A stretch of 64,000 nucleotides of DNA. Source: Bryobacteraceae bacterium (lineage in GTDB: Bacteria; Acidobacteriota; Terriglobia; Bryobacterales; Bryobacteraceae). Both the position numbers and the translations under genes were made by a program. Location of the stretch: NCBI GenBank assembly GCA_026129905.1, contig JAHCHE010000004.1:186001-250000 (forward strand), written 5' to 3'. Positions 1 through 64,000 of the stretch are shown here, piece by piece. Under the pieces are notes generated by a model, which saw nothing but the letters and a program-made list of their open reading frames with translations, made no database searches and had not been told where the DNA came from. Positions within the stretch are counted from its first letter, which is position 1, and each line of letters opens with the position of its first letter.

Positions 1-45
1 TACGGTCTCGAAGAAGGCGTCCGCGAGATCCCCTTCAATCCTTAA
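1..45 (+). CDS. C-terminal tail of a truncated upstream gene
   Basis: Frame 1 from the first base stays open for 14 codons, reading YGLEEGVREIPFNP, and ends at TAA (43-45). The next gene is convergent and ends at 84, with a hairpin between them, which fits the 3' end of a plus-strand gene. The fragment is too short to assign to a family, and it could be chance. Confidence 0.35.
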   Translation, partial: YGLEEGVREIPFNP

Positions 46-58
46 CCCGTAGCGTCCG

Positions 59-90
59 CCTCTACCTCTCAACCGAGGTCAGGTTAGAGG
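59..90. terminator. hairpin between convergent gene ends
   Basis: CCTCTA at 59-64 pairs with TAGAGG at 85-90, and two more pairs form inside after a mismatch (66-67 with 82-83). The hairpin lies between a plus-strand frame ending at 45 and the minus-strand methyltransferase ending at 84, where a bidirectional terminator would sit. There is no T run, so the call rests on position and stem only. Confidence 0.35.
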
Positions 91-1565
91 CGGCGCGCGA
101 ACACGGCGTAATCCAATCCGCCGAAGAACGTTTTGCGGAAACCTTCCGGCAGTTCGCCGAGCGACGGCATCGACTCGATCGCGGGCGCGCGCGGATGCAC
201 CTCGATGCGCCCGAATCCGGCTTCCTCGAGGTAGAAAGCCAGCAGCGAAGCCGGAACGGGCCGGGTGTGGGTGGGATCGATGTAGAAGTGCGACGCGAAT
301 ATGGCCAGGCACTCCGGGTTTGGCGTTTCGAATGCGACCACGCCGTCCCGCCGCAACCGGCCGGCTGCCAGTTCGATCAGTTGCGGCAGGCGCGCGGGAG
401 GAAGGTGCTCGATGACCTGGGCGCAAAAGATGCCGTCCAGCGCCCCCGGCAGAAGATCCTCCAGGTAGGAGAACATGTCGGCCTCGGTCACGTCGAGTCC
501 CTTCGCGCGTCCGATCGCGGCCAGTTCCGCGCTGATCTCGACGCCGCGCGCCGGTATGCCCGCCGCTTTCGCGGCCTCCAGAAACTCACCGCGGCCGCAG
601 CCGAGATCGAGTACGTCCGCGGACCCGCGAAACCGTTCGACGTAGAACTCCTGGTTCCGCCGGACGTATTCCTCCGACCCCCGAAACCGCTCGGCGAAAC
701 GGAGGTAGTCCAACTGCGGCGTGAAGTCGCTCGCGGCGGGGGCCGTCGTAGCGGGCGGCCCGCCCAATGCCTGCGCCCGCTGCCGGGCCACGCGCAACTC
801 GGTGTGGATCACCCGCTCATACTCCGCCCGGATACTTTCCAGGTTGCGGAGACGCTCTTCTCTGGCTTCCAGCAGGGAGCGATCGAGCGCGGCGGTGAAT
901 TCCGCGTGCTGCGATCGCGTCAGGTCGCGAAAGCTCCGCTCCAAATCGGAGGCTCGATTCCGGAACGCCCGTTCGGCGTCGCGAAGCCCCTGCTCCACAG
1001 CCGCCGCGCGGCCCTGAAAGCCTCGTTCCACGTCCGTGACGCGGTGCTGATAGGCGCCCTGCAATTCGGCCACGCTGCGTAGAAGCTGGACCTCGGTCGC
1101 CGCGAGCTTGCCCTCCCACGCGGCGCGCCACTGCTCCCAGTGCGTCCGAAGGTCCGCGAGTTGCTCGTATTCGTTGCGCGTACCGCCCTGTAGCGAGGAC
1201 AGTTTCGCCAGCGCGCGGTTGGCTTCGTTCAACGCGTCCAGCGTGGCGTTTACCGCGTTCACCACCGCCCGGTTGAACTCCACCTGCTCCCGGACGTGCC
1301 AGTCGAGCGCGCGCGCCGCCAACCGCTTCACTGCCTGGATGACGTTGTTCACCAGGCCGGGCGCACGCGGATTTACCGTTCCGATGGCCGCGACTTTGCC
1401 CTCGGCCGAATCCCGCGCATGCAGCAGCGGAAGCAGGTCCGGCAGGATGACGCCGCCGCTCGCGGCGACCGCCGGATGCCGCGCCCGGACCCGTTCACGG
1501 ATCTGCCGGATCATCTCCGTCAGTTCTTCCTTTTCAAGATCGGGGTTCCCGTTAGCGCCGGCCAC
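84..1565 (-). CDS. coiled-coil class I SAM-dependent methyltransferase
   Basis: This 493-residue protein has two parts. Residues about 105-270 are charged and heptad-like, predicting a long coiled coil. The C-terminal 200 residues are a Rossmann methyltransferase with motif I VLDLGCGRGEFL, an acidic GVEIS strand end, and AQVIEHLPP. The layout resembles O-antigen chain-modifying methyltransferases, where a coiled coil can act as a molecular ruler, but that role is inferred. The GTG start at 1565 overlaps the 3' end of queF by 14 bases. An ATG at 1514 (residue 18) also has a purine-rich leader and is a credible alternative. The neighbours (queF, ArgZ-like) do not reveal a substrate. Confidence 0.8.
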   Translation of the reverse strand: MAGANGNPDLEKEELTEMIRQIRERVRARHPAVAASGGVILPDLLPLLHARDSAEGKVAAIGTVNPRAPGLVNNVIQAVKRLAARALDWHVREQVEFNRAVVNAVNATLDALNEANRALAKLSSLQGGTRNEYEQLADLRTHWEQWRAAWEGKLAATEVQLLRSVAELQGAYQHRVTDVERGFQGRAAAVEQGLRDAERAFRNRASDLERSFRDLTRSQHAEFTAALDRSLLEAREERLRNLESIRAEYERVIHTELRVARQRAQALGGPPATTAPAASDFTPQLDYLRFAERFRGSEEYVRRNQEFYVERFRGSADVLDLGCGRGEFLEAAKAAGIPARGVEISAELAAIGRAKGLDVTEADMFSYLEDLLPGALDGIFCAQVIEHLPPARLPQLIELAAGRLRRDGVVAFETPNPECLAIFASHFYIDPTHTRPVPASLLAFYLEEAGFGRIEVHPRAPAIESMPSLGELPEGFRKTFFGGLDYAVFARRL

Positions 1566-1947
1566 GTTTGCTCCAGCTTGCCGCGATTCGGGTGTGGAGT
1601 CCGCCGCGAGGCCGAAACTCCCCGATCACCGTCGCCGATTCCGGCCGGGCCGCCGCTACGACGTCGCGCAAGAATCGATTCACGACGTTTTCCTGAAAAA
1701 TACCGAGATTCCGGTAGGCGAGCGCGTACATTTTCAGCGATTTAAGTTCCAGGCAAAGCTTGGCCGGCGTATATTGCAGAGTGATCGTCCCCGAATCGGG
1801 CAGGCCGGTTTTCGGGCAGACCGAGGTGAACTCCGGCATCGAGATCTCGATCGAATAGCCGGGGAACTGGTTGGGAAACGTCTCGATCTCCGGCAGCGCC
1901 GCGTCGATGCCCGCCCGGGCATGTTCCTCCGTATACTGGCGCTTCAT
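1552..1947 (-). CDS. queF: NADPH-dependent 7-cyano-7-deazaguanine reductase
   Basis: QueF reduces the nitrile preQ0 to the amine preQ1 in queuosine biosynthesis for tRNA. At 131 residues this is the short, single-domain type of the tunnelling-fold family. The catalytic cysteine is C44 in FTSVCPKTGLPD, and D51 is the expected proton donor. The family signature ELKSLKMY lies at residues 67-74, followed by FQENVVNR (84-91). Other queuosine genes (queC, queD, queE) are not in the window. The gene starts 7 bases after the upstream ArgZ-like gene ends and overlaps the downstream methyltransferase, so co-transcription is likely. Confidence 0.95.
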   Translation of the reverse strand: MKRQYTEEHARAGIDAALPEIETFPNQFPGYSIEISMPEFTSVCPKTGLPDSGTITLQYTPAKLCLELKSLKMYALAYRNLGIFQENVVNRFLRDVVAAARPESATVIGEFRPRGGLHTRIAASWSKRGRR

Positions 1948-1954
1948 TCCTGCC

Positions 1955-3193
1955 TTATCCGGCGGCGATCAATGTTCGGGCGAGCTGGTCCAGAAAGAGC
2001 CCGACGTCGGTGACCACTCCCACCGCCTGCCCGGTGCCGCGATCGCTGACCTTGGTCGCCACCGCCGGGTTGATATCGACGCAGACGATCTTGACGCGGC
2101 TCGGCAACATGTTACCCACCGCGATCGAATGAAGCATCGAACCCAGGCAGAGCACCAGTCCCGCGCCACGCAGTTGCTCGGCATAGGCGTCCTGCGCCTC
2201 GTTCATGTCGGTGATGGTCTCCGGCAGCGGACCGTCGTCGCGCAGGCTACCGGCGAGGACGAACGGAACGCTCGCGCGAACGCATTCGTAGAGAATGCCG
2301 CTGCGCAGACGCCCGGATTCCACTGCCTGCCGGACCCCGCCGGCGTGGTAGATGGCGTTGATGGCCCGCATGTGATTCCGATGGCCGTGCTCGTCCTGGC
2401 GCCCGTCGGAAAGCCGGACGCCCAACGACGTGCCGAACAGCGCCGCCTCGACGTCGTGAACGCCCAGGGCGTTGCCGGACAGCACCGCCTGAAAATAGCC
2501 CTCCCGGATCAGCTTGGCCAGCGGCGCGCCGCCGCCCGTGTGGACCACCACCGGCCCCACCACGGCGACAACGTTCTGGCCTTGCGATCGCGTGAGACGG
2601 ATCAGCGCGCCGGTCTCCCGCACCGCGGTCTCCACCTGGCGCTCCGAAGAGATGCCGTTGCTCATGAACGCGAACGCCAGCCGGTCGCGCTCCTTGAATT
2701 CGGGGACCACGCGGATGCCTCGCATGCCCACCACCACCCGGTCGCCGGCCTTGACGTCGCGCAGGCGCCGGCACTCCGCCCGGCCGTTGTCCACCACCAC
2801 GAGCGCGTCCATGCGCTGCCGCTCCACCGGGATCCATTGCTGGTTCAGCCGTACGAGCGTGGCGTGATTGGTGGTGGAGTAGAAATTCTCCGGCGCGCAG
2901 AGGTCGCGCTCCACGCGCTCCAGTTCGGCGTCGCCGTAGTCGGCGGGCGAGCAGCCCAGGCCCAGCAACTGCCCGAGCATCTTGTCCATCTGCGCCTGCG
3001 TCGGGGCCTCTACGCGCAACCGAAGCCGCGAGGGATCGCTGTTGGTCCGGCCGATATGGAACGACTCGACTTCGAAGCGGCCGCCGTACTCGACCACCGT
3101 GTCGAATATCTGCTCCATGATGTGCGAATCGATAAGATGTCCTTCCGCTTCGACCGTCTCGTAGAAGGACAACGACTGGGCGCCGGCGCTCAT
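1955..3193 (-). CDS. TIGR00300/ArgZ-like LOR/SDH-domain protein (putative ornithine cyclodeaminase or arginine dihydrolase)
   Basis: The 412-residue product matches the LOR/SDH-domain family annotated as archaeal-type ornithine cyclodeaminase (TIGR00300). The same domain forms the C-terminal half of cyanobacterial ArgZ/AgrE. Visible family features are GRTNSDPSRLRLRVEAPT near the N terminus, VVGPVVVHTGGG in the middle, and a C-terminal nucleotide-binding stretch (LVLCLGSMLHSIAVGNMLPS, then KIVCVDINPAV). The N-terminal arginine dihydrolase (ArgZ) domain is absent. I chose the ATG at 3193 because GGAAAG lies about 10 bases upstream; the open frame extends to 3301 but its first 36 residues look non-coding. 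The exact reaction is uncertain, and annotation in this family is often transferred. Confidence 0.8.
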   Translation of the reverse strand: MSAGAQSLSFYETVEAEGHLIDSHIMEQIFDTVVEYGGRFEVESFHIGRTNSDPSRLRLRVEAPTQAQMDKMLGQLLGLGCSPADYGDAELERVERDLCAPENFYSTTNHATLVRLNQQWIPVERQRMDALVVVDNGRAECRRLRDVKAGDRVVVGMRGIRVVPEFKERDRLAFAFMSNGISSERQVETAVRETGALIRLTRSQGQNVVAVVGPVVVHTGGGAPLAKLIREGYFQAVLSGNALGVHDVEAALFGTSLGVRLSDGRQDEHGHRNHMRAINAIYHAGGVRQAVESGRLRSGILYECVRASVPFVLAGSLRDDGPLPETITDMNEAQDAYAEQLRGAGLVLCLGSMLHSIAVGNMLPSRVKIVCVDINPAVATKVSDRGTGQAVGVVTDVGLFLDQLARTLIAAG

Positions 3194-3284
3194 AATTAGG
3201 TGTTCTTTCCAGAATATCCGAACGCGCGGGCGGGCCGTGGCCGCGCCCGTTGGTACCTGCGAGTTAATAGCGGCTTGGCGGCCC

Positions 3285-4625
3285 CTACCGCTTCGCTCCA
3301 ACCCGGCGCATTACCTGGTGGATCGTCTTGAAGATGGTTTCCTCCACCTCTTCGGTAAAGGGTCCGGGTTGCCCGTAGTAGATCATGCTGTCGTTGGCTT
3401 CGTAGCCGCCCTCGCGCAGCACGCGCACGGTCGGGATGTAGCACATGACGTCGTTAGAGTACCCGGCGACGATCAGTGTCTCGCCGGGGTATTCCTTCTT
3501 CGTGCGGAGCGAGTAGTCCACGACGACTTCGCCGCCAAGCGCCAGCAAGGTCAGGTCAGAACCGAACCGGACCGCCTGCACCGGGTAGGCGACGCTGCGT
3601 ACGGGCCGCCGTTCGTCGTAGGCCTTGAGCATCTCCTGGGCCCGGCGCACTTTCCACTTGTTCTCGTCGTTCAGCTCGGCCTCAAACGTCTCGCGGGTGT
3701 GGTGCTTGAACTTCAGATCCACCAGTTGGAAGGCGGCGCGAACCGGCGGCCGCACCGGCTTCATGGGGCCTCCGAGCGTCCGGTCCACCTCCGCCGCCAG
3801 CGATTTGCCGTGCTGGACCGCATGCTGCTCCTGGCTGCGCGGATTCGGGTTCTGATCGCCGCCGCACAGCTCCAGGAAAAGCGCCACGGCGTTCGGGTGC
3901 GCCTTCTCCAGTTCCGCCTGGGCGAAGCCGGCATAATCGCCGCTGACCTTGTAGTGTTCGCCGGTAAGGGTCGTGTTGTGGCAGGCGTAGCCGAACAGGA
4001 CGGCCATCAAGGAGCCGTCGGCGCGCTTGACTTGCAGGACAGGCACGGAGTGATCGACAGGGCCCTCCGGGTTCACGCCGATCTGGACGCCCTTCGCCGT
4101 GGATTGCCTCCGGTTTGCGGCGAAGCCGACTGTGCCCTGGCCGAATGCGAGCTGCGCCGGCGCAAGATTGTCGAGAGCGGCCCCGGCGACCTCCACCAGC
4201 GCGCCGGCGACCCGGCGGCCGTACCGTTTCACCACGTCCATCTGTTCCGGCGTCATGTCGTACATCGTGCCGAGGTTCGGCCAGACGACGGGACCGGTGT
4301 GGGTGTGAGACGAGTTCAAGACCAGACGGGCGCGATCCAGGCCGCGCTCCTTCTGAAGGCGAGCCGCAGCTTCATCGGAGATTACCCGGGGCAGGCCGAT
4401 GAGGTCCGTGGTCACGATAACGGTCCGTTCTCCCTTGGCGTCCTCCACCGCCAGCGCCTTGGCCCAGATGTCGTTCAATACGCCGTTGGATGGATGCGTG
4501 CGGCCGGCGTAGCCGGACAGCCAGATGGGGCCGTCCGGCGTCAGGGAAACGCGGGCCGCGCCGACTTTGAAATCGGCCGCCGCCAGCGCGGGGAGGCAAA
4601 GCGCCAGAGCCAATGCATATCTCAT
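3285..4625 (-). CDS. secreted neutral/alkaline ceramidase-family hydrolase
   Basis: This 446-residue protein starts with a signal peptide (RYALALALCLPALAAADF). It shows the N-terminal domain of neutral/alkaline non-lysosomal ceramidases: DIWAKALAVED, VIVTTDLIG, the zinc-ligand block NSSHTHTGPVVWPNL, and CGGDQNPNPR. These enzymes cleave the amide bond of ceramides outside the cytoplasm. Full ceramidases are longer and carry a C-terminal Ig-like domain that is missing here; this N-domain-only form is common in soil bacteria and its substrate is unknown. The ATG at 4625 overlaps the stop of the phosphoribosyltransferase (ATGA), with GAGGAA upstream. A TTG at 4631 is a weaker alternative. Confidence 0.85.
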   Translation of the reverse strand: MRYALALALCLPALAAADFKVGAARVSLTPDGPIWLSGYAGRTHPSNGVLNDIWAKALAVEDAKGERTVIVTTDLIGLPRVISDEAAARLQKERGLDRARLVLNSSHTHTGPVVWPNLGTMYDMTPEQMDVVKRYGRRVAGALVEVAGAALDNLAPAQLAFGQGTVGFAANRRQSTAKGVQIGVNPEGPVDHSVPVLQVKRADGSLMAVLFGYACHNTTLTGEHYKVSGDYAGFAQAELEKAHPNAVALFLELCGGDQNPNPRSQEQHAVQHGKSLAAEVDRTLGGPMKPVRPPVRAAFQLVDLKFKHHTRETFEAELNDENKWKVRRAQEMLKAYDERRPVRSVAYPVQAVRFGSDLTLLALGGEVVVDYSLRTKKEYPGETLIVAGYSNDVMCYIPTVRVLREGGYEANDSMIYYGQPGPFTEEVEETIFKTIHQVMRRVGAKR

Positions 4626-5236
4626 ATCCAAACTTCCTCGATCGGGATGCCTTTCTTACACAATTCGCAATCCGACTCCGAGCCGAAGCAGCACCCCTCC
4701 AGGCTCGCCAGGTAGTAGAGGGGCAGCGGATCGAAATTCGGCGTCTGGGGGTTCGGCTGATACACGATCACGGCCAGGCCCACCACGTTCGCGCCGTTCG
4801 CCTCAAGCGTGTTCTTAAGTTCCATCAGGCTCTTGCCGCTGCGGAGAATGTCGTCGACGATGAGGACGTTTTCGCCCGGCGTCTGTTCGAGATACTGGCG
4901 GAATCGCAGCGGCTCGCCCTGGTTGTTTCGCTCCCCCCAGTAGACCTGCCGGGCGCGGAGCGCTTCGCAGACGCCGTAAGCGACCGGCAGCCCCGCCGTC
5001 GCCGCGGTCACGATGGACAGCTCGGGAATGATCGCGCGGATTTCGGGGTTCGCGCGGATCAGCCGGCTGAGGCCGACGCTGAGGGTCTTCTGATGCTGGT
5101 AGTACCGCATTGCCAGCGGCACCTGCAAGTACTGCTCCGAGTGCAGACCGGTCGGATAGCGGAAGTGGCCGGTCCGCAGCGCGCCGGTCTGGCGCAAGAG
5201 AGCGACCACCTCATCGCTGGTGGGGACCAGGTGCAT
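4622..5236 (-). CDS. orotate phosphoribosyltransferase-like protein
   Basis: A type I phosphoribosyltransferase of 204 residues. The PRPP loop VLIVDDILRSGKSL lies at about 124-137, followed by GANVVGLAVIVY. The N-terminal part (LHSEQYLQVPLAM) resembles PyrE, which makes OMP from orotate and PRPP. An unusual C-terminal tail carries four cysteines (GCC, then CELC), which could bind a metal. The start at 5236 is supported by AAAGGAG about 10 bases upstream, inside the end of the upstream gene; their coding regions are one base apart. Other pyr genes are absent, so a specialised nucleotide role is possible, and I leave the symbol blank. Confidence 0.8.
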   Translation of the reverse strand: MHLVPTSDEVVALLRQTGALRTGHFRYPTGLHSEQYLQVPLAMRYYQHQKTLSVGLSRLIRANPEIRAIIPELSIVTAATAGLPVAYGVCEALRARQVYWGERNNQGEPLRFRQYLEQTPGENVLIVDDILRSGKSLMELKNTLEANGANVVGLAVIVYQPNPQTPNFDPLPLYYLASLEGCCFGSESDCELCKKGIPIEEVWI

Positions 5237-5237
5237 C

Positions 5238-6683
5238 CTAATGCGCTCCTTTCCCACTCAAGACGTGGGGAATCGTTCGAAAAAGAATCTTCCAATCCAG
5301 GGCCAGGGACCAATTATCGATATATTCAAGGTCTTTCTTGATCCAGGAGTCGAAATCCAAGGTGTCGCGCCCCTCGAGCGCCCACAGGCAGGTAAGTCCC
5401 GGACGCATCCGCAGCCGGCGGCGCTGCCATCGCTCGTACAAGTGGACCTCGTCGGGAACGGGCGGCCGCGGGCCCACCAGCGACATGTCGCCCCGCAGGA
5501 TGTTCCAGAGCTGCGGCCATTCGTCGATCGAGAACTTTCGCAGGAACCGCCCCAGCGCGGTGACGCGCGGATCACGGGCGATTTTGAACGCCGTGCGCTT
5601 CTGATTCAGGTGCTGCAGGGCCGGCTTCAACTCTTCGGCGTTCTGGCACATCGAGCGGAACTTGTAGAAGACGAAGCGGCGTCCGTTTAAGCCGCAGCGG
5701 ACCTGCCGGAAAATGACGGGTCCGGGCGAGGTCAGCCGGATCAGCAGCCCGATCAATATCATGAACGGCGACAGAAGGACCAGGCTCGCGGAGGCGATCG
5801 CCACGTCCCCAACACGCTTGAGCATCAGGCGGACTTCATCGTGCGGCGCGGCGGAAAAGGTCAGCAGCGGAATCGTCCGCAGCTTGTCAAAGTAGACGTC
5901 GCTGTGGACGTGCGGGAAGAAGTCTACCGCGACGCGCGTCCGGATGCCTTCTTCCTCGCAAAGCAGGAGCACTTCCTCGAGTTCCGACAGCCGCTTGCCG
6001 TCCACGGAGAAGATGATCTCGTCGATGACTTCCCGCGCGAGCAGAACCGGCAACTGGTCCAGCGGATGCACCGCGTAAGTCTTTCCCAGCGTAATCTTCC
6101 GCGCGCCATCGACGCCGTCGGCGGCGAGAAAGCCATTGAGCTGTACGCCGTAATCGGCGGCGCGCTCCAGCGCCTCGCCCAGCTTACGGCCGCGGGGCCC
6201 GGTTCCCGCCACCAGCACGTAATAGGGCTGGCCGAAGCCTCGGCGGAACCATCCGGCGAGGCGCGGGGCATTCAACCGGAACAGGCACAGCGCGATCCAG
6301 GCGTAGACGAGGAACAGGCCGAGAAACGAGCGGCTGAGATCGAGTCGCAAGAGGTACTCGATCAGAATGACGGCCACGCCGCCCACCACGCATTGCCGCA
6401 GCGTATCGCGGACGATGACCGGTTGCTTCTCCGCGTCCAGGCGCTCGTAGACGTTCAGCCAGACGCCGGCCAGAGGCCACGCTAAGGCGGCTACGCCCAG
6501 CAGGAGTCCACGAACGGGAACGACGAGATAGAAGACCCTCTCGAACGGCAGATTGGTGCGGGTCTGATAGGCCAGCTCAAACGCCAGCGCCACCAGCACG
6601 ATGTCAGACAAACCAAACAGAATCTTTGTCTTGCGATGGTGACGGCTGAACACCTCGCACTTCAGGATAGCACCCGCGCGCAA
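5238..6683 (-). CDS. undecaprenyl-phosphate glycosylphosphotransferase (initiating sugar transferase)
   Basis: This polyprenyl glycosylphosphotransferase (WbaP/WcaJ-type) would start exopolysaccharide or O-antigen repeat assembly by moving a sugar-1-phosphate to undecaprenyl phosphate at the inner membrane. Four or five N-terminal helices are followed by a CoA-binding-like central domain (LVAGTGPRGRKLGEAL). The C-terminal bacterial sugar transferase domain has SPGPVIFRQVRCGLNGR, FYKFRSM, FSIDEWPQLWNILRGDMSLV, GPRPPVPDEV and RPGLTCLWALEGR. The length (481) is normal. The start is uncertain: TTG at 6683 opens the frame, and GTG at 6653 after GCGAG is also possible. It is likely to serve the polysaccharide genes further along, but is not linked to them. 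Confidence 0.92.
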   Translation of the reverse strand: MRAGAILKCEVFSRHHRKTKILFGLSDIVLVALAFELAYQTRTNLPFERVFYLVVPVRGLLLGVAALAWPLAGVWLNVYERLDAEKQPVIVRDTLRQCVVGGVAVILIEYLLRLDLSRSFLGLFLVYAWIALCLFRLNAPRLAGWFRRGFGQPYYVLVAGTGPRGRKLGEALERAADYGVQLNGFLAADGVDGARKITLGKTYAVHPLDQLPVLLAREVIDEIIFSVDGKRLSELEEVLLLCEEEGIRTRVAVDFFPHVHSDVYFDKLRTIPLLTFSAAPHDEVRLMLKRVGDVAIASASLVLLSPFMILIGLLIRLTSPGPVIFRQVRCGLNGRRFVFYKFRSMCQNAEELKPALQHLNQKRTAFKIARDPRVTALGRFLRKFSIDEWPQLWNILRGDMSLVGPRPPVPDEVHLYERWQRRRLRMRPGLTCLWALEGRDTLDFDSWIKKDLEYIDNWSLALDWKILFRTIPHVLSGKGAH

Positions 6684-6703
6684 TCCGCGCCCGACCCGGC
6701 GGT

Positions 6704-6724
6704 GGCTGGCCGCAAAAACCAGCC
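6704..6724 (-). terminator. hairpin downstream of the TPR kinase
   Basis: GGCTGG (6704-6709) pairs with CCAGCC (6719-6724) around a nine-base loop rich in A on the plus strand (T on the minus strand). It lies between the kinase stop at 6794 and the next gene start at 6683. The run of T falls in the loop rather than after the stem, so this is a weak terminator candidate. Confidence 0.3.
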
Positions 6725-6793
6725 GGCGCCTGCCCGCTGACGATCCTCAAGGCGACGGATGGCCTTCGGGAACATCTGGAGGGCGGCGCGAGG

Positions 6794-9475
6794 TTACCGG
6801 ATCTCCTGTTCGAGTTGGCGGCGAATGAAACTGGGCTGGGAACCTGCCGGCGTGGGGGGGAGCAGAGCGAGGCCTTGCAGCGCCGCGCGGCGGGCTGCGT
6901 CCCTGTCGCCGGCGACGCGGTGAGCGACGGCAAGAGTGTGAAGGAACTCCGGAGAACGGCCGCCGCTCTTCTCGACGCACCGCTTCGCGTACGCAACGGC
7001 GAGCGAAGGTGCGCGCAGGTGGACGAACGGCGTTACGCTGAGGGCCTGCGCGGCGCGGCTCCAGTCAATGGGCTGGGCGCCGGGCCGGTCGGCCAACTCG
7101 CGTGCGGCCTGAATCCCCTGGCGGGCGAGTTGCTCGGACTGGGCCGGATCGGAGGTCATCAACGCGCTCATCCGAACGAGCAGGTCGGCCATGTGTCCGC
7201 GAAAGACCTCGTTGTTTGGATCCATCTGGAGGACGCGGCCGAGCACTTCGCGCACGCGGCGGGCGTACTGAAGGGCCTGCTGGAGGTCGCCCTTCTGTTC
7301 GTAGGTCTGCCACACATCGTTAAGGGCGACCGCCAGGTCGTACTGGGCTCGGCTGTTGCGGGGGTCGAGGGCCGCCAGCGGCTCCAGGAACGAGAGCGCT
7401 TTCTGATATTCGCCGATGGCGGCGTCGTAATCGCCCATCCACTGCAACGCGCCGGCGATACGGCGGCTGAAGGTGGCCCGGACCCTGCGGTTCTCCATCT
7501 TTTCCTTTTCTTCCGGGGGCAGGGACTCGAAGATATCCAGGCCTTCGCGCAGGATGCGGACGGCTTCCTGCGGATTGGTTTCGACAACCACTTGGCCGAT
7601 TTTCATCCGGACGACAGCGATGGCGCGGCGAGGCCGTATGAAGGCGGGGTCGATCTCGAGCGCGCGCCGGTTGAGCGCAATCGCCTTCTCGTAATTGGCG
7701 CGGGCGGAGACCGGATCGCCGAGACTGGCGGTACCGCTCTGCCCGTACTGATCGGCCAGCGAATCGTAGCAGCGGGCCGCTCCGAACAGAGAGGGCGCAT
7801 TGCCATTGCCGGCGATGCGTTCGAAGGCGGCGCAGGCGCTGCGGGTGTGTTCGACCGCTTCGGAGGTGCGGCCGAGTCCAAACAGGATTTCGCCGATGGA
7901 TTGCTCGACGCGGGCTGGGCCGCTGTAAGCCGAATCGTTGCGGCCGAGTTCCTGGGCGATGGAGAGCGCCTTGCGGAGAGTATTGAGGCCGCCTTCCATG
8001 TCGCCGATGTTGGTCTCGTAGGGGTTGCCCTGCAGATTGCCCATCTTCAAGTAGGCTTCCACTAGATCGCCCTGGACGTTGGGATCTCCCTTGGTATCGC
8101 GGGAGAGCTTGTCGAGGTGATCCATCGCCTTGGTGACGAGCATGCGCTGGGCGGCGGTAGAGCCGGGGAGCTGCTGGACGGCGTCGTACAACTCGAAAAG
8201 AAGGCTATTGGTAAGGCGCCGCAAGTCCTGGTACCGGGCCTGGGCGATTTTCGCCTGCCAGAGCATCCCGGAGATGCCGGCGACGAGGGTAACCAGAATC
8301 ACCGCGGCGGCGACGACGGCCAGCAGGTTTCGGCGGACGAATTTCGCGGCGCGGTACCGGAAGCTACCGTGACGGGCGCCGACGGGCCGGCCGGCAAGGT
8401 AGCGCTGTATGTCCTCGGCAAGCTGATCGACGGACGAGTAGCGGGCGGAAGGCTCCTTGCGCATGGCCTTCAGCACAATGGCGTCGAGGTCGCCGCTGAG
8501 GTGCGAGCCGTTTCCGGCGGCGGCGCTCGGCTTGACGGGTTCCTGCTGGCAGACGACGCGGATCAGTTCGCCCGTGCTGTAGTCCTGGAGTTCGTAAGGC
8601 GGCTTGCCGGCGAGGATGCGGTAAAGAATGACGCCGAGAGAGTAGATATCGGAGGCGGTGGTGACGGGGTTGCCGAGGACTTCTTCGGGACTGGCGTAGG
8701 CGGGCGTGAAAGCCCGGAGGCCCTTCTGGGTAACGGCGGGATCGATGCGCTCCGGGATGAGTTTCGCGGTGCCGAAATCCAACAGCTTGGGCGAGCCGTC
8801 GGGCAGAACGAGGATGTTGTCGGGCTTGAGATCGCGGTGGACGATCAGGTTCTGATGAGCGTAATGGACGGCGGAGCAGACGGTCAGGAACAGTTCGAGT
8901 CGCTGGCGGATGGAGAGACGATGGCGGTCGATGTACTCGTCCAGGGCGGCGCCCTCGACATAATCCATGACAAGGTAGGGGTCGCCTTCGTCGGTGGTGC
9001 CTCCGTCGATAAGACGGGCAATGCTCGGGTGGTTGAGGCGGGCAAGGATCTGGCGCTCCTGTAGGAACCGCTCCTGGAGCGGGCGGCTGGCGAGGCGGCA
9101 GGCGATCAGCTTCAGGGCGGCGGTTTGCTCGAACTGGCCGTCCTGGCGGCTGGCGAGATAGACCGTGCCCATGCCGCCCTCGCCGAGCAGACGCTCGATA
9201 CGCCAGGCGCCGATGCGGCGGCCGGCGAAGGGATGAACGAAGTCCTCCGCTTCAACGAGAGGTTCTTTCCAGCCGCCGGAGCGTTCCTGGTTGTCGTAGG
9301 TGGAGAGCAACCCCTCGAGTTCGCGCTGGAGGGTGAGTCGGCCGCCGACCTGGGCGCGGATGAAGGCGGTACGTTCGGCCGGCGGCAGGGCGAGGGCAGC
9401 GTGGAAGAGCTCTTCGATTACCTGACGTCCCTGACCATCGAGCTCCGCCCAAGGCGTATCCGGTATCCCGTCCAT
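6794..9475 (-). CDS. membrane Ser/Thr protein kinase with C-terminal TPR domain
   Basis: A PknB-type receptor-like kinase of 893 residues. After a short N-terminal region the kinase domain shows the glycine loop GEGGMGTVYLA (98-108), K122 in ALKL, catalytic HRDLKPDN (213-220) and DFG (233-235). A juxtamembrane basic stretch is followed by one transmembrane helix (LLAVVAAAVILVTLVAGISG), then about 450 residues of TPR-like helices (repeated ANYEKAIALNRRALEIDP-type units), probably periplasmic. It is divergent from an ECF sigma factor gene at 9770, a pairing seen often in Acidobacteriota, so the two may form one signalling unit. Its substrates are unknown. The start is ATG. Confidence 0.93.
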   Translation of the reverse strand: MDGIPDTPWAELDGQGRQVIEELFHAALALPPAERTAFIRAQVGGRLTLQRELEGLLSTYDNQERSGGWKEPLVEAEDFVHPFAGRRIGAWRIERLLGEGGMGTVYLASRQDGQFEQTAALKLIACRLASRPLQERFLQERQILARLNHPSIARLIDGGTTDEGDPYLVMDYVEGAALDEYIDRHRLSIRQRLELFLTVCSAVHYAHQNLIVHRDLKPDNILVLPDGSPKLLDFGTAKLIPERIDPAVTQKGLRAFTPAYASPEEVLGNPVTTASDIYSLGVILYRILAGKPPYELQDYSTGELIRVVCQQEPVKPSAAAGNGSHLSGDLDAIVLKAMRKEPSARYSSVDQLAEDIQRYLAGRPVGARHGSFRYRAAKFVRRNLLAVVAAAVILVTLVAGISGMLWQAKIAQARYQDLRRLTNSLLFELYDAVQQLPGSTAAQRMLVTKAMDHLDKLSRDTKGDPNVQGDLVEAYLKMGNLQGNPYETNIGDMEGGLNTLRKALSIAQELGRNDSAYSGPARVEQSIGEILFGLGRTSEAVEHTRSACAAFERIAGNGNAPSLFGAARCYDSLADQYGQSGTASLGDPVSARANYEKAIALNRRALEIDPAFIRPRRAIAVVRMKIGQVVVETNPQEAVRILREGLDIFESLPPEEKEKMENRRVRATFSRRIAGALQWMGDYDAAIGEYQKALSFLEPLAALDPRNSRAQYDLAVALNDVWQTYEQKGDLQQALQYARRVREVLGRVLQMDPNNEVFRGHMADLLVRMSALMTSDPAQSEQLARQGIQAARELADRPGAQPIDWSRAAQALSVTPFVHLRAPSLAVAYAKRCVEKSGGRSPEFLHTLAVAHRVAGDRDAARRAALQGLALLPPTPAGSQPSFIRRQLEQEIR

Positions 9476-9769
9476 GGTCCGAAAGCCGTCTCGAACTACC
9501 GGGACGCGCCGGGAAAGTTACTCCTGGCGCCGTCGGCTGGTTACCTAGCGTACTCCTAGTATAGGTCGCGCAGTTTCGGCGGGGAGAGCATCAACATTGT
9601 TTGGTATACTTCTTAACGAATTCGCGCACAACGGAACCTGCTCGGCGCGGGAGAGTCTCTGTGCGATAAGGCTGCGCAGGGGAGGTTTGCGCGCCGGTAA
9701 CGCGAGTACGTCCTGCGCATTCACCCTGATGGTGCGTCGGGGGCAAACGGAGGATCCGGTCTCAGTTTC
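9476..9769. promoter_or_regulatory. divergent intergenic region between kinase and sigma factor genes
   Basis: These 294 bases separate two outward-facing genes and must hold both promoters. The only AT-rich patches are around 9551-9566 (includes AGTATA, that is TATACT on the minus strand) and 9592-9622 (includes TATACT at 9605-9610). No good -35 partner lies at standard spacing for either, so a non-housekeeping sigma factor, possibly the adjacent ECF itself, is plausible but unproven. Confidence 0.35.
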
Positions 9770-10342
9770 ATGGAGGCTTCGCTTCAGTCCACCGTAACAG
9801 CGTTGCTGATGCAGTGGAGCGCGGGGAACGAGGCGGCGCGAGAATCCCTGCTGCCGTTGGTTTACGGCGAACTGCGGAAACTGGCGCAAGCGATGCTGCG
9901 GCAGGAGCGACGCGACCACACGCTGCAGCCCACAGCGCTCGTCAATGAACTCTATCTCCGGCTGGTGGACCAGCGACGCGTGACGGTGCAGGACCGCCGC
10001 CATTTCTTCGGGCTTGCCGCGTACCTGATGCGGCGGGTGCTGGTGGACCATGCCCGGCGCAAGAAAGCCGCCAAACGCGGGGCGGAGGCGTTGTCGCCGC
10101 TGGTGGACGAGCCGGGCACAACCGCCTGGACGCCGGACATTGACATCGAAGCACTGAACGAGGCGCTGGACCGTCTGGAAAAAGTGGACCCAAGAAAATG
10201 CCGGGTGGTGGAACTGCGGTTCATCGCGGGCTTCACGACGGAAGAGGCGGCTCACATCCTGGAGACCTCGCCGGCGACCGTCGAGCGCGACTGGAAATTC
10301 GCCCGTAGCTGGCTGGGACGGCTGATGAACGGGGCGCGGTGA
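9770..10342 (+). CDS. ECF-type RNA polymerase sigma factor, TIGR02999 class
   Basis: The 190-residue protein has sigma-70 region 2 (LRKLAQAMLRQERRDHTLQPT, then LVNELYLRLVDQ and HFFGLAAYLMRRVLVDHARRKKA) and region 4 (VVELRFIAGFTTEEAAHILETSP, then TVERDWKFARSWL). The THTLQPTALVNE-type block and the RRVLVDHAR motif are typical of the sigma-70 subfamily found in Acidobacteriota and Planctomycetes next to Ser/Thr kinases. It would direct RNA polymerase to a specific regulon, perhaps under control of the divergent kinase. No anti-sigma factor is adjacent. The ATG at 9770 gives the full region 2. Confidence 0.93.
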   Translation: MEASLQSTVTALLMQWSAGNEAARESLLPLVYGELRKLAQAMLRQERRDHTLQPTALVNELYLRLVDQRRVTVQDRRHFFGLAAYLMRRVLVDHARRKKAAKRGAEALSPLVDEPGTTAWTPDIDIEALNEALDRLEKVDPRKCRVVELRFIAGFTTEEAAHILETSPATVERDWKFARSWLGRLMNGAR

Positions 10343-10770
10343 GACGGAGGAAAGCGCCGCGCTGTTCGGGGCCAACCTGGGGATCGAGTTCGGCAATCAC
10401 CACGGCGCGGCGAACGAGCCTCACGTCCGACCCTCCACCCAGCCCTCGCCGCATACCCACCGAACTGCCTTGCCCGCACTTGCGTCAACGAGCGACTCGC
10501 TGTCCTCCTCCGGTAGCCCTCGTGACCATTCCTCAAGCCCCAGTTCGCCAAGTTCAGAGCTTTCCGGGTTCGTCGTAGTGATGGCCAGGCCGTGGAGGGG
10601 CCGATCGACGGGACGACGGAGAGCTTGTGGCGCCGCGCCGCGGCTAGGGCCGCAGAGGGGCGTGAGCGCACAAAGAGGGCGATAACCAGCCCCGCCCAAC
10701 AAATCCAGTCTTGAAATACCTTTATTTATCTGGCAAAATCGCGAGGTCGTTGCCGCGGGGTCCGAGGATT
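10343..10770. other. non-coding stretch between sigma factor and glycosyltransferase gene ends
   Basis: This 428-base gap lies between convergent genes. All open frames here have Arg/Ser/Pro-rich, low-complexity translations typical of antisense GC-rich DNA. One minus-strand frame near 10421-10600 has a more acidic, protein-like ending (EEWSRGLPEEDSE), which could be a decayed gene fragment, but I cannot match it to a family. No hairpin with a T run or tRNA was seen. An AT-rich patch sits at 10717-10740. Confidence 0.4.
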
Positions 10771-12015
10771 TTATTCGAATCGCTGAAGGAGAAGCCCATA
10801 CCGGTCGTCGATCGGCTGGCCGGCCGCCAGCGACGCCCAGATCCATTCCGAGGCGCCGCGGTCGGAGTAGCGCGGAGCGATGGCCAGCGCGTTCCGGCGC
10901 ATCCGCTCGTTGACCTCGGGCCGCCGGAGACGGGCTGCGGCGGCCTGGAAAGCGCGCGTTTCGTAGGGGCAAACGAGCCCGATGCCGTGCCGGTCAACGA
11001 AGCGCGCCGCCGCCGTGCGCGCGTCTCCGAGCACGACCAGAGGCGCGTGGGAGGTCGCCAGGATGAACGGAATTCGGCTGGGGAGGCTGAGCCGCGCGAT
11101 GAAGCCCCGGTCGTCGTCCGGCGTCAGCGTCCCGGAAGGAACCACGGCGAACGGCGCGGCGCGCAACGCCCGGACCAGATCGTCGTCGTCCAGCGGCAGT
11201 TCTTCGGGCACAATCAGGGAGTCCCGTAAAAGACCTTCGCGATCCGCGGACAGGAAACGGAAATGGCTGTTGGAGTACCAGAACAGCGTCTCGCCGGAAT
11301 CGCGGAGCGTTTCGCGCAGCAGGCTCAGCCACAGCCGCCCCCAGATGTTGCCGACGATGACGCCCGGAGCGGAGAGGTCCGGCGGCTGCGCGGGTTCCCG
11401 GAGGATGAGCCGGTCGGGCGCCACCGGAGGCATCAGCCCGATTTTGAGGCCGTACTTGTCCTCGTACGCTGATGCCAGTTCGGGGGAAACCGCTAGCCGG
11501 AGGCGGGATTGTTCGAGCAGCTCGCGCATCAATTCGTCCGGAATTTCCTGGACGGCGACGTTCTGATCGTCCATGATGTAGGCGCATAGCGGCGCGTTAT
11601 AGATCTCCCGGAGCGCGATCGCGGTGCGGGCGTCGTCGGGATAATACGGGACGCAGAGGATTCTGGCGACGCCGTGACCCTGCATCGCGCCGAGAACATT
11701 CCGGAATTGTTCGGAACGGGCGGCGCCGCAGTGTGAAATGCGGAGGGTCACGCCGGCAAATTCCTGCCGCCCACCGTAGAGATCCCGTGAACGCACGGCG
11801 ATGATGTTCGGCTGGCCGCCAAACAGGCGGGCCAGGAGCACGCCGACTCCATGCTCGTTGTTGATCTCAACGTGGCTGACGATAGCGTCGGCTTCCTGGA
11901 GAAACTCGTCCGAAGAGGGGTCCTCCGCCAAGTCGTCAGGGAAGCCCGCCAGAGTGAAGACGCGATGCGCGAGTTCCTCGATGCGGCGCCAGGCGGGATC
12001 GGAGTGCGCGATCAT
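10771..12015 (-). CDS. putative glycosyltransferase, second paralogue
   Basis: A 414-residue soluble protein that is a clear paralogue of the gene just upstream (12012-13295). Shared features in the same order are an INNEHGVG block, RILCVPYYPDD, APLCAYIMDDQNV, LRLAVSPELASAYEDKYGL, and near the end PSRIPFILATSHAPLVVLG with a C-terminal RRNALAIAPRYSD helix. The VSPELxxxYxxKYG segment resembles the linker of GT-B glycosyltransferases (GT4-like). No catalytic residue can be fixed, so the call is tentative. ATG overlaps the upstream stop (ATGA), which implies translational coupling. It is the last gene of a five-gene unit beginning with the MFS gene. Confidence 0.6.
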   Translation of the reverse strand: MIAHSDPAWRRIEELAHRVFTLAGFPDDLAEDPSSDEFLQEADAIVSHVEINNEHGVGVLLARLFGGQPNIIAVRSRDLYGGRQEFAGVTLRISHCGAARSEQFRNVLGAMQGHGVARILCVPYYPDDARTAIALREIYNAPLCAYIMDDQNVAVQEIPDELMRELLEQSRLRLAVSPELASAYEDKYGLKIGLMPPVAPDRLILREPAQPPDLSAPGVIVGNIWGRLWLSLLRETLRDSGETLFWYSNSHFRFLSADREGLLRDSLIVPEELPLDDDDLVRALRAAPFAVVPSGTLTPDDDRGFIARLSLPSRIPFILATSHAPLVVLGDARTAAARFVDRHGIGLVCPYETRAFQAAAARLRRPEVNERMRRNALAIAPRYSDRGASEWIWASLAAGQPIDDRYGLLLQRFE

Positions 12016-13295
12016 CGGGCGAACGCCTCCTCCGCGCCGGAGGGATCATAGCCGCGAAACAGGTCTTCGAACCGGTCGTCGGCCGGACGGCCGAGTTCGA
12101 TGGAATGCGCCAGCCACTCGACCACGCCGGAGTCGGACAGTTGGCGCGCGATGGCGGCGGCATGACGTCGGCAGCGGCGCCGATTATCGGGCTGCCGTAA
12201 GCTCTCCATCGCGGCGCGAAGCGCGTCGCGCCGGTAGGGCGCGGTCTCGCCGACGCCAAAATGCCGGACAAAGCGCGCGGCGCAGGTCTTCTCGCTGCCC
12301 AGTACCAGGACCGGGGTTTTGGAGGCGGCGACGGCGAAAAGAATACGGCCGGGGAGGCTCAGCCACGCGACGCCCGGATTCGCGTCAGCGCCGTCGAGGG
12401 CGCCGGCGGGCACGATGACGAACGGATAGCCTCTCAGGCGCGCGGCCAGTTCCGCTTCGGGCACGAGGCCGAGCGCGCGGATGCCGGCGCGGTCCGTCGC
12501 TTCGCGGGAGAAAGCGACCCATGGCGACTGGTTATTGCCGAACCAGTCGATTTGACAGCCGCAGCCGGCGAGGGCGGCGCACGCGTTGTCGAACCAGGCC
12601 CGATCCCAGAAACTGCCAAGCAAAGCGGCGCGGGGCGCGGCGTCCACTCCGTCGTCCGGGGCTTCGCCGATAAGAGCGTCTGGAACCACGGCGGGAAGCA
12701 GGTGGAAGGGAAGGCCGTACTTGTGCTCGTAGGCGTGGCGCAACTCGGGATGCGTTGCCAGGCGGAGGCAGCAGCGGCCGAGAAACTCGCGCATGAGGCC
12801 GTCCGCAATGATGGGGCTCACGATGTTCTGATCGTCCATGATCCAGGCGCAGAGAGGCGCGCCGAAGGCGGCCTCCAGGGCGATGGAGGTGATCAGCTCG
12901 TCGGCCAGAAACGGGACGCAGAGGATGGAGCGCGCGTCGCAGCCTTCCAGCGCGGCCAGGACGCGGCGGAAGCTTTCCGGACGCGCGATATCCGTCTGCG
13001 GCAGGCAGACGTTCCAGTCGCCGAAGTCGTGCAGGCCCCAGTCGCTCTTGGAGCGAATGCAGAGAATGCCGCGGCGGCCGCGGAGGATGCGCTTGATCAG
13101 CGGCCCCGTGCCGTGGCGGTCGTTAATCTCGTTAGGCGTGACGACGATATCGACGGCGCCGGAGGGAACGCCGGGGGAGACCGCGAAGGGCACGTCAGGC
13201 CCGGCGGGGGCGGCGCGGCCCTGGATCACGCGCTTCAACCGCCGGGCGAGAAATTCGTTCCGGTAGAAGGCCGGATCGACGGTTCCGGCCGGCAT
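12012..13295 (-). CDS. putative glycosyltransferase, first paralogue
   Basis: 427 residues, homologous over most of its length to the following gene. Matching blocks are INDRHGTGPLIKRILRGRRG, SILCVPFLADE, APLCAWIMDDQNI, LRLATHPELRHAYEHKYGL, and PGRILFAVAASKTPVLVLGS. The order is consistent with a two-domain GT-B fold with the MDDQN motif near the inter-domain region, but the family is not one I recognise and the donor and acceptor are unknown. The ATG at 13295 is three bases after the stop of the Cys-rich gene, with AGG just upstream. The pair looks like an old tandem duplication within the operon. Confidence 0.6.
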   Translation of the reverse strand: MPAGTVDPAFYRNEFLARRLKRVIQGRAAPAGPDVPFAVSPGVPSGAVDIVVTPNEINDRHGTGPLIKRILRGRRGILCIRSKSDWGLHDFGDWNVCLPQTDIARPESFRRVLAALEGCDARSILCVPFLADELITSIALEAAFGAPLCAWIMDDQNIVSPIIADGLMREFLGRCCLRLATHPELRHAYEHKYGLPFHLLPAVVPDALIGEAPDDGVDAAPRAALLGSFWDRAWFDNACAALAGCGCQIDWFGNNQSPWVAFSREATDRAGIRALGLVPEAELAARLRGYPFVIVPAGALDGADANPGVAWLSLPGRILFAVAASKTPVLVLGSEKTCAARFVRHFGVGETAPYRRDALRAAMESLRQPDNRRRCRRHAAAIARQLSDSGVVEWLAHSIELGRPADDRFEDLFRGYDPSGAEEAFAR

Positions 13296-13298
13296 CGC

Positions 13299-13976
13299 TT
13301 ACCTGGTTTTGGAGAGGGCATCCTCCAGCACGCGTTTGGCGCGGGCCGGATTGAAGACGCCGCAGGAACAGAAGCGCGACAAGTAGGTGACGGCCTGGTC
13401 CGGCGAGCGGCGGCCTTCCTTCACCCAGTCGATCATTTTCTTGGCCAGCGAGGAGGCGATCATGCCATGGCCGCACAGCGTCATCAAGGTCAACACCTGC
13501 GAGTTCGGCAGCTTCTCGGTTTTGCCTTCGAAGCCGAGCGAATAGCCGACGCTGTGGCGGTTGATGCCGGCGGCGTGACAGCACTGGTCCGCGCCATCCA
13601 CCGACGTAGACACGTTGATGGACAAGCCGAGGTCCGCTTCGCGCACCCTGTCAAGGAAGGCCTCCGCGGCGGGCCGGTTGTCGAAGACGGCGGCGACGGT
13701 GGTGGTGGTGTCGAGACCGTCGATCACCGCCTGGAAGTCGGGGGTCATGTCGCGGTTCCAGTGGGAGGTCGGGTTGAGCGACCGGGAAGGCCGCAACGCG
13801 CCGCCGTGCCGCGCGTCGCCGAGATTCACCGGGCGGAAGGGCACGGCCATTTCGAGAAACTTCTTGAGCTTGGGCAAGGCGCCTTCGTCGTTCTTACCGC
13901 GGCAGCACATGGCGAAGATGACGTAGTCGTCGCGGAAGCTTTCCGCCGTACCGAAGCGATGCAGCGTGTTCGTCAT
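13299..13976 (-). CDS. conserved Cys-rich protein of unknown function, coupled to a ferredoxin
   Basis: I do not recognise a family for this 225-residue protein. It has potential metal or Fe-S ligands spread along its length: C24-C25 (AMCCRGKND), C132-C133-H134 (QCCHAAGINRH), C168 and H170 (LCGHG), and C203/C205 (FCSCGVFNPARA). The C-terminal third (SSLAKKMIDWVKEG to RAKRVLEDAL) is helical. There is no signal peptide or membrane segment. Its ATG overlaps the ferredoxin stop (ATGA) and is preceded by AGGAGGTGA, so the two proteins are made together and probably interact. A redox or metal-dependent enzyme fed by the ferredoxin is a reasonable inference. Confidence 0.7.
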   Translation of the reverse strand: MTNTLHRFGTAESFRDDYVIFAMCCRGKNDEGALPKLKKFLEMAVPFRPVNLGDARHGGALRPSRSLNPTSHWNRDMTPDFQAVIDGLDTTTTVAAVFDNRPAAEAFLDRVREADLGLSINVSTSVDGADQCCHAAGINRHSVGYSLGFEGKTEKLPNSQVLTLMTLCGHGMIASSLAKKMIDWVKEGRRSPDQAVTYLSRFCSCGVFNPARAKRVLEDALSKTR

Positions 13977-14806
13977 GCCGTCACCTCCTGGGCGCGGGCG
14001 GGATGGTTGGTGGCGCGCCCCAGCCCGGTATTGGTTTTAGCCCGCTCGAGCCGGTATCCGAGCCGCTCGAGAATGGGCGCCACGACGTTCTCCTCGCCGT
14101 TGGCCTCGCAGCGCGTCCCGACGCCAAGGGCAACCACGGTGTCGATGCGCTTCTCGACGTCCCACACCAGCCGGATGACCTCTTCGGTGCGTTCCACCGG
14201 AACCTTGACTTCGACGATCGCGGACATAATCTTCTCGTTGAGGATCTCCTCGCGGATGTCGCCGGTGGAGATGTCGCTCATCAGAGTGGTAACGGGGTTT
14301 TTCTTTTCGAAGTGCACGCCGCGTTCGGCCAGTGCCCGGGTCATTTCCTGGATCTCGAAGAAGCGGACGCCTACGCCGGGACGGCCGAACTCGATGGTGA
14401 AGCCGACCTCGCCGACGCCGACGCGGTTGGAGACGTCGTTGGTTTTGACCTCCTCGGTGCCGCGGCCCTCGACGCCCGTGGATTCGTGGGGCACGCGCGG
14501 GTCGGAGAAGGCGCGGCGCACCACGCGCGGCCAAGTCAACTCTTCCGGCTCGAAGGCGGCCGTCGGGCAGACATCCGGCTCGGGTTCGAAGCGCAGGCGA
14601 AAGAACTGGAAGACGCGCCGGAGCGTGCGCACGAGGGTCGGGTTGAGATGCTCCTGGCTCATCCCGTTGACGCAGGCGTAACACTCCACGCATTCGTCCC
14701 GGTCGACGGTTGCGCGCTTGATGGCGGGATCGATGTAGATCGCTCCCATCGGACAGACATAGGTACAGTTGCCGCAGGCTACGCAGCGGTCCCTGCTGAT
14801 TCTCAC
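13973..14806 (-). CDS. 2[4Fe-4S]-like ferredoxin with long C-terminal domain and a split second cluster motif
   Basis: 277 residues. The first cluster motif is canonical (C8, C11, C14, C18 in CVACGNCTYVCPMGAI). The second starts CVECYAC (C39, C42, C45), but the fourth cysteine is absent at the usual place. The next CP is C80-P81, after 34 residues including a helical LVRTLRRVFQFFRLRF segment. Residues about 120-260 form an unrecognised alpha/beta domain (VGFTIEFGRPGVGVRFFEIQ, IVEVKVPVERTEEVIRLVW). The GTG start at 14806 overlaps the MFS stop (GTGA) behind an excellent AGGAGGTG. The protein is presumably cytoplasmic and transfers electrons, most likely to the Cys-rich protein encoded next. Confidence 0.8.
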   Translation of the reverse strand: MRISRDRCVACGNCTYVCPMGAIYIDPAIKRATVDRDECVECYACVNGMSQEHLNPTLVRTLRRVFQFFRLRFEPEPDVCPTAAFEPEELTWPRVVRRAFSDPRVPHESTGVEGRGTEEVKTNDVSNRVGVGEVGFTIEFGRPGVGVRFFEIQEMTRALAERGVHFEKKNPVTTLMSDISTGDIREEILNEKIMSAIVEVKVPVERTEEVIRLVWDVEKRIDTVVALGVGTRCEANGEENVVAPILERLGYRLERAKTNTGLGRATNHPARAQEVTA

Positions 14807-16116
14807 GTCACACCTCCTGACGGGGCAACCGCCGGACGGCCGGCGGGGCCCGCCTCGATCCTGTCGGATGCGTCGATTCCGGTGAACAGGGCCGCGGCGA
14901 TGGCGCAGAGCGCCGCCGCCACAAAGAACGGCACATCCCAGCCGTAGCCCCTCACTAAGTACGCCAGCAACGCGGGTGAAACCGCGCCTCCTATATTACC
15001 GAAAGTGTTCATGACGGCGGAGACGGAGCCGGCGAAATCGCCGCCGATATCGAGCGGAATGGCCCACGAGACGCCGACGGTCAGTTCGAGGCCGAAGACG
15101 CCGACGCAGGTGTAGGCGACGCAGGTCCGGGGATCGCTGGTGATGGTGGCCAGCAGGATGCCTCCCGCAGCGATCAGGAAGCCGAGGATGGCAACCGAGC
15201 GGCGGGCCACTTTAAGGTTCCCCGTGCGTTTGGCGATATGGTCCGAACTCCAGCCGCCGGCGAGATCGCCGAGAGTTCCAGCCAGCAGTGGCAGGGCCGC
15301 GTAGAAGCCCATCTGCTTGAGGTCGAAGCCGCGATGGTCGTGCAGGTACTTCGGGAACCAGTCCAGGTAAACGGAGATGCAGTATCCGTAGAGGGCGTAC
15401 ATCGCGGAGAGTCTCCAGAGCGTGCCGCTGGAGAGAATGGCGCGCCAGGGCACGGACTTCGATCGCGGGGGGCGGCGCCCGCCGAGCGACGTCTGGATGA
15501 GCTCGCGTTCGGCGGCGTTCACCGAGGCGTGCTCTTCCGGCGTGTCGCGATAGTAGACGAACCAGACCGCCGCCCAGACGAGGCCGAGCAGGCCGAAGAC
15601 GAAGAACGGCGTTCGCCATCCATAGGCGAGGATGAGAAAGACGACAAGCGGGGGCGTCAGGGCGGCCCCGAGACGGGAGCCGGCGTGCGTTAGGCCCTGC
15701 GCATAGCCGCGCTCGGTGGGCAGCATCCAACGGGAGAGAGAGCGCGTGGCAATAGGGAAAGCGCCCGCTTCGCCGACTCCAAACAGGAAACGGAACACCG
15801 CCATCGACCCGGCGTTCCAGGCGAGCGCGGTGACGGAAGTGAACAGGCTCCACCAGGTAACGATGAGCGTGAGGGCGCGCCGCGGTCCGATGCGGTCGCC
15901 GAGCCAGCCGCCGGGGATCTGGAACAACGCGTAGCCCCAGCGGAACGCGGCCAGAATCCAGCCGACGGTGACGAGCGTGAAGCCGAACTCCTTCTGGATG
16001 ACCGGGACGGCGGAGGAGATGACCACCCGGTCCATGTAGGTGATCATGTAGGCGGCCACGGTCAGCCAGAGGACAATATGGCGCACACGGGTCGGGCCGG
16101 TTGTCTGTTGGGGCAT
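14803..16116 (-). CDS. MFS transporter, anion:cation symporter (ACS) type
   Basis: A 437-residue major facilitator with 12 predicted helices. The N-terminal MDRVVISSAVPVIQKEFG, GYALFQIPGGWLGDRIGPRR and GVGEAGAFP motifs are typical of the ACS family (hexuronate, galactonate, glucarate and related organic-anion transporters). The substrate cannot be read from sequence. It is the first gene of a unit running to 10771 in which every junction overlaps or nearly so (GTGA, ATGA, 3-base gap, ATGA). That suggests an imported acid or sugar acid handled by the ferredoxin/Cys-rich pair and the two glycosyltransferase-like proteins. The ATG start is 175 bases from the divergent sigma-like gene. Confidence 0.88.
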   Translation of the reverse strand: MPQQTTGPTRVRHIVLWLTVAAYMITYMDRVVISSAVPVIQKEFGFTLVTVGWILAAFRWGYALFQIPGGWLGDRIGPRRALTLIVTWWSLFTSVTALAWNAGSMAVFRFLFGVGEAGAFPIATRSLSRWMLPTERGYAQGLTHAGSRLGAALTPPLVVFLILAYGWRTPFFVFGLLGLVWAAVWFVYYRDTPEEHASVNAAERELIQTSLGGRRPPRSKSVPWRAILSSGTLWRLSAMYALYGYCISVYLDWFPKYLHDHRGFDLKQMGFYAALPLLAGTLGDLAGGWSSDHIAKRTGNLKVARRSVAILGFLIAAGGILLATITSDPRTCVAYTCVGVFGLELTVGVSWAIPLDIGGDFAGSVSAVMNTFGNIGGAVSPALLAYLVRGYGWDVPFFVAAALCAIAAALFTGIDASDRIEAGPAGRPAVAPSGGVT

Positions 16117-16291
16117 GAGGATTCCGAGATCGTATCAGACTGGAGGGGCGATTCTGAAGGGGATCGTTTTGGGGTGCGAGGTTTTCCCTGGCCGGCGCAC
16201 TATCGCTTAGGCGTCATCACATATAACTTCGCGGCAGTGGTGTCGGCCGGAGCGAACGCCGGGCGAACAACGGCCGCGGACCGGAGGCGAG

Positions 16292-16852
16292 TTGACTCTA
16301 GTAGCGCCCGATCCCCCTGTCTCGGCCCGTCGCGCGCGATCGTCTTCCACCGGAGACGTGGAAGACCTGACATCGGTTCTTGAGGAGATACGGAGAGGAG
16401 ACCCCAACGCGGAAGCCGTTTTGGCGTCGGCGTGCGCCCCGGGAATCCGGCACATGCTGAAGCGGCGGTTCGGAAAGGAAGAACTGGAACAGCGGCTGGA
16501 ACAGGTTCTGGCCGCGATGATGGAGCGCATCCGGCGCGGCTGGACGCCGGAGAGCGGCCGCATTACGCCGCTGGTCTACGAGGCAATCGGCGCCTGCCGG
16601 CTGGGCCCGAAGCGGGAGGGACGGACGGCGCGGGGCGAGGATCTGGAGGCGATCCGGCAAGCCTTGGCCGGCCTGTCGGCGAAGGAGAGGGAAGCTCTGA
16701 CGCGGTACTATCTGCGCGGGGAGGATCCGCAAGAGATTGTCGAATCCCTGGGTCTGCGCCGGGAGCGGTTTGACGCCCTTATTGCCAGGCTGAAGAGCCG
16801 GGTCTCGCCCAGGAAAGCAAGCAAGACGGTGGCGGCGGGCAGCCGCGGGTGA
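16292..16852 (+). CDS. small sigma-70/ECF-like regulator
   Basis: The C-terminal part of this 186-residue protein reads like sigma region 4: IRQALAGLSAKEREALTRYY, then GEDPQEIVESLGLRRERFD and ALIARLKSRV, a helix-turn-helix with the usual spacing. The middle (VLASACAPGIRHMLKRRFGK, LEQVLAAMMERI) could be a divergent region 2, but it lacks the strong motifs seen in the TIGR02999 factor at 9770. The start is TTG at 16292 with GGAGG five bases before it. It is transcribed divergently from the MFS-ferredoxin operon, whose regulation it might influence. It could instead be a DNA-binding protein that is not a sigma factor. Confidence 0.65.
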   Translation: MTLVAPDPPVSARRARSSSTGDVEDLTSVLEEIRRGDPNAEAVLASACAPGIRHMLKRRFGKEELEQRLEQVLAAMMERIRRGWTPESGRITPLVYEAIGACRLGPKREGRTARGEDLEAIRQALAGLSAKEREALTRYYLRGEDPQEIVESLGLRRERFDALIARLKSRVSPRKASKTVAAGSRG

Positions 16853-16924
16853 AACCGATTCCGCTGCAAGGCGCGTGACATCGAATTCCGTTGCCCGAAA
16901 GGTTGTGGACGCCGCGTACCTGGC

Positions 16925-17671
16925 TCACAAGGCGCTCGGCCCGGGGCTGCTGGAGCGGGCCGGCTTTTGCAGAACCATCGTGATCCCGTCGCGGAACGTG
17001 GGCGGGAGGCAGCGCGATATGGTTCGCGCCGCCTTCGCCCCCCAGCCGGCGTCTCGGAAATAGTTCTGCACCGAGACGTGTACGGCCTCCAGCCCGGCGT
17101 CCGTGGCCAGCGATTTCAGCTCTGCCACCGTGTACTCCCGGAAATGGCCCGGATTCAGGGACGACTCGCGGATCATCTCGTACGGCTGGCGGCCGAGCAA
17201 CAGCATGACGCGTTTGGTCAGCGACGCCGCGTTCGGCGTTTGCAGCAGCAGGTAACCGCCCGTCCGCAACCACGAGGCGAGGCAGGCCAGCACCAGCGAC
17301 GGCGCCGCGTGGATGTGCTCGAGAACTTCGGCGAAGACGATCACATCCCAGGGCCCGATGGCCGGCCACAGCTCCGGGCGCTGCGCTTCATTCAGGTCCC
17401 ATTCGTAGTGCTGTCCGCCATCGAGGCGATAACGGACATCCGGGAATCCCAGCGAATCGACGGCGGCTTCCGGCCAGTGGGCGGCGATGGCGCGCGTCAG
17501 CGGCGACAGCCCGATGTCGAGAACCCGGACCGGCCCGCGCCCCGCGATCAGCCGGTCGAGCGTCGACAGCAGGTACTCGAACCGCCTTCGATGGAAGCGG
17601 AAGTACTCCCCACCGTCGTCGGCCGCCTCCTCCCAGCCGGCGCCTTGGAAATAGTTTTTCACCCCGTTCAC
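16925..17671 (-). CDS. class I SAM-dependent methyltransferase
   Basis: 248 residues with methyltransferase motifs: PVRVLDIGLSPLTRAIAAHW (motif I is DIG-L rather than DxGxG), a hydrophobic IGPWDVIVFAEVLEHIH (motif II), and GGYLLLQTPNAASLTKRV. The N-terminal RFHRRRFEYLLSTLDRLI suits polysaccharide- or lipid-modifying methyltransferases of the Methyltransf_11/23 type. The GTG start at 17671 is four bases after the OtsAB stop, so it is likely expressed with the trehalose enzyme. A methylated trehalose or sugar product is possible but purely inferred. Confidence 0.8.
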   Translation of the reverse strand: MNGVKNYFQGAGWEEAADDGGEYFRFHRRRFEYLLSTLDRLIAGRGPVRVLDIGLSPLTRAIAAHWPEAAVDSLGFPDVRYRLDGGQHYEWDLNEAQRPELWPAIGPWDVIVFAEVLEHIHAAPSLVLACLASWLRTGGYLLLQTPNAASLTKRVMLLLGRQPYEMIRESSLNPGHFREYTVAELKSLATDAGLEAVHVSVQNYFRDAGWGAKAARTISRCLPPTFRDGITMVLQKPARSSSPGPSAL

Positions 17672-17675
17672 CCGC

Positions 17676-19883
17676 TCAACCGGAACCCGCCATCCGCCGC
17701 AACAGCTCCACCGCGTCGTCCGGCGAAGGCGTCCAGAACCTCGCGGAGCTTGGCGCCCGGCCGACGCGCACCGTCCAGGCCCGCGGTCCCATCCGGCCGA
17801 ACACGTCCTCGTCGGCGCGATCGCTGCCGAGTGCGAAACGGAAGTCCGCGCCCGGCCGCTCTTCCAACAGTTGCTCCACGAATTGCGCCTTCTGAATCCA
17901 CAGCGGCCGGATCTCGACGCACTTGTGGCCGCGCACCGCGCTGACCTGCGTCTCGCTCAGCATCCGTTCCAAGAAACCTGCCAGCTCGCCCGCGAGCCAG
18001 TCGCCGAACTGCGGATCGGACAGCCGGTAGTGCCACGCGACGGAATACTCCCGTTCGTCGATGACGCTGCCGGGAGCGCGATCGGCGAACTGCTCCAGCA
18101 CGCTCATCACAGGGGCCTTCCACTCCGTCGAAAGGTTGGGATGCGCGGCGCGCCATTCTAACGCTCCGCCGGGCCGGATCAGCGCGCCGTGCTCGGCGGC
18201 CATCCACAGTCCCGGGATGCCGCCAAACCATTGCTCGAGGTCGGCGCGGCCTCGAACCGAGATGAGCGCGACGAGATTGGCCGGGTCGGCGGCCAGTCGG
18301 GCGATCGTCTTCTCGAGACCGGGCGGAGGCGCCGATTGCCGCCGGCTCGCCCCCGCGGGCGCCAGCGTCCCTTCGTAGCTGAAGCATAGCACGCGCTCGC
18401 GCGCGGCCCGATACGAGGCGGCGATCGCTTCCGGAGAGGCCTGCCCCGGCAACTCCTCCACCCGGCGCGCGCGCTCCGCGGCGGCTTCCCCAACCAGTTC
18501 GATGAAACGCTCGCTCCACGCGAAGGCGTTGTTGCGCTCCACCCTGCGCCGGAGCGCTTCCATCCGGTCCCGGCGCTCTTCCACCGGCATATCGAGCGCC
18601 CGCTCGATCGCCTCCGCCGTCCTCTCCTCATCGAACGGATTCACCAGCAGCGCCTCGCCCATCTCCTCCGCGGCGCCGGTGAGTTCACTCAGCACCAGGA
18701 CGCCTCCCCCCCGATTCGAAGCGACATACTCCTTGGCCACCAGGTTCATTCCATCGCGCAGCGGGTTGACCCAGCCGATGTCGGCTACGGCGTACAGCGC
18801 CACCAACTGCGCCCGCGAGATGCCGCGGTTGAGGTGGACCACCGGCGTCCAGTCGGGCGCGGCGTATTCGCCGTTGATCTCGCCCACCAGTTCGTTCACC
18901 TGCCGCCGCAGTTGCGCGTAAAACGGCGCCTTCTCGCGCGACGGTACGGCAACCTGGATCAGCGTCACCCGCCCGCGCAGATCCGCGTTGCGTTCCAGCA
19001 GCCGGCGGAACGTGCGCAACCGTAAAGGAATCCCCTTCGTGTAGTCCAGGCGGTCCACCGAAACGATGATGCGACGTCCTCGGAAGCGCTCCTCGTATTC
19101 CGAGAGGAAGTGGCGGGTCTGCGCATTCCCTTCGAGCATTCCGCGAAACTCCTCCGGCGCGATTCCGATCGGAAGCGCCTCCAGCCGGATCGTCCGGCCG
19201 GCGGATTCCACGGCGTTCATCCGGCTCTCCACGCCTCCCACCCGAAGCAGCGCCGAACGAAAGTGCTGAAGGTGCGCGTGGGTGTGAAAGGCGATGAGAT
19301 CGGCGCCCAGCAACCCCTGGAGTAGGTCCTCGCGACCCGGCAACAGGCGGAACACCTCCGAGGACGGGAAAGGAATGTGGAGAAAGAAACCGATGCGGGC
19401 ATCCGGCAGCGACTGGCGTAACATGGCCGGCAGCAGCATCAACTGGTAGTCGTGCACCCAGATCAGGTCGCCGGCCCGCGCGTTTTCCACAACCACGTCG
19501 TGGAACATACGGTTCGCTTCGATGTACGCCCGCCAGGCCTCCGGATCGTAGGAGAAGAACGCCGGAAAGTAATGGAAAACCGGCCAAATGGCCTGGTTCG
19601 AGTAGCCTTCGTAGAACAGCTCGACGACGCGTTCCGGCAGGTCCACCACGATGAAGCGGCGGCCGCCCGCCGCGCGGTCGATGGCTTCCTGGCGCGAAGG
19701 ATCGCCGCCGCCGGAGGGATCGCCGGGCCACCCGATCCAGATGCCGTCGTTTCGCCGGAGGATCGGATCCATCGCGGTGACCAGACCCCCGGAACTCGCC
19801 TGGACTCGCCATTCCTCCCCCGAGCGCCGGATGGTGACGGGCAGCCGGTTGGACACCACTACCAGCCGTTGTTCGGAATCCAT
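17676..19883 (-). CDS. fused trehalose-6-phosphate synthase / phosphatase-like protein (OtsA-OtsB), phosphatase half degenerate
   Basis: About 735 residues. The N-terminal GT20 synthase half is intact: VVVSNRLPV, SSGGLVTAMDP, WVHDYQLMLLPAMLR, FFLHIPFPSSEVFRLLP, DRLDYTKGI and DGMNLVAKEYVA. It would make trehalose-6-phosphate from UDP- or ADP-glucose and glucose-6-phosphate. The C-terminal HAD phosphatase half (from about 495) lacks key residues. Motif I DxDGT reads S502-Y-E504-G-T, so the nucleophile Asp is Ser. The motif II SGR reads SVR, and the GDD of the metal site reads G686-S687-D688. The phosphatase may therefore be inactive or regulatory. I chose ATG at 19883 with GGAGGT upstream, which starts exactly at the conserved VVSNRLP block; the frame opens earlier at 19934. 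Confidence 0.9.
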   Translation of the reverse strand: MDSEQRLVVVSNRLPVTIRRSGEEWRVQASSGGLVTAMDPILRRNDGIWIGWPGDPSGGGDPSRQEAIDRAAGGRRFIVVDLPERVVELFYEGYSNQAIWPVFHYFPAFFSYDPEAWRAYIEANRMFHDVVVENARAGDLIWVHDYQLMLLPAMLRQSLPDARIGFFLHIPFPSSEVFRLLPGREDLLQGLLGADLIAFHTHAHLQHFRSALLRVGGVESRMNAVESAGRTIRLEALPIGIAPEEFRGMLEGNAQTRHFLSEYEERFRGRRIIVSVDRLDYTKGIPLRLRTFRRLLERNADLRGRVTLIQVAVPSREKAPFYAQLRRQVNELVGEINGEYAAPDWTPVVHLNRGISRAQLVALYAVADIGWVNPLRDGMNLVAKEYVASNRGGGVLVLSELTGAAEEMGEALLVNPFDEERTAEAIERALDMPVEERRDRMEALRRRVERNNAFAWSERFIELVGEAAAERARRVEELPGQASPEAIAASYRAARERVLCFSYEGTLAPAGASRRQSAPPPGLEKTIARLAADPANLVALISVRGRADLEQWFGGIPGLWMAAEHGALIRPGGALEWRAAHPNLSTEWKAPVMSVLEQFADRAPGSVIDEREYSVAWHYRLSDPQFGDWLAGELAGFLERMLSETQVSAVRGHKCVEIRPLWIQKAQFVEQLLEERPGADFRFALGSDRADEDVFGRMGPRAWTVRVGRAPSSARFWTPSPDDAVELLRRMAGSG

Positions 19884-19986
19884 CGGTCGCCCACCTCCGC
19901 TGCGCGCCGGCCCAACGCGCCCCTTCTGTTTCAATTGTACTTCCCGGCCCCTTCAGGACCGGCGCCGACGATCCGATGTAGATAAT

Positions 19987-21111
19987 GTGACGATCCGGCG
20001 GTTGGAAGCCGCGTTGATTCCGGTCACCTTGCTGGCGGCGACGGCCGGTCTGATGCTGACGCTGACATGGCCGCTGCGGGAATTGATATTCGGCGGCGGA
20101 AACGACTTTCTGTCCTTCTACGCGGGCGGGCGCCTGGCCGGTGGCGAGGAGCTGTACAGCCGCGAGGCGGCGCGCGCGATCCAGCGCGAGGCTGCCGGGA
20201 TCGATTCCGAAACGCTGCCCTTCATTCGGATGCCATACTACGCCGCTGCGTTGAAGCCGCTTTCATCGCTGCCGTACCTCACCGCGTACGCGGTCTGGCA
20301 AGCCCTGAATCTGGCGGCGTGGGCCGCGTTCGCGCTGCTGATGCCGGGGCCCTCCCGGCTGACCGTGATCGCGCTGTCGGCCTGCGCGATCTCCATCTAC
20401 GTCAGCTTCCTGAACGGACAGGACCTCCCTTTGATCCTCCTCTTCCTGGCGGCGGCCCTGCGCCTCGAAGGCCGCGCAGGTTTCCGAGCCGGCTTATGCC
20501 TGTCGTTGTGCCTGGCGAAATTCCACCTGTTCCTCTTTGTTCCCGCGGTCGTTCTACTCCGCCGCCGCTGGCGTTTGGCGGCCGGCTCGGCGGTCGGCGT
20601 ATCCGCCCTGCTGGCCGTATCGTTTGCCGTCGGGGGCGCTGCGTGGCCTGCCGCCTACGTCAAGGCGCTGGCAAACGGGAACTTCCATTCCGGTTCGGTG
20701 GTAACTCCCAACATCGCGGGCCTGCTGGCGATCTCGGGACTGCCGTCCGCTCTGCTATGGCCCATCGGCGCGGCGTTCGCGGCCGCGGTCTGCCTGGCGG
20801 CGCTCCGCCGTCCTTTCCCCCACGCGCTGTCGGCGGCCCTGATCGCGGGAGTCCTCGTCGCGCCGCACGCCTTCCTGCAGGACACGGCGCTGCTTTTGCC
20901 GGCGTCGCTGCTACTGCGGTCACCGCGCCCGCAACGCCCGGTCAGGGTCCTGGCGACATTGATGGCAATACCGCCGCTCTACGCCGTGGAGTTCCTATGC
21001 TTGCCGCCCTGGGGAAGCCTGCTCCCGCTCGGCGCCATCGCCCTATTTATCGCCTTCCTGGTCGCTTCGCCTCCGGCGCCCGCGGCCAGTTCTCGCGTCA
21101 CCGGCGCCTAG
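19987..21111 (+). CDS. GT87/DUF2029-type polytopic membrane glycosyltransferase
   Basis: 374 residues with about ten hydrophobic segments. The first periplasmic loop carries NDFLSFYAGGRLAGGEELY, the N/DF..yY.A.......LY pattern of GT87 mannosyl/arabinosyltransferase-like (GT-C) proteins, followed by IRMPYYAAALKPLSSLPYL. A later FLNGQDLPLILLFLAAALRL also fits that family. It would transfer a sugar from a polyprenyl-phosphate donor on the outer face of the membrane. The GTG at 19987 is 103 bases from the divergent OtsAB gene. The last base pairs are shared with the convergent gene: the CTAG at 21108-21111 supplies both stop codons. Confidence 0.8.
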   Translation: MTIRRLEAALIPVTLLAATAGLMLTLTWPLRELIFGGGNDFLSFYAGGRLAGGEELYSREAARAIQREAAGIDSETLPFIRMPYYAAALKPLSSLPYLTAYAVWQALNLAAWAAFALLMPGPSRLTVIALSACAISIYVSFLNGQDLPLILLFLAAALRLEGRAGFRAGLCLSLCLAKFHLFLFVPAVVLLRRRWRLAAGSAVGVSALLAVSFAVGGAAWPAAYVKALANGNFHSGSVVTPNIAGLLAISGLPSALLWPIGAAFAAAVCLAALRRPFPHALSAALIAGVLVAPHAFLQDTALLLPASLLLRSPRPQRPVRVLATLMAIPPLYAVEFLCLPPWGSLLPLGAIALFIAFLVASPPAPAASSRVTGA

Positions 21112-23051
21112 CGGTAGAAGGGCTGCCAGTCGACCCACGCCGGACCGTAGTGCGGCTCCGGTTGACCGGCTTCGAGCGCGCCCAGATCCGGAGCGCGTCC
21201 GGCGTAGCCGTCATTGACGGTGGGGATCGGTTCGCCCGCGTCCACTGCCTTGCTTCCCGCCTTCAGTCGGAAATTCAGATCCATCGCGTGATAAACGGCA
21301 TGGCGGCGGGCCGGGTCGGGCGGGGTCATGCGCTCGAAAACATCAAAATCCACTTCGATGCCGTGGGCTTCCTGGCCCGTGGCGCTCCGGAAATCGGCGA
21401 GAGTCGCGAAGGTCTTCCAGTCGTTCCCCTCCGGCTCGTAAACCGTCCGCCCCGGCTGTGGTCCGAGCCAGGAGTACTGGGCGGCTGCTCCCCGGTTGGG
21501 GCGGTAGCCGTTGTAATCGGAGCTGAACGCGTCCGTGGCGTTGGCCCACGTCATGATGCCGCGGCCCGGAGTGTCCCGTCCGAGAAAGAGGTTGTTGCGA
21601 TAGTGCGCGTTCGAGTAGGGGTCGCGAACCGTCTGCTCCCCAATGATGGTGTTGTGGTAAACGAACAGCCCCGCCGGCTTGGCGGAGAACTTGAACGCGA
21701 CGCCGCTCGGGACGTGATACAGGAGGTTGCGAATGAAGTAGACCGGTCCGCCGAAGACGGGTTGCGAGCTGTAGCCGCCATGCGCGGCGTTCACGCCGCG
21801 GTTGTTGAACACGCGGATATTGTGCACCCCGCCGTCGGTCTCGATGAAGTCGTCGTTCGACATGTGGATGTCGTTGTTGTAGATGTCGATAGACGAAGCG
21901 CGCCGCTCCGGGTCCTGTTCGGGCGTTCCGTACGTCGAGATGCCGATGCCATCGTGAAAGTAGGCGATCGCGTTGCGCGCAATGACGTGGCCGGGGCCAT
22001 ACACTTTGACGGCGTAATAGCTGGTCAGCCGGTGCGAGCCGTACGGTCCGGCGCTCGCCCATAGCGGTCCGGTCCAGCCGATCAGGCGCGTGCGGTCGTC
22101 GCGCCCGAGAAAAATGTTATCGGCGATGTAGAAGTCGCTTGAGCCGGCGTACTCGGTCCAAACGCCGAATCCGACGTTCTCGAAGCGGCAGTTCTTCACC
22201 GTCAGACCCACGGCGCCGAGGACTTCCTTCTGTCCCGCGAAGATGGCGACGTCCGTGTTCCGGATGGTGAGTCCGTCGAAGATGTGATGCGCCGATGCCA
22301 TGACGTCGAACAGACGGTGGTTGCCGTCGCCGTCGAACACCACCTCGCCGTCGCCGGCGGCCTTGAGCGCAATGGGCCGGTCGGGCGTGCCCTTGAGCGT
22401 CAGCGACATCGAACCGTCGAACGGCGTCATCATCGGGTCGACGTAGTTCAGGCGTTCGGTTTTATACAGCCCGGCGTGCACCAGCAGCGTGTCGCCCGGT
22501 TGCGCTCGGCGCTCCCAAACGACGCTCCAGTCCCCGAGGCCGGCGCCGTAGTAGGCCTGCAGGATGCCGGTGAAGCTGGGCTCGATGCGTTCGCCTTCAT
22601 GCCCGGGCGGATAAACGTGGAGCGTCCGGCCTTTCGCATAAGGCTGCGGCTCGGTTCGCGTCCGCACCCGGACGGTATGAGTAGTCTGGCCGGTCACCCC
22701 GTCGGGGTCCGATAGCTGGAAGCGGCATTCGTATTCCGTGCCCGGCTGAAGATTCAGAATGCTGCCGGCGAACCCGTCGGGAACGGTGTAGTCCAGGTTC
22801 TCCCGCCGGCGATAGACCTTCTCTCCGCCGATTCGCACGAGCGGGAGGGCCGCCCGCCACGCGGCTTCTCCGGCGGCGCGGAACTCGACAGCGACGGTCG
22901 CGTTCCGGTTGACGTCGCCGCGGATCGACCATTCAAAGCCCAGATTGAGCAGCGTCGGATGTTCGACGACGAACCGTCCGCCTTCGGCGCCGTTCTGCGC
23001 CCACGCGCAGCCGGCGGCAACAAGAACGTAAGCGAGATGTCGGGAACCCAT
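21108..23051 (-). CDS. secreted right-handed beta-helix protein with N-terminal fibronectin-like domain
   Basis: 647 residues with a signal peptide (LAYVLVAAGCAWAQ). Residues about 25-130 look like a fibronectin type III or purple-phosphatase-N-like beta domain (TVAVEFRAAGEAAWRAALP, LQPGTEYECRFQLSD). The rest is a parallel beta-helix: GGEVV-type FDGDGNHRLFDVMASAHH, FDGLTIRNTDVAIF, LTVKNCRFENVGFGVW, FYIADNIFLG, IDIYNNDIHMSNDDFIE and FVYHNTIIGEQ. Such folds occur in polysaccharide lyases, pectinases and adhesins; no catalytic site can be assigned. A TATAAT on the minus strand (23063-23068) lies 12 bases upstream of the ATG. Confidence 0.85.
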   Translation of the reverse strand: MGSRHLAYVLVAAGCAWAQNGAEGGRFVVEHPTLLNLGFEWSIRGDVNRNATVAVEFRAAGEAAWRAALPLVRIGGEKVYRRRENLDYTVPDGFAGSILNLQPGTEYECRFQLSDPDGVTGQTTHTVRVRTRTEPQPYAKGRTLHVYPPGHEGERIEPSFTGILQAYYGAGLGDWSVVWERRAQPGDTLLVHAGLYKTERLNYVDPMMTPFDGSMSLTLKGTPDRPIALKAAGDGEVVFDGDGNHRLFDVMASAHHIFDGLTIRNTDVAIFAGQKEVLGAVGLTVKNCRFENVGFGVWTEYAGSSDFYIADNIFLGRDDRTRLIGWTGPLWASAGPYGSHRLTSYYAVKVYGPGHVIARNAIAYFHDGIGISTYGTPEQDPERRASSIDIYNNDIHMSNDDFIETDGGVHNIRVFNNRGVNAAHGGYSSQPVFGGPVYFIRNLLYHVPSGVAFKFSAKPAGLFVYHNTIIGEQTVRDPYSNAHYRNNLFLGRDTPGRGIMTWANATDAFSSDYNGYRPNRGAAAQYSWLGPQPGRTVYEPEGNDWKTFATLADFRSATGQEAHGIEVDFDVFERMTPPDPARRHAVYHAMDLNFRLKAGSKAVDAGEPIPTVNDGYAGRAPDLGALEAGQPEPHYGPAWVDWQPFYR

Positions 23052-23062
23052 GAATGCGGACG

Positions 23063-23068
23063 ATTATA
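23063..23068 (-). promoter_or_regulatory. consensus -10 box upstream of the beta-helix gene
   Basis: The minus strand reads TATAAT at 23068-23063, an exact -10 hexamer, 12 bases before the ATG at 23051. The best -35 candidate at 17-base spacing (TGCCAT) is weak. The box falls at the edge of the degraded reverse transcriptase remnant, so the promoter may have come with that insertion. If used, the leader would be very short. Confidence 0.3.
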
Positions 23069-23079
23069 TCGTTCGGCTG

Positions 23080-23235
23080 GACGCAATGGCAGGGGAAGAA
23101 TATGGACGAGACCTGGAGGCCAGAGTGACGGACCTCCATGGTCGAATCCATCGCGGAGCGTATCAAGCGCGCAGGCCTGTATCCCGAAAACCGATGGACG
23201 GCAACCATTGGGGATCGCAGCGCCTGGGTGGTGGC
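23080..23235 (+). pseudogene. remnant of a group II intron reverse transcriptase/maturase
   Basis: Frame 1 reads EEYGRDLEARVTDLHGRIHR followed by GAYQAR, which is the conserved block just before the reverse transcriptase palm in group II intron LtrA-type proteins. At about 23171-23178 the frame shifts, and the continuation is found in another frame as CIPKTDGRQPLGIAAPG, matching the family's YIPKxDGRQRPLGIAALED block. Only this roughly 50-codon piece remains; the YADD active site, maturase and endonuclease parts are gone, and the intron RNA domains were not recognised. It sits just outside the IS1380 element, so this spot has taken up mobile DNA more than once. Confidence 0.75.
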
Positions 23236-23375
23236 CCCCCCTGGGCTGAGACAGTCAGTTAAGACACGGTTCGCCGTTCCGTGAAAATTCATTGGACGGC
23301 GGTTCGGTTCCACGTCAAGATTGCGGTCGTGGACGACCGCGGATTCTTAGGCCGGTTGTCAAGGGGAAACCGGCT
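23236..23375. other. non-coding stretch between the intron remnant and the IS element
   Basis: About 140 bases with stops in all frames and no recognisable motif. It may be further decayed intron or flanking sequence. The left inverted repeat of the insertion sequence begins near its right edge. Confidence 0.4.
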
Positions 23376-25003
23376 GGCCCCAATCCGTCGGTAAGAGAGC
23401 CTAAGCGGAGCCGGTCAGGACTTTGATCCCGTGGAGGGCCGCTAGATCGGCCTCCGGGAGAGACCGGCGGGAAGAACGTTGAGAGATCACTTTGCACCCC
23501 GCGGGTGCGCCCGTAGAATAGATAGGTGCAGAAGGCCCGCAAACCCTCCCCTACCGAACAGCCGCTGCTGATCGAGATCGATCCGGAGCCGTTGCCGGAA
23601 ACACTCACCGCGCTGGGCGGCGTGCCTCTGTTGGTGCAGACATTCCGCTCCTTGGGGCTGCCCGTAAGCGTGCGACAGCACGTGCACGTCAGAGAGCGTG
23701 ATCGGGGCTACGACGAAGCGACGATGGTGGAAAGCTTCGTGATTCTGAACGCGGTGGGCGGCGAGTGCTTCGACGACTTCCAGCGGTTGCGGGAAGATCC
23801 GGGATTGAGCGGCATGATTGGGCACGGGATTCCCTCCCCGGAAGCGGCCCGTCAGTTCCTGTATCAGTTTCACGATGAGAAGAAGATCGAGGAGGCCAAG
23901 CAGCGGCGGAGCGGGGGTGAAATCGCCTATATCCCGGAGGAGACCGAGGCGCTGCAGGGTTTGGGGTTGGTGAATCGGGCGTTGGTGCAGGAAGTGGGGC
24001 GACGCTGCCCGGATCAGCGGATCGCGACGGTGGATCAGGATGCGACCATCATCGAGAGCCGCAAGCAGGAAGCGCTGCGCACCTACGAAGGGGAACGGGG
24101 CTACCAACCGATGCTGGCGGTGTGGGCGGAGACGAACCTGGTGCTGGCCGACGAGTTCCGGGACGGGAATGTGCCGGCGATGATGGATCCGCTGACGGTG
24201 GCCAAGCAAGCGTTTGCGGCGCTGCCGGAGACGGTGACGACGTACTACTACCGGGGCGATTCGGCCTGCCATGAAAGTGATCTGATCAATTGGCTGCGGG
24301 ACGACAATCGCGCGGAGGGGCCGCGTGGACGCATCGGATTCGCGATCAGCGCACGGATGAGCGAGGCGTTGCACAAGGCGATTGGGAAGGTGCCGGAAGC
24401 GGCGTGGACGGGATATGGGCAACCGCATCCGGTGGAGATTCGCGAATGCGCGGAAGTGAGTTTTGTGCCGGGGGAGAAGTCCGAGCACAAGGACACGCAA
24501 CCCTTGCGCTACGTCGCCATCCGGATTCGGCAGCGTCAGGAGAGCCTGTTTGCCGATGGCAGCAAGGTGAAACATTTCGCGGCGGTGAGCAACATTCGGG
24601 AATGGAAGGCGAGCCGGCTGATCGAGTGGCATCGGGAGAAGGCGGGAACCGTGGAAGCGGCGCATGACGTTTTGAAGAACGAACTGGGGGCGGGGGTGAT
24701 GCCGTCGAAGTACTTCGGAACGAACGCGGCGTGGCTGCGCTTGGCGGCGATTTCGCACAACGTAATGACGGCGCTGAAGAGGTTGGCGCTGCCGGCCGAG
24801 TTGCTCACGGCGCGGCCGAAGCGCTTGCGGTTCCTCATCTTGAATACGCCGGGCCGGCTGGTGCATCACGCGCGAAGGATCGTGCTGCGTTTGGCGACGA
24901 CGGCGGCCCGACTGGCCGAGTGGCTGGAGGCGCTGAAGCTGCTGCCGCTCCGCGTCTAAAGCAAACCCACCTCAGGATCCTTATCGACGGATTTGCAGGC
25001 CCT
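23376..25003 (+). mobile_element. IS1380-family insertion sequence
   Basis: About 1.6 kb, the normal size for IS1380, containing one transposase gene. The left end near 23376-23407 and the reverse complement of 24970-25003 share GGCC, then AATCCGTCG, then TAAG in the same order. They look like imperfect terminal inverted repeats. The ends are my estimate; I could not confirm a short target duplication. The element separates a reverse transcriptase remnant on the left from a palindrome-rich non-coding region on the right. Confidence 0.6.
23526..24959 (+). CDS. IS1380-family DDE transposase
   Basis: 477 residues, the usual length. N-terminal LGGVPLLVQTFRSLGLP and GYDEATMVESFVILNAVGG are typical of IS1380. 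The RNase H-like catalytic core shows TVDQDATIIES (D170 and/or D172), ADEFRDGNVPA, YYYRGDSACHE (D245), and the distant acidic EAAHDVLKNELGAG segment. The C terminus ends LLTARPKRLRFLILNTPGRL, also a family trait. GTG at 23526 is the first in-frame start. No frameshift or internal stop is visible, so the transposase may be functional. Confidence 0.93.
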   Translation: MQKARKPSPTEQPLLIEIDPEPLPETLTALGGVPLLVQTFRSLGLPVSVRQHVHVRERDRGYDEATMVESFVILNAVGGECFDDFQRLREDPGLSGMIGHGIPSPEAARQFLYQFHDEKKIEEAKQRRSGGEIAYIPEETEALQGLGLVNRALVQEVGRRCPDQRIATVDQDATIIESRKQEALRTYEGERGYQPMLAVWAETNLVLADEFRDGNVPAMMDPLTVAKQAFAALPETVTTYYYRGDSACHESDLINWLRDDNRAEGPRGRIGFAISARMSEALHKAIGKVPEAAWTGYGQPHPVEIRECAEVSFVPGEKSEHKDTQPLRYVAIRIRQRQESLFADGSKVKHFAAVSNIREWKASRLIEWHREKAGTVEAAHDVLKNELGAGVMPSKYFGTNAAWLRLAAISHNVMTALKRLALPAELLTARPKRLRFLILNTPGRLVHHARRIVLRLATTAARLAEWLEALKLLPLRV

Positions 25004-25036
25004 TTCTTGCCTCGGGGGCAGAGGCGTCGTTGGCCC

Positions 25037-25058
25037 AACTTCCACAGATGTGGAAGTT
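25037..25058. repeat. perfect 9-bp inverted repeat
   Basis: AACTTCCAC (25037-25045) and GTGGAAGTT (25050-25058) flank a four-base loop. The stem is AT-balanced, unlike the GC-rich surroundings. It lies 34 bases beyond the estimated right end of the IS element. Confidence 0.6.
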
Positions 25059-25424
25059 CGGTTGGGCGCGGCACTTCCATCATCGCCGCAGCGGAAAGGA
25101 TCACCCTTCTCAGTCTTCGCCGAAGCCAGCGCACCCGAACTGGGGCTATTTCTTCACCGCCGTAGCTCCGTTCCAGCGCCGGCCCTCGCATGATGACAGC
25201 TACCGACGGATTGGGGGGCTGGCATACAGCGAAGCGTTTGAGGATCTGAACATCTACCGGTATGAAGGTTCCGGATTCGGAGGCGGCCCGGCGACAGGCT
25301 GGTGTATTTCAACAAATGGGCGCCGGGGATCTGGTCGGTTCCCGTGGATGGCGGGCTTGTCGGCGCCTCGCCGACCGACCCGGCGGCATGGCGCATTGGT
25401 CTTTGAACTCAAGATAAAAGTGCG

Positions 25425-25441
25425 AAGGGACACTGTCCCTT
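25425..25441. repeat. perfect 8-bp palindrome with one central base
   Basis: AAGGGACA and TGTCCCTT meet around a single C, and the right arm runs on into TTT. It could be an operator-like site, a repetitive extragenic palindrome, or a relic of an element end. No gene nearby explains it. Confidence 0.6.
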
Positions 25442-25506
25442 TTCGAGCTGCGAAGCCGCGGTGGGCGCAGGGCCCTTTCTACACTTTTCGAGACTTTCAT
25501 CGCAGG

Positions 25507-25621
25507 TGACGCATCCCGTTCGGACGGATGCGTCACCCCGCTTGCTGTTCGGTCTAGTTTATTGAAAGAAAAGAACTTTTACGAGATCGCGATTTGAGAT
25601 AAAAACCTCGCGGATGCGTCA
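25507..25621. repeat. 10-bp inverted repeat with a third arm copy
   Basis: TGACGCATCC (25507-25516) pairs with GGATGCGTCA (25526-25535) around nine bases. The same GGATGCGTCA recurs at 25612-25621. The outer copies thus bound a 115-base segment in inverted orientation, and each has a nearby GCAGG/CTCGCAG-type extension. That is compatible with a tiny non-autonomous element or REP-like pair. Confidence 0.55.
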
Positions 25622-25803
25622 CGCCTCGCAGGGTGTCGAATCTGTCGGATTTTCTTCAACCCGCATCCAGCGGCGCGCCTTCGCCTCGAACCGCAGCAGC
25701 GTTTCGCCCGGCGCCTGCGGATTTCCACCCGGTATTCTCCCACTGCCGGCGCGACCTCCTCGGCGCTCGGGTACGCGTTGGGCGGGAATCCCGGCGCCTG
25801 CAC

Positions 25804-26775
25804 TCAGCGCGCGGCGCTGCTCACCCGTTGTGCCCGGCGCGCGGCGAACCACTCCAGGATCCGGCGCTCGTAAACGGTGACCAACAGCGTGCCCAGCAGC
25901 GTCACCGCCCCGCCCAGCGCCATTGGGACGGTGATCTTTTCCCGCAGTACGGCTAACGCGATCAGCGCGATGAAGAACGGAAGCAGGTAGTTGCCAAGAC
26001 TGGCCTGCGTCACGTCCAGCCGCTTCAGCACGTAGAAGAACAGCAGCATCGCCAGGCCGTAGACGATCAGCGCCAGTTCCACGATGGCCCACAGCGCCAC
26101 CGGCTGGTGGAGAATGTCCCCGATCCGGAGCGGCTCCCAGAACAGAAACAGCGGAATGCTGGCCGCGCTGCCCACCACCGAGCTGTAAACGAGAATCTCC
26201 AGTTCGGTGTATCCCCGGTCCACAAGGAATTTGCAGAACGTGTTGTAGAACGCCGACGACGCGCACGCCGTCAAAAACAGGAGATTGCCCACGAGATAGC
26301 CCGCGTTGAGGAAGCTGGCGCCGCGCAGGTCCGACACCGAGGTCATCAGAACGCCCGTCAGCGCGATCGCGAAGCTTGCGTAGCGGACCGGGTTCATTCG
26401 CTCGCCCAGCATCAGCGACGCCGCGATCGCGACGAACACCGGTATCGTCAGCGTAATGATGCCGGCATTCGCCGCCAGCGTCCGCTGCGCGCCGAGCACG
26501 TACGTGAACTGAATCAGGAACGGGCCCATCAGCCCCGCCACCAGGAAGTAACGCACGTCGCGCCGCGAGATCCGCAGGCCCCTCCCGCGCTTCCGGTTCT
26601 GGCGCCACAGCACGGGAAAGAACAGGGCCGTGCTCGCGAACATCGGCACAAAGGCGATGGCGACCGGGCCGAGCCGGTCGCCGATGATCTTCACCACCGA
26701 AACCTGGGTCGCCCACATGAAGTTGCAGGCGATCACCGCGGCCCAGTCGGTATACTTCTGCGCGCGTTGGGTCAA
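25804..26775 (-). CDS. EamA-family (DMT) permease
   Basis: 323 residues with ten predicted helices in two EamA repeats: the first around WAAVIACNFMWATQVSVVKI to FVAIAASLMLGERMNPVRY, the second around LTACASSAFYNTFCKFLV to LREKITVPMALGGAVTLLG. The GER and REK motifs at the end of each repeat are typical of drug/metabolite transporters. The substrate is unknown. The only in-frame start is TTG at 26775 with no strong ribosome binding site. It is divergent from the acylase gene, 262 bases away, and an AT-rich TATTATAAGG lies near 26843. Confidence 0.88.
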   Translation of the reverse strand: MTQRAQKYTDWAAVIACNFMWATQVSVVKIIGDRLGPVAIAFVPMFASTALFFPVLWRQNRKRGRGLRISRRDVRYFLVAGLMGPFLIQFTYVLGAQRTLAANAGIITLTIPVFVAIAASLMLGERMNPVRYASFAIALTGVLMTSVSDLRGASFLNAGYLVGNLLFLTACASSAFYNTFCKFLVDRGYTELEILVYSSVVGSAASIPLFLFWEPLRIGDILHQPVALWAIVELALIVYGLAMLLFFYVLKRLDVTQASLGNYLLPFFIALIALAVLREKITVPMALGGAVTLLGTLLVTVYERRILEWFAARRAQRVSSAAR

Positions 26776-27037
26776 GTGCGCCGGCCCCCGATCTCCCGGT
26801 ATCCCGGATCTCTTGCCTGCGGCCCCTCGGCCGAAGACCGCCTATTATAAGGCATCAGCTTAAGCGCGAACCGCCGGAGACTGCGGCTTCGGTTTGGCAT
26901 CTGTTCAGTCTGCTGAACACAACCTCCGGCCCCGCGCCGCCATCCTTGACGCCTTTCCCGCGCCGGTTTCACAATGGCTGCGGTGGCGCCCGCGAGGGGC
27001 TTCGCCATGCGTCACACACGACCATGAAGGAGTAACG

Positions 27038-29260
27038 ATGAGTTCGCGAAGGAGCCTCCGATCCTTCTTACTGGCATTGCCGGCATTGCTGCTGTCGATG
27101 AGCCCGGGTTGTTCCACCGCGGTCGACCCGCTGGCCAGGGACGTGACGATTTACCGCGACGCGTACGGCGTGCCGCATATCGTCGGCGAAACCGAAGAGG
27201 CGACTTTCTTCGGCTACGGCTACGCGCAGGCCGAAGACCATCTCGAACGTATGATGATCCAGTACCGCGACGCGCAGGGGCGCCGGGCCGAGGTCGAGGG
27301 CTTCGACGCCCTCGGCGACGGATACCTGCACTTCATCCCGTACGAGTACCGCTGGGACGGCGACTACCTGCAACGCCTCCTTCGCACCAGGAAGGCGGTA
27401 ATCGACAACCGCGACAAGATCGATCCCGCCGTCTACCGCGTCCTCGACGGCTTCGCCCGTGGCGTGAACGCGTACATTCGCGAGCACCGCGCGGGCATTC
27501 CCGCCTGGATCGACTCGATCGCGCCCGAGGACGTCGAAGCGCTCGAGCGCAGCCACTACATGCGCTTCTACAGCATCCACGACGCGCTTACCAAAATGTC
27601 CGAGCGGACCTACTCGTTCCCGAACCTCGGCTCGAACCAGTGGGCCATCGCGCGCGAGCGCTCGGCCAACGGCCGCATCATCCACGTCGAGCACACCCAC
27701 ATGCCCTGGGCCAATCGCTTCCAGAATTACGAGGCCCACCTGGTGACCCCCGGCAAGCTGAACGCGGGCGGCATCAGTTGGTTTGGCAGCCCCTTCTTTC
27801 TCGACGGTTTCAACGACAAAATCACCTGGTCCGCTACCTGGAACCAGCCCAATATGGCCGACGTTTACGAGGAGAAATTAAACCCGAAAAACCACCGTCA
27901 ATACCTTTACGACGGCGAGTGGCGTGACATCCGGATCGAGCGCGAAACGTTCCGCATCAAGTCCGAGACCGGAATGGACTCGGTCACCCTGCCCTTGTAC
28001 TATACCCACCACGGCCCCATCGTCCGCCTCGACCGCGAGCGGAATCGCGCCTGGTCCGTGAAGCTGCCGAACTTCGACGGCGTCAATTATTCCCTCGGCC
28101 TTTACGGCCTCATGAAAGCGCAAAATCTCGAGGAATTTAAGACCGCCGCATCCCGTCAGTTGATGCCGCGATGGAACCTGCTCTATTCCGACCTGGAGAA
28201 CATTTACTGGGTTCACAACGGCAATGTCGCGCAACGCAACGAAAAGTACGATTGGACGAAACCCGTTCCCGGATGGACCAGCGAAACGGAATGGGGACCG
28301 TACCTGCCGTTCGAGCAGTATCCGCAACTGCTGAACCCCGCTTCGGGATTCTTGCAGAACTGCAACAACCCGCCGTGGGTGGCGACGCGCAACTCCGGCT
28401 TGAACCCGCTCGCGCCTACTCCCTACTTCCTAAGCGCCCGCCCCAAGCCCGACGCCGGCGAGGAGGCGCTGAACACGCGCGGCGAACGAGTCTTTCAGGT
28501 ACTCGCGGAGCCGAAGAAATTTACCCTCGAAGAGATGATCGATCTCGGCTTCGATACGTACATCCTCCCCGCCGATGTCATCGTTCCGCTGCTCGACGAA
28601 GCGTGGAAGAACAGTGCGGAAGCCCGGAAAGACGCGCGGCTTGCTGGCGCCATGAACGCCCTTCGCTCCTGGGACCGGCGATCGAGCAAGGGCTCGGTCG
28701 CATATACGTACCTCCATTATTGGGGAAAATCGTACCAGGACCTTGTCTCGCGCGCCAAATTCGCCCGATTTACCTCATACGACCGGAGCAAGATCGATAT
28801 TCGCTCGCCGGAGGAGCAGGGGGATGCCCTCAAAGCGCTGCGGGAGGCGGTCGATCGCATCGAAAAGCAATTCGGACGGACCGGCGTCCCGTGGGGCGAG
28901 ATCAACGTCGTCGTGCGCGGCGGCGAGTTCCCGCTTGGAGGCGAAGGCATGTACGGCGTGTTGCACCCGGACGAGGGCGTCGACCAGGACGACGGAAAGA
29001 TTCACTGCAACGACGGCTGGGGCCACCTGTTGATCGTGATGGAAGGCGAGCCCAAGCAGGTCTGGAGCCTGCTCCCCTACGGGCAGTCGGAACGCTCCGA
29101 GTCGCCGCACTACAACGACCAGGCAAAGCTTCACAGCGAGCGCAAAGTGAAGCCGTTCCCCCTCGCGCCGGCGGAAATCCTCGAAAACGCCAAGTCCGTC
29201 TGGGGCGACAGAGATCGGATCAGGAAGTGGATCGCGGAAGAAAAGAACGTAAAGCGGTGA
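27038..29260 (+). CDS. penicillin acylase-family N-terminal nucleophile hydrolase
   Basis: 740 residues with a hydrophobic signal (SFLLALPALLLSMSPGCSTA) and a cysteine that could be a weak lipobox. The mature part begins DVTIYRDAYGVPHIVGETEE, the usual start of Ntn acylases, then FGYGYAQAEDHLERM. The self-cleavage nucleophile is the Ser in LGSNQWAIA, followed by HVEHTHMPW. The family includes penicillin G acylases and acyl-homoserine-lactone acylases such as PvdQ and QuiP, all exported. The natural substrate here is unknown; quorum-signal or acyl-amino-acid hydrolysis is possible. ATG at 27038 has GAAGGAG nine bases upstream; the frame opens earlier at 26894 without a signal peptide. Confidence 0.9.
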   Translation: MSSRRSLRSFLLALPALLLSMSPGCSTAVDPLARDVTIYRDAYGVPHIVGETEEATFFGYGYAQAEDHLERMMIQYRDAQGRRAEVEGFDALGDGYLHFIPYEYRWDGDYLQRLLRTRKAVIDNRDKIDPAVYRVLDGFARGVNAYIREHRAGIPAWIDSIAPEDVEALERSHYMRFYSIHDALTKMSERTYSFPNLGSNQWAIARERSANGRIIHVEHTHMPWANRFQNYEAHLVTPGKLNAGGISWFGSPFFLDGFNDKITWSATWNQPNMADVYEEKLNPKNHRQYLYDGEWRDIRIERETFRIKSETGMDSVTLPLYYTHHGPIVRLDRERNRAWSVKLPNFDGVNYSLGLYGLMKAQNLEEFKTAASRQLMPRWNLLYSDLENIYWVHNGNVAQRNEKYDWTKPVPGWTSETEWGPYLPFEQYPQLLNPASGFLQNCNNPPWVATRNSGLNPLAPTPYFLSARPKPDAGEEALNTRGERVFQVLAEPKKFTLEEMIDLGFDTYILPADVIVPLLDEAWKNSAEARKDARLAGAMNALRSWDRRSSKGSVAYTYLHYWGKSYQDLVSRAKFARFTSYDRSKIDIRSPEEQGDALKALREAVDRIEKQFGRTGVPWGEINVVVRGGEFPLGGEGMYGVLHPDEGVDQDDGKIHCNDGWGHLLIVMEGEPKQVWSLLPYGQSERSESPHYNDQAKLHSERKVKPFPLAPAEILENAKSVWGDRDRIRKWIAEEKNVKR

Positions 29261-29329
29261 GTGGATTCGCCGGCGAAGGCTCACTGGCGCACCTTCCGAA
29301 CGGCCTTGTTTCTGTGAGCGGGAAGCCCT

Positions 29330-30700
29330 TCAGGCGCCGCCGCCCCGGCCAATCTCGGAGCGGCATAGGCGGTGCTTGCCGCCTTCCCCAAAAAGGATCT
29401 CGCTGACGCACTCCACCTGAAAGTTGACGTTTTGGCCGGCCTTCTCCATGACAGCAGCCTGCAAACGCTCCAGGTCCCCTTCCGGCGGAGGCTGCGTGGG
29501 AATCACGAACAGCACAAAACAGTCCGTGGCCTGCTGAACCAACTGGTACCTGCGGTGCCAGGGCATGTCCCAGAAGCTCATCGGAATCAGTTCCCAGTGG
29601 TGCATCTTGCGGCCGTCCGGCAGTACGCAGTAGTCCATCGTCCGTCCACGGACTTCGCGGATGGTCTGGAATGGAAGTCCGCAGCGGCAGGTTTCCGCTT
29701 CCAGCGTCACGATGTCGCCCAACGAGTAGCGGATGAAGGGAGCGGCGTAGCTATGGAGCCCGGTGGCCACCAGTTCGCCCGATTCTCCCGGCGCAGCGGG
29801 ACGTCCATCCTTGATCACCTCGACGATCACATTGTCGTCGCATACGTGATAAGCGCCGGTTTCGGCGCACTCCCAGGCCAGCAGGTTGAATTCGTGACTT
29901 CCGTAAATATCGAACACCGGCGCCCGAAATCCATCGCGGATCGCCGCGCGCATCGCCGGCGTCAGAACCTCGCCGCCGGTGAACACGAGGCGCGGGCCCG
30001 GCCGCTCGCCCGGCATGCGTCCCCACAATGCCGCAACCTCCGTGAGTACGCCCGCGTAGCCGCTTAAGACATCGGGAGCGTACTGGGCCAACTCCCGCGC
30101 CATCGCTTCGATCGGCTGCAGACAGCTCACCTCCCGCCAGGGGAAGATGCCCAGCCGGTCCTGTAGGGATCGCCCGTCCCAGGACCGCCGGTCCGTGGGA
30201 ACGCCCGACGACCGCACCTTGGCGCTGCGGTCCCTCACCCGCCGCCCAAGCATCCCGAGCGCACGGACGCGAAACATCTGGAGGAGGTGCTCCTCGACCT
30301 TGGTGCGGCGAACGCGCGCCGGTTCGCCCGTCGACCCGGTGGTGTAGTGAAGCACGAGCCTCTTTTCGTCGATTCCCCGCGCCAGGATCTCCTGCGCTGC
30401 CGCCGTCCGAACCTCTTGTTTGGCGGTGAGAGGCAGTCTCGCCAGATCGGCGGCGCTCCGGATATCCTCCGGCCGCACGCCCGCCGCCTCGAACCGGCGG
30501 CGATAGAAAGGCACGTTAGCGTAAGCGTGGTGGATCAGGAAGCGCAGCTTGCGGTCGCGGAAACGGATCAGGCGCCGGCGTGACGTCCAGGGATGTTCCC
30601 ACAGGCACGCCAACGTGTGCAGATGTTCGAGGAGCCGGCGTGAACGGGAGGTCCGCAATCGTCTTTGAGAATTAGAGCAGACGCCTCGGAGACGTGTCAA
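29330..30700 (-). CDS. PaaK/CapK-like AMP-forming ligase
   Basis: 456 residues resembling phenylacetate-CoA ligase and the CapK capsule protein. It has the AMP-binding P-loop HYTTGSTGEPARV, YGSHEFNLLAWEC, GESGELVATGL, and the C-terminal VRGRTMDYCVLPDGRKMHHW. The family adenylates carboxylates (aryl acids, or unknown acids in polysaccharide clusters). The first 40 residues are basic and uncertain. TTG at 30700 opens the frame, with no clear Shine-Dalgarno site, and an internal TTG near 30658 is an alternative. It is divergent from the GNAT gene by 37 bases, so the four neighbouring genes may share a promoter zone and a pathway. Confidence 0.82.
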   Translation of the reverse strand: MTRLRGVCSNSQRRLRTSRSRRLLEHLHTLACLWEHPWTSRRRLIRFRDRKLRFLIHHAYANVPFYRRRFEAAGVRPEDIRSAADLARLPLTAKQEVRTAAAQEILARGIDEKRLVLHYTTGSTGEPARVRRTKVEEHLLQMFRVRALGMLGRRVRDRSAKVRSSGVPTDRRSWDGRSLQDRLGIFPWREVSCLQPIEAMARELAQYAPDVLSGYAGVLTEVAALWGRMPGERPGPRLVFTGGEVLTPAMRAAIRDGFRAPVFDIYGSHEFNLLAWECAETGAYHVCDDNVIVEVIKDGRPAAPGESGELVATGLHSYAAPFIRYSLGDIVTLEAETCRCGLPFQTIREVRGRTMDYCVLPDGRKMHHWELIPMSFWDMPWHRRYQLVQQATDCFVLFVIPTQPPPEGDLERLQAAVMEKAGQNVNFQVECVSEILFGEGGKHRLCRSEIGRGGGA

Positions 30701-30737
30701 TGCGATGCCTCACGCGAACCGACGTATACTGTAGCGA

Positions 30738-31298
30738 TTGGAAAGTCTGGTCCCAAAAAGCCTGGCGACGCCCTTCCACCAGCTTGGCCAGGCGGACTTC
30801 GCCGAGATCGTGCAGTTGCGCGATCACGTGCTGGCTAGCCTCCCCCATCCCGATTGTTACGTCTCAGGACCGGACGAAGATGCCGTGATTCAGGCCCATC
30901 TGGGACAGGCCGGCGTGACGTTTGGCGCCCGAATCGGAAGCCGGCTGATCGCCTACGCTGCCCTGAGTCTGGACATCGACGACGCTCACCTCGACCCGGA
31001 GTTCCATCACGCCATCGTCGCCAGGAGCGTTAACGGAGATCTTGCCCGGGACCGCTGCGCCGTACTGGCGGTGGCCATGGTCCACGCCGATTTCAGAGGT
31101 CGCCATCTGCATCGCGAAGCGATCCGCCGACGCCTGCAATTTGCCCGCGCCAATGGCAGGTCCGACATCGTCGCCATGGTCTCCCCGCACAATGCGCCGT
31201 GCCTCCACAACCTCGTCGCTGAAGGCTTCCGAGTGCAAGATGTCATCGGGTTTCCCGACGGCCGCGAGCGCTACTTCCTACGAGGCAACCCCGCGTGA
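30738..31298 (+). CDS. GNAT-family N-acetyltransferase
   Basis: 186 residues with GNAT features: an N-terminal ADFAEIVQLRDHVLASLPHP helix, the central beta strands with GSRLIAYAALSLDI, VLAVAMVHADFRGRHLHREA as the acetyl-CoA pyrophosphate loop (RGRHLH in place of Q/RxxGxG/A), and a C-terminal NAPCLHNLVAEGFRVQDV matching the usual N.a..ly.k.GF block. The acceptor is unknown. TTG start at 30738. The stop overlaps the GTG of the deacetylase gene (GTGA), implying coupled translation. Confidence 0.8.
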   Translation: MESLVPKSLATPFHQLGQADFAEIVQLRDHVLASLPHPDCYVSGPDEDAVIQAHLGQAGVTFGARIGSRLIAYAALSLDIDDAHLDPEFHHAIVARSVNGDLARDRCAVLAVAMVHADFRGRHLHREAIRRRLQFARANGRSDIVAMVSPHNAPCLHNLVAEGFRVQDVIGFPDGRERYFLRGNPA

Positions 31299-32140
31299 CA
31301 AATCCCCCCTATCTGTGGCCGGAGGGCTTTTCCTGCGCCCTGTGCTTCTGCGTCGATGTGGATGCCGTCACGCCCATGATGTGGCGGCTTCGCGACAAAG
31401 GCGCCTATTCGCCCCGGGAAGTGGAACAGCGTAGCTTCGGATTGCGGCAGGGAGTCGACCGCATCCTTTCCATTCTGGCCGACCTGCGCATCCCCGCGAC
31501 GTTCTTTGTGCCTGGCTACATCGCCGAGCATCATCCCCGGCTGATAACCGAGATCGCCGGCCAGGGGCACGAGATCGGATTGCACGGCTACATCCATGAA
31601 GAGACCGAGGAGTTGGACGAGCGGGAGAATCGCGAGGTATTGAGGAAATCCATTGCCATCCTCGAGGACCGCGCCGGCCGCCGGCCTTCCGGCTACCGCT
31701 CCCCCAATTGGGGCATGACCGACTCTCTGCCCGCGCTGCTCCAGGAGCATGGAATTTTTTACGACAGCTCGCTGATGGGCTACGAGCATCCCTATACGTT
31801 TCGCGGCATCACCGAGTTGCCTGTGAGCTGGACCGCGAGCGACGCCACGTACTACTTCTACCTCGGCCGCGGCGATGACATCGGACCTCCCTGGCCCGCT
31901 CATCTGTTAGAGGACGCTTGGCGGGATGAGATCGCGGCCGCGCGGCGCTTCGCGAGCCTCCTCTGCCTCACCGTCCATCCGTGGATGTCCGGCCGGGGCG
32001 CCCGCGCCGTCGCCCTTGAGCGCCTTCTCCGGGAAGCCCGGGGCGATTCCTCCATCTGGCTTGCCAACTGCCTCGCTATCGCCGAATACCACCGTCAATC
32101 GCCCAATTGCGGCAAGTTTGACGTGCGCGGGCCGGAGTGA
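31295..32140 (+). CDS. polysaccharide deacetylase (NodB/PuuE-type)
   Basis: 281 residues. NodB homology motifs are CFCVDVDAVTP (motif 1 with DVD), FFVPGYIAEHHP, GHEIGLHGYIHEETEEL (motif 2 H..H), GYRSPNWGMT (motif 3 RSP), YDSSLMG, and LTVHPWMSGRG near the end. The overall form matches the PuuE/allantoinase-like deacetylases that remove acetyl or formyl groups from small amides as well as glycans. GTG at 31295 overlaps the GNAT stop, and the stop overlaps the next GTG, so the three genes are translated in series. An acetyltransferase followed by a deacetylase suggests a protect/deprotect step, which is an inference. Confidence 0.88.
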   Translation: MTNPPYLWPEGFSCALCFCVDVDAVTPMMWRLRDKGAYSPREVEQRSFGLRQGVDRILSILADLRIPATFFVPGYIAEHHPRLITEIAGQGHEIGLHGYIHEETEELDERENREVLRKSIAILEDRAGRRPSGYRSPNWGMTDSLPALLQEHGIFYDSSLMGYEHPYTFRGITELPVSWTASDATYYFYLGRGDDIGPPWPAHLLEDAWRDEIAAARRFASLLCLTVHPWMSGRGARAVALERLLREARGDSSIWLANCLAIAEYHRQSPNCGKFDVRGPE

Positions 32141-32988
32141 ATTCCATGACGCCGATTTTCGATGCCGCGCTTCAAAGCCCGCCGTTGTTCGCCCGCGAGT
32201 TTCACGAGCAAGGCTTCCTGATTGTCCCGAATGCGCTTTCCGCCGCGCAGGTTTCGGTTTTCAACCGCGCGGTGACCGACGACCTCGAGAACCATGGCGG
32301 CGAGTGGGTCAGGTTTGACGAATCGTTCCTTGAAACGCCCGATGTGATCTCCCGCACCGCCGACTTCGATTTCGCCATCGAGAATCCGGTCACCCTGGCG
32401 ATTCTGCGGAGCCTGATCGGCGAACTGATCACTTTCGAGGAGTTTGAGATCCTGATTCGCAATCCGACCGGGAAGGCGCAAGATCTGAAGGCTTGGCATC
32501 GCGACGCCACGCGTGACTACAACCGGCGCATGGAAATCGAGTATGTATCGGTGGTGTACTACCTGACCGATGTCAGCGAGACCGATCACTGCCTGAGCAT
32601 CGTTCCGGGGAGCCATTATCGTCGCGTGGACCTCCGGCCGGCCGACGTCGCGTCCGGTGAGGAGGTCGACGTTCTTGGTTCGGCGGGAACGGCCGTCATC
32701 TTCCACGGCCGTTGCATTCATGCGGGAAAGTTGAAAGCCGGGTCGAGGCAGCGGCGAACGCTCCACATCTACTACGCGCGCGCAGACCAGCCCCGGTATT
32801 CCGAGTGGACGGCAATCCCGCCTCGCCTGTACCAGAAGGCCGATCCAGCCCTGCCGCCGCTTCTTTACTCGAAATGGAACGCAAGCGTGGTGTTCGAAGG
32901 CGTGGGAAAGAAGCCCCGTAACCTCCCGCCGTCGATGTCGATCGCCGAGATGATTCGCGAAGTCCAGCGCCGGGCCAACGCGCGTTGA
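32137..32988 (+). CDS. phytanoyl-CoA dioxygenase (PhyH)-family Fe(II)/2-oxoglutarate oxygenase
   Basis: 283 residues. The facial triad is visible as H-x-D in WHRDATRDY and a distal His in RCIHAGKLKAGSRQRRTLHI, with the 2-oxoglutarate Arg in RQRR. FEEFEILIRNPTGKAQDLKA and YYLTDVSETDHCLSIVPGSH are typical PhyH core stretches. It likely hydroxylates a small molecule or a carrier-bound intermediate in the cytoplasm. GTG at 32137 overlaps the deacetylase stop; ATG at 32146 is the alternative. It is the last gene of the coupled GNAT-deacetylase-oxygenase set, opposite the CapK/PaaK-like ligase. Confidence 0.87.
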   Translation: MNSMTPIFDAALQSPPLFAREFHEQGFLIVPNALSAAQVSVFNRAVTDDLENHGGEWVRFDESFLETPDVISRTADFDFAIENPVTLAILRSLIGELITFEEFEILIRNPTGKAQDLKAWHRDATRDYNRRMEIEYVSVVYYLTDVSETDHCLSIVPGSHYRRVDLRPADVASGEEVDVLGSAGTAVIFHGRCIHAGKLKAGSRQRRTLHIYYARADQPRYSEWTAIPPRLYQKADPALPPLLYSKWNASVVFEGVGKKPRNLPPSMSIAEMIREVQRRANAR

Positions 32989-33446
32989 GCGGTTGGCAGC
33001 CCGTCGCGAAGCCTTCGCGCCTAGAAGGAAAGAGACAGGCTTGCGTCGCAGAGCGCGTTGTTGGGCGCCGGCTCTGAGTCGCGGCGCCAAGGCGCCAGCG
33101 GAAATTCCATTTCCATGTTCCTCGGGAAGTCCATCTCGTCGCTTCTCCTCAAGTGATTTCCGCCCCTCTGATTTGATGGTAGATCGCGGCGCCAAGAAAT
33201 CGGATTTCGGAGGTGTGCGGCCGGACATCTACTCAACTGAAAATGCGGGGGAAAATAAATTGCGGTTCACCTGTGACCCGCGCGCGGCGGCGTGAGCGCG
33301 CTCCACGTCGGAATCGGGAGCAGCCGGCCGTTCCGGCCGACAAGGACGCTCGGGAGCCCAGGCGGCGCCCGCAGTGATAAAATCGAACGGTTCACAGCCT
33401 CAGGGGCGGGGCTATCTTAACTCGGTTTCAGCGCGAGGGGTTGACT
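32989..33446. other. 458-base intergenic region upstream of the HPr-kinase-like gene
   Basis: No long gene. TCGCGGCGCCAAG occurs twice, around 33081 and 33184. Two short frames are noted: a 37-codon minus-strand frame at 33021-33134 with a good ribosome binding site (listed separately), and a 39-codon plus-strand frame at 33176-33295 (MVDRGAKKSDFGGVRPDIYS and onward) without one. The stretch before 33447 must hold the promoter for the kinase/receptor genes; GTGATAAAAT near 33374 is its most AT-rich part. Confidence 0.45.
33021..33134 (-). CDS. possible 37-residue small protein
   Basis: ATG at 33134 is preceded by GAGGAG ten bases upstream (33145-33150), better than most starts in this window. 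The frame reads MDFPRNMEMEFPLAPWRRDS and ends NNALCDASLSLSF. It is mixed in composition with one cysteine, with no signal or membrane segment. It points away from the HPr-kinase-like gene. I cannot assign a family and it may be chance, but a small peptide next to such a kinase is worth checking. Confidence 0.3.
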   Translation of the reverse strand: MDFPRNMEMEFPLAPWRRDSEPAPNNALCDASLSLSF

Positions 33447-34436
33447 ATGTCCACAGGCGCGTCGCCGGCCGATACCGCGGTCCAAGATCCGATGCTGCAC
33501 CAGTTCGAGCTTCCTTTAACGGCCGTTTACTACCCCTTCGGGTTTCCGTTGCGCGTGCGGACGAATTCACTTGAAATTCTGGCCGCGGTCGAGGAAGCCT
33601 GGGGGGCGTTCACCAGTGAATTCCCGGCGGACCCTGCCGAATTCGCTATCGGCGTCACGGGGAACGGCTGCGAGATGCCGCCCTGGCCCTCCCATCGCGC
33701 GCGAGGGCACTTGCTGACGCTGATCGGCGATGCGCGTAATTTCCTGGTGTGCGACCTGGCGGCCTCCTACGCGTTCTGCTGGCTCACGCCGCCGGTTGCC
33801 CGCGATCTCGCGTACCTCCGTAAGTACTACACGGATCCGATCGGATACACGCTGGTGATGCACCGCCATCTCGCCCCGGTCCATGCCGCCTGCGTGGCGC
33901 GCAACGGACGCGGACTACTGTTGTGCGGCCAATCCGGCGCCGGCAAATCCTCACTCTCGTTCGCCTGCGCCAGGAGAGGCTGGACGTTCATCGCTGACGA
34001 CTTCAGCCATCTCGTGCGGGAGCGAAACGATCGGCGCGTACTCGGCAATTCCTTCGAGCTGCGATTCCGGGCTTCGGCAACCACGCTGTTTCCGGAACTC
34101 GAAGGAAGGACGGGCGTGCTTGACCGCGACGGCGAGGCGACGATCGAGGTGCGCACGAAAGAACTCGGGCATCTCCAGTGCGCCACGTCCGCAACCGTGG
34201 AGCACATCGTGTTTCTGAACCGCCGGCCGGGAGCGCGCCCGCGGTTTAACCCGATTTCGAAAGACACCGCCTTTCACGAACTCCAACCGGCGATCTTTTT
34301 CGGCGAAGACGGCGTTCGCGCGCGGCAGAAGGAGGAACTGCGCCGCCTTTTGTCGGCGGACATGCGCGAATTCACCTATGACGGCCTCGATGCGGCCGTT
34401 GACGCCCTGGAAGAATTGCTGGCGGAAGGGGGTTGA
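33447..34436 (+). CDS. HPr kinase/phosphorylase-like P-loop kinase
   Basis: 329 residues. The C-terminal half has an HprK-like core: HAACVARNGRGLLLCGQSGA with Walker A GQSGAGKSS, ARRGWTFIADDFSHLV with the acidic ADD, and later TVEHIVFLNRRPGARP. The N-terminal half is not the HprK regulatory domain. There is no HPr or PTS gene nearby, so classical sugar regulation is unlikely. Such stand-alone HprK-like kinases occur in peptide-modification clusters, for example the lasso peptide kinase of the paeninodin pathway. ATG at 33447 follows AGGGG by six bases; TTG at 33441 is an alternative. The stop at 34436 is two bases before the TonB receptor start. Confidence 0.82.
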   Translation: MSTGASPADTAVQDPMLHQFELPLTAVYYPFGFPLRVRTNSLEILAAVEEAWGAFTSEFPADPAEFAIGVTGNGCEMPPWPSHRARGHLLTLIGDARNFLVCDLAASYAFCWLTPPVARDLAYLRKYYTDPIGYTLVMHRHLAPVHAACVARNGRGLLLCGQSGAGKSSLSFACARRGWTFIADDFSHLVRERNDRRVLGNSFELRFRASATTLFPELEGRTGVLDRDGEATIEVRTKELGHLQCATSATVEHIVFLNRRPGARPRFNPISKDTAFHELQPAIFFGEDGVRARQKEELRRLLSADMREFTYDGLDAAVDALEELLAEGG

Positions 34437-34438
34437 CA

Positions 34439-37400
34439 ATGCGACTGATTTCGGCGCTACTTGCTTGCGCGGCTGCCGCGACGGCGCAGGTTTCGTCGGG
34501 GGTGCTGTTCGGCGACGTTCAAGACCAGTCGGGGGCGCTGGTCTCCGGCTGCCGGATCACCGCGACGCACAGAGGCACGGGATTCGCGCGGACGGCGGCT
34601 AGCGGATTGCTGGGCGAATACCGGATCGATGAACTGCCGCCGGGCTCCTACCGGGTGATGGTCGAGAAAGCCGGCTTCCGCACGCTCGTCATCGACGACG
34701 TGGCCGTTGAGGTGAACCAAAAGCGCCGGTTGGCCGCGGTGTTGACCGTCGGGGCCGAGCCCGAGCAGGTCACGGTAGTGGCGGAAGCTTCGCTGCTGCG
34801 GACCGGGGACGCTTCCGAAGGCCATCATCTGGAATACGCCACCACGCAGGCGCTTCCTCTTGCCGGACGGAACATCATTTCGCTGGCCACCATCGGGCCG
34901 GGCGCCGTCCCGCGGCAACTCGGCGGCTTTGTTCACGACGTGATCAACGATCTCCAGGCCGGCCGCGGCGAGGTGGCGCTGAATCCGCCGGTGAACGGCG
35001 CGCGTTCCACCATGAACGCCCACGTCATCGACGGCGCGTACAGCACCGACCGGAACACGTACGTCATCGCCACGACCCCGCCGCTTGAAAGCGTGCAGGA
35101 ATTCCGCATACAGACGGCCCTGGCGCCGGCCCAGGCGCCCCATGCCGGCGGCGCAGTTATCGACGTCGTAACCAAGTCAGGCGCCGTCGATTTCCACGGC
35201 AATGTCTTCGAATATTTCCGGAATGAGTCGATGGATGCACGGGGATTTTTCGATGACTTCCAGATGCCCCGCCCGATTTTCCGCCAGAACCAGTTCGGTG
35301 GGACGTTGGGCGGGCCGTTGCCCGGCGCCTCCACCTTCTTCTTCGCCACCTATGAGGGGCTGCGGGGGAAATCGGCGCGCTCCCGGCTCCACGTCATCCC
35401 GGACGCCGGCCTGCGGAGCGGTAATTTCGCCGGGCGGAGTCCGATTTTCGATCCGCTCGATGTAGACGTCAACGGGAACCGGCGGGCATTCGCGGACAAC
35501 CGCCTGCCGGCAAGCCGAATCGATCCGATCGCCTCCCGGTTTCTCGAGCGGTATCAGCCTCTGCCCAATCGAGCGTCGCCGGGTCCGAACTTCCTGGATG
35601 CGACCCCTAATACAGCCGGGCACGACAGCGTTTCGACGCGCGTTGACCGCGAATTAGGCGCCAACAGCCGCCTGTTCGCCCGATACACCATCAATGACGA
35701 GCGTCGCAACGCAGCCGGTTCGTTCCCGCAGCGGCCAACGTCGGAGCGGTTGCGAGCGCAGCAGGCGGCTGTCGGCTACACGCGCGCAGGCGCCAACTGG
35801 GTGAACGAGGCGCGCCTGGCCTTTACCCGGCTGCGCGTCTTCAACGTCCCCGAGAGCGCATTTGGCGCCAACGTGATCCGCGAACTGGGCATCGAAGGAG
35901 GACCGGACGATCCCTTCACGTACGGCCTGCCGTATTTCGCCGTCACGAATGTGGAACTGGTTACCGACTCGCCGACGCTGCCACAGGTTCAACGCGACAA
36001 TACCTGGTTTGCGTCCGACAGCTTCAGCCTTGTTCGCGGCCGGCATGCCGTGCAGTTCGGTTTCCAGTGGATCGGCTTTCAGCTCAATTACCTGCGTTCG
36101 CAATTTCCTCGCGGTCAGTACATTTATACCGGCGCGTTTACCGCCGATCCAGGCCGTTCGGACGTAAGCGGCGACGCCTTCGCCGACTTCCTCCTCGGTT
36201 TCCCCCAGACCACCCGGCGTTTCACTGGCGACGCCCAGGCTTACCTGCGGAACAACAATTACGCGGTTTATCTCCAGGAAGATCTGCAAATCTCGCCGTC
36301 ATTGATGTTGAATGCAGGCGTGCGTTACGAATATTTCTCGCCGTTCAGCGAGACCCGCGGCAATCTGTTGAACCTCGACTACTCCGCGTTGCCCGCCCCG
36401 CCGGAACTTCGGCGCGTGAGCCGCGCGGCGGAGCCTGACCGGAACAATATCGCGCCCCGGCTTGGCTTGGCGTGGCGCCTGCCGGGGATCGTGTTTCGCG
36501 CGGGCTATGGCCTGTACTACAGTCCCGAGATCGCCGCGGAGACGTACGATCTGGCGCGGAACAACCAGCGCGGCGAGATCAACCAGGTGACCGGACCGGC
36601 GCCCACGCTGACGACGCGAAACGGTTTCCCCCAAACCGCTACGCTGGGCCTGCCTACCTACTTCGGTCTTGACCCCTGGGCGCGCACGCCGTATGTGCAA
36701 CAGTGGACTGCCGGCATCCAGCGGCAGTTGCCGGGCGATATCCTGGCCGAAGCCGCATACGTGGGCACGAAGGGCACGCGACTGGGGCGGTTCCGCACCT
36801 TCAATACGCCGTTGCATGTCGAGACGGGCGAAAACCTCGCGCCGCGCCCCGGCGAATTGCAGTCGCTCCGGACGTTTCCGCAATTCGGCCCCCTGTTTCA
36901 GCGACAGCACATTTCCAATTCCATCTACCATTCCCTGCAACTCCGGGCGGAGAAACGGTTCCGGAACAGGTTATCGTTTCTGGCCAGTTTCGTCTGGGCG
37001 AAATCCATCGACGACGCCGATACGATCGTGCCAGGTCAGTACGACAGCTTTGGCGCGCAGGACGAACGGAACCTGCGCCTGGAGCGCGGACTGTCGTTCT
37101 TCGACGTGAGGCGGCGTTTCAGCGCGGCGTTCCTGTACCAACTTCCGCGGCCCGGCGTCCTGCGACCCGTTTTCTCGAACTGGGAGTTGAGCGGAATCGT
37201 CACCTTACAGGACGGAACGCCGCTAAATCCCGTCTATTTCATCCTGGATTTTGCGAATTCCGGCACGCCGAACCGGCCGGACGTCGTGCCCGGCCGGAAT
37301 GTGCGCCTGCCGCCGGATCAGCGCTCGATCGAGCAGTTCTTCAATCGGGAGGCCTTCTCGGCTCCGGCGCCGTTCACGTTCGGCAACGCGGGCCGGAACA

Positions 37401-37624
37401 TCCTGCCGGGACCCGGCAACAACGTTGTCGACCTCGCGCTCCGGCGTCTGTTCACGATTCGCGAGAACCACACGATCCAGTTGCGCGTGGAAGCCTTCAA
37501 CGCCTTCAATCGTCCCAACCTCGGCATCCCCGGACCTTACCCGGACTTCGGCCCGTTTTTCGGCCGGATTTTGGCTGCCGGAGAGCAGCGGCGTCTTCAG
37601 CTTGGTGCGCGTTACGATTTCTGA
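34439..37624 (+). CDS. TonB-dependent receptor with carboxypeptidase-regulatory N-terminal domain (Oar-like)
   Basis: About 1061 residues. A signal peptide (LISALLACAAAATAQ) is followed by a CarboxypepD_reg domain (GVLFGDVQDQSGALVSGC to VTVVAEASLL), a plug-like region (NPPVNGARSTMNAHVIDGA, GGAVIDVVTKSGAVDFHGN), and a long beta barrel ending in LQLGARYDF with the terminal Phe of outer-membrane proteins. No TonB box is obvious. This architecture is greatly expanded in Solibacter-type Acidobacteriota and is thought to import or anchor large substrates. ATG at 34439 directly follows the HPr-kinase-like stop behind GAAGGGGG, so the two genes are coupled. The kinase product or its peptide may relate to this receptor, an inference from context only. 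Confidence 0.92.
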   Translation: MRLISALLACAAAATAQVSSGVLFGDVQDQSGALVSGCRITATHRGTGFARTAASGLLGEYRIDELPPGSYRVMVEKAGFRTLVIDDVAVEVNQKRRLAAVLTVGAEPEQVTVVAEASLLRTGDASEGHHLEYATTQALPLAGRNIISLATIGPGAVPRQLGGFVHDVINDLQAGRGEVALNPPVNGARSTMNAHVIDGAYSTDRNTYVIATTPPLESVQEFRIQTALAPAQAPHAGGAVIDVVTKSGAVDFHGNVFEYFRNESMDARGFFDDFQMPRPIFRQNQFGGTLGGPLPGASTFFFATYEGLRGKSARSRLHVIPDAGLRSGNFAGRSPIFDPLDVDVNGNRRAFADNRLPASRIDPIASRFLERYQPLPNRASPGPNFLDATPNTAGHDSVSTRVDRELGANSRLFARYTINDERRNAAGSFPQRPTSERLRAQQAAVGYTRAGANWVNEARLAFTRLRVFNVPESAFGANVIRELGIEGGPDDPFTYGLPYFAVTNVELVTDSPTLPQVQRDNTWFASDSFSLVRGRHAVQFGFQWIGFQLNYLRSQFPRGQYIYTGAFTADPGRSDVSGDAFADFLLGFPQTTRRFTGDAQAYLRNNNYAVYLQEDLQISPSLMLNAGVRYEYFSPFSETRGNLLNLDYSALPAPPELRRVSRAAEPDRNNIAPRLGLAWRLPGIVFRAGYGLYYSPEIAAETYDLARNNQRGEINQVTGPAPTLTTRNGFPQTATLGLPTYFGLDPWARTPYVQQWTAGIQRQLPGDILAEAAYVGTKGTRLGRFRTFNTPLHVETGENLAPRPGELQSLRTFPQFGPLFQRQHISNSIYHSLQLRAEKRFRNRLSFLASFVWAKSIDDADTIVPGQYDSFGAQDERNLRLERGLSFFDVRRRFSAAFLYQLPRPGVLRPVFSNWELSGIVTLQDGTPLNPVYFILDFANSGTPNRPDVVPGRNVRLPPDQRSIEQFFNREAFSAPAPFTFGNAGRNILPGPGNNVVDLALRRLFTIRENHTIQLRVEAFNAFNRPNLGIPGPYPDFGPFFGRILAAGEQRRLQLGARYDF

Positions 37625-37694
37625 ACGCCATATCCACGGGGGCGCGCCGGACGCCACGCAAGCCCCGGGCGCATGGTCCGCCGGAGCGATTCGC

Positions 37695-40082
37695 GTGCCG
37701 CCCGCCGTTGCCGCGGCGCTCGACGCGCTGCGCTTCGACGCCGAGCCGGGCGCCCTACTCTCGCTCAACGACGGCGATTGGCGCCGGGCGCTCGCCTGGT
37801 GCGACCGCAATCAGCTTACCCTCGCCTTTTGGCGGACCGCCGGTTACGAAGCCTTTCCGGAGTGGGTTCGCGAGCGGCTCGGGCGCGACGCGCAAAAGAA
37901 TGAAGAGCGCTTTCGCCGGATTCGCCGCCTTTATGGCGACTTGCGCGGCCGGTTTCTTGCCTGCGGGCTCCAGCACCTGGCGCTGAAAGGATTCGCGCAG
38001 TGGCCGTATTTCACGGATAATCCCGCATCGCGGCCGCAGTACGACCTGGACCTGTTCTTCCCGGCGGACACCGTTCACCAGGCGCGCGACATCGTCGCGG
38101 ATCTCTCCTACGAACCGATCGGCAACCTTGAAGCGCTGCCGACCGACCACCTCCCGACGATGATTCGGAAGACGGGCTGGCAGTGGCGAGGCGATTTCTT
38201 CGATCCCGAGATTCCCGTGGCGATCGACTTGCATTTCCGGTTCTGGGACCGCGGCACGGAACGATTCGGTCCCGAGCGGCTGGACGCGTTTTGGGAACGC
38301 CGCGAGGAGCGCTCGTTCGACGGACTGGAGTTCGCTTCGCTGTGCGCCGACGACGCGCTCGGTTACGCCTGCTTGCATGCGCTACGCCACCTTCTCCGGG
38401 GCGACGCCCGGCCCGCGCACTTCTACGAAATCGGATGGTTTCTCCATCGCGAACACGGAGACTCGTTCTGGCGGAGGTGGAACGGCGCGCACGATCGCGA
38501 TCTGCGCCGGATCGAGGCGGTGGTCTTCGGCGTGGCGCGAGCTTGGTTCGGGAGCCGGCTTGCGCCCGCGGCCGGCGAAGCGGTGGAACAACTCCCGCCG
38601 AGTGTGAAGCAATGGCTGGAGCGCCGCGTCTACGCCCCAATCGAGTCGCCGTTCCACCCAAACAAAGAGGAACTTTGGCTCCACCTCGCGCTGGTCTCGT
38701 CGCGCTGGGACAAAGCCGCTATTGTTCGCCGCCGCCTTGCGCCGATGCGCCTTCCGCGGCCGTTCGACGCGGTCCACGTCGCCGACGATGATCTGACGTG
38801 GCGAATCCGTTTGCGTGCGCTATGGCGCTACGCCGTCCACGTGGTCTCGCGGTTGCTCCACCATGGCGGCGCGCTGGCTTCGCTGGGTCTGGGCGCTCCC
38901 CGCTGGTGGGCGGCAAGCGCCGGCCTGTCTTCCGCCTTCTGGGTCTTTTTCGTTTGCGCCGCGCTATTCAACTTCGGAGTCTTCGTCTTTTTCCTCCTCT
39001 ACAACCTGTATCTGCTCGACCGCGGCTTCGCGGAGGATTTCCTCGGCGTGGTGACGGCCGCCTTCACGGCGGGCAACATCGCCGGCAGCCTGATCGCGGG
39101 ATTCCTGGTGGCGCGAATCGGGCTGCGGCGAAGCCTGCTCCTTTGTTTCGTCTCGGTGGGCCTGGTTTCCGCCGTCCGGGTCGTGGCGGTGAGCGAGGCC
39201 TCTCTGGTGGCGTCCGCCTTTCTCGGCGGCGTCTGCGCGTGCTTCTGGTTCGTCGGGGTGCCTCTGGCGGTGGCCCAATTGACGAATGATCGAAATCGGC
39301 CGCTCGCGTTCAGCCTGACGATGGGCTCGGGTATCGCCGTCGGCGCGCTCGCCGGGGTGATCGGGGGAAAACTGCCGGCGCTCCTCGGTTCTAAGGAAAG
39401 CGCGCTGCTGGTTGGCTGCGCGCTGGCGCTGACCGCCGCGGCGCCGGCGCTGAAACTGCGCCTGGGCGCCGCCGCAACCGCGCGCCGCGGGTTCACTCGC
39501 CACCCCTTCCTCATCCGGTTTCTCGTGGCCCTGGCGCTCTGGAGCTTTGCCACCGGGGCGTTCAATCCGTTCTTCAACGTCTACTTCTCGCGCTCGTTCG
39601 GCTTGGGCGTCGAGCGGATCGGCTGGGTGTTCTCCGCTTCTCAGGCGGCCCAGGTTGGCGCGATCCTGCTGGCGCCGCTTCTATTCCGGCGCTTCGGCCT
39701 GGCCCCGGCCGTCGCCATGACGCAGGCGGCCACGGCGTGCGCGATGGCCGCGCTAGGATTTGCGCCTGCGGCCGCGGCGGCAGCTTTCCTTTACCTCGGA
39801 TACATGGCTTTCCAGAACATGGGCGAGCCCGGCATGTACAGCCTGCTGATGAACCGTCTGCCCCCGGCTGACCGTACGGGCGCGGCGGCGCTGAATTTCC
39901 TGGTGCTGTTCGGCGCGCATGCGCTAGCCGCGTCTTTGGCTGGCCTGACGATTGCACGATTCGGCTACCCGACGCTGCTGGTTGCGGCGGCCGTGATCGC
40001 TCTCATCGCGGCGCTGTTGGTGCGCGCGCTGCTTCACGAGCCATCAGGGCCGTCATCCTCTCCCGATACAAAGCCAGCGTGA
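37695..40082 (+). CDS. fusion of a nucleotidyltransferase-like domain (PF14907-type) and an MFS transporter
   Basis: About 795 residues. The first 370 resemble the uncharacterised nucleotidyltransferase family: HLALKGFAQWPYFTDNPASR followed by PQYDLDLFFP (the LKG...R..DxD pattern), and VAIDLHFRFWDRG. From about residue 400 the protein is a 12-helix major facilitator (FGVFVFFLLYNLYLLDRGF, TAGNIAGSLIAGFLVARIGL, YLGYMAFQNMGEPGMYSLLM). I chose GTG at 37695 because GGAG lies eight bases upstream and the sequence after it is domain-like; GTG at 37605, overlapping the receptor gene, is the alternative. It is likely in the same transcript as the kinase and receptor. The last 80 bases overlap the convergent glycosyltransferase gene. 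Confidence 0.8.
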   Translation: MPPAVAAALDALRFDAEPGALLSLNDGDWRRALAWCDRNQLTLAFWRTAGYEAFPEWVRERLGRDAQKNEERFRRIRRLYGDLRGRFLACGLQHLALKGFAQWPYFTDNPASRPQYDLDLFFPADTVHQARDIVADLSYEPIGNLEALPTDHLPTMIRKTGWQWRGDFFDPEIPVAIDLHFRFWDRGTERFGPERLDAFWERREERSFDGLEFASLCADDALGYACLHALRHLLRGDARPAHFYEIGWFLHREHGDSFWRRWNGAHDRDLRRIEAVVFGVARAWFGSRLAPAAGEAVEQLPPSVKQWLERRVYAPIESPFHPNKEELWLHLALVSSRWDKAAIVRRRLAPMRLPRPFDAVHVADDDLTWRIRLRALWRYAVHVVSRLLHHGGALASLGLGAPRWWAASAGLSSAFWVFFVCAALFNFGVFVFFLLYNLYLLDRGFAEDFLGVVTAAFTAGNIAGSLIAGFLVARIGLRRSLLLCFVSVGLVSAVRVVAVSEASLVASAFLGGVCACFWFVGVPLAVAQLTNDRNRPLAFSLTMGSGIAVGALAGVIGGKLPALLGSKESALLVGCALALTAAAPALKLRLGAAATARRGFTRHPFLIRFLVALALWSFATGAFNPFFNVYFSRSFGLGVERIGWVFSASQAAQVGAILLAPLLFRRFGLAPAVAMTQAATACAMAALGFAPAAAAAAFLYLGYMAFQNMGEPGMYSLLMNRLPPADRTGAAALNFLVLFGAHALAASLAGLTIARFGYPTLLVAAAVIALIAALLVRALLHEPSGPSSSPDTKPA

Positions 40083-41118
40083 AGTTGGATTCCCAGGCAG
40101 AGCGCGCGTTTTGGGCAACGGCTTCGAGGCGGGCAGGGTTTCGCGCCGTTTCCAGAAGCCTGGAGGCCAGGGCCTCGGCGGTTCGCGGGTGCGCGAGAAA
40201 TCCTGTCTTCCCATCCTCGATCAGCTCCGGAATGCCTCCCGATGCGAAGGCCACCACCGGGACGCCGGCGGAGAAGGCCTCGATCACGACGCGGCCCAAC
40301 GCCTCCTCGCCCGTCGAGGGCACGGCGAGAACGTCTATCGTGGCGAGCGCCTGGGCGATATCGTCGCGCCATCCGGTGAACTCCACCGGCAGCGCTCGGG
40401 CGGCCGCGCGAACTTCGCGCTCATACGCGGGGTCGGCCATGTTGGCGGATCCGATCACGACATATCGGCATTCGGGCATCTCGGCCGCGATCAACCTTGC
40501 CGCGCGCACAAACTCGAGTTGTCCTTTCTCCGGCGCGATGCGTCCGAGCACGCCGATCACTGGCGGACCGGTCCGTGCGCGGGCGCGGCGCAAGTCGCCG
40601 GCGCCGCTCGGCACGACGCACACGCGCTCGGCCGGAACGCCGTTACGCAAGCTGCCCGCGACGAATCGCGACACCGCCACAACGGCCGCGCGCCGCTTGC
40701 GTAGCGCCCAGCAGGCCAGCCGGCGCGCGACCGGCTGCCCGATAGCGCTGTGCGCGTGAAACAGGACCGCCGTCCGCCGCCGGCCAAGCGCGACGGCGGG
40801 CAGAAGCCGCGGCCCGTTCACATGGACCAGGTCCACTTCGTATCGTTCGCACAGGTGATCGATCCGCGCCGCCAGCCGCCAGACCCGCGCGGCGTACCGA
40901 ACCATATCCCCCAAGGTTTTCCGGCCCGGCGTGTAGGGTCCCGCGTCAAGCGCGACCACTTCGGCGCCCGCCGCCTCGAGACGCGCCGCGAGCGGTCCTT
41001 CTCCCGGCACGGCCGCCACCGCGCGCCATCCTCGCTCCATCGCCGCCGGGATGAGGTCGAGCAGACACAGTTGCGCGCCGCCCAGTTCGCCGAACTGATC
41101 GAGGAACAGGACCGTCAT
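40003..41118 (-). CDS. GT4-family glycosyltransferase
   Basis: 371 residues with a GT-B fold. N-terminal LFLDQFGELGGAQLCLLDLI is the start typical of GT4. The middle has HVNGPRLLPAVALGRR, and the C-terminal donor domain has VIGVLGRIAPEKGQLEFVRA, VEFTGWRDDI, and the E-x7-E block GEEALGRVVIEAFSAGVPVV. ATG at 41118 overlaps the O-antigen ligase stop (ATGA). The frame continues upstream to 41790, but that part is antisense-like. It is the last of three minus-strand genes (Wzz, ligase, GT4) for surface polysaccharide. Confidence 0.9.
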   Translation of the reverse strand: MTVLFLDQFGELGGAQLCLLDLIPAAMERGWRAVAAVPGEGPLAARLEAAGAEVVALDAGPYTPGRKTLGDMVRYAARVWRLAARIDHLCERYEVDLVHVNGPRLLPAVALGRRRTAVLFHAHSAIGQPVARRLACWALRKRRAAVVAVSRFVAGSLRNGVPAERVCVVPSGAGDLRRARARTGPPVIGVLGRIAPEKGQLEFVRAARLIAAEMPECRYVVIGSANMADPAYEREVRAAARALPVEFTGWRDDIAQALATIDVLAVPSTGEEALGRVVIEAFSAGVPVVAFASGGIPELIEDGKTGFLAHPRTAEALASRLLETARNPARLEAVAQNARSAWESNFTLALYRERMTALMAREAARAPTAPR

Positions 41119-42503
41119 TCCGCCGCGGCGTCCGCCCGGCGCACCGCTGTCGCCAACACCCAGAAATACAGCGGCAGCACGCGCCAGTACGTCAGCAGGT
41201 CTCCGGACAGCATCTGGACCAGTTCGCCGCACCAGAAGCAGAAGATCCACACGCCGAAGAACGACGCCTGCGCGTCCCGGCTTCGCGCGGCGTTGCGCGC
41301 CTTCGCCAGCAGCGCCACGTTCAGCGCCAGGAAAGCCGTCACGCCGAGGACTCCCGTCTCCGCCAGCAGCGTCAGGTACATGTTGTCCACGATAAGCGGC
41401 CGCCCCGCCACGTCCGAATACGGCAGCGTCTTGTAGCCGACGCCCGTGAGCGCATACCAGGGATTCGCTGTCAGCAGCTCGTACACGGCGCTCCAGCTCA
41501 CCAACCGTCCCGACAGGATCGCGTTCGTTTGCGAAAGGAACTGCTCCACCGACAGCGCCAGGCGCAAGCTGTAGATCTCGCCATAGGCCGGGAACGCCAG
41601 GTAGACGATCAGCGCGCCGGCCGCCAACGACACGACAACGATGAGCAGCCATCGCGCCAGCGGAAATACGCCCCGCCGCATATACGCCAGCGCAACCAGC
41701 GCCGCCGCCAGCGCCGCCAGCGAGGCGCGCGAATACGAAAACACCAGGGCCGTGGAAAACACGGCGCCGCCCACAAGCAGCGCGGGCCACGACAGCAGCC
41801 GCGCCTGCCGTGGCAGCGTCGCCGTCACCGCGATCATCACCAGAAAGAAGACACAGAAGTTACCGAGCGTGCTCGCCTCATAGAAAAGCCCCTGGGCTCG
41901 TCGAAAGACGCCGCTCATCAGCCAGACGTATTGCGGACCGTATCCGGCCGGAGCGGGGAACTGGAAGTAGAAGTCGACGCACGCGAAGGCGGCGGCCGCC
42001 ATCGCGACGCCGTACAGCCAGCGCGCGCCTCGCGCCGCATCCACACGCTGCCCGGCGCCCGGTCCGTGCGCCACGAAGAAATAGATGTAGACCGCGATGC
42101 CGAACAACAGCGTGCGCGCCAGGCTCCCCGCGGCGACGGCGGGTCCCGAGAGCGCCAGCGCGCTGGCGACGCTCGCCAGCAGAAGGGCAAAGAAAATCGT
42201 CAATGCCTGCGCCAGAGGATCGGCGCGGAGCTTCCATTCGCGCAGCCGCAGCAGTCCGATTCCGAAGCCCACTGCGGCGAACGCAAGCGCCGGATGCGGT
42301 CCCGCGTTCCCCAGCCCGATCGGCAGCGGTGGAAGAAGCAGCGCGGCGGCAATGAATGCAACCAGCCAGTGGTTGGCGCCGTTCAGCAGCCACCAACCAA
42401 GCAACGCCATCAACGGCGCCGACGCCATCGCGGCGCGCGCAACGGCGTTGGGCATCAACGCCGTCAGTGCGGCGTAGAGCCCGATGGGGACGGCAGCTCG
42501 CAT
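41115..42503 (-). CDS. O-antigen ligase/polymerase-like membrane protein
   Basis: 462 residues, 11-12 predicted helices, with the Wzy_C/WaaL region around RLVSWSAVYELLTANPWYAL, TGVGYKTLPYSDV and VDNMYLTLLAETGVLGVTAF. The long periplasmic loop with the GVGYKT and DNMYL segments is the catalytic part of this family, which joins polymerised glycan to its acceptor or polymerises repeats. It lies between Wzz (five bases before the ATG) and the GT4 gene (ATGA overlap), so the three are one transcript. A second ligase-type gene is at 43644 on the other strand. Confidence 0.87.
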   Translation of the reverse strand: MRAAVPIGLYAALTALMPNAVARAAMASAPLMALLGWWLLNGANHWLVAFIAAALLLPPLPIGLGNAGPHPALAFAAVGFGIGLLRLREWKLRADPLAQALTIFFALLLASVASALALSGPAVAAGSLARTLLFGIAVYIYFFVAHGPGAGQRVDAARGARWLYGVAMAAAAFACVDFYFQFPAPAGYGPQYVWLMSGVFRRAQGLFYEASTLGNFCVFFLVMIAVTATLPRQARLLSWPALLVGGAVFSTALVFSYSRASLAALAAALVALAYMRRGVFPLARWLLIVVVSLAAGALIVYLAFPAYGEIYSLRLALSVEQFLSQTNAILSGRLVSWSAVYELLTANPWYALTGVGYKTLPYSDVAGRPLIVDNMYLTLLAETGVLGVTAFLALNVALLAKARNAARSRDAQASFFGVWIFCFWCGELVQMLSGDLLTYWRVLPLYFWVLATAVRRADAAAE

Positions 42504-42508
42504 ACGGA

Positions 42509-43618
42509 CTACCGCCGCAGGTTGAAGCTCAACGTCAGGTAGACCATCGACGCGAGAAAGGCGACGCCGATCGCGACGATCAGATTCAGCGCCGTTCTCG
42601 GTTCACTGGGTCGTTGCGGCACGATCCCCGGATCGACGACGCGAAGCCGTTCGCCCCCGAGACCGACCGATGAGGTCAGGTTTTCCGCCCGCGCGGCGGC
42701 TGCGTCATACCGATCAAGGGCGATCGTGAGCTGTTCCTCCGCCGCGTCCAATCGGCCAATCCTCACGCCCAACAGCCGGTCCTTCTCGCCAATCGCCCGT
42801 TCGATATCGCGCAACGCGGCTTCGAGTTCCCGCGACCGCGCTCGATGCGACGAACCTTCCGCCGCGTAAAATTCCGCGTCGCGCCGGGGTTCCCCTCCTG
42901 CCTGCGCCGCTTTCGCTCGCGTCTCGAACTCGGCGGCGGAGGCCTGCGCTTCCGCGATGTTGCGCCGCATGCGCTGCTGAAGCTCCACCAGCGAGTTGAT
43001 TTCCTCCCGCAGCGTCTCCACCGGCTCGGCGGCGATAAGCTTAGCCCACGCACCCCTCGCCTGTTCGACATCCGCGCGCGCGTCGTCGCGCTGGCGGCGA
43101 GTATCCTTAATCAGGTCCTGGCCCGCCTCCCGTGTGGCGGCCGCGCTGAGCTTCACCGTCTCCTCCGCCACGAACTGCGCCATCGCCTGGGCTTCTTTTG
43201 GATCGCGAAGCGTCACGCCGATTTCGAGTACTTTCGTGTCGCGCACTTTGGAGACGCTCAGAATCCGGCGCTTGAGAACCTCCACCGGTCGCCCGCCCGA
43301 AGGATCGAACATGTGGAACTTTTCCAGCGCCCGCAGAAACAGGCTGTCGCTGGAGGCGAGGCGCTCGTACGTCCGCAGCGATTCCAGGTAGACCGGGCTC
43401 ACCGCGGTGAACGCCCGCGGATCGGTCCCTGCCGGCGGTTCAATCAACACGCTGGCGGTGGCGGTGTAGCGGTTGGGCATCAGCAGGCTTGCGATCAGAG
43501 CCAAGGCTCCCGCGGCGCCGCAGGCGACGGCAACTACCGCCCAGCGTCTGCGAATATAGAGAAGATAATCGGCCGCGTCGAAGCGCGGCGCGATCGCGGC
43601 AGTCTCTTCCCGAAGCAT
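42509..43618 (-). CDS. Wzz/GumC-type polysaccharide chain-length determinant
   Basis: 369 residues. It has an N-terminal cytoplasmic YLLYIRRRWAVVAVACGAAG entering a first transmembrane helix, then a periplasmic domain beginning YTATASVLIEPPAGTDPRAF, a long coiled coil (about residues 160-310, rich in RAEQ), and a second helix after the Pro-rich VDPGIVPQRPSEPRTALNLI motif. This is the standard polysaccharide co-polymerase form without a fused tyrosine kinase. It sets glycan chain length with a Wzy-type polymerase. Its ATG is preceded by GAGG, and it is only 25 bases from the divergent gene at 43644. Confidence 0.9.
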   Translation of the reverse strand: MLREETAAIAPRFDAADYLLYIRRRWAVVAVACGAAGALALIASLLMPNRYTATASVLIEPPAGTDPRAFTAVSPVYLESLRTYERLASSDSLFLRALEKFHMFDPSGGRPVEVLKRRILSVSKVRDTKVLEIGVTLRDPKEAQAMAQFVAEETVKLSAAATREAGQDLIKDTRRQRDDARADVEQARGAWAKLIAAEPVETLREEINSLVELQQRMRRNIAEAQASAAEFETRAKAAQAGGEPRRDAEFYAAEGSSHRARSRELEAALRDIERAIGEKDRLLGVRIGRLDAAEEQLTIALDRYDAAAARAENLTSSVGLGGERLRVVDPGIVPQRPSEPRTALNLIVAIGVAFLASMVYLTLSFNLRR

Positions 43619-43643
43619 GGGGTCGCCTCAACGAAGGATGTAA

Positions 43644-45476
43644 ATGGTATCGCTCCTGCTGCCCCTGGTGGCGGCGCTGGTCCCAATCTTAACACTTCCG
43701 CGCATCCTGTTCTATTTCGACGTCACGCCGAAAGTGGCTGTACTGCTGATCGCCGCGGCGGTCGCGGCATGTTTCGCGCGGACCAATGCCGCCGCGCTCG
43801 GAGAGTTCACGCGGACTCGGGAAGGCCGGCGGCTCACCGTTGTATTCGCGGCGCTCGCCTTCGCCGCTATCGTTTCCACGGCGGCTTCCACCAACCCCGC
43901 GCTGTCGTTGAGCGGCGGGAACTGGCGGCGGTTCGGCCTGGTAACGGAGCTGGCCCTGCTGGCGTTCATCCTTCTCGCGACGGCCGGAATCGCCGCGCGT
44001 CCCGCGGCTCTTCGAACCACTCTGCGGGTCGTGGCGATGAGCGGCGCCCTCGTCGCCCTGTACGCCGTACTCCAGTACTTCGGCTGGGACCCTCTGTTGC
44101 CGCCGGCGGCGTATCACGTCGGAGAAGGCTTTTGGACGATCGTTCGCCCGCCGGGAACAATCGGGCACGCCAACTACCTGGGAACGTACCTGGTATTTGT
44201 CGTTTTCCTCGCCGGCTCGCTTCTATGGTCGGAGCCGTCGAGGCTCTGGAAATTCGCCGGCGGCGCGGCCGCGGTCATTGGCGCATTCGCCATCGTTCTC
44301 ACGGGCGCGCGCTCCGCCATCCTCGGCGCCGCGGCGGGAGCGATTTTCCTCGCCGTCCGGAGGAGGCCGCGACCGCGGGTGCTCTTGTTCGGCGCTGTCG
44401 CGTTCACCGTGGCGCTCGGCGGCTTCTATTACTCCCCTTGGGGACAGAAGCTGCGCAGCCGGACGCGCTGGTATCGTGAAGACCCCGTAGGCGGCGCACG
44501 TCTCCTGCTGTGGCGCGACTCGCTTCGCATGGCCACGGCGCAGCCGCTTTCTGGCCGGGGACCCGAGACGTTCGCCACCGAGTTTCCGCGCTTTCAATCG
44601 CTGGAGCTGGCGCGCGCGTATCCGGACTTCTACCACGAGTCGCCGCACAACATTTTTCTCGATGAATTGACGGGGAAGGGAATTCTCGGACTGATTCCAT
44701 TCCTGGCTTTTACGGGGTTAGCGGGATGGGCCACCCTCGGCCCCCGTTGCCGTGACGCTCCGTTTCTGGCTGCCGCCTTCCTCGCCGCGCTCGTCAGCCT
44801 GCAATTCAACGCATTTGTGCTGACTACCGCACTCTTTTTCTACCTGACTGGCGCGCTGTTGATCGCTGGACGCGCCGATCCGGCCGGCGAGCGGATTGAA
44901 AGCTCGTCCCGGCGACCGGCCGCGGTTGCGGCGGTCCTCGGACTGCCGCTGGCCGTTCTGTTCGTCGTGTACGCGATACGGCTGTGCGCCGCCGACGTGG
45001 CGCTCCAGCGCGTTCGAGGGCTGGTGGATGCGGGCGACGCCATCGGCGCGTCCAACGCCTACGCGTCCGCAATCCGCTGGCAGCCGCCCGGCGTCAGCTC
45101 GGACCTTTATTACTCGCGCGCCATGTCGACGATTGTGCGGCGCCAGCGGGACCTGATGGCCGCGGTAAAGGCCTGGCAGGAAGCGGTGCAGGCCGGCATC
45201 CGCGCCACCGCCAAGGCCGAGGACCGCCACAATGCCTTCTACAACTTGGCCACGCTCCACGGCATGGTGAACAACCCGGTGGACGCCGAGCGCAGCCTTC
45301 GCGGCGCCATCGAGGCCGCGCCCAACTGGTACAAACCCCGCTGGACGCTCGCCCAGGTGCTGAAAGTGCGCGGCCAACTCGAAGAAGCCCGGCAGCAGGC
45401 CCGTGCAGCCCTCGAACGCGGCGGCGACAAACATCCCGAAGTGGTCGAAACTCTCCGGGACCTCCACGATAAATGA
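43644..45476 (+). CDS. O-antigen ligase-family protein with C-terminal TPR domain
   Basis: 610 residues. About 12 helices span residues 1-440 with the Wzy_C signature RLLLWRDSLRMATAQPLSGR, GPETFATEFP and HESPHNIFLDELTGKGILGL. The C-terminal 150 residues are TPR-like (AFYNLATLHGMVNNPVDAER, RSLRGAIEAAPNWYKPRWTL). TPR-tailed ligases occur in several phyla; some transfer glycans to proteins (PglL-like), some act in exopolysaccharide export. ATG at 43644 has AAGGA upstream. With only 25 bases to the divergent Wzz gene, promoters must lie within coding DNA. Confidence 0.88.
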   Translation: MVSLLLPLVAALVPILTLPRILFYFDVTPKVAVLLIAAAVAACFARTNAAALGEFTRTREGRRLTVVFAALAFAAIVSTAASTNPALSLSGGNWRRFGLVTELALLAFILLATAGIAARPAALRTTLRVVAMSGALVALYAVLQYFGWDPLLPPAAYHVGEGFWTIVRPPGTIGHANYLGTYLVFVVFLAGSLLWSEPSRLWKFAGGAAAVIGAFAIVLTGARSAILGAAAGAIFLAVRRRPRPRVLLFGAVAFTVALGGFYYSPWGQKLRSRTRWYREDPVGGARLLLWRDSLRMATAQPLSGRGPETFATEFPRFQSLELARAYPDFYHESPHNIFLDELTGKGILGLIPFLAFTGLAGWATLGPRCRDAPFLAAAFLAALVSLQFNAFVLTTALFFYLTGALLIAGRADPAGERIESSSRRPAAVAAVLGLPLAVLFVVYAIRLCAADVALQRVRGLVDAGDAIGASNAYASAIRWQPPGVSSDLYYSRAMSTIVRRQRDLMAAVKAWQEAVQAGIRATAKAEDRHNAFYNLATLHGMVNNPVDAERSLRGAIEAAPNWYKPRWTLAQVLKVRGQLEEARQQARAALERGGDKHPEVVETLRDLHDK

Positions 45477-45480
45477 AACC

Positions 45481-45494
45481 GCCGGCGCGCCGGC
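45481..45494. terminator. GC-rich palindrome just after the TPR-ligase gene
   Basis: GCCGGCGCGCCGGC is a perfect 14-base palindrome starting five bases after the stop codon. Without a T run, it can be a weak terminator or mRNA 3' stabiliser. Confidence 0.35.
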
Positions 45495-45614
45495 TCCTAT
45501 AACGGCAAATAACCCGCGCTGAGCCGAGTCTCTCCAGTGCTGTCGGCTCAATGGCCGCGTCGAGGACTACTGGGAGGCCCGTTCGGCCGTCGCGCACCCT
45601 GCGGAACTTCGTAT

Positions 45615-45620
45615 TACAAT
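45615..45620 (+). promoter_or_regulatory. -10-like box upstream of the PD40 kinase gene
   Basis: TACAAT (45615-45620), preceded by TAT, lies about 24 bases before the ATG at 45644 in otherwise GC-rich DNA. No matching -35 is seen, so an extended -10 promoter is the best reading. There is no clear ribosome binding site before the kinase start. Confidence 0.3.
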
Positions 45621-45643
45621 GATTCGGATACGCGCGTTACCTC

Positions 45644-48253
45644 ATGTCACTCGCGGCGGGGACATTCCTTGGACCGTTCGAAATTCTCTCCCGGATTGGT
45701 GCAGGGGGCATGGGTGAAGTCTTCAAAGCCCGAGATGTGCGGCTGGGACGGGTAGTGGCCGTCAAGGTGCTCTCGGGTGACCTGATCGGCGATTGCCGTG
45801 CGCGCGAAAGATTCCGGCAAGAAGCGCGAGCCATTTCGAGCCTGAACCATCCGCATATCTGCACGCTCTACGACGTCGGCCACGAGGACAATATGGACTT
45901 CCTGGTGATGGAGTACCTGGAAGGGGAGCCTTTGAAGGGGCCGATACCGCTCGATCTAGCCGTGAAACTCGGGGTGCAGATTGCCGATGCGCTCGACCAT
46001 GCCCACCGGCGCGAGGTGGTCCACCGTGATTTGAAACCGGCAAACATCCGGGTGACGAAATCCGGCGCCAAGCTAATGGACTTCGGGTTGGCGCGGCTTG
46101 TCGCTCGGGATACCGCCGAAATCGAAGATACCAACACGATGGAGATCACCCGGCGCGGCATGATTGTCGGTACTCCGCCTTACATGGCGCCCGAGCAGTG
46201 GGAAGGGAACAAGGTCGACGGAAGGGCCGACATTTTCGCCTTCGGCGCGGTCCTCTACGAAATGATCACGGGGCAGCGGGCTTTCGGAGGGACGACGGAA
46301 GCCAGCGTGGCGACGGCAGTCGTACGATGGGAGCCGCCGCCGGTTTCCAGTCTACAACCGACGACTCCCCCCGTCTTGGATCACGTGGTGAAGAAGTGCT
46401 TGATGAAGGCTCCGGAGAACCGCTGGCAGAACGCCTCGGACCTGCGGGACGAGCTCCGGTGGGCATTGGAGACCCTCACACAGAATTTCGCTTCGGAGCC
46501 GGCACGCCAAGTGCGGAAGTTTCGAAGGCTGTCCTGGATTCTCGCCGGCGCGCTTTTGCTCTTCATTGGACCAATCGGCATTCAGTGGTTCTTCCACGAG
46601 GACGCGCCACTGCCTCTGCGCCAGTATACTCTTTCGAAGACCGATTCCCTTCGCGACGCGGCAATCTCGCCGGACGGACGGCGAATCGCCTTTACCAGCG
46701 GGAGCGGCTCCCAGCAGGCGCTCTGGATCCAGGATCTCGACAAGGACGAACCTCGCAAGCTCGGCGGCACCGAGGGAGCCTGGAGTCCCTTCTGGTCCCC
46801 GGATTCGAAGTACATTGGGTTCACCTCGGGCGCCGAGTTGAAAAGGGCGCCGGTCGAAGCGGGAACAGCCATCGTGCTGTGCGGTCTACCCACCACCTGG
46901 GTCAACGGCCTGTCCTGGAATCCTGACGGAGATTCGATCGTGTTCAGTGCGGGCAACCCGTTCCGGCTGTACCAGGTTTCGGCCAGTGGTGGCGCGCCGC
47001 AGCTTCTGCTCGAGGCGGCAGGATCGCGCAGCGGCGCGGCGCTCGTCTTTCCCCACTTCCTGCCCGCCAAGGGCAAGTTGCTCTTTGCCAAGACGATTGG
47101 AAACGAGAACAAGGTTGTGCTGCTGGATCTCGCCACCCGATCGGAGAAAACCCTTGTCTCCGGAACCCGCCCGGTGTACTCCGCCACCGGCCACATCCTC
47201 TACGAGAGAGGCGCCGGAACGGCCGAACTGTGGGCTTTACCGTTCTCCCTGAGAAGACTGGAGGTGACCGGCGATCCCTTCCTGGTTCGCACGGGCGCTT
47301 CCATGGCCAGTGTCTCGGCCGATGGGACGCTCGTCTGCCTGGCCGGGGGCGGAGGCGGACAAGAGCAGTTGGCATCGCGAGACCGAAGCGGCCGCGACCA
47401 GGGCGCCGTAGGTCAACCGCAAACGGAGATCTTCGCGCCGGCTTTCTCACCGGATGGCAGGCGCGTGGCAGCCGAGGGCCTGGAGGGTGGGCGGTTCGAT
47501 CTCTGGATCCATGAAATCTCCCGACCAGTGAGTACCCGTCTAACCTTCGATTCCGGCCGTCCGTACCGCCCGGTGTGGTCCCCCTCCGGCGACCGAATTG
47601 CGTTTTCCTGCCAGCACAAGGAGACTTGGGACATCTTCGCCACACCCGCGGACGGAGCGGGCCAGCATGAGTTGCTTTCGGCCAGGCCGGACTCGAACGG
47701 ATTTCCCTCCGATTGGTCGAGGGACGGGAAATATATCGTCTACGTCGCCGTTGACCTGCAAGGCCAGCACGATATCTGGTATCTGCGCCTGAAAGACGAT
47801 GAGCGAACCTTCGAGCCGTTTCCCTTCGCGGCCACTCCTTTTTCGGAACAGTCGCCCTATCTTTCGCCGGACGGAAACTACCTGGCCTACGTTTCCGACG
47901 AGTCGGGCCGGTTCGAGGTTTACGTCCAACGCTTTCCGGAAGGCGGCGGCAAACAGCGAATTTCGCTGAACGGAGGCAGCCAGCCGGCGTGGAGCCGGGA
48001 CGGCCGAGAGCTGTTCTACGTCGAGGGGGGGACGTTGCAGTCGGCGGAGGTCCGCACCGCCCCGAGCTTTTCGATCGGTTTGACGAAGAGCCTCTTTCAG
48101 ACGGGTTACGCGCCGCAGGCCGACGGGCGCCACTACGACATATCACCCGATGGCCAGCGCTTTGTGTTCGTAAGAACGTTGGAGCCGGCTCGAGCTCCGC
48201 AGATCCACGTCACCCAGAACTGGCCCGCCGGGTTCGGCAGGCGAGATCACTAG
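45644..48253 (+). CDS. membrane Ser/Thr protein kinase with C-terminal PD40/TolB-like beta-propeller
   Basis: 869 residues. The kinase domain has RIGAGGMGEVFKAR (17-30), K41 in AVKVL, HRDLKPANI (127-135), DFG in KLMDFGLARL, and APEQW. A transmembrane helix (LSWILAGALLLFIGPIGIQW, about 285-305) separates it from a large extracytoplasmic domain. That domain is built of PD40/WD40-like blades with repeated ISPDGRRIAFTSG, FWSPDSKYIGFTSG, FSPDGRRVAAEG, WSPSGDRIAFSCQ and LSPDGNYLAYVSD units. This is the common acidobacterial sensor kinase in which the propeller senses an unknown ligand. The downstream glycosyltransferase gene begins after one base, so co-expression with polysaccharide genes is likely. 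Confidence 0.93.
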   Translation: MSLAAGTFLGPFEILSRIGAGGMGEVFKARDVRLGRVVAVKVLSGDLIGDCRARERFRQEARAISSLNHPHICTLYDVGHEDNMDFLVMEYLEGEPLKGPIPLDLAVKLGVQIADALDHAHRREVVHRDLKPANIRVTKSGAKLMDFGLARLVARDTAEIEDTNTMEITRRGMIVGTPPYMAPEQWEGNKVDGRADIFAFGAVLYEMITGQRAFGGTTEASVATAVVRWEPPPVSSLQPTTPPVLDHVVKKCLMKAPENRWQNASDLRDELRWALETLTQNFASEPARQVRKFRRLSWILAGALLLFIGPIGIQWFFHEDAPLPLRQYTLSKTDSLRDAAISPDGRRIAFTSGSGSQQALWIQDLDKDEPRKLGGTEGAWSPFWSPDSKYIGFTSGAELKRAPVEAGTAIVLCGLPTTWVNGLSWNPDGDSIVFSAGNPFRLYQVSASGGAPQLLLEAAGSRSGAALVFPHFLPAKGKLLFAKTIGNENKVVLLDLATRSEKTLVSGTRPVYSATGHILYERGAGTAELWALPFSLRRLEVTGDPFLVRTGASMASVSADGTLVCLAGGGGGQEQLASRDRSGRDQGAVGQPQTEIFAPAFSPDGRRVAAEGLEGGRFDLWIHEISRPVSTRLTFDSGRPYRPVWSPSGDRIAFSCQHKETWDIFATPADGAGQHELLSARPDSNGFPSDWSRDGKYIVYVAVDLQGQHDIWYLRLKDDERTFEPFPFAATPFSEQSPYLSPDGNYLAYVSDESGRFEVYVQRFPEGGGKQRISLNGGSQPAWSRDGRELFYVEGGTLQSAEVRTAPSFSIGLTKSLFQTGYAPQADGRHYDISPDGQRFVFVRTLEPARAPQIHVTQNWPAGFGRRDH

Positions 48254-48254
48254 C

Positions 48255-49061
48255 GTGTTCCCCAAGAAGACCGGCAAGGGAGAGCCGGACGTTTCGCGAG
48301 AGGTGACGGTTTTCGTCGCCACCATCGGCGACGAGGAGAATTTCCGTGACAGCATGCGTCACCTGGAGCGGCAGCATGCCGGATTTCTGCTAGATGTCGT
48401 CGACCATGTGGCGCCGATGTCGGCGGCTTTCCAAGAGATGCTCGACCGTTGCGCGACACCGTACTATATCCAAGTTGACGAAGATATGCTCCTGTTTCCC
48501 CATGCGGTCGAAACGCTCTTCCAGCGCATAGCGTGCGAGCCGCCCACCACCGCGCTCGTGTGTGCGCCGCTTTGGGATTGCGATATGGAGGAATCTCTCC
48601 ACGGGGTCAAGATCTTCCGGCACGAGATCGTGCGCCAGTTTCCTTACGAGAACACGTTCAGTTGCGAAAAGACGCAGCTCAACCAGCTCAGGGACAAGGG
48701 CTACGGCACATGTATTTTGCCATTGGATGGAGCCGCTCAGTGCCTGGGCGAACACGGAAAGCACTACACGCCGCGATCCATTTTCGTGCGGTGGCAAAGG
48801 CTGATGCAGAAGCAGAGGCGCAACCGGAACCTCCCTTGGGTGGAGCACTGGCCCGCTCGCCTGCTGAACCGCTACCTGGCGACACGAGAACCCCTGCACC
48901 TGTTTGCTTTCCTGGGTATCGTGTCGGGAACAGTCGGCGAATTGCCGGCCGGCGGCGAACTCGACTTCCGCATACCTTGCGAGGACTTCGGTCGTTTGGC
49001 ATGCTACTTCCTTCCCGACCCGTTGACGGCGATTCAGGACGAGAGGGTTCCCATCAGCTAG
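48255..49061 (+). CDS. putative GT-A-fold glycosyltransferase
   Basis: 268 residues. The N-terminal EVTVFVATIGDEENFRDSM followed by a short IMD-like core and YIQVDEDMLLFPHAVETLF fits a GT2-like fold, with DED at the place of the metal-binding DXD. The rest (VKIFRHEIVRQFPYENTFSC, GYGTCILPLDGA, RWQRLMQKQRRNRNLPW) has no clear motif. The donor is unknown. The GTG start at 48255 is one base after the kinase stop. It is the first of four closely packed glycan genes up to 52400. Confidence 0.65.
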   Translation: MFPKKTGKGEPDVSREVTVFVATIGDEENFRDSMRHLERQHAGFLLDVVDHVAPMSAAFQEMLDRCATPYYIQVDEDMLLFPHAVETLFQRIACEPPTTALVCAPLWDCDMEESLHGVKIFRHEIVRQFPYENTFSCEKTQLNQLRDKGYGTCILPLDGAAQCLGEHGKHYTPRSIFVRWQRLMQKQRRNRNLPWVEHWPARLLNRYLATREPLHLFAFLGIVSGTVGELPAGGELDFRIPCEDFGRLACYFLPDPLTAIQDERVPIS

Positions 49062-49066
49062 CGGCC

Positions 49067-49891
49067 ATGCGCTATCCAGCGACGGTCGTAGTGCCGGTTC
49101 TCAGACAGGTGGATGCGTGGCTGCATCAATCAGTCGAGTCCGCTGTTACCCAAACCGTGCCTTGTGAGGTTCTTGTCGTGGCGGCCCCCGGGATCGGGCG
49201 CTCCAATCTCGACCTCCTGTCGCGGCTTGTGTCCAGGTATCCGGCCTTGAGAGTGGTCCGGCAGCCCGGAAAAGGGTTTGCCGCCGCCCTCAACCTGGGA
49301 ATCCGGACCGCAAGCTCGGCGCGAGTGGGTTTCCTGCTGTCGGACGACTGGCTGGAACCGGAGGCGGTCAAGGAGACGCTTGGCTCCCCTGCCGACATAG
49401 TCTCCACCGGGCAAACCGTCTATGCCGCCGACGGACGGACCTCAATTGACCGGGCGAGCAGGATTCCCACGAGAGAGGAGTACGATCGGCTGCCGGGGCT
49501 GGAAAGCAAAGCCGACTATCTGAGCCATTTTTTTCTCTTTCGCAGGGGCATGCTGCTGCAGGTTGGCGGCCTCGACGAGACGCTGGGGGACTCGCCGGGG
49601 GTGGACGACTACGATCTCATCTGGACGTTGCTGGAGCATGGCGCCACCGTGGGCCTTATCGAAAGGAGTCTCTATAACTATCGCGACCACGATGGCGAGC
49701 GGCTCACTTTACGGAAATCCGGCGGCATGATGGCGACTCTGGTCCGGATCCTGGACAAACATCATGTGAAGGGTCCGGCGCGGGGTCGAGTGCTAGCCCG
49801 CCACTCGAAGTGGTTTGGAAAACCGATCAGCGCGGTTCTTCGGGAAGATCAGCGTCAACGGAAACTGAGGACACTTGGCGTCGATGTCTGA
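49067..49891 (+). CDS. GT2-family glycosyltransferase
   Basis: 274 residues. Classical GT2 start ATVVVPVLRQVDAWLHQSVE with VTQTVPCEVLVVAAPG, then GKGFAAALNLGIRTASSARV and FLLSDDWLEPEAV, where SDDW is the DXD equivalent. A late GVDDYDLIWTLLEHG matches the ED-D/W-like acceptor block. ATG at 49067 is six bases after the previous stop; the frame extends upstream through antisense-like residues that I leave out. The stop overlaps the next gene. Confidence 0.88.
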   Translation: MRYPATVVVPVLRQVDAWLHQSVESAVTQTVPCEVLVVAAPGIGRSNLDLLSRLVSRYPALRVVRQPGKGFAAALNLGIRTASSARVGFLLSDDWLEPEAVKETLGSPADIVSTGQTVYAADGRTSIDRASRIPTREEYDRLPGLESKADYLSHFFLFRRGMLLQVGGLDETLGDSPGVDDYDLIWTLLEHGATVGLIERSLYNYRDHDGERLTLRKSGGMMATLVRILDKHHVKGPARGRVLARHSKWFGKPISAVLREDQRQRKLRTLGVDV

Positions 49892-51053
49892 CACTCGCGC
49901 CGCGCCCTTAAACGGTCACCGGAAGCGTTCCGAGGGGCGGATACCGATACTTTACTATGTACCGCACTTGCCGATCGGAGGAACGGAACGCCAAGTTTAT
50001 CATCTAGCCACGCGGTTGAACCAGGCGCGCTTCCGCCCCAGCGTGTGGTGCTCTGGAGAATGGGGGCCGGTGGGTTCGGAGCTTGCCTCGGCCGGGATCC
50101 CCGTCCACCGCGTGCGGTTGGAACAACAGGCCGTCGAGTGGCTGCGGAGCCTCAACGCCGCCATTTTCCATTCCATGAACTACTGCCGACACGGCTTGGA
50201 TGTGCTGTTCGCCAAACTGGCCGGCGTGCCGGTGATCGTTACCCAGCGCGGCACAGTTCGCCACTGGGATCAGCGGATGAGCCTCCGATGTTGGGAGGAG
50301 ACCCGCAACTCGATGACCGACCGTGTGGTGGCCAACTCCAACGCGATTGCCGCGGTCTGCCAGACCGTAGAAGGCTTGAACCAGTCTCGCATTCGCGTCA
50401 TACATAACGGTGTAGTTCCTCCTGACAACCTGCCGGGGCGTCGCTCCATCCGTGAAGAGATCGGTGTGGGAGCGGGGACGCTGCTGATTGGCAACGTCGC
50501 CAAACTACGCCCGGTGAAAGACCAGTTCACTTTGCTTCGGGCCCTCCGGCTTCTCATCAGCCGAGTCCCGAATGCCGTTCTGGTGGTCTGCGGGGACGGA
50601 CCCGATGAGCACGAGCTGAGGCGATTGCGGGCGGAGCTAAAACTGGAAGGCCATTGTTTCTTCGCGGGCCTCCGGCCGGATCCCCACGAAGTCTACGCGG
50701 GGCTGGACCTGTACGCGCACTCCTCCAGAGCCGAAGGGCTCCCCAACGCGGTGCTGGAGGCGATGTCACACAGCCTCCCGGTGGTTGCCACCTCCGTCGG
50801 CGGAACCGCCGAAGCCGTTGTCCCGGAGGAAACGGGCATGCTCGTTCCTCCCGGCGAACCTGAGCCCCTGGCGGAGGCGTTGATCCGGCTGCTCCGCGAC
50901 GAATCCACGCGCCGATTCATGGGGACCAGAGGACGCCGAAGGGTCGAGGCCAATTTCGCCATTTCACGTATGGTGCGCCACTACGAGGCGGTCTATGAAG
51001 AGCTGATGCAAAAGAAGATCGCCAACACGCCAACACTGGCGGCCCCGGCGTAA
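49884..51053 (+). CDS. GT4-family glycosyltransferase
   Basis: 389 residues. N-terminal PILYYVPHLPIGGTERQVYH is a strong GT4 signature, then TQRGTVRHWDQRM, VVANSNAIAAVCQTVEG and VIHNGVVPPDNLPGRRSIRE. The C-terminal domain has IGNVAKLRPVKDQFTLLRAL, GPDEHELRRL, CFFAGLRPDP and the catalytic SRAEGLPNAVLEAMSHSLPV. ATG at 49884 overlaps the GT2 gene by eight bases. It probably adds a sugar to the same glycan as the preceding two enzymes. Confidence 0.92.
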   Translation: MSDTRAAPLNGHRKRSEGRIPILYYVPHLPIGGTERQVYHLATRLNQARFRPSVWCSGEWGPVGSELASAGIPVHRVRLEQQAVEWLRSLNAAIFHSMNYCRHGLDVLFAKLAGVPVIVTQRGTVRHWDQRMSLRCWEETRNSMTDRVVANSNAIAAVCQTVEGLNQSRIRVIHNGVVPPDNLPGRRSIREEIGVGAGTLLIGNVAKLRPVKDQFTLLRALRLLISRVPNAVLVVCGDGPDEHELRRLRAELKLEGHCFFAGLRPDPHEVYAGLDLYAHSSRAEGLPNAVLEAMSHSLPVVATSVGGTAEAVVPEETGMLVPPGEPEPLAEALIRLLRDESTRRFMGTRGRRRVEANFAISRMVRHYEAVYEELMQKKIANTPTLAAPA

Positions 51054-51062
51054 CAAGCGCAA

Positions 51063-52400
51063 GTGAAGCATGGTCCCACGGTCAGCTCCTTCGTGCGGTC
51101 TGGATTCCGGCCGCGTGACTGGTTCGCCCACGAGATACTCTGCATTGCCAAGCCATACCCCGATACGTGCCTCAACCTGAGTGACCGGGGAATTCCGGCT
51201 GAGCGCGTCCGGGCCGGTGTTTGCCGCCAGCTTAACCTCTACGCGACTGAACCGGGGGATTTGCCGGATGAACTTTTCACCAACCGCGAGGTCAACTGGC
51301 ACGAACAGCAGCTCGGCCGGAAGGGTCTCGTTGCCGCGGCGGGATTGTTCCTGCCCGGCGATCGCAGCGCTTTGGTCACCCTTCTGCAATCGGATCTGTG
51401 CCAGCAAATCTTCCGGCACCCGGTTTTGCGCCGCCTCGCGAAGACAAAGCTCGACAAGTGGTTCAAGCACTGGTACCGGCCGCTTACGAACGCCCTGCTC
51501 GACTTCTGCCTCGACCATCAGATCGACGTTTTGTATTCGCCCACCTCGACCACCGTCCTCCGGCATGTCCGGCGTCCTGTGGCCCCGGAGTTGTTCCGGC
51601 GGATCTACGACGATGTCTCGGACCGGTACGAATGTTTCAGGCAGACTCTCTACGATGCCGAGTACTGGTGTATCCCGGTGCAGCCGAACTGTCACCGTAT
51701 CGCCCCGCTAAGTCCGCTTGTGCGGCCGCAGGACGCGCCGCTGAAGGGAATTTGCCTGTTTCACGACATCGAGGAGGACGTCGACACGCCCGTATCCAGG
51801 CGAGAGTGCCGGGAGAACCTACTCCGGATGCTGGAACTGGAGCGCCAGGCCGGTGTGCGCGTCACGTACAGCGTATTGGGCGCCCTGTTCACCGAGAAAC
51901 GCCCCGTCATCGGCTCTTACGGTTTCGATTCGTTCGCGTTTCACTCCTTCAACCACCGCACGGAGGACTTGTCCCAACTCGAACGCGTACGCAAGGTCGA
52001 TTTGAGGGTCAAGGGGTACCGGCCGCCCCAGTCCAGAATGGGCCCGGAGTTGGGGGACTACGAGCTCACCTACCATAACTTCGAGTGGCTTCTCAGCTCC
52101 GCCGGGAGCCTAGGAAACGCACAGCCCAGTTTGGAAAACGGCATAGTAAAAATCCCCGTGCACCTCGATGATTTCGAGCTTCACAGGGGAGGCGTTGATT
52201 TCAGCCGGTGGAGGGACAGCGCCTTTGAACTGCTGGAGCGTCATCCGGTGGCGGCTATCGGCCTGCACGATTGCTACGGCCGCAAATGGATCGGCGGCTA
52301 CGAGGCTCTGCTGGCGGACCTCAAGAAACATCACGCCTTTTGGACCTGTGACGACATCGCCCGCGTGGTGTTCACGTCGCCGGCCCGGGCAACTCATTGA
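51063..52400 (+). CDS. NodB-like polysaccharide deacetylase-fold protein with long N-terminal extension
   Basis: 445 residues. The first 220 residues are not recognised (FAHEILCIAKPYPDTCLNLS, LPDELFTNREVNWHEQQLGR). The C-terminal half has NodB-like motifs: GICLFHDIEEDVD, FHSFNHR (H-S-x-x-H), GYRPPQSRMG (R-P-P), and AIGLHDCYG. Motif 1 has DIEED in place of the usual TFDDG, so activity is not certain. The GTG start at 51063 is nine bases after the GT4 stop. As last gene of this cluster it may deacetylate the glycan. Confidence 0.75.
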   Translation: MKHGPTVSSFVRSGFRPRDWFAHEILCIAKPYPDTCLNLSDRGIPAERVRAGVCRQLNLYATEPGDLPDELFTNREVNWHEQQLGRKGLVAAAGLFLPGDRSALVTLLQSDLCQQIFRHPVLRRLAKTKLDKWFKHWYRPLTNALLDFCLDHQIDVLYSPTSTTVLRHVRRPVAPELFRRIYDDVSDRYECFRQTLYDAEYWCIPVQPNCHRIAPLSPLVRPQDAPLKGICLFHDIEEDVDTPVSRRECRENLLRMLELERQAGVRVTYSVLGALFTEKRPVIGSYGFDSFAFHSFNHRTEDLSQLERVRKVDLRVKGYRPPQSRMGPELGDYELTYHNFEWLLSSAGSLGNAQPSLENGIVKIPVHLDDFELHRGGVDFSRWRDSAFELLERHPVAAIGLHDCYGRKWIGGYEALLADLKKHHAFWTCDDIARVVFTSPARATH

Positions 52401-52493
52401 CTTCATGGGGCGGGTCGCAGGACGGCGACGATCGCGAGCACATGCGCTCCGGTTCTGACTCCGCCTGGAATCTCGGAGAGAGGCACAAGTCTC

Positions 52494-53272
52494 TCAGCCT
52501 CCCCGGACCCGCGATGGCTCCTGTACCGCGTCGAAACCGGGATCCTCATCGAGTAGCGCGCCGAAGCTGCGAAACAGGAGACACGCGCCTGCAATGCCAA
52601 CGAAGGCCAGAGCGATTTCCACGGCAACGACGGCGGCGCCGAACAAAGAATGGCGATGAGCCGCGGGGAATACGGCGCTCTGTTTAATCGCTCGTTGGAC
52701 ATCCGTGCTCCGCGTGTGGAATATCGCAGGCAGTGCAAACAGCAGCGCGCAGAAGACCGCGGCGGCGCAGCCGAACAGAAGCGTCATCGGAGTGAGCGAA
52801 AGCGAATCCAGCCGGGGAATGTCGCTTGCGGCGAGCTTCCCAAGCAGCGGCAGCATCAGTCCCGCCAGAGCGACTCCCAATCCGCCGCCCGCAAAGGCCA
52901 GGATGAGGTTCTCAGCGAGCAGAACGCGGATCAGTTGGAGCGCGCTGGCGCCGCAGGCTGCCCGGACCGCCATTTCGCGCGATCGGGAAACCGAATGGAT
53001 CATCACCAGGTGGGCCACGTTGGCACACCCCAGCAACAGCACGAGTGAGACAGCCGCCCAGGCGATCAAGAGCGCCGGGCGGATTTCGCCGGTAATCCTC
53101 GCCGCCAGCGGGATCACAGCCGCGCCGACGGCGCCGTTTGTTTCCGGGTGAGCTTTCGCGACGTTGCGCGCGATCGCCTGCATCTCGGCGTGCGCCTGCT
53201 CTACGGCGACGCCCGGTCTCAACCGCCCGGTGACCTCGCGCGCCGCAGAGAACGCACTGCCTGCCGGATCAT
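52494..53272 (-). pseudogene. broken MacB/FtsX-type ABC permease (acidobacterial ADOP class)
   Basis: The open part (53222-52494) carries GVAVEQAHAEMQAIARNVAK, then VLLLGCANVAHLVMIHSVSR, SREMAVRAACGASALQLIRV and FGAAVVAVEIALAFVGIAGA, which is the first FtsX half of an ADOP-type permease. It ends after LLDEDPGFDA with an unrelated VQEPSRVRGG tail, so the second half is missing. Upstream, ATG at 53272 after GAGGAC begins MIRQAVRSLRRARS, a normal ADOP N terminus, but a TGA follows at the junction with GRLRPGV in another frame. Hence most of the MacB periplasmic domain has been deleted as well. The gene cannot make a working permease. Confidence 0.75.
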
Positions 53273-53602
53273 GTCCTCAGTTTAGGGCTCCGCCACAGCG
53301 CTGCGCTTCACGCTTGGACCGGCGCGCCCCCTGGATTCTCTTACGCCCGCGCCGAGCCCTACCCTTGCGCCGCGCGCGCCATCAGCGCAATCAATAAAAG
53401 AATTGCGGGCATGTATTTCTTAATGTTGATCATGCCTATGCCGGAGCACTTGGGGCGCCTCTCCGGCTCTCCCGCAAATCATTGAATCGGCGTCGCCAGC
53501 GGCGCCTCGGCCGTCGCCCGCGAGGACATGCTGTCCGCCGCGCCGGACGCTTCGACCGCGCATCGACGGCTCCGGCAGCGGCGTTGCTACACTGATCGGG
53601 AG
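53273..53602. other. 330-base intergenic region upstream of the PIG-L gene
   Basis: No gene seen; translations are low-complexity. An AT-rich patch (AATCAATAAAAGAATTGCGGG around 53388-53408) is the only feature that could serve as a promoter region. TACACT at 53588-53593 lies close to the PIG-L start. Confidence 0.4.
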
Positions 53603-56122
53603 ATGGGCCTTCCCCGCCGCCAGGCGACTTGTCTCGCCCTGATCGTCTGCCTGTTGTCCCCCCTCCGCGTCGCCGCGCAGCGCGAACTCGCCGGCGCCCC
53701 GGAGATGAAGCAGGCGCTCGACCGCCTCAACGTCCTCGGCGCGGCGTTGATGATCGCCGCCCATCCCGACGACGAGAACACCGGCCTGCTCACCTACCTC
53801 GCCCGCGGACGAAAAGTGCGAACCATCTATCTCTCAATTACCCGCGGCGAGGGCGGACAGAACCTCATCGGGCCCGAACAGGGCGACCTCCTCGGCGTCA
53901 TCCGCACCCAGGAGTTGCTGGCCTCCCGCCGCATCGACGGCGCCGAACAGCGCTTTACCCGCGCCATCGACTTCGGTTTCTCGAAGACCGCCGAAGAAAC
54001 TATGGCCAAGTGGGGCCGGGAAGAGATCCTCGGCGACATCGTCTGGACCATCCGCGATCTGCGCCCGGACATCGTCATCCTCCGCTTCTCCGGATCCGCC
54101 TCCGACGGCCACGGTCATCACCAAAGCTCCGCCATGCTCGGCAAGGAGGCGTTCGCCGCTGCGGCGGACCCGAACCGCTTCCCCCAGCAACTCGAGTACG
54201 TCAAACCCTGGCAGGCGCGCCGGCTGTTCTGGAACGTCTTCTCCTTTCGCGGCGGCCGTTTCTCCGACGCGGGCGACATGCCGGAGCGCGTGGACGTCGA
54301 CCTGGGCGAGTACGATCCCGTTCTGGGTTACTCCTACGCTGAACTCGCCGGCATGGGCCGAAGCATGCACCGTTCCCAGGGCTTCGGCGCCGGCGAACCG
54401 AAGGGCGCCGTGCGCAACAGCCTCGTTGTAGTTGCGGGAGAGCCCGCCCATTCGGACCCGTTTGAAGGGGTGGACACCACCTGGGATCGCGTGCCCGGCG
54501 GCGCGGCGGCCGGCGCGATCCTCAAGCGGGCGGCGGAACGCTTTCGCCCCGAGCGTCCGCAGGATACCGCGCCGCTGCTGCTCCAAGCGCGCGCCGCCCT
54601 GGCCGGCATCCGCGACGAATGGGCCGATCGCAAGCGGGCCGAACTTGACGAGACGATCGCGCTGGCCGCCGGCCTGTGGCTCGATGCGGCGGCGGACCGT
54701 TACGCCGTTGTCCCTGGCTCGGCCGTCGCGGTCGACTGCGTCGCCGTAAACCGCTCCGATTTTCCACTCGAACTGCTCTCGGTTTCACTCGGCGCCGCCA
54801 CACCGTCCGAAATCAACAAGCCGCTTCCCTACAATCAACCTTTCAGCCGGCGCCTGGAATGGAAAATTCCCGCCGATTTTCCCTACACGCATCCCTATTG
54901 GCTGCAAAAACCAAAAGACGGCGAACGTTACGCCTTTGACGACCTTCGCGAATTGCGATGGCCGGAGAATCCGCCTGCGCTCGAAGCCCGGTTCGTTCTC
55001 CGCGCCGGAGGCCAGGAAATTCCGTTAACCCGGCCGGTCCTCTACCGCTACGTCGACCGGGTCCTCGGTGAGCGAACCCGCGCGCTTGCGGTAGTTCCGC
55101 CGGCCGGCGTGGCGATGGTTCGTGCGGTGAAGCTATTCCCCGACGACAAACCCCGCTCTATCGAAGCGCAAATCACGGCGAATATTCCAGAAATCAAGGG
55201 AGCGCTGCGGCTGGAGGCCCCGCCCGGCTGGCGAATTACGCCGGAAGCGCAGCCGTTCGAGCTTTCGGAATCGGGGCGCCAGGCGACCTTGCGCTTCGAA
55301 GCGGCGCCTCCCGCAAGTCCCGCCGACGCGCGCCTGGAAGCCGTGGCCGCCATCGGCGCCGTCAAGGTCCGCTCGGGCGTCCAGGTGATCGAGTATCCCC
55401 ACATCCCCACGCAAACGCTGACGCCGCCGGCCCGCGAGCGGCTTGTGCGCGCGGATGTCCGCAATACGGCAAAGAGCGTCGGGTACGTGATGGGCGCCGG
55501 CGACGAGGTCCCGGACGCTCTGCGCGAACTCGGATCCGATGTGACGCTCCTGGCGGCGAACGATCTCGCCCGGGGCGACCTCCACCGCTTCGACGCCATC
55601 GTCACCGGCGTCCGCGCGTACAACGTTCGCGACGACCTGATCGCCAACCAGCCCCGCCTGATGTCCTACGTCGAGCAGGGCGGAACGCTCATCGTCCAGT
55701 ACAACGTGGCCGACCGGCAGTACCCGCCCGGCGGCCGGCCTGAGCGGCTCTCCGGCATCGGACCTTACCCGCTCGCCACGGGCCGCGTCCGCGTCAGCGT
55801 CGAAGAGGCGCCGGTTCGGTTTCTCCGGCCCGACGACCCTCTTCTCACCACCCCCAACCGGATCGGCCCGGCCGATTTCGACGGCTGGGTTCAGGAGCGG
55901 GGGCTCTATTTCGCCTCGGAATGGGACGCTCGCTATACGCCGCTCTGGGAGATGAACGACCCCGGCGAACCGTCCGCCGCCGGCGCCACGCTCTGCGCGC
56001 GCTACGGCAAAGGCGTCTACATCTTCACCGCCCTCTCCTGGTTCCGGCAGCTTCCGGCCGGAGTCCCGGGCGCCTACCGCATCTTCGCCAACTTCCTCAG
56101 CGCGGGAGCGGCGGCGCAATGA
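53603..56122 (+). CDS. secreted PIG-L-family deacetylase with C-terminal amidotransferase-like domain
   Basis: 839 residues with a signal peptide (ATCLALIVCLLSPLRVAAQ). The PIG-L/LmbE domain has AAHPDDENTGLLTYLARG (zinc HPDDE), LSITRGEGGQNLIGPEQG, and GHGHHQSSAMLG with the third zinc His. These enzymes remove N-acetyl groups from GlcNAc-type sugars. After a beta-rich middle region, residues about 620-835 look like a GATase/ThuA-type fold (FDAIVTGVRAYNVRDDLI, MSYVEQGGTLIVQYN, GKGVYIFTALSWFRQLPAG). ATG at 53603 with CGGGAG upstream. It heads a coupled set with a small membrane protein and an SSS symporter, so the released sugar or acetate may be imported at once. Confidence 0.9.
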   Translation: MGLPRRQATCLALIVCLLSPLRVAAQRELAGAPEMKQALDRLNVLGAALMIAAHPDDENTGLLTYLARGRKVRTIYLSITRGEGGQNLIGPEQGDLLGVIRTQELLASRRIDGAEQRFTRAIDFGFSKTAEETMAKWGREEILGDIVWTIRDLRPDIVILRFSGSASDGHGHHQSSAMLGKEAFAAAADPNRFPQQLEYVKPWQARRLFWNVFSFRGGRFSDAGDMPERVDVDLGEYDPVLGYSYAELAGMGRSMHRSQGFGAGEPKGAVRNSLVVVAGEPAHSDPFEGVDTTWDRVPGGAAAGAILKRAAERFRPERPQDTAPLLLQARAALAGIRDEWADRKRAELDETIALAAGLWLDAAADRYAVVPGSAVAVDCVAVNRSDFPLELLSVSLGAATPSEINKPLPYNQPFSRRLEWKIPADFPYTHPYWLQKPKDGERYAFDDLRELRWPENPPALEARFVLRAGGQEIPLTRPVLYRYVDRVLGERTRALAVVPPAGVAMVRAVKLFPDDKPRSIEAQITANIPEIKGALRLEAPPGWRITPEAQPFELSESGRQATLRFEAAPPASPADARLEAVAAIGAVKVRSGVQVIEYPHIPTQTLTPPARERLVRADVRNTAKSVGYVMGAGDEVPDALRELGSDVTLLAANDLARGDLHRFDAIVTGVRAYNVRDDLIANQPRLMSYVEQGGTLIVQYNVADRQYPPGGRPERLSGIGPYPLATGRVRVSVEEAPVRFLRPDDPLLTTPNRIGPADFDGWVQERGLYFASEWDARYTPLWEMNDPGEPSAAGATLCARYGKGVYIFTALSWFRQLPAGVPGAYRIFANFLSAGAAAQ

Positions 56123-56277
56123 CCCGCGAGCCGCAAGACAGCGAAACAAATCCGCCGGTCGCCGACGAGCCGCCCCCCTTTCTGGGCGCCTGGCGCCGCG
56201 TCTACGCCGCTGTCCTTATCTACCTGGCTGCGGTGATCTTCCTCTTCTACCTCTTCGGAAGGGCCTTCGCCGGATGA
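56119..56277 (+). CDS. 52-residue single-pass membrane protein
   Basis: The frame begins at ATG 56119 overlapping the PIG-L stop (ATGA) and ends overlapping the SSS symporter ATG (ATGA), so it is fixed at both ends. It has an acidic, Pro-rich N terminus (MTREPQDSETNPPVADEPPP) and one helix (VYAAVLIYLAAVIFLFYLF) near the C terminus. It may be a small subunit or chaperone for the symporter. No family name is known to me. Confidence 0.75.
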   Translation: MTREPQDSETNPPVADEPPPFLGAWRRVYAAVLIYLAAVIFLFYLFGRAFAG

Positions 56278-57956
56278 GGCCGCTCGATTGGGCGGTGCTC
56301 GCCGCCTCGCTCGTGGTCATCGTCTTATACGGCCTCTGGCGCGCCCGCGACACCGGCAGCGTCAACAAGTACCTGCTCGCCGGCAAGACCATGCCCTGGT
56401 ACGCCATGGCGCTCTCCATCATGGCGACGCAGGCCAGCGCCATCACCTTCATATCCACCACCGGCCAGTCCTACATCGACGGCATGCGGTTCGTTCAGTT
56501 CTATTTCGGCCTGCCGCTGGCGATGGTGGTCATCTCGGCCACCGCGGTGCCCATCTTCCACCGCGCCAACGTCTACACCGCGTACGAATACCTCGAGCGC
56601 CGCTTCGACGCGAAAACGCGCGCCCTGGTCAGCTTCATATTCCTCATCCAGCGCGGGCTCGCAGTCGGCGTGGCGCTCTACGCCCCGGCCATCGTCCTCA
56701 CCGTGATTCTCGGCTGGCCGGACCGCGCCACCACTCTCGTGATGGGCGTCCTCGTCGTCCTCTACACCACGCTCGGAGGCATCAAGGCCGTCACCTGGAC
56801 CGACGTCCAGCAGATGCTCATCATGATGTTCGGCCTCGTCGCTTCGCTCGCCACCGTGATCTGGCTCCTGCCGCGCGACATCGGCTTCATGGACGCCGTG
56901 ACCCTGGCCGGCGCCGCCGGCAAGCTGAATCCCGTCGTCTTGAGCTTCGACTGGAACGACCGCTATAACCTCTGGAGCGGCCTGTTCGGCGGCATGTTTC
57001 TCGCCCTCGCCTATTTCGGCTGCGACCAGTCGCAGGTGCAGCGTTATCTCACCGGAAAATCCATCGCCCAGAGCCGCCTCAGCCTGCTGTTCAACGCTGT
57101 CGCCAAGGTGCCGATGCAGTTCTTCATCCTCTTCATCGGCGCGATGGTTTTCGTCTTCTACACGTTCGAGAAGCCGCCGCTGTTGTTTGAGCGCGTCCAG
57201 CAGGGGAGGATCGAACAGACGCCGGCCTACGCTCCATTGGCGGAACGATTCGACGCCTCGTTTGAAAAACGGCGCCAGGCCGCCCGCGACCTGATTGCGG
57301 CGCGCCGCGACGGAAGCGGCGACCAGACCCGGTTCGCCGAAGACTACCGCCGGGCGCAAACGGAACTTGAGGAGGCGCGGCGGGCCGGCTTTCGCCTTGT
57401 CGAAGCCAACGGCGGGCAGCCCGGATTCAACGATACGAACTACATCTTCATCACGTTCGTTACCCGCTATCTGCCGGTGGGCTTGGTTGGGCTGGTAATG
57501 GCGGCCGTATTCGCCGCGGCCATGTCGACGATTTCCGCCGAAATTAATTCGCTCGCCACGGTCACCGTCATCGATATCTACCGCCGGCACATCCGGAAGC
57601 AGGCGCCGGACCGTCATTACCTCCGCGCCGCGCGGCTGGCTACCGTCTTCTGGGGCGCCTATGCCATCGCGACCGCCGAATACGGCAGCCGCCTGGGCGC
57701 GCTGATCGAAGCGGTGAACATCCTGGGCTCCTACTTCTACGGCGGACTGCTCGGCGTATTCGCCCTCGCCTTTTTCTTCAAGCAGGTTCGCGGCAACGGC
57801 GCCTTCCTCGGCGTGCTTGCCGGCGAGGCGGCCATCTTCGCCGTCGCCCGCTTCACCGGCGTGTCTTTCCTCTGGTACAACGTCGTCGGCTGCGTGGTCG
57901 TCGTCCTGACGGCCCTCGCCGTCACGGCGCTGGAGAATAGACACCGCCCGGCCTGA
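56274..57956 (+). CDS. sodium:solute symporter (SSS family)
   Basis: 560 residues, about 13 helices. Family signatures are YLLAGKTMPWYAMALSIMAT, QASAITFISTTGQSY, TTLGGIKAVTWTDVQQMLIM, GGMFLALAYFGCDQSQVQRY and VMAAVFAAAMSTISAEINSL. The loop between helices at about residues 300-390 is unusually long (FEKRRQAARDLIAARRDGSG and more) and charged. The substrate is unknown; a sugar or carboxylate released by the PIG-L enzyme is a guess from context. A terminator-like hairpin follows one base after the stop. Confidence 0.9.
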   Translation: MRPLDWAVLAASLVVIVLYGLWRARDTGSVNKYLLAGKTMPWYAMALSIMATQASAITFISTTGQSYIDGMRFVQFYFGLPLAMVVISATAVPIFHRANVYTAYEYLERRFDAKTRALVSFIFLIQRGLAVGVALYAPAIVLTVILGWPDRATTLVMGVLVVLYTTLGGIKAVTWTDVQQMLIMMFGLVASLATVIWLLPRDIGFMDAVTLAGAAGKLNPVVLSFDWNDRYNLWSGLFGGMFLALAYFGCDQSQVQRYLTGKSIAQSRLSLLFNAVAKVPMQFFILFIGAMVFVFYTFEKPPLLFERVQQGRIEQTPAYAPLAERFDASFEKRRQAARDLIAARRDGSGDQTRFAEDYRRAQTELEEARRAGFRLVEANGGQPGFNDTNYIFITFVTRYLPVGLVGLVMAAVFAAAMSTISAEINSLATVTVIDIYRRHIRKQAPDRHYLRAARLATVFWGAYAIATAEYGSRLGALIEAVNILGSYFYGGLLGVFALAFFFKQVRGNGAFLGVLAGEAAIFAVARFTGVSFLWYNVVGCVVVVLTALAVTALENRHRPA

Positions 57957-57976
57957 CCTGACGGAGGGCCGTCAGG
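57957..57976 (+). terminator. stem-loop directly after the symporter gene
   Basis: CCTGACGG (57957-57964) pairs perfectly with CCGTCAGG (57969-57976) across the loop AGGG. It starts immediately after the TGA. No T run, but position and stem quality suggest a terminator for the PIG-L/symporter operon. Confidence 0.5.
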
Positions 57977-58078
57977 GCAGTCCGCGAGGGGCTATCGGGC
58001 GCCGGCTGCGGCGAACTCTGATCGTGCCAGCCGACCGCTGAATGATCGCCGAAAAGATTTCAAGCTCCCTGGCTGTTC

Positions 58079-59233
58079 TTAGTCCGCCCCGGTCAGGCGA
58101 AGCCACTGTCCCTGGTGGAAGTAGTGAACCACCGATGCCTTCTCGACGAACGCGTCGTTGATTCCCACGTGGTCGATTTCGGGCGGTGTCACACCCCCAT
58201 AGGCGTGGTAGTGATCGAGGATGAACTTGCGGTCCGCTACTCCGATCATCCTGGAGTAGCCGATGCGGCCCTCGCCCATTCCCTGTAGGCTCCCCAGATC
58301 CTCGCCGGGCGCGATCTGGGCCACATCCCGGGTCTCGCCCCTCCAGAAAACCAGGATGGTCGAGGCGCCATTGACCGAACACAGGACCGCCCAATCCGTT
58401 TGGCCGCGCCTGGCGAATTCACCGCTGACGACATTGTGCGGATGCTGGTCATATGCGGTCTGCGGGATCAGACAGGCCCGGCGATCGAGGTCGTGAGTCA
58501 CGGCGGGAGGCAGATTGGGAAACGCCCTTGGCATCAGGCGCCGGATATCGCGCGCTGCCGCCTGCCACCGTTTCCGGTCCTCTTCCATGGCTCGCTTGGC
58601 TTTCTCCGCACCCGCCGTCATGATCGGTGAGACGCCCCGTGGGCCGGCCTGCGGACGGCTCTCCGCCGCGCGTAACGCCTCCTCGAAATACGGAATCATC
58701 GGCATGGGACCGGAGATCTCCGCATCGTTCGGCGCCAGCTTGCGAGCCCTCTGGTTGAGCCTCGTCGCGAACCGGAACAGCTCGGGATCCACGGGACCGC
58801 CGGCGGTTGCGCGCATTGCGATGTTCGGAATGGCGGCGCCCGCGCCCGCCAGGACCGCCGGGTTCGTCTGAGTTTCCAGCTCTCGGCGTGCCTGGCCGGC
58901 GACGCGCTCCCTGTCCGCCGCGGAGACTTCGGCCGAGCTTTCGCCCCGCATCGAGTCGAGCCCGAGCAGTTCCAACGCGTAGAGGAAGCCCAGATTCGCG
59001 GCGAGCCGGCGGTCTTCCGGGTTCTTCGCCATAGCCAGCCGCAGTTCGCTCTCCGCCTGTGCCTTGTCTTCCCGGAAGATTGCCCAGATCCGCTCCAACT
59101 CCCCGGATTGCGGCGCCGATGGCTGGGGCGCGGAAGAGATCCGAGGGACCGGGACCTGCGACTTGGCAGCCGGAGCCGCGAGAACCATCCCCAGGAGGGC
59201 AAGTATCGCCGACTTAGTGTTCATAGAACGCAT
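58079..59233 (-). CDS. secreted protein of unknown function
   Basis: 384 residues with a signal peptide (KSAILALLGMVLAAPAAKSQ). The N-terminal part is helical with a TPR-like ELERIWAIFREDKAQAESEL and NPEDRRLAANLGFLYALELL. The C-terminal part (AFPNLPPAVTHDLDRRACLI, TDWAVLCSVNGASTILVFW, RKFILDHYHAYGGVTPPEID) resembles proteins that measure or bind something but has no named domain I recognise. ATG at 59233 has AAGGAG six bases upstream. It is 109 bases downstream of GlgC and may be transcribed with it. Confidence 0.65.
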   Translation of the reverse strand: MRSMNTKSAILALLGMVLAAPAAKSQVPVPRISSAPQPSAPQSGELERIWAIFREDKAQAESELRLAMAKNPEDRRLAANLGFLYALELLGLDSMRGESSAEVSAADRERVAGQARRELETQTNPAVLAGAGAAIPNIAMRATAGGPVDPELFRFATRLNQRARKLAPNDAEISGPMPMIPYFEEALRAAESRPQAGPRGVSPIMTAGAEKAKRAMEEDRKRWQAAARDIRRLMPRAFPNLPPAVTHDLDRRACLIPQTAYDQHPHNVVSGEFARRGQTDWAVLCSVNGASTILVFWRGETRDVAQIAPGEDLGSLQGMGEGRIGYSRMIGVADRKFILDHYHAYGGVTPPEIDHVGINDAFVEKASVVHYFHQGQWLRLTGAD

Positions 59234-59342
59234 CGATGCTCCTTGCGCCATCGGACGGTTGACTCCTGATTCCGGTTTCCGGATTCGCCGGTGGGTCCGG
59301 CGCCCGCTACTGGTATCCCCACTGGAACAACGGCGGTCCCAC

Positions 59343-60596
59343 TCACACCTGCAGACTGGCGATCTCCACCCTGCCGCGCGTCCCTTCCACCACCACAATC
59401 CCGCTGTCGGTGACGTGGAAGCGCTGCCGGTCCCGGTCCAGGTCGTAGCCGATCGTATCGCCCGGCGGCACGCGGACGTTCTTGTCGAGAATCGCCCGCC
59501 GCACCTTGGCATGGCGGCCGACGTCGCAGTTGTCGAAAAGGACGGACGAGTCCACCAGAGCCCCGGTGTGAACGCGGCAACCGCGGCCGATCACCGAGTT
59601 TCGCGCCTCGCCGCCGGAGAGAATCGACCCCCCTGACACGATCGAGTTGATCGCTTTGCCTCGCCTGCCATCCTCATCGAAGCTGAACTTCGCCGGCGCG
59701 TCGAAATAACCGGCCGTTATCAGCGGCCAATGCCGGTTGTATAAGTTCAGCGCCGGCGTGATCGCCCGCAGGTCCATGCTCGCTTCGTAGTAGGCGTCGA
59801 TCGTTCCGACGTCACGCCAGTACGGATCCTGTCCGGGAGGGTCTCCCGGAATGCGGTTGGTCTGGAAATCGAAGGAGTACACCGCGGCGCGGCCCACCAT
59901 CGATGGGAGAATGTCGCGTCCGAAGTCGTGCGTGCTGTCGGGGTCCTCCGCGTCCCGGCGCAACTCCTGGAGCAGGGCCGGCGTCGAGAAGATGTAGTTG
60001 CCCATCGACGCGTACACCCGGGTCGGATCCGCGGGCAGCGTCGGAGCGTCGGCCTTCTTTTCGTGAAATCCCATCACCGCGCCGTCGAAAGCCGTCTCGA
60101 TCACGCCGAATTCCCGCGCCTGCTCGCGTGGCACGGGTATCGAGGCGATCGTAACGTCGGCCCGCTTTAACTCGTGGAACTCGATCATTTGCCGGATGTT
60201 CATCCGGTAGATGTGATCGGCGCCAAAGATGGCCACCACGTGCGGGTCCGCCTGCTCGATCAGGTTGATGTTCTGGTAGATCGCGTCGGCCGTGCCGCGA
60301 TACCAGGTCTCGTCCGTCAAGCGCATCTGGGCCGGCACGGGAATGATGAAGTGGTGCCGCAGTATGCCCGTCACTTCCCAGCCGTCCCGCAGGTGCTGCA
60401 ACAGCGACTGGCTCTTGAACTGGATCAACACGTAAATCGAGTAAATGCCCGAGTTCACCAGGTTGCTGAGCACGAAATCGACGATCCGGTAGCGTCCGCC
60501 GAACGGCACGGCAGGTTTGGCCCGCTCCTTGGTAAGCGGATACAGCCGGGTTCCCTTGCCTCCGGCCAGCACGAACGAAAGGACTCGCATTTCCAT
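59343..60596 (-). CDS. glgC: glucose-1-phosphate adenylyltransferase
   Basis: 417 residues, the full GlgC length. It makes ADP-glucose from glucose-1-phosphate and ATP, the committing step of glycogen synthesis. The nucleotide loop is FVLAGGKGTRLYPLTKERAK, then PAVPFGGRYRIVDFVLSNLV, RGTADAIYQNINLIEQ, FGADHIYRMNIRQMIEFH, and YWRDVGTIDAYYEASMDL. A C-terminal left-handed beta-helix follows (SIVSGGSILSGGEARNSVIG and similar repeats). ADP-glucose could also feed the OtsA-type enzyme at 17.7 kb. The start is ATG at 60596, with ATG two codons later possible. glgA and glgB are not in the window. Confidence 0.96.
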   Translation of the reverse strand: MEMRVLSFVLAGGKGTRLYPLTKERAKPAVPFGGRYRIVDFVLSNLVNSGIYSIYVLIQFKSQSLLQHLRDGWEVTGILRHHFIIPVPAQMRLTDETWYRGTADAIYQNINLIEQADPHVVAIFGADHIYRMNIRQMIEFHELKRADVTIASIPVPREQAREFGVIETAFDGAVMGFHEKKADAPTLPADPTRVYASMGNYIFSTPALLQELRRDAEDPDSTHDFGRDILPSMVGRAAVYSFDFQTNRIPGDPPGQDPYWRDVGTIDAYYEASMDLRAITPALNLYNRHWPLITAGYFDAPAKFSFDEDGRRGKAINSIVSGGSILSGGEARNSVIGRGCRVHTGALVDSSVLFDNCDVGRHAKVRRAILDKNVRVPPGDTIGYDLDRDRQRFHVTDSGIVVVEGTRGRVEIASLQV

Positions 60597-60754
60597 AAAG
60601 CAGACCTTACCGCTTCCAAAACTTTACTCATTCTCTCAGCGCACAGGGCATCCCGCAAGCAAAACATCCTGCAAGTAATCTGTTTGCAACAGAATCGGCC
60701 TCGGTTGCCCGGCGCGGTATGCTATTTTGGAGAACCCGAACCGAGGTGCAACCG

Positions 60755-61114
60755 ATGCGCAAAATCATTCTTGCGACCGCTCTCGTTTCCAGCGCGCTCA
60801 CGCTGGCGGCGGTCTACGGCCTGGGCTACGCCGCCCTTCCTTCACGCGTCCTGATCGATAACGCCAGGGTGCGCGTCCGCGAAGTCACTTATCTGCCCGG
60901 CGTCCCCCGCGACCGCTACATACGCCCCACCGACCAGGTCATCGTCTTTCTCGACGATTGCCGCTACGAGCGCACGGACTCGAAGACCGGCGAAAAGACC
61001 GTGCGCGAGCGCAAGTCCGGCGAGGTGCTCTGGCACGATCGCGCCGAGGACGCGCCGGTCTTGACCAACGCCGGCAGCAGGCCCTACCGTACCCTGACCA
61101 TCGAGCTGAAGTGA
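60755..61114 (+). CDS. small exported or membrane-anchored cupin-like protein
   Basis: 119 residues. An N-terminal signal or anchor (KIILATALVSSALTLAAVYG) precedes a short cupin-like beta domain (VLIDNARVRVREVTYLPGVP, PTDQVIVFLDDCRYERTD, KSGEVLWHDRAEDAPVLTNA). The metal-binding His residues of canonical cupins are not all visible. The function is unknown. ATG at 60755 was chosen because the hydrophobic segment follows at once; 12 extra upstream codons are open but not plausible. The next gene starts two bases after the stop. Confidence 0.65.
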   Translation: MRKIILATALVSSALTLAAVYGLGYAALPSRVLIDNARVRVREVTYLPGVPRDRYIRPTDQVIVFLDDCRYERTDSKTGEKTVRERKSGEVLWHDRAEDAPVLTNAGSRPYRTLTIELK

Positions 61115-61116
61115 CC

Positions 61117-62058
61117 ATGTCCGAAAACCGATTTCAGACCGCGGCCGCGATCGGCACCGGCATGATGGGTCCGGGCATCGCGCTCACGTTCGCCCTCGGA
61201 GGCCTGGGCTCGACGATCCTCAGCCGCAACGCGGACACGGCCCGGGCCGGCCTCGACAAGGCGCTTGCGCAGCTTCAGACGCTCGAGACAAACGGATTGG
61301 CTTCCCCGGAAAGCGCGGAAGCCGCGCGCGGGCGCCTCACTGCCTCCGCCGACTTCGACGCCGTTATCCGCCAAGCCGATCTCGTCGTCGAATCCGGTCC
61401 CGAGGACATGAAATTTAAGCAGGACCTTTTCGCCCGCATGGACGCCATCGCCAGGCCGGATGCGGTTCTGGCTAGCAATACCTCCGGCCTCAGCATTACC
61501 GACATCGCCTCGCGAAGCGCCCGCCGCGACCGCATCCTCACCACGCATTTTTGGAATCCGCCCTACCTTATGCCGCTGGTGGAGCTGGTGAAGGGCCGCG
61601 ACACGGCCGACGCTCTCGTTGAAGACGTCCGCCGGCTGCTGGAGCGCTGCGGCAAGGTCGCCGTGGTCGTCAAGAAGGACACGCCGGGACAACTTGGCAA
61701 CCGCCTCCAGATGGCGCTGGTCCGCGAAGCGGTCCACATTGTCCAGGAGGGCATCGCCGACGCCGAATCCGTCGACCTGGCCGCCAAGACCGGCTTCGGC
61801 CTCCGTCTCCCTGTCTACGGAATCCTCGAGCACCAGGACATGGTTGGCCTCGACCTCGGCTCGCGTGTGCTCGACTACGTAACGAGCGACCTGAACAGCG
61901 ACGCTGGACTGCCTCCCCTCATGCGAGAGATGATGGAACGAGGGGAACTGGGCGTCAAGACCGGCAAAGGCTTCTACGACTGGTCCAAGCGCGACGCCGA
62001 AGCGGTAAAGGCTCGCCGCGACCGGTTCGTTCTGGCATTCCTCAAAGCTGGGCTGTAA
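61117..62058 (+). CDS. 3-hydroxyacyl-CoA dehydrogenase, NAD-binding
   Basis: 313 residues. The N-terminal NAD fold has AAIGTGMMGPGIALTFALGG (GxGxxG), ADLVVESGPEDMKFKQDLFA with the E(S/N)xxE signature, and NTSGLSITDIA. The C-terminal dimerisation domain has PPYLMPLVELVKGRDT, KKDTPGQLGNRLQMALVREA and GELGVKTGKGFYDWS. It is a single-function protein of normal length, oxidising 3-hydroxyacyl-CoA or a related 3-hydroxy acid. No thiolase or hydratase is adjacent. GTG at 61111 is a possible earlier start. Confidence 0.92.
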   Translation: MSENRFQTAAAIGTGMMGPGIALTFALGGLGSTILSRNADTARAGLDKALAQLQTLETNGLASPESAEAARGRLTASADFDAVIRQADLVVESGPEDMKFKQDLFARMDAIARPDAVLASNTSGLSITDIASRSARRDRILTTHFWNPPYLMPLVELVKGRDTADALVEDVRRLLERCGKVAVVVKKDTPGQLGNRLQMALVREAVHIVQEGIADAESVDLAAKTGFGLRLPVYGILEHQDMVGLDLGSRVLDYVTSDLNSDAGLPPLMREMMERGELGVKTGKGFYDWSKRDAEAVKARRDRFVLAFLKAGL

Positions 62059-62107
62059 GATAGAAACCCTGGGGCCAAGCTCGCTTTCAACGCATCACTG
62101 AACCGTA

Positions 62108-63451
62108 ATGCAAGTTTCCTGCGCACAGGACCGCGAAACGCGGCGATCAAGGGATGCGGAACTCCCTCGCACTCGGCCGGAAGCTGGCGCCTTTATTCGC
62201 GCGCCTCGTAAGCGACAACTCTTGCCAGCCGTCTTTGCGGCGCCGCTTGCGCTCTTGCTTTCCGTCGCCTCCGCTCAGGAACCGCCCGCCACCCGCCTCG
62301 AAGAACTTCAGCAAGCCGTCGAAAAGAAGAAACAGGAGTTGACGCCGGAGCAAGAGACCCGCGGCGAACAGATCTTTGAACAGATCCACGACAAGGTGAT
62401 CGATTCGTTTCTCGCCGCTCCCAGCGGCCTCGGCGTCAAGTTCGGCGGGCTGTTGACCGGGTCGGGATTCGGCATGGGACCGCGCTATCTGCTTCCGGAC
62501 CTCGCTGGCGAGCGGGTACGGCTGGAAGCCTTCCTCGTCGGCTCGCTGCGGCGTTATTGGACCGCCGAGGCGCGGCTGTCGTTTCCCAGGATCGCCGGTC
62601 GTCGTTTCGCCGCCGAATTCGTCGCCCGGCACAGCGACGCCCCCAGGATGCCCTATTTCGGTCCCGGCGCGGACTCGCGGCGCAGCGACGTCTCCAGCTT
62701 CCGGCGCGAAGACACGACGGCGGGACTGGAACTTGGCTGGCGGCCCGACCGCCGTTATCTCCTACTGGGCTACTACGCCGGAGCGCTGCAAGTGAACGTC
62801 GGACCTGGGCGGGATGAACGGTGGCCTTCTTCGGACCTCGTGTTCAGCCCGCAAACCATGCCCGGCATCGACCGCCAGGCGCACTACCTCCGCGGCGGTC
62901 CCTTTCTCCACCTCGATTTCCGCGACCGTCCGGCCGATCCGCACGCCGGCGGCGCCTATTCCGTGGCGTACGTGCAGAACTGGGACCGGCGCTGGCGGCA
63001 ATACTCCTTCAACCGTCTCGAAGCGCAGGCGGAACACTATTTCCCATTTCTCAACCAGAAGCGCGTCATCGCCTTCCGCGTGCGGACGGAATTAAGTTAT
63101 ACGCGCGGCGGCGACCGCATTCCCTTCTACATGCAGCCGACCCTCGGCGGGCCCGACGACCTGCGCGGCTATCGCGCCTTTCGCTATTACGACAACAACG
63201 CCACGGTCGCCAACGCCGAGTACCGTTGGGAAGTGTCGCCGATGCTCGACATGGCGGCCTTCTTCGACGCTGGCAATGTCTTCGAACGGCCCGGCCTGAT
63301 CGGATTTCGCGACGTTCGCACGGCCGGGGGACTCGGCTTTCGCGTCAAGACGCGGGATGCCGTCGTGGCGCGGCTCGACCTAGGCGCCAGCCGGGAAGGC
63401 TTTCGTATATGGTTCAAATTCTCAAATATCTTCTTGTTGCCGCCGCGCTGA
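62108..63451 (+). CDS. outer-membrane beta-barrel protein, BamA/TamA C-terminal type
   Basis: 447 residues. A basic leader then a signal sequence (LLPAVFAAPLALLLSVASAQ), a short helical RLEELQQAVEKKKQELTPEQ, and no POTRA domains. The remaining 380 residues form a Bac_surface_Ag (Omp85) type barrel with LGGPDDLRGYRAFRYYDNN carrying the L3-like RGY/F signature, and VSPMLDMAAFFDAGNVFE near the end. POTRA-less Omp85 members are known but uncommon; the function is unknown. The C terminus does not end in Phe. The next gene overlaps it by 43 bases. ATG at 62108 lacks a strong ribosome binding site. Confidence 0.82.
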   Translation: MQVSCAQDRETRRSRDAELPRTRPEAGAFIRAPRKRQLLPAVFAAPLALLLSVASAQEPPATRLEELQQAVEKKKQELTPEQETRGEQIFEQIHDKVIDSFLAAPSGLGVKFGGLLTGSGFGMGPRYLLPDLAGERVRLEAFLVGSLRRYWTAEARLSFPRIAGRRFAAEFVARHSDAPRMPYFGPGADSRRSDVSSFRREDTTAGLELGWRPDRRYLLLGYYAGALQVNVGPGRDERWPSSDLVFSPQTMPGIDRQAHYLRGGPFLHLDFRDRPADPHAGGAYSVAYVQNWDRRWRQYSFNRLEAQAEHYFPFLNQKRVIAFRVRTELSYTRGGDRIPFYMQPTLGGPDDLRGYRAFRYYDNNATVANAEYRWEVSPMLDMAAFFDAGNVFERPGLIGFRDVRTAGGLGFRVKTRDAVVARLDLGASREGFRIWFKFSNIFLLPPR

Positions 63452-64000
63452 TTCTAGTCGTCGGGCGGGCGCCGGCGCGTGCGCAGAAATTCTATCCCGA
63501 CGACCCGATCCAGGTGATACCGGACCTGGCGCCCGTCGAGGACCCCCGCGAACGCCGCATCGACGCGTTGTTCGATTTCTTCTACCAGTCTGTTCGCGCC
63601 GAGCCCCGCGAGCCGCAACCATCGCTGGCCGTCAACACCCTCGGAGAAGTTCCCGACAGCAGTTGGTTCACCAATCGCCACGCCCGCCGCCGGTTGACGC
63701 GCGACGAACTCCAGCGGCCGCCGGGCCCCGGCCACGCCCCCGAAGCCCCGCTCCAAGTGATCGGCGGCAAAACCGAGGGCATCACGCCCGGCTTCCAACT
63801 CCGCGACGCCAAGGGCAGGATCTATTTCGTCAAGCCCGACCCGTGGACCAACCCGGAAATGGCCTCCGCCGCCGACGTCGTCGGCGCCCGTTTCTTCTAC
63901 GCGTTGGGCTACAACACGCCCGAAAACTACGTGCTTCGCGCACGCCTGGAGGATCTCGCCATCGGCAAGGACGCCACCGTCCGCGGTCTCTCGGGAAAAA
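63409..64000 (+). CDS. secreted conserved protein of unknown function, cut by the window edge
   Basis: Starts at ATG 63409, inside the end of the barrel gene, with GGAAGG nine bases upstream. It stays open to the last base (about 197 codons). It begins with a signal peptide (ILKYLLVAAALILVVGRAPA). Visible segments are FDFFYQSVRAEPREPQPSLA, VNTLGEVPDSSWFTNRHARR, GGKTEGITPGFQLRDAKGRI, YFVKPDPWTNPEMASAADVV and GARFFYALGYNTPENYVLRA. The FVKxDP and ENYVL features faintly recall a HipA/phosphatidylinositol-kinase-like fold, but no active site can be placed in the part present. Linked by overlap to the barrel protein, so they may act together at the outer membrane. Confidence 0.75.
   Translation, partial: MVQILKYLLVAAALILVVGRAPARAQKFYPDDPIQVIPDLAPVEDPRERRIDALFDFFYQSVRAEPREPQPSLAVNTLGEVPDSSWFTNRHARRRLTRDELQRPPGPGHAPEAPLQVIGGKTEGITPGFQLRDAKGRIYFVKPDPWTNPEMASAADVVGARFFYALGYNTPENYVLRARLEDLAIGKDATVRGLSGK

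Follow-up and report, generated by a model that had tools for sequence, protein, structure and literature searches.

Three plus-strand genes encoding an HprK-like kinase, a TonB-dependent receptor and a nucleotidyltransferase (NTase)-transporter fusion follow one another in the 64,000-nucleotide Bryobacteraceae stretch analyzed here (the window, Table 1). What do such proteins act upon together? The original prediction took them for a possible peptide modification and transport module, while allowing that their arrangement would differ from that of lasso peptide clusters and might serve a peptide or lipid yet unknown.

A conserved three-gene operon

The kinase frame, from an ATG at 33447 to its stop at 34436, contains the P-loop GQSGAGKSS, and PF07475 scores 34.3 bits against a Pfam cut-off of 33.3, confirming the predicted HprK-like kinase and its Walker A motif. 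The receptor ATG at 34439 lies two bases past this stop, as had been read from the sequence, and the Oar-like protein comprises a CarboxypepD_reg domain and a PF25183 barrel (Pfam). The third frame is open from a TTG at 37251 and ends at 40082; we prefer a GTG at 37605 as its start, with a GTG at 37695 as the alternative. Here, Pfam located PF14907 (97.3 bits, residues 56-316) and MFS_1 (83.3 bits, residues 449-730), and both domains are present in 19/19 fusions of an alignment comprising the window protein and 18 of 19 further fusions, in agreement with the proposed joining of a PF14907-type NTase to an MFS protein.

Table 1. Genes of the module and its surroundings in the window
Feature	Position	Strand	Basis
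GNAT-like gene, below cut-off	30738-31298	+	Pfam/NCBIfam
Polysaccharide deacetylase	31295-32140	+	Pfam/NCBIfam
PhyH dioxygenase	32137-32988	+	Pfam/NCBIfam
HprK/PEPCK-superfamily kinase, 329 aa	33447..34436	+	Pfam/NCBIfam, alignment, AlphaFold model, fold matches
Oar-like TonB-dependent receptor, the module's dedicated ortholog	34439..37624	+	Pfam, receptor clade
PF14907 NTase-MFS transporter fusion	37605..40082	+	Pfam, alignment, model; start uncertain
GT4-type glycosyltransferase	40003..41118	-	Pfam; recurrent neighbor, cluster c4 in 20 loci
Wzy/O-antigen-ligase-domain polymerase-like protein	41115..42503	-	PF04932 49.2 bits
Wzz-like chain-length determinant	42509..43618	-	PF02706 25.8 bits (cut-off 25.5); cluster c6 in 18 loci
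Second Wzy/O-antigen-ligase-like protein, TPR-like repeats	43644..45476	+	PF04932 68.5 bits; cluster c7 in 14 loci

The kinase was found in 43 of 121 genomes of the window's family and the NTase in 42, every one of them a kinase carrier (Fisher p 6.7e-32; this and the Fisher value below ignore relatedness, and related genomes are not independent). The NTase search scored at most eight candidates per genome and another candidate scoring at most five, so that either gene may have escaped detection in some genomes. Both genes share a contig in 33 of the 42 genomes, where they lie within 6 kb, and fragmented MAGs lower such linkage counts. The order kinase, receptor, NTase-MFS is shared by 14 of 41 family loci, the window included, and is seen in one more locus whose receptor was called in two pieces; in nine of the 41, the kinase is followed by an NTase with no fused MFS and no receptor between them (the L101 NTase is cut by a contig end). 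Two genomes, G003 and G101, contributed two loci each. A 4-bp overlap is common to 17 kinase junctions, 10 with the receptor and seven with the NTase, as judged from mechanical ORF calls, and junctions inside the operon mostly overlap or nearly touch, with a few gaps of 40-153 bp. Taken together, the three genes are confirmed as a real, conserved operon: their order recurs and kinase and NTase co-occur in other genomes, the point on which the original prediction had staked itself. Named strains that carry the module include Terracidiphilus gabretensis S55, Granulicella aggregans M8UP14 and Acidobacteriaceae bacterium KBS 96.

The receptor is specific to the module. Fifteen in-module receptors, that of the window included, form one clade with support 1.0, in a tree that includes 12 chosen named loci and excludes receptors shorter than 950 or longer than 1350 aa (among them L084, L097, L102 and L109). 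The other 14 are 55-61% identical to the window's receptor, against at most 34% for six of its own paralogs; a separate comparison put the best own paralog at 37%. Oar genes are abundant, the query matching 136 genome places, yet the in-module receptors are of one clade, and we rejected a placement beside the kinase by chance. The kinase tree mixes genomic contexts to some degree and was taken as a guide only. A role in phage defense was likewise rejected, as PADLOC returned no match for the three module proteins.

Catalytic residues and fold matches

Putative catalytic residues of both enzymes are conserved. Among 36 of 38 kinases that were aligned, His-146 and Lys-167 are kept in 36/36, Asp-184 in 34/36 and Asp-185 in 33/36. 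The fusions have Lys-128, Gly-129, Arg-143, Asp-147 and Asp-149 of the NTase invariant in 19/19, and position 208 is Asp or Glu in 19/19. AlphaFold models of the kinase and the fusion reached pLDDT values of 93.7 and 86.6, respectively. The kinase resembles HprK/P in its C-terminal domain, which matches the HprK fold (1ko7, Z 14.4, rmsd 2.3, 131 residues), but differs from it in that the whole chain matches the PEPCK fold (1xkv, Z 16.5, 277 residues, rmsd 5.2). It scores 47.5 bits with TIGR04352 (HprK-related kinase A), below the curated cut-off of 200, and all 36 kinase members match this model at E <= 0.001. Among the best structural matches of the MFS half is the glucose-6-phosphate transporter SLC37A4 (Z 40.0, rmsd 2.7, 361 residues), with sialin (38.9) and SPNS2 (38.7) scoring close to it. 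Foldseek/VIA lists for the whole fusion hold MFS-type transporters alone, the MFS half filling the list and the NTase fold being barely probed, and a sequence search of the PDB returned no solved homolog of the fusion.

Genes surrounding the module

The three genes upstream of the module (30738..32988) are joined by 4-bp overlaps and fall in no recurrent cluster of family loci; they may or may not be part of it. The gap upstream of the kinase measures 66-298 bp in 18 of 19 measured loci and 452 bp in the window. Apart from shadows of coding genes, no short ORF recurs in the region preceding the kinase: conserved short ORFs near the kinase appear to be shadows of a glycosyltransferase or of the kinase's own N-terminus, and those shared in intergenic gaps stem only from a conserved DNA element. 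This element is absent upstream of the window kinase, and its two one-mismatch matches in 64 kb compare with 1.6 expected.

Genes typical of ribosomally synthesized peptide (RiPP) pathways are not linked to the module. PqqD (PF05402) gave 42 matches in 29 of the 43 carriers and none in 14, and none of these lies near the kinase, the only one sharing its contig being 4.5 Mb away. Transglutaminase (PF13471) gave 15 matches in 14 of the 43 carriers, all of them away from the kinase contigs, and no Asn-synthase-like cyclase occurs among the 20 Pfam-scanned window proteins (23.5-56.1 kb). The PqqD profile, which a divergent RRE could escape, detected no discrete RRE linked to the kinase. On contigs other than the window's, the same genome does have loci in which PqqD accompanies further HprK-like or PF14907 genes. 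The neighborhood check suggested at the outset, for a short ORF, PqqD or a transglutaminase-like protein in relatives, thus yielded neither a linked PqqD or transglutaminase nor a recurrent short ORF upstream of the kinase, and we rejected membership in a lasso or other RiPP cluster. A peptide-modification role is therefore unsupported, and what stands of the predicted modification and transport module is the conserved three-gene arrangement, together with its hedge that this arrangement would be a different one.

We compared the module to characterized systems that pair such enzymes. According to PMC9266682, one serine of pseudomycoidin is acted on first by the kinase PsmK and then by the NTase PsmN, lasso kinases have catalytic H-K-D-D residues, and it is an open question whether PsmN is a glycosyltransferase or a nucleotidyltransferase. 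The module shares with the paeninodin and pseudomycoidin clusters (PadeK/PsmK, PsmN) an HprK-like H-K-D-D kinase and an NTase-annotated protein in one cluster, the residue correspondence being read from placement relative to the P-loop and the DD pair rather than from an aligned lasso kinase. It differs from them in having no linked PqqD (B1) or transglutaminase (B2), no cyclase among the 20 window proteins scanned and no precursor found upstream of the kinase, in the fusion of its NTase to an MFS protein, and in the TonB receptor inside the operon. Clusters for linear polyphosphorylated peptides (LPP), as described in PMC13381572, likewise contain an HprK-like kinase and an uncharacterized NTP transferase but no macrocyclase. 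Their discrete RRE, SpI-type peptidase, precursor and MsbA-like transporter, in contrast, were not seen among the 20 window proteins scanned, where an MFS protein is found instead.

Exopolysaccharide-type genes (40003-45476) set in where the fusion ends (Pfam), a neighborhood that the original prediction missed along with the co-occurrence of Wzy and the module. Of the 121 genomes, 36 have the adjacent Wzy, and all but one of these, 35, have the kinase (Fisher p 1.5e-21); in these 35 draft assemblies it shares a contig with the kinase or NTase in 24 and lies on another contig in 11, and eight of the 43 kinase genomes have no Wzy of this type. Wzy, Wzz or sugar-transferase clusters occur in 21 of the 36 family loci in which a kinase was called, a count that excludes the window and the fusion-side contigs L097 and L112 and rests on a crude, GC3-based gene caller that called no kinase in L104 and L107. 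A GT4 cluster (c2) is found in 28 of the 36, in 21 of them divergent and lying upstream of the kinase, either next to it or one gene removed. Relatives' loci also carry a MurJ-type flippase and a Bac_transf sugar transferase (PF02397); neither an initiating sugar transferase nor a flippase was seen among the Pfam-scanned window proteins, 27 of 46 selected window ORFs lying outside that scan. The module is thus adjoined by Wzy, Wzz (barely over its cut-off) and a glycosyltransferase, as in Wzx/Wzy-dependent exopolysaccharide loci, but in titles and abstract beginnings of open-licence papers we found no kinase/NTase-MFS/Oar operon described for such loci.

The analysis also covered 80 named loci, the best 80 of 113 matches to one short peptide pattern, which have limited taxonomic reach and share genomes with the 40 family loci, so that the two sets are not independent. 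Exopolysaccharide-machinery clusters (Wzy, Wzz, Wza, Wzi, Wzx or sugar transferase) are present in 47/80 and machinery or a glycosyltransferase in 59/80, many Acidobacteriaceae loci lying near Wza/Wzz/Wzi/Wzx genes. Neither machinery nor a clustered glycosyltransferase was found in 21, some of them short stretches; in others the order is receptor, kinase, NTase, and the neighbors are two-component and cytochrome c genes. B12-radical-SAM genes in 20 of the 80 loci, often with methyltransferases and an amidohydrolase, suggest other products, and 15 loci have no NTase in the stretch examined.

A candidate tailoring and transport arm

It is quite possible, and the reading that we tentatively adopt, that the kinase-NTase pair tailors an exopolysaccharide intermediate or partner, with the fused MFS protein exporting the product and Oar acting at the outer membrane. 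The three genes would then form the tailoring and transport arm of a Terriglobia exopolysaccharide (or glycoconjugate) pathway. The HprK/PEPCK-type kinase would phosphorylate a hydroxyl of an acceptor made by that pathway, which could be a saccharide, an intermediate linked to a lipid or some small partner molecule, and the PF14907 domain may next add a nucleotidyl or glycosyl(-phosphate) group at the same site, by analogy to PsmK and PsmN in pseudomycoidin. The MFS half would carry the product over the inner membrane, to be handled by the dedicated Oar receptor at the outer membrane.

The pair could also tailor a peptide or secreted protein of the paeninodin-type lasso or LPP-like kind, encoded by an unlinked or missed gene and exported by MFS and Oar. 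The characterized kinase-NTase systems considered here do act on peptide serines (PMC9266682 and PMC13381572), and the kinase keeps the H-K-D-D residues of lasso kinases, but we consider this unlikely given the 43 carriers with no PqqD near the kinase, the kinase contigs free of transglutaminase, the short upstream gaps with no recurrent ORF, and operon junctions most of which overlap or nearly touch.

TonB receptors usually import, and the receptor and MFS half might accordingly take up a scavenged phosphorylated or glycosylated compound that the kinase and NTase process, with the polysaccharide genes adjoining for supply. The match to a glucose-6-phosphate transporter would fit such a role but says little, as MFS folds are all alike, with sialin and SPNS2 close behind; the nine loci with neither fused MFS nor intervening receptor, and a near-complete co-occurrence with the polymerase that points to synthesis, make import rather improbable. 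We regard as very improbable that the kinase is regulatory and phosphorylates HPr or another protein controlling exopolysaccharide synthesis. Its structure and sequence are akin to HPr kinase, and there are rhizobial papers in which hprK occurs together with ChvI or exopolysaccharide. However, TIGR00679, the HPr kinase model, scores 32.4 bits, far under its cut-off of 240 (NCBIfam), and the constant partner of the kinase is an enzyme-transporter fusion, not a regulator. HPr (PF00381) has no match in 35 of the 43 carrier genomes, and its matches in the other eight, the window genome among them, lie in frames of 439-1244 aa, never on the kinase contig. HPr regulation was rejected from this distribution of HPr, and an HPr-kinase function is unlikely. 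HPr is absent near the kinase, as remarked on early, and the sole match in the window genome lies in a 1057-aa frame on another contig.

Returning to exopolysaccharide tailoring, the module travels with genes for surface sugar polymers, which suggests that an enzyme pair familiar from the tailoring of peptide natural products is reused in sugar-coat synthesis by soil acidobacteria. The enzyme pair itself is known; its present setting was not found described in titles and abstract beginnings of the open-licence literature. A more far-reaching proposal, which we find somewhat unlikely, is that kinase and PF14907 protein constitute a general phospho-tailoring cassette beyond RiPPs, modifying a Terriglobia exopolysaccharide or lipid-linked saccharide, with one NTase-MFS polypeptide joining synthesis to transport and a co-evolved Oar exporting or sensing the product. 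If true, this would represent a new route for placing phosphate-linked groups onto a bacterial surface polymer. A conserved non-RiPP system beside a polymer locus, present in named strains, offers a second way into the unsettled NTase chemistry and would assign functions to conserved genes of soil acidobacteria.

Gene order and conservation of the module

The original prediction placed an HprK-like kinase, an Oar-like TonB receptor and a nucleotidyltransferase (NTase)-MFS fusion in three consecutive genes, with the receptor gene beginning right behind the kinase gene. Open reading frame analysis and Pfam confirmed both the order and the junction. The fusion probably starts within the 3' end of the receptor gene. 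Just upstream of the module (window positions 30738-32988), GNAT-like, polysaccharide deacetylase and PhyH genes follow each other with end-to-start overlaps; the deacetylase scores 87 bits against an XrtA-system model, under its cut-off, and some Acidobacteriaceae loci have PhyH close to the kinase as well.

Module and neighboring genes in the window
Feature	Position or length	Strand	Basis or remark
Kinase, receptor and NTase-MFS genes, consecutive	33447-40082	+	sequence and Pfam
Kinase	329 aa	+	first gene of module
Oar-like TonB-dependent receptor	starts two bases past kinase stop	+	second gene
PF14907 NTase fused to MFS transporter	candidate starts GTG 37605 or 37695	+	third gene
GT4 glycosyltransferase, Wzy-like protein, Wzz-like chain-length protein	directly after fusion	-	Pfam
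Second Wzy-like protein	after Wzz-like gene	+	Pfam

We compared the module to 121 genomes of the window's family, whose relatives appear in public records under the names Bryobacterales or Acidobacteriaceae. The kinase is present in 43 genomes (window included) and the NTase in at least 42, all of which also carry the kinase (Fisher p 6.7e-32, for related and thus not independent genomes). Both genes are located on one contig in 33 of these 42 genomes, with their starts never more than 6.0 kb apart. In 41 family loci, read from crude gene calls and with several loci at contig ends, we found the order kinase, TonB receptor, NTase-MFS in 14 and in one more with the TonB gene in two pieces; kinase and NTase-MFS in three; kinase and NTase without MFS in nine (one truncated at a contig end); kinase and TonB in three; the kinase alone in seven; and no called kinase in four. 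The same 4-bp overlap is found at 17 kinase junctions. The shared contigs and the recurring order together indicate that homologues of the module genes do travel together in other genomes. A phylum-wide profile search of 396 genomes located the kinase in at least 29; the window's class accounts for 25 of these, its own genome counted. Locus L183 bears a Rhodanobacteraceae label but has a gene order like that of the Granulicella locus L185, probably because of a binning error.

The module has its own dedicated receptor. The Oar-like query matches 136 places in the 8.57-Mb genome carrying the window, the best paralog at 37%. In a tree of 950-1350 aa receptors (a range excluding, among others, those of L084, L097, L102 and L109) with 12 chosen named loci, the 15 receptors whose genes lie between kinase and NTase, including that of the window, group in a single clade (support 1.0). 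The 14 others share 55-61% identity with the window's receptor, compared with at most 34% for six own-genome paralogs. In Acidobacteriaceae loci, an Oar gene is found upstream of the kinase instead: among the best 80 of 113 named loci (from genomes partly shared with the family set), 16 have TonB, kinase and NTase or NTase-MFS in this order (one has its NTase split in two by the gene calls) and one TonB and kinase only. Eight such Acidobacteriaceae receptors (seven encoded immediately upstream of the kinase) fall into a clade separate from the in-module receptors.

Structure and catalytic residues of the kinase and the fusion

In Pfam, PF07475 alone matches the kinase above cut-off (34.3 vs 33.3 bits); in NCBIfam, all matches lie far under their cut-offs (HprK_rel_A, 47.5 of 200; HPr kinase, 32.4 of 240). 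Structural comparison of the confident AlphaFold model (mean pLDDT 93.7) matched its C-terminal half to HprK 1ko7 (Z 14.4; 131 residues at rmsd 2.3) and the full-length chain to PEP carboxykinase (PEPCK) 1xkv (Z 16.5, 277 of 329 residues, rmsd 5.2). The predicted fold thus places the enzyme in the HprK/PEPCK superfamily, with an N-terminal half that looks closer to PEPCK than to HprK. His-146 and Lys-167 are invariant in an alignment of 36 kinases, and Asp-184 and Asp-185 are kept in 34 and 33, respectively. Judged by position around the P-loop and the Asp pair, these residues are the counterparts of the His-Lys-Asp-Asp set in lasso-peptide kinases (excerpts of review PMC9266682). Position 230 is Glu in the window kinase but Lys in 33 of the 36. 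The window kinase is the only PF07475 match above cut-off in its genome, with one further match, on contig C46, below it. Tandem kinase pairs precede the TonB gene in L073 (9938-12119) and L100 (894-3033).

The predicted lack of a nearby HPr is borne out, as the HPr domain of the window's genome sits on another contig. An HPr domain had no match in 35 of the 43 kinase carriers, and in the remaining eight (the window's genome included) it lies inside 439-1244 aa frames on other contigs. The enzyme is most likely no HPr kinase.

Both domains are present in all 19 aligned fusions, which share Lys-128, Gly-129, Arg-143, Asp-147 and Asp-149 without exception and have an acidic residue (Asp or Glu) at position 208, a pattern we take to be that of an intact polymerase-beta-type NTase. 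A fold search with the fusion matched the MFS half and did not resolve the NTase half; the best matches, SLC37A4 (Z 40.0), sialin (38.9) and SPNS2 (38.7), score too closely for a substrate to be named from the fold. The Pfam profile detects four other PF14907 proteins in this genome, and a search with the whole fusion recovered none of them, which by sequence sets the fusion apart as a distinct branch.

Peptide and polysaccharide contexts

The kinase-NTase pair is already known from RiPPs. The suggested PqqD, transglutaminase or conserved short open reading frame beside the kinase did not materialize: PqqD has 42 hits spread over 29 of the 43 carriers, none of them close to the kinase (the single same-contig copy is 4.5 Mb away), transglutaminase PF13471 has 15 hits in 14 carriers, all on contigs other than the kinase's, and the gap upstream of the kinase holds no conserved frame in 19 loci measured. 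We therefore rejected a known RiPP locus type for the module. The excerpted account of linear polyphosphorylated peptide clusters (PMC13381572) indicates that the pair can operate without a cyclase; those clusters, however, carry an RRE, a peptidase and a precursor, none of which was seen at the window module. Elsewhere in the window's genome, other kinase-like or PF14907 genes stand in loci that do contain PqqD. One, L011 (contig C9, about 195.6-198.1 kb, at the contig end), is RiPP-like, with transglutaminase-like, PqqD, radical SAM and paralogous HprK-like kinase genes. Another, L012 (C46, 1-16 kb), combines an HprK-like kinase and PqqD with two PF14907 proteins, glycosyltransferases and a sulfotransferase, with no cyclase among eight of its proteins scanned, and perhaps connects the use of the pair in RiPPs with that in glycans.

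The polysaccharide genes following the fusion belong to clusters that recur around the module in relatives, whose loci also contain a sugar transferase (PF02397) and a MurJ-type flippase. In 21 of 36 kinase loci, a recurrent GT4 gene is divergent from the kinase, as its direct upstream neighbor or one gene further up. The window's Wzy is found in 36 of the 121 family genomes, 35 of them with the kinase (p 1.5e-21, genomes related), and the sole exception is 72% complete; it shares a contig with kinase or NTase in 24 of the 35 genomes having both, and is missing from eight of the 43 kinase genomes. Among the best 80 of 113 named loci, 47 contain exopolysaccharide machinery and 59 this or a glycosyltransferase; Acidobacteriaceae named loci have Wza, Wzz, Wzi and Wzx genes. 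Against an exopolysaccharide link count, among the same best 80 of 113, the 21 loci with neither, the 15 with no NTase within the locus sequence covered and the 20 with B12-binding radical SAM genes, frequently accompanied by methyltransferases and an amidohydrolase. Nine Acidobacteriaceae loci (L176, L177, L179, L182, L184, L187-L189 and L192) place the kinase near a conserved gene cluster comprising B12-radical SAM, two methyltransferases, an amidohydrolase and a GT28-like glycosyltransferase, several also with GTP cyclohydrolase II and PhyH, and eight with an NTase-cluster gene further along; from gene content, they look like unassigned natural-product loci.

In eight family loci (L078, L080, L082, L085, L094, L096, L109 and L111), a conserved TTTAC-N4-GTAA element precedes the called start of the kinase by 22-41 bp; in seven it is adjacent to the divergent GT4 gene as well, and TGTTATCA follows ~12 bp past it in six. 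Across ~0.7 Mb of family loci, the kinase strand has eight exact TTTAC matches, all upstream of the kinase at the element; named loci have four at the same site, and L151 has one elsewhere. This is probably a shared promoter or operator, and it is absent upstream of the window's kinase.

Proposed role of the module

The best precedent for the kinase-NTase pair, by analogy, is pseudomycoidin, where PsmK phosphorylates a serine and PsmN adds one or two hexoses to the residue so modified; the excerpted review (PMC9266682) leaves it open whether PsmN acts as a glycosyltransferase or as a nucleotidyltransferase. We found no description in the open-licence literature of embedding in a Wzy-type locus, of the NTase-MFS fusion or of a dedicated Oar receptor. 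The data show the gene order, the co-occurrence, the retained catalytic residues and the dedicated receptor; which acceptor and donor are used and which way transport runs is inferred. We propose a role in an exopolysaccharide pathway: in the same two-step logic, the kinase and then the NTase would act on an acceptor of this pathway, the MFS half would export the product, and the Oar receptor would act at the outer membrane.
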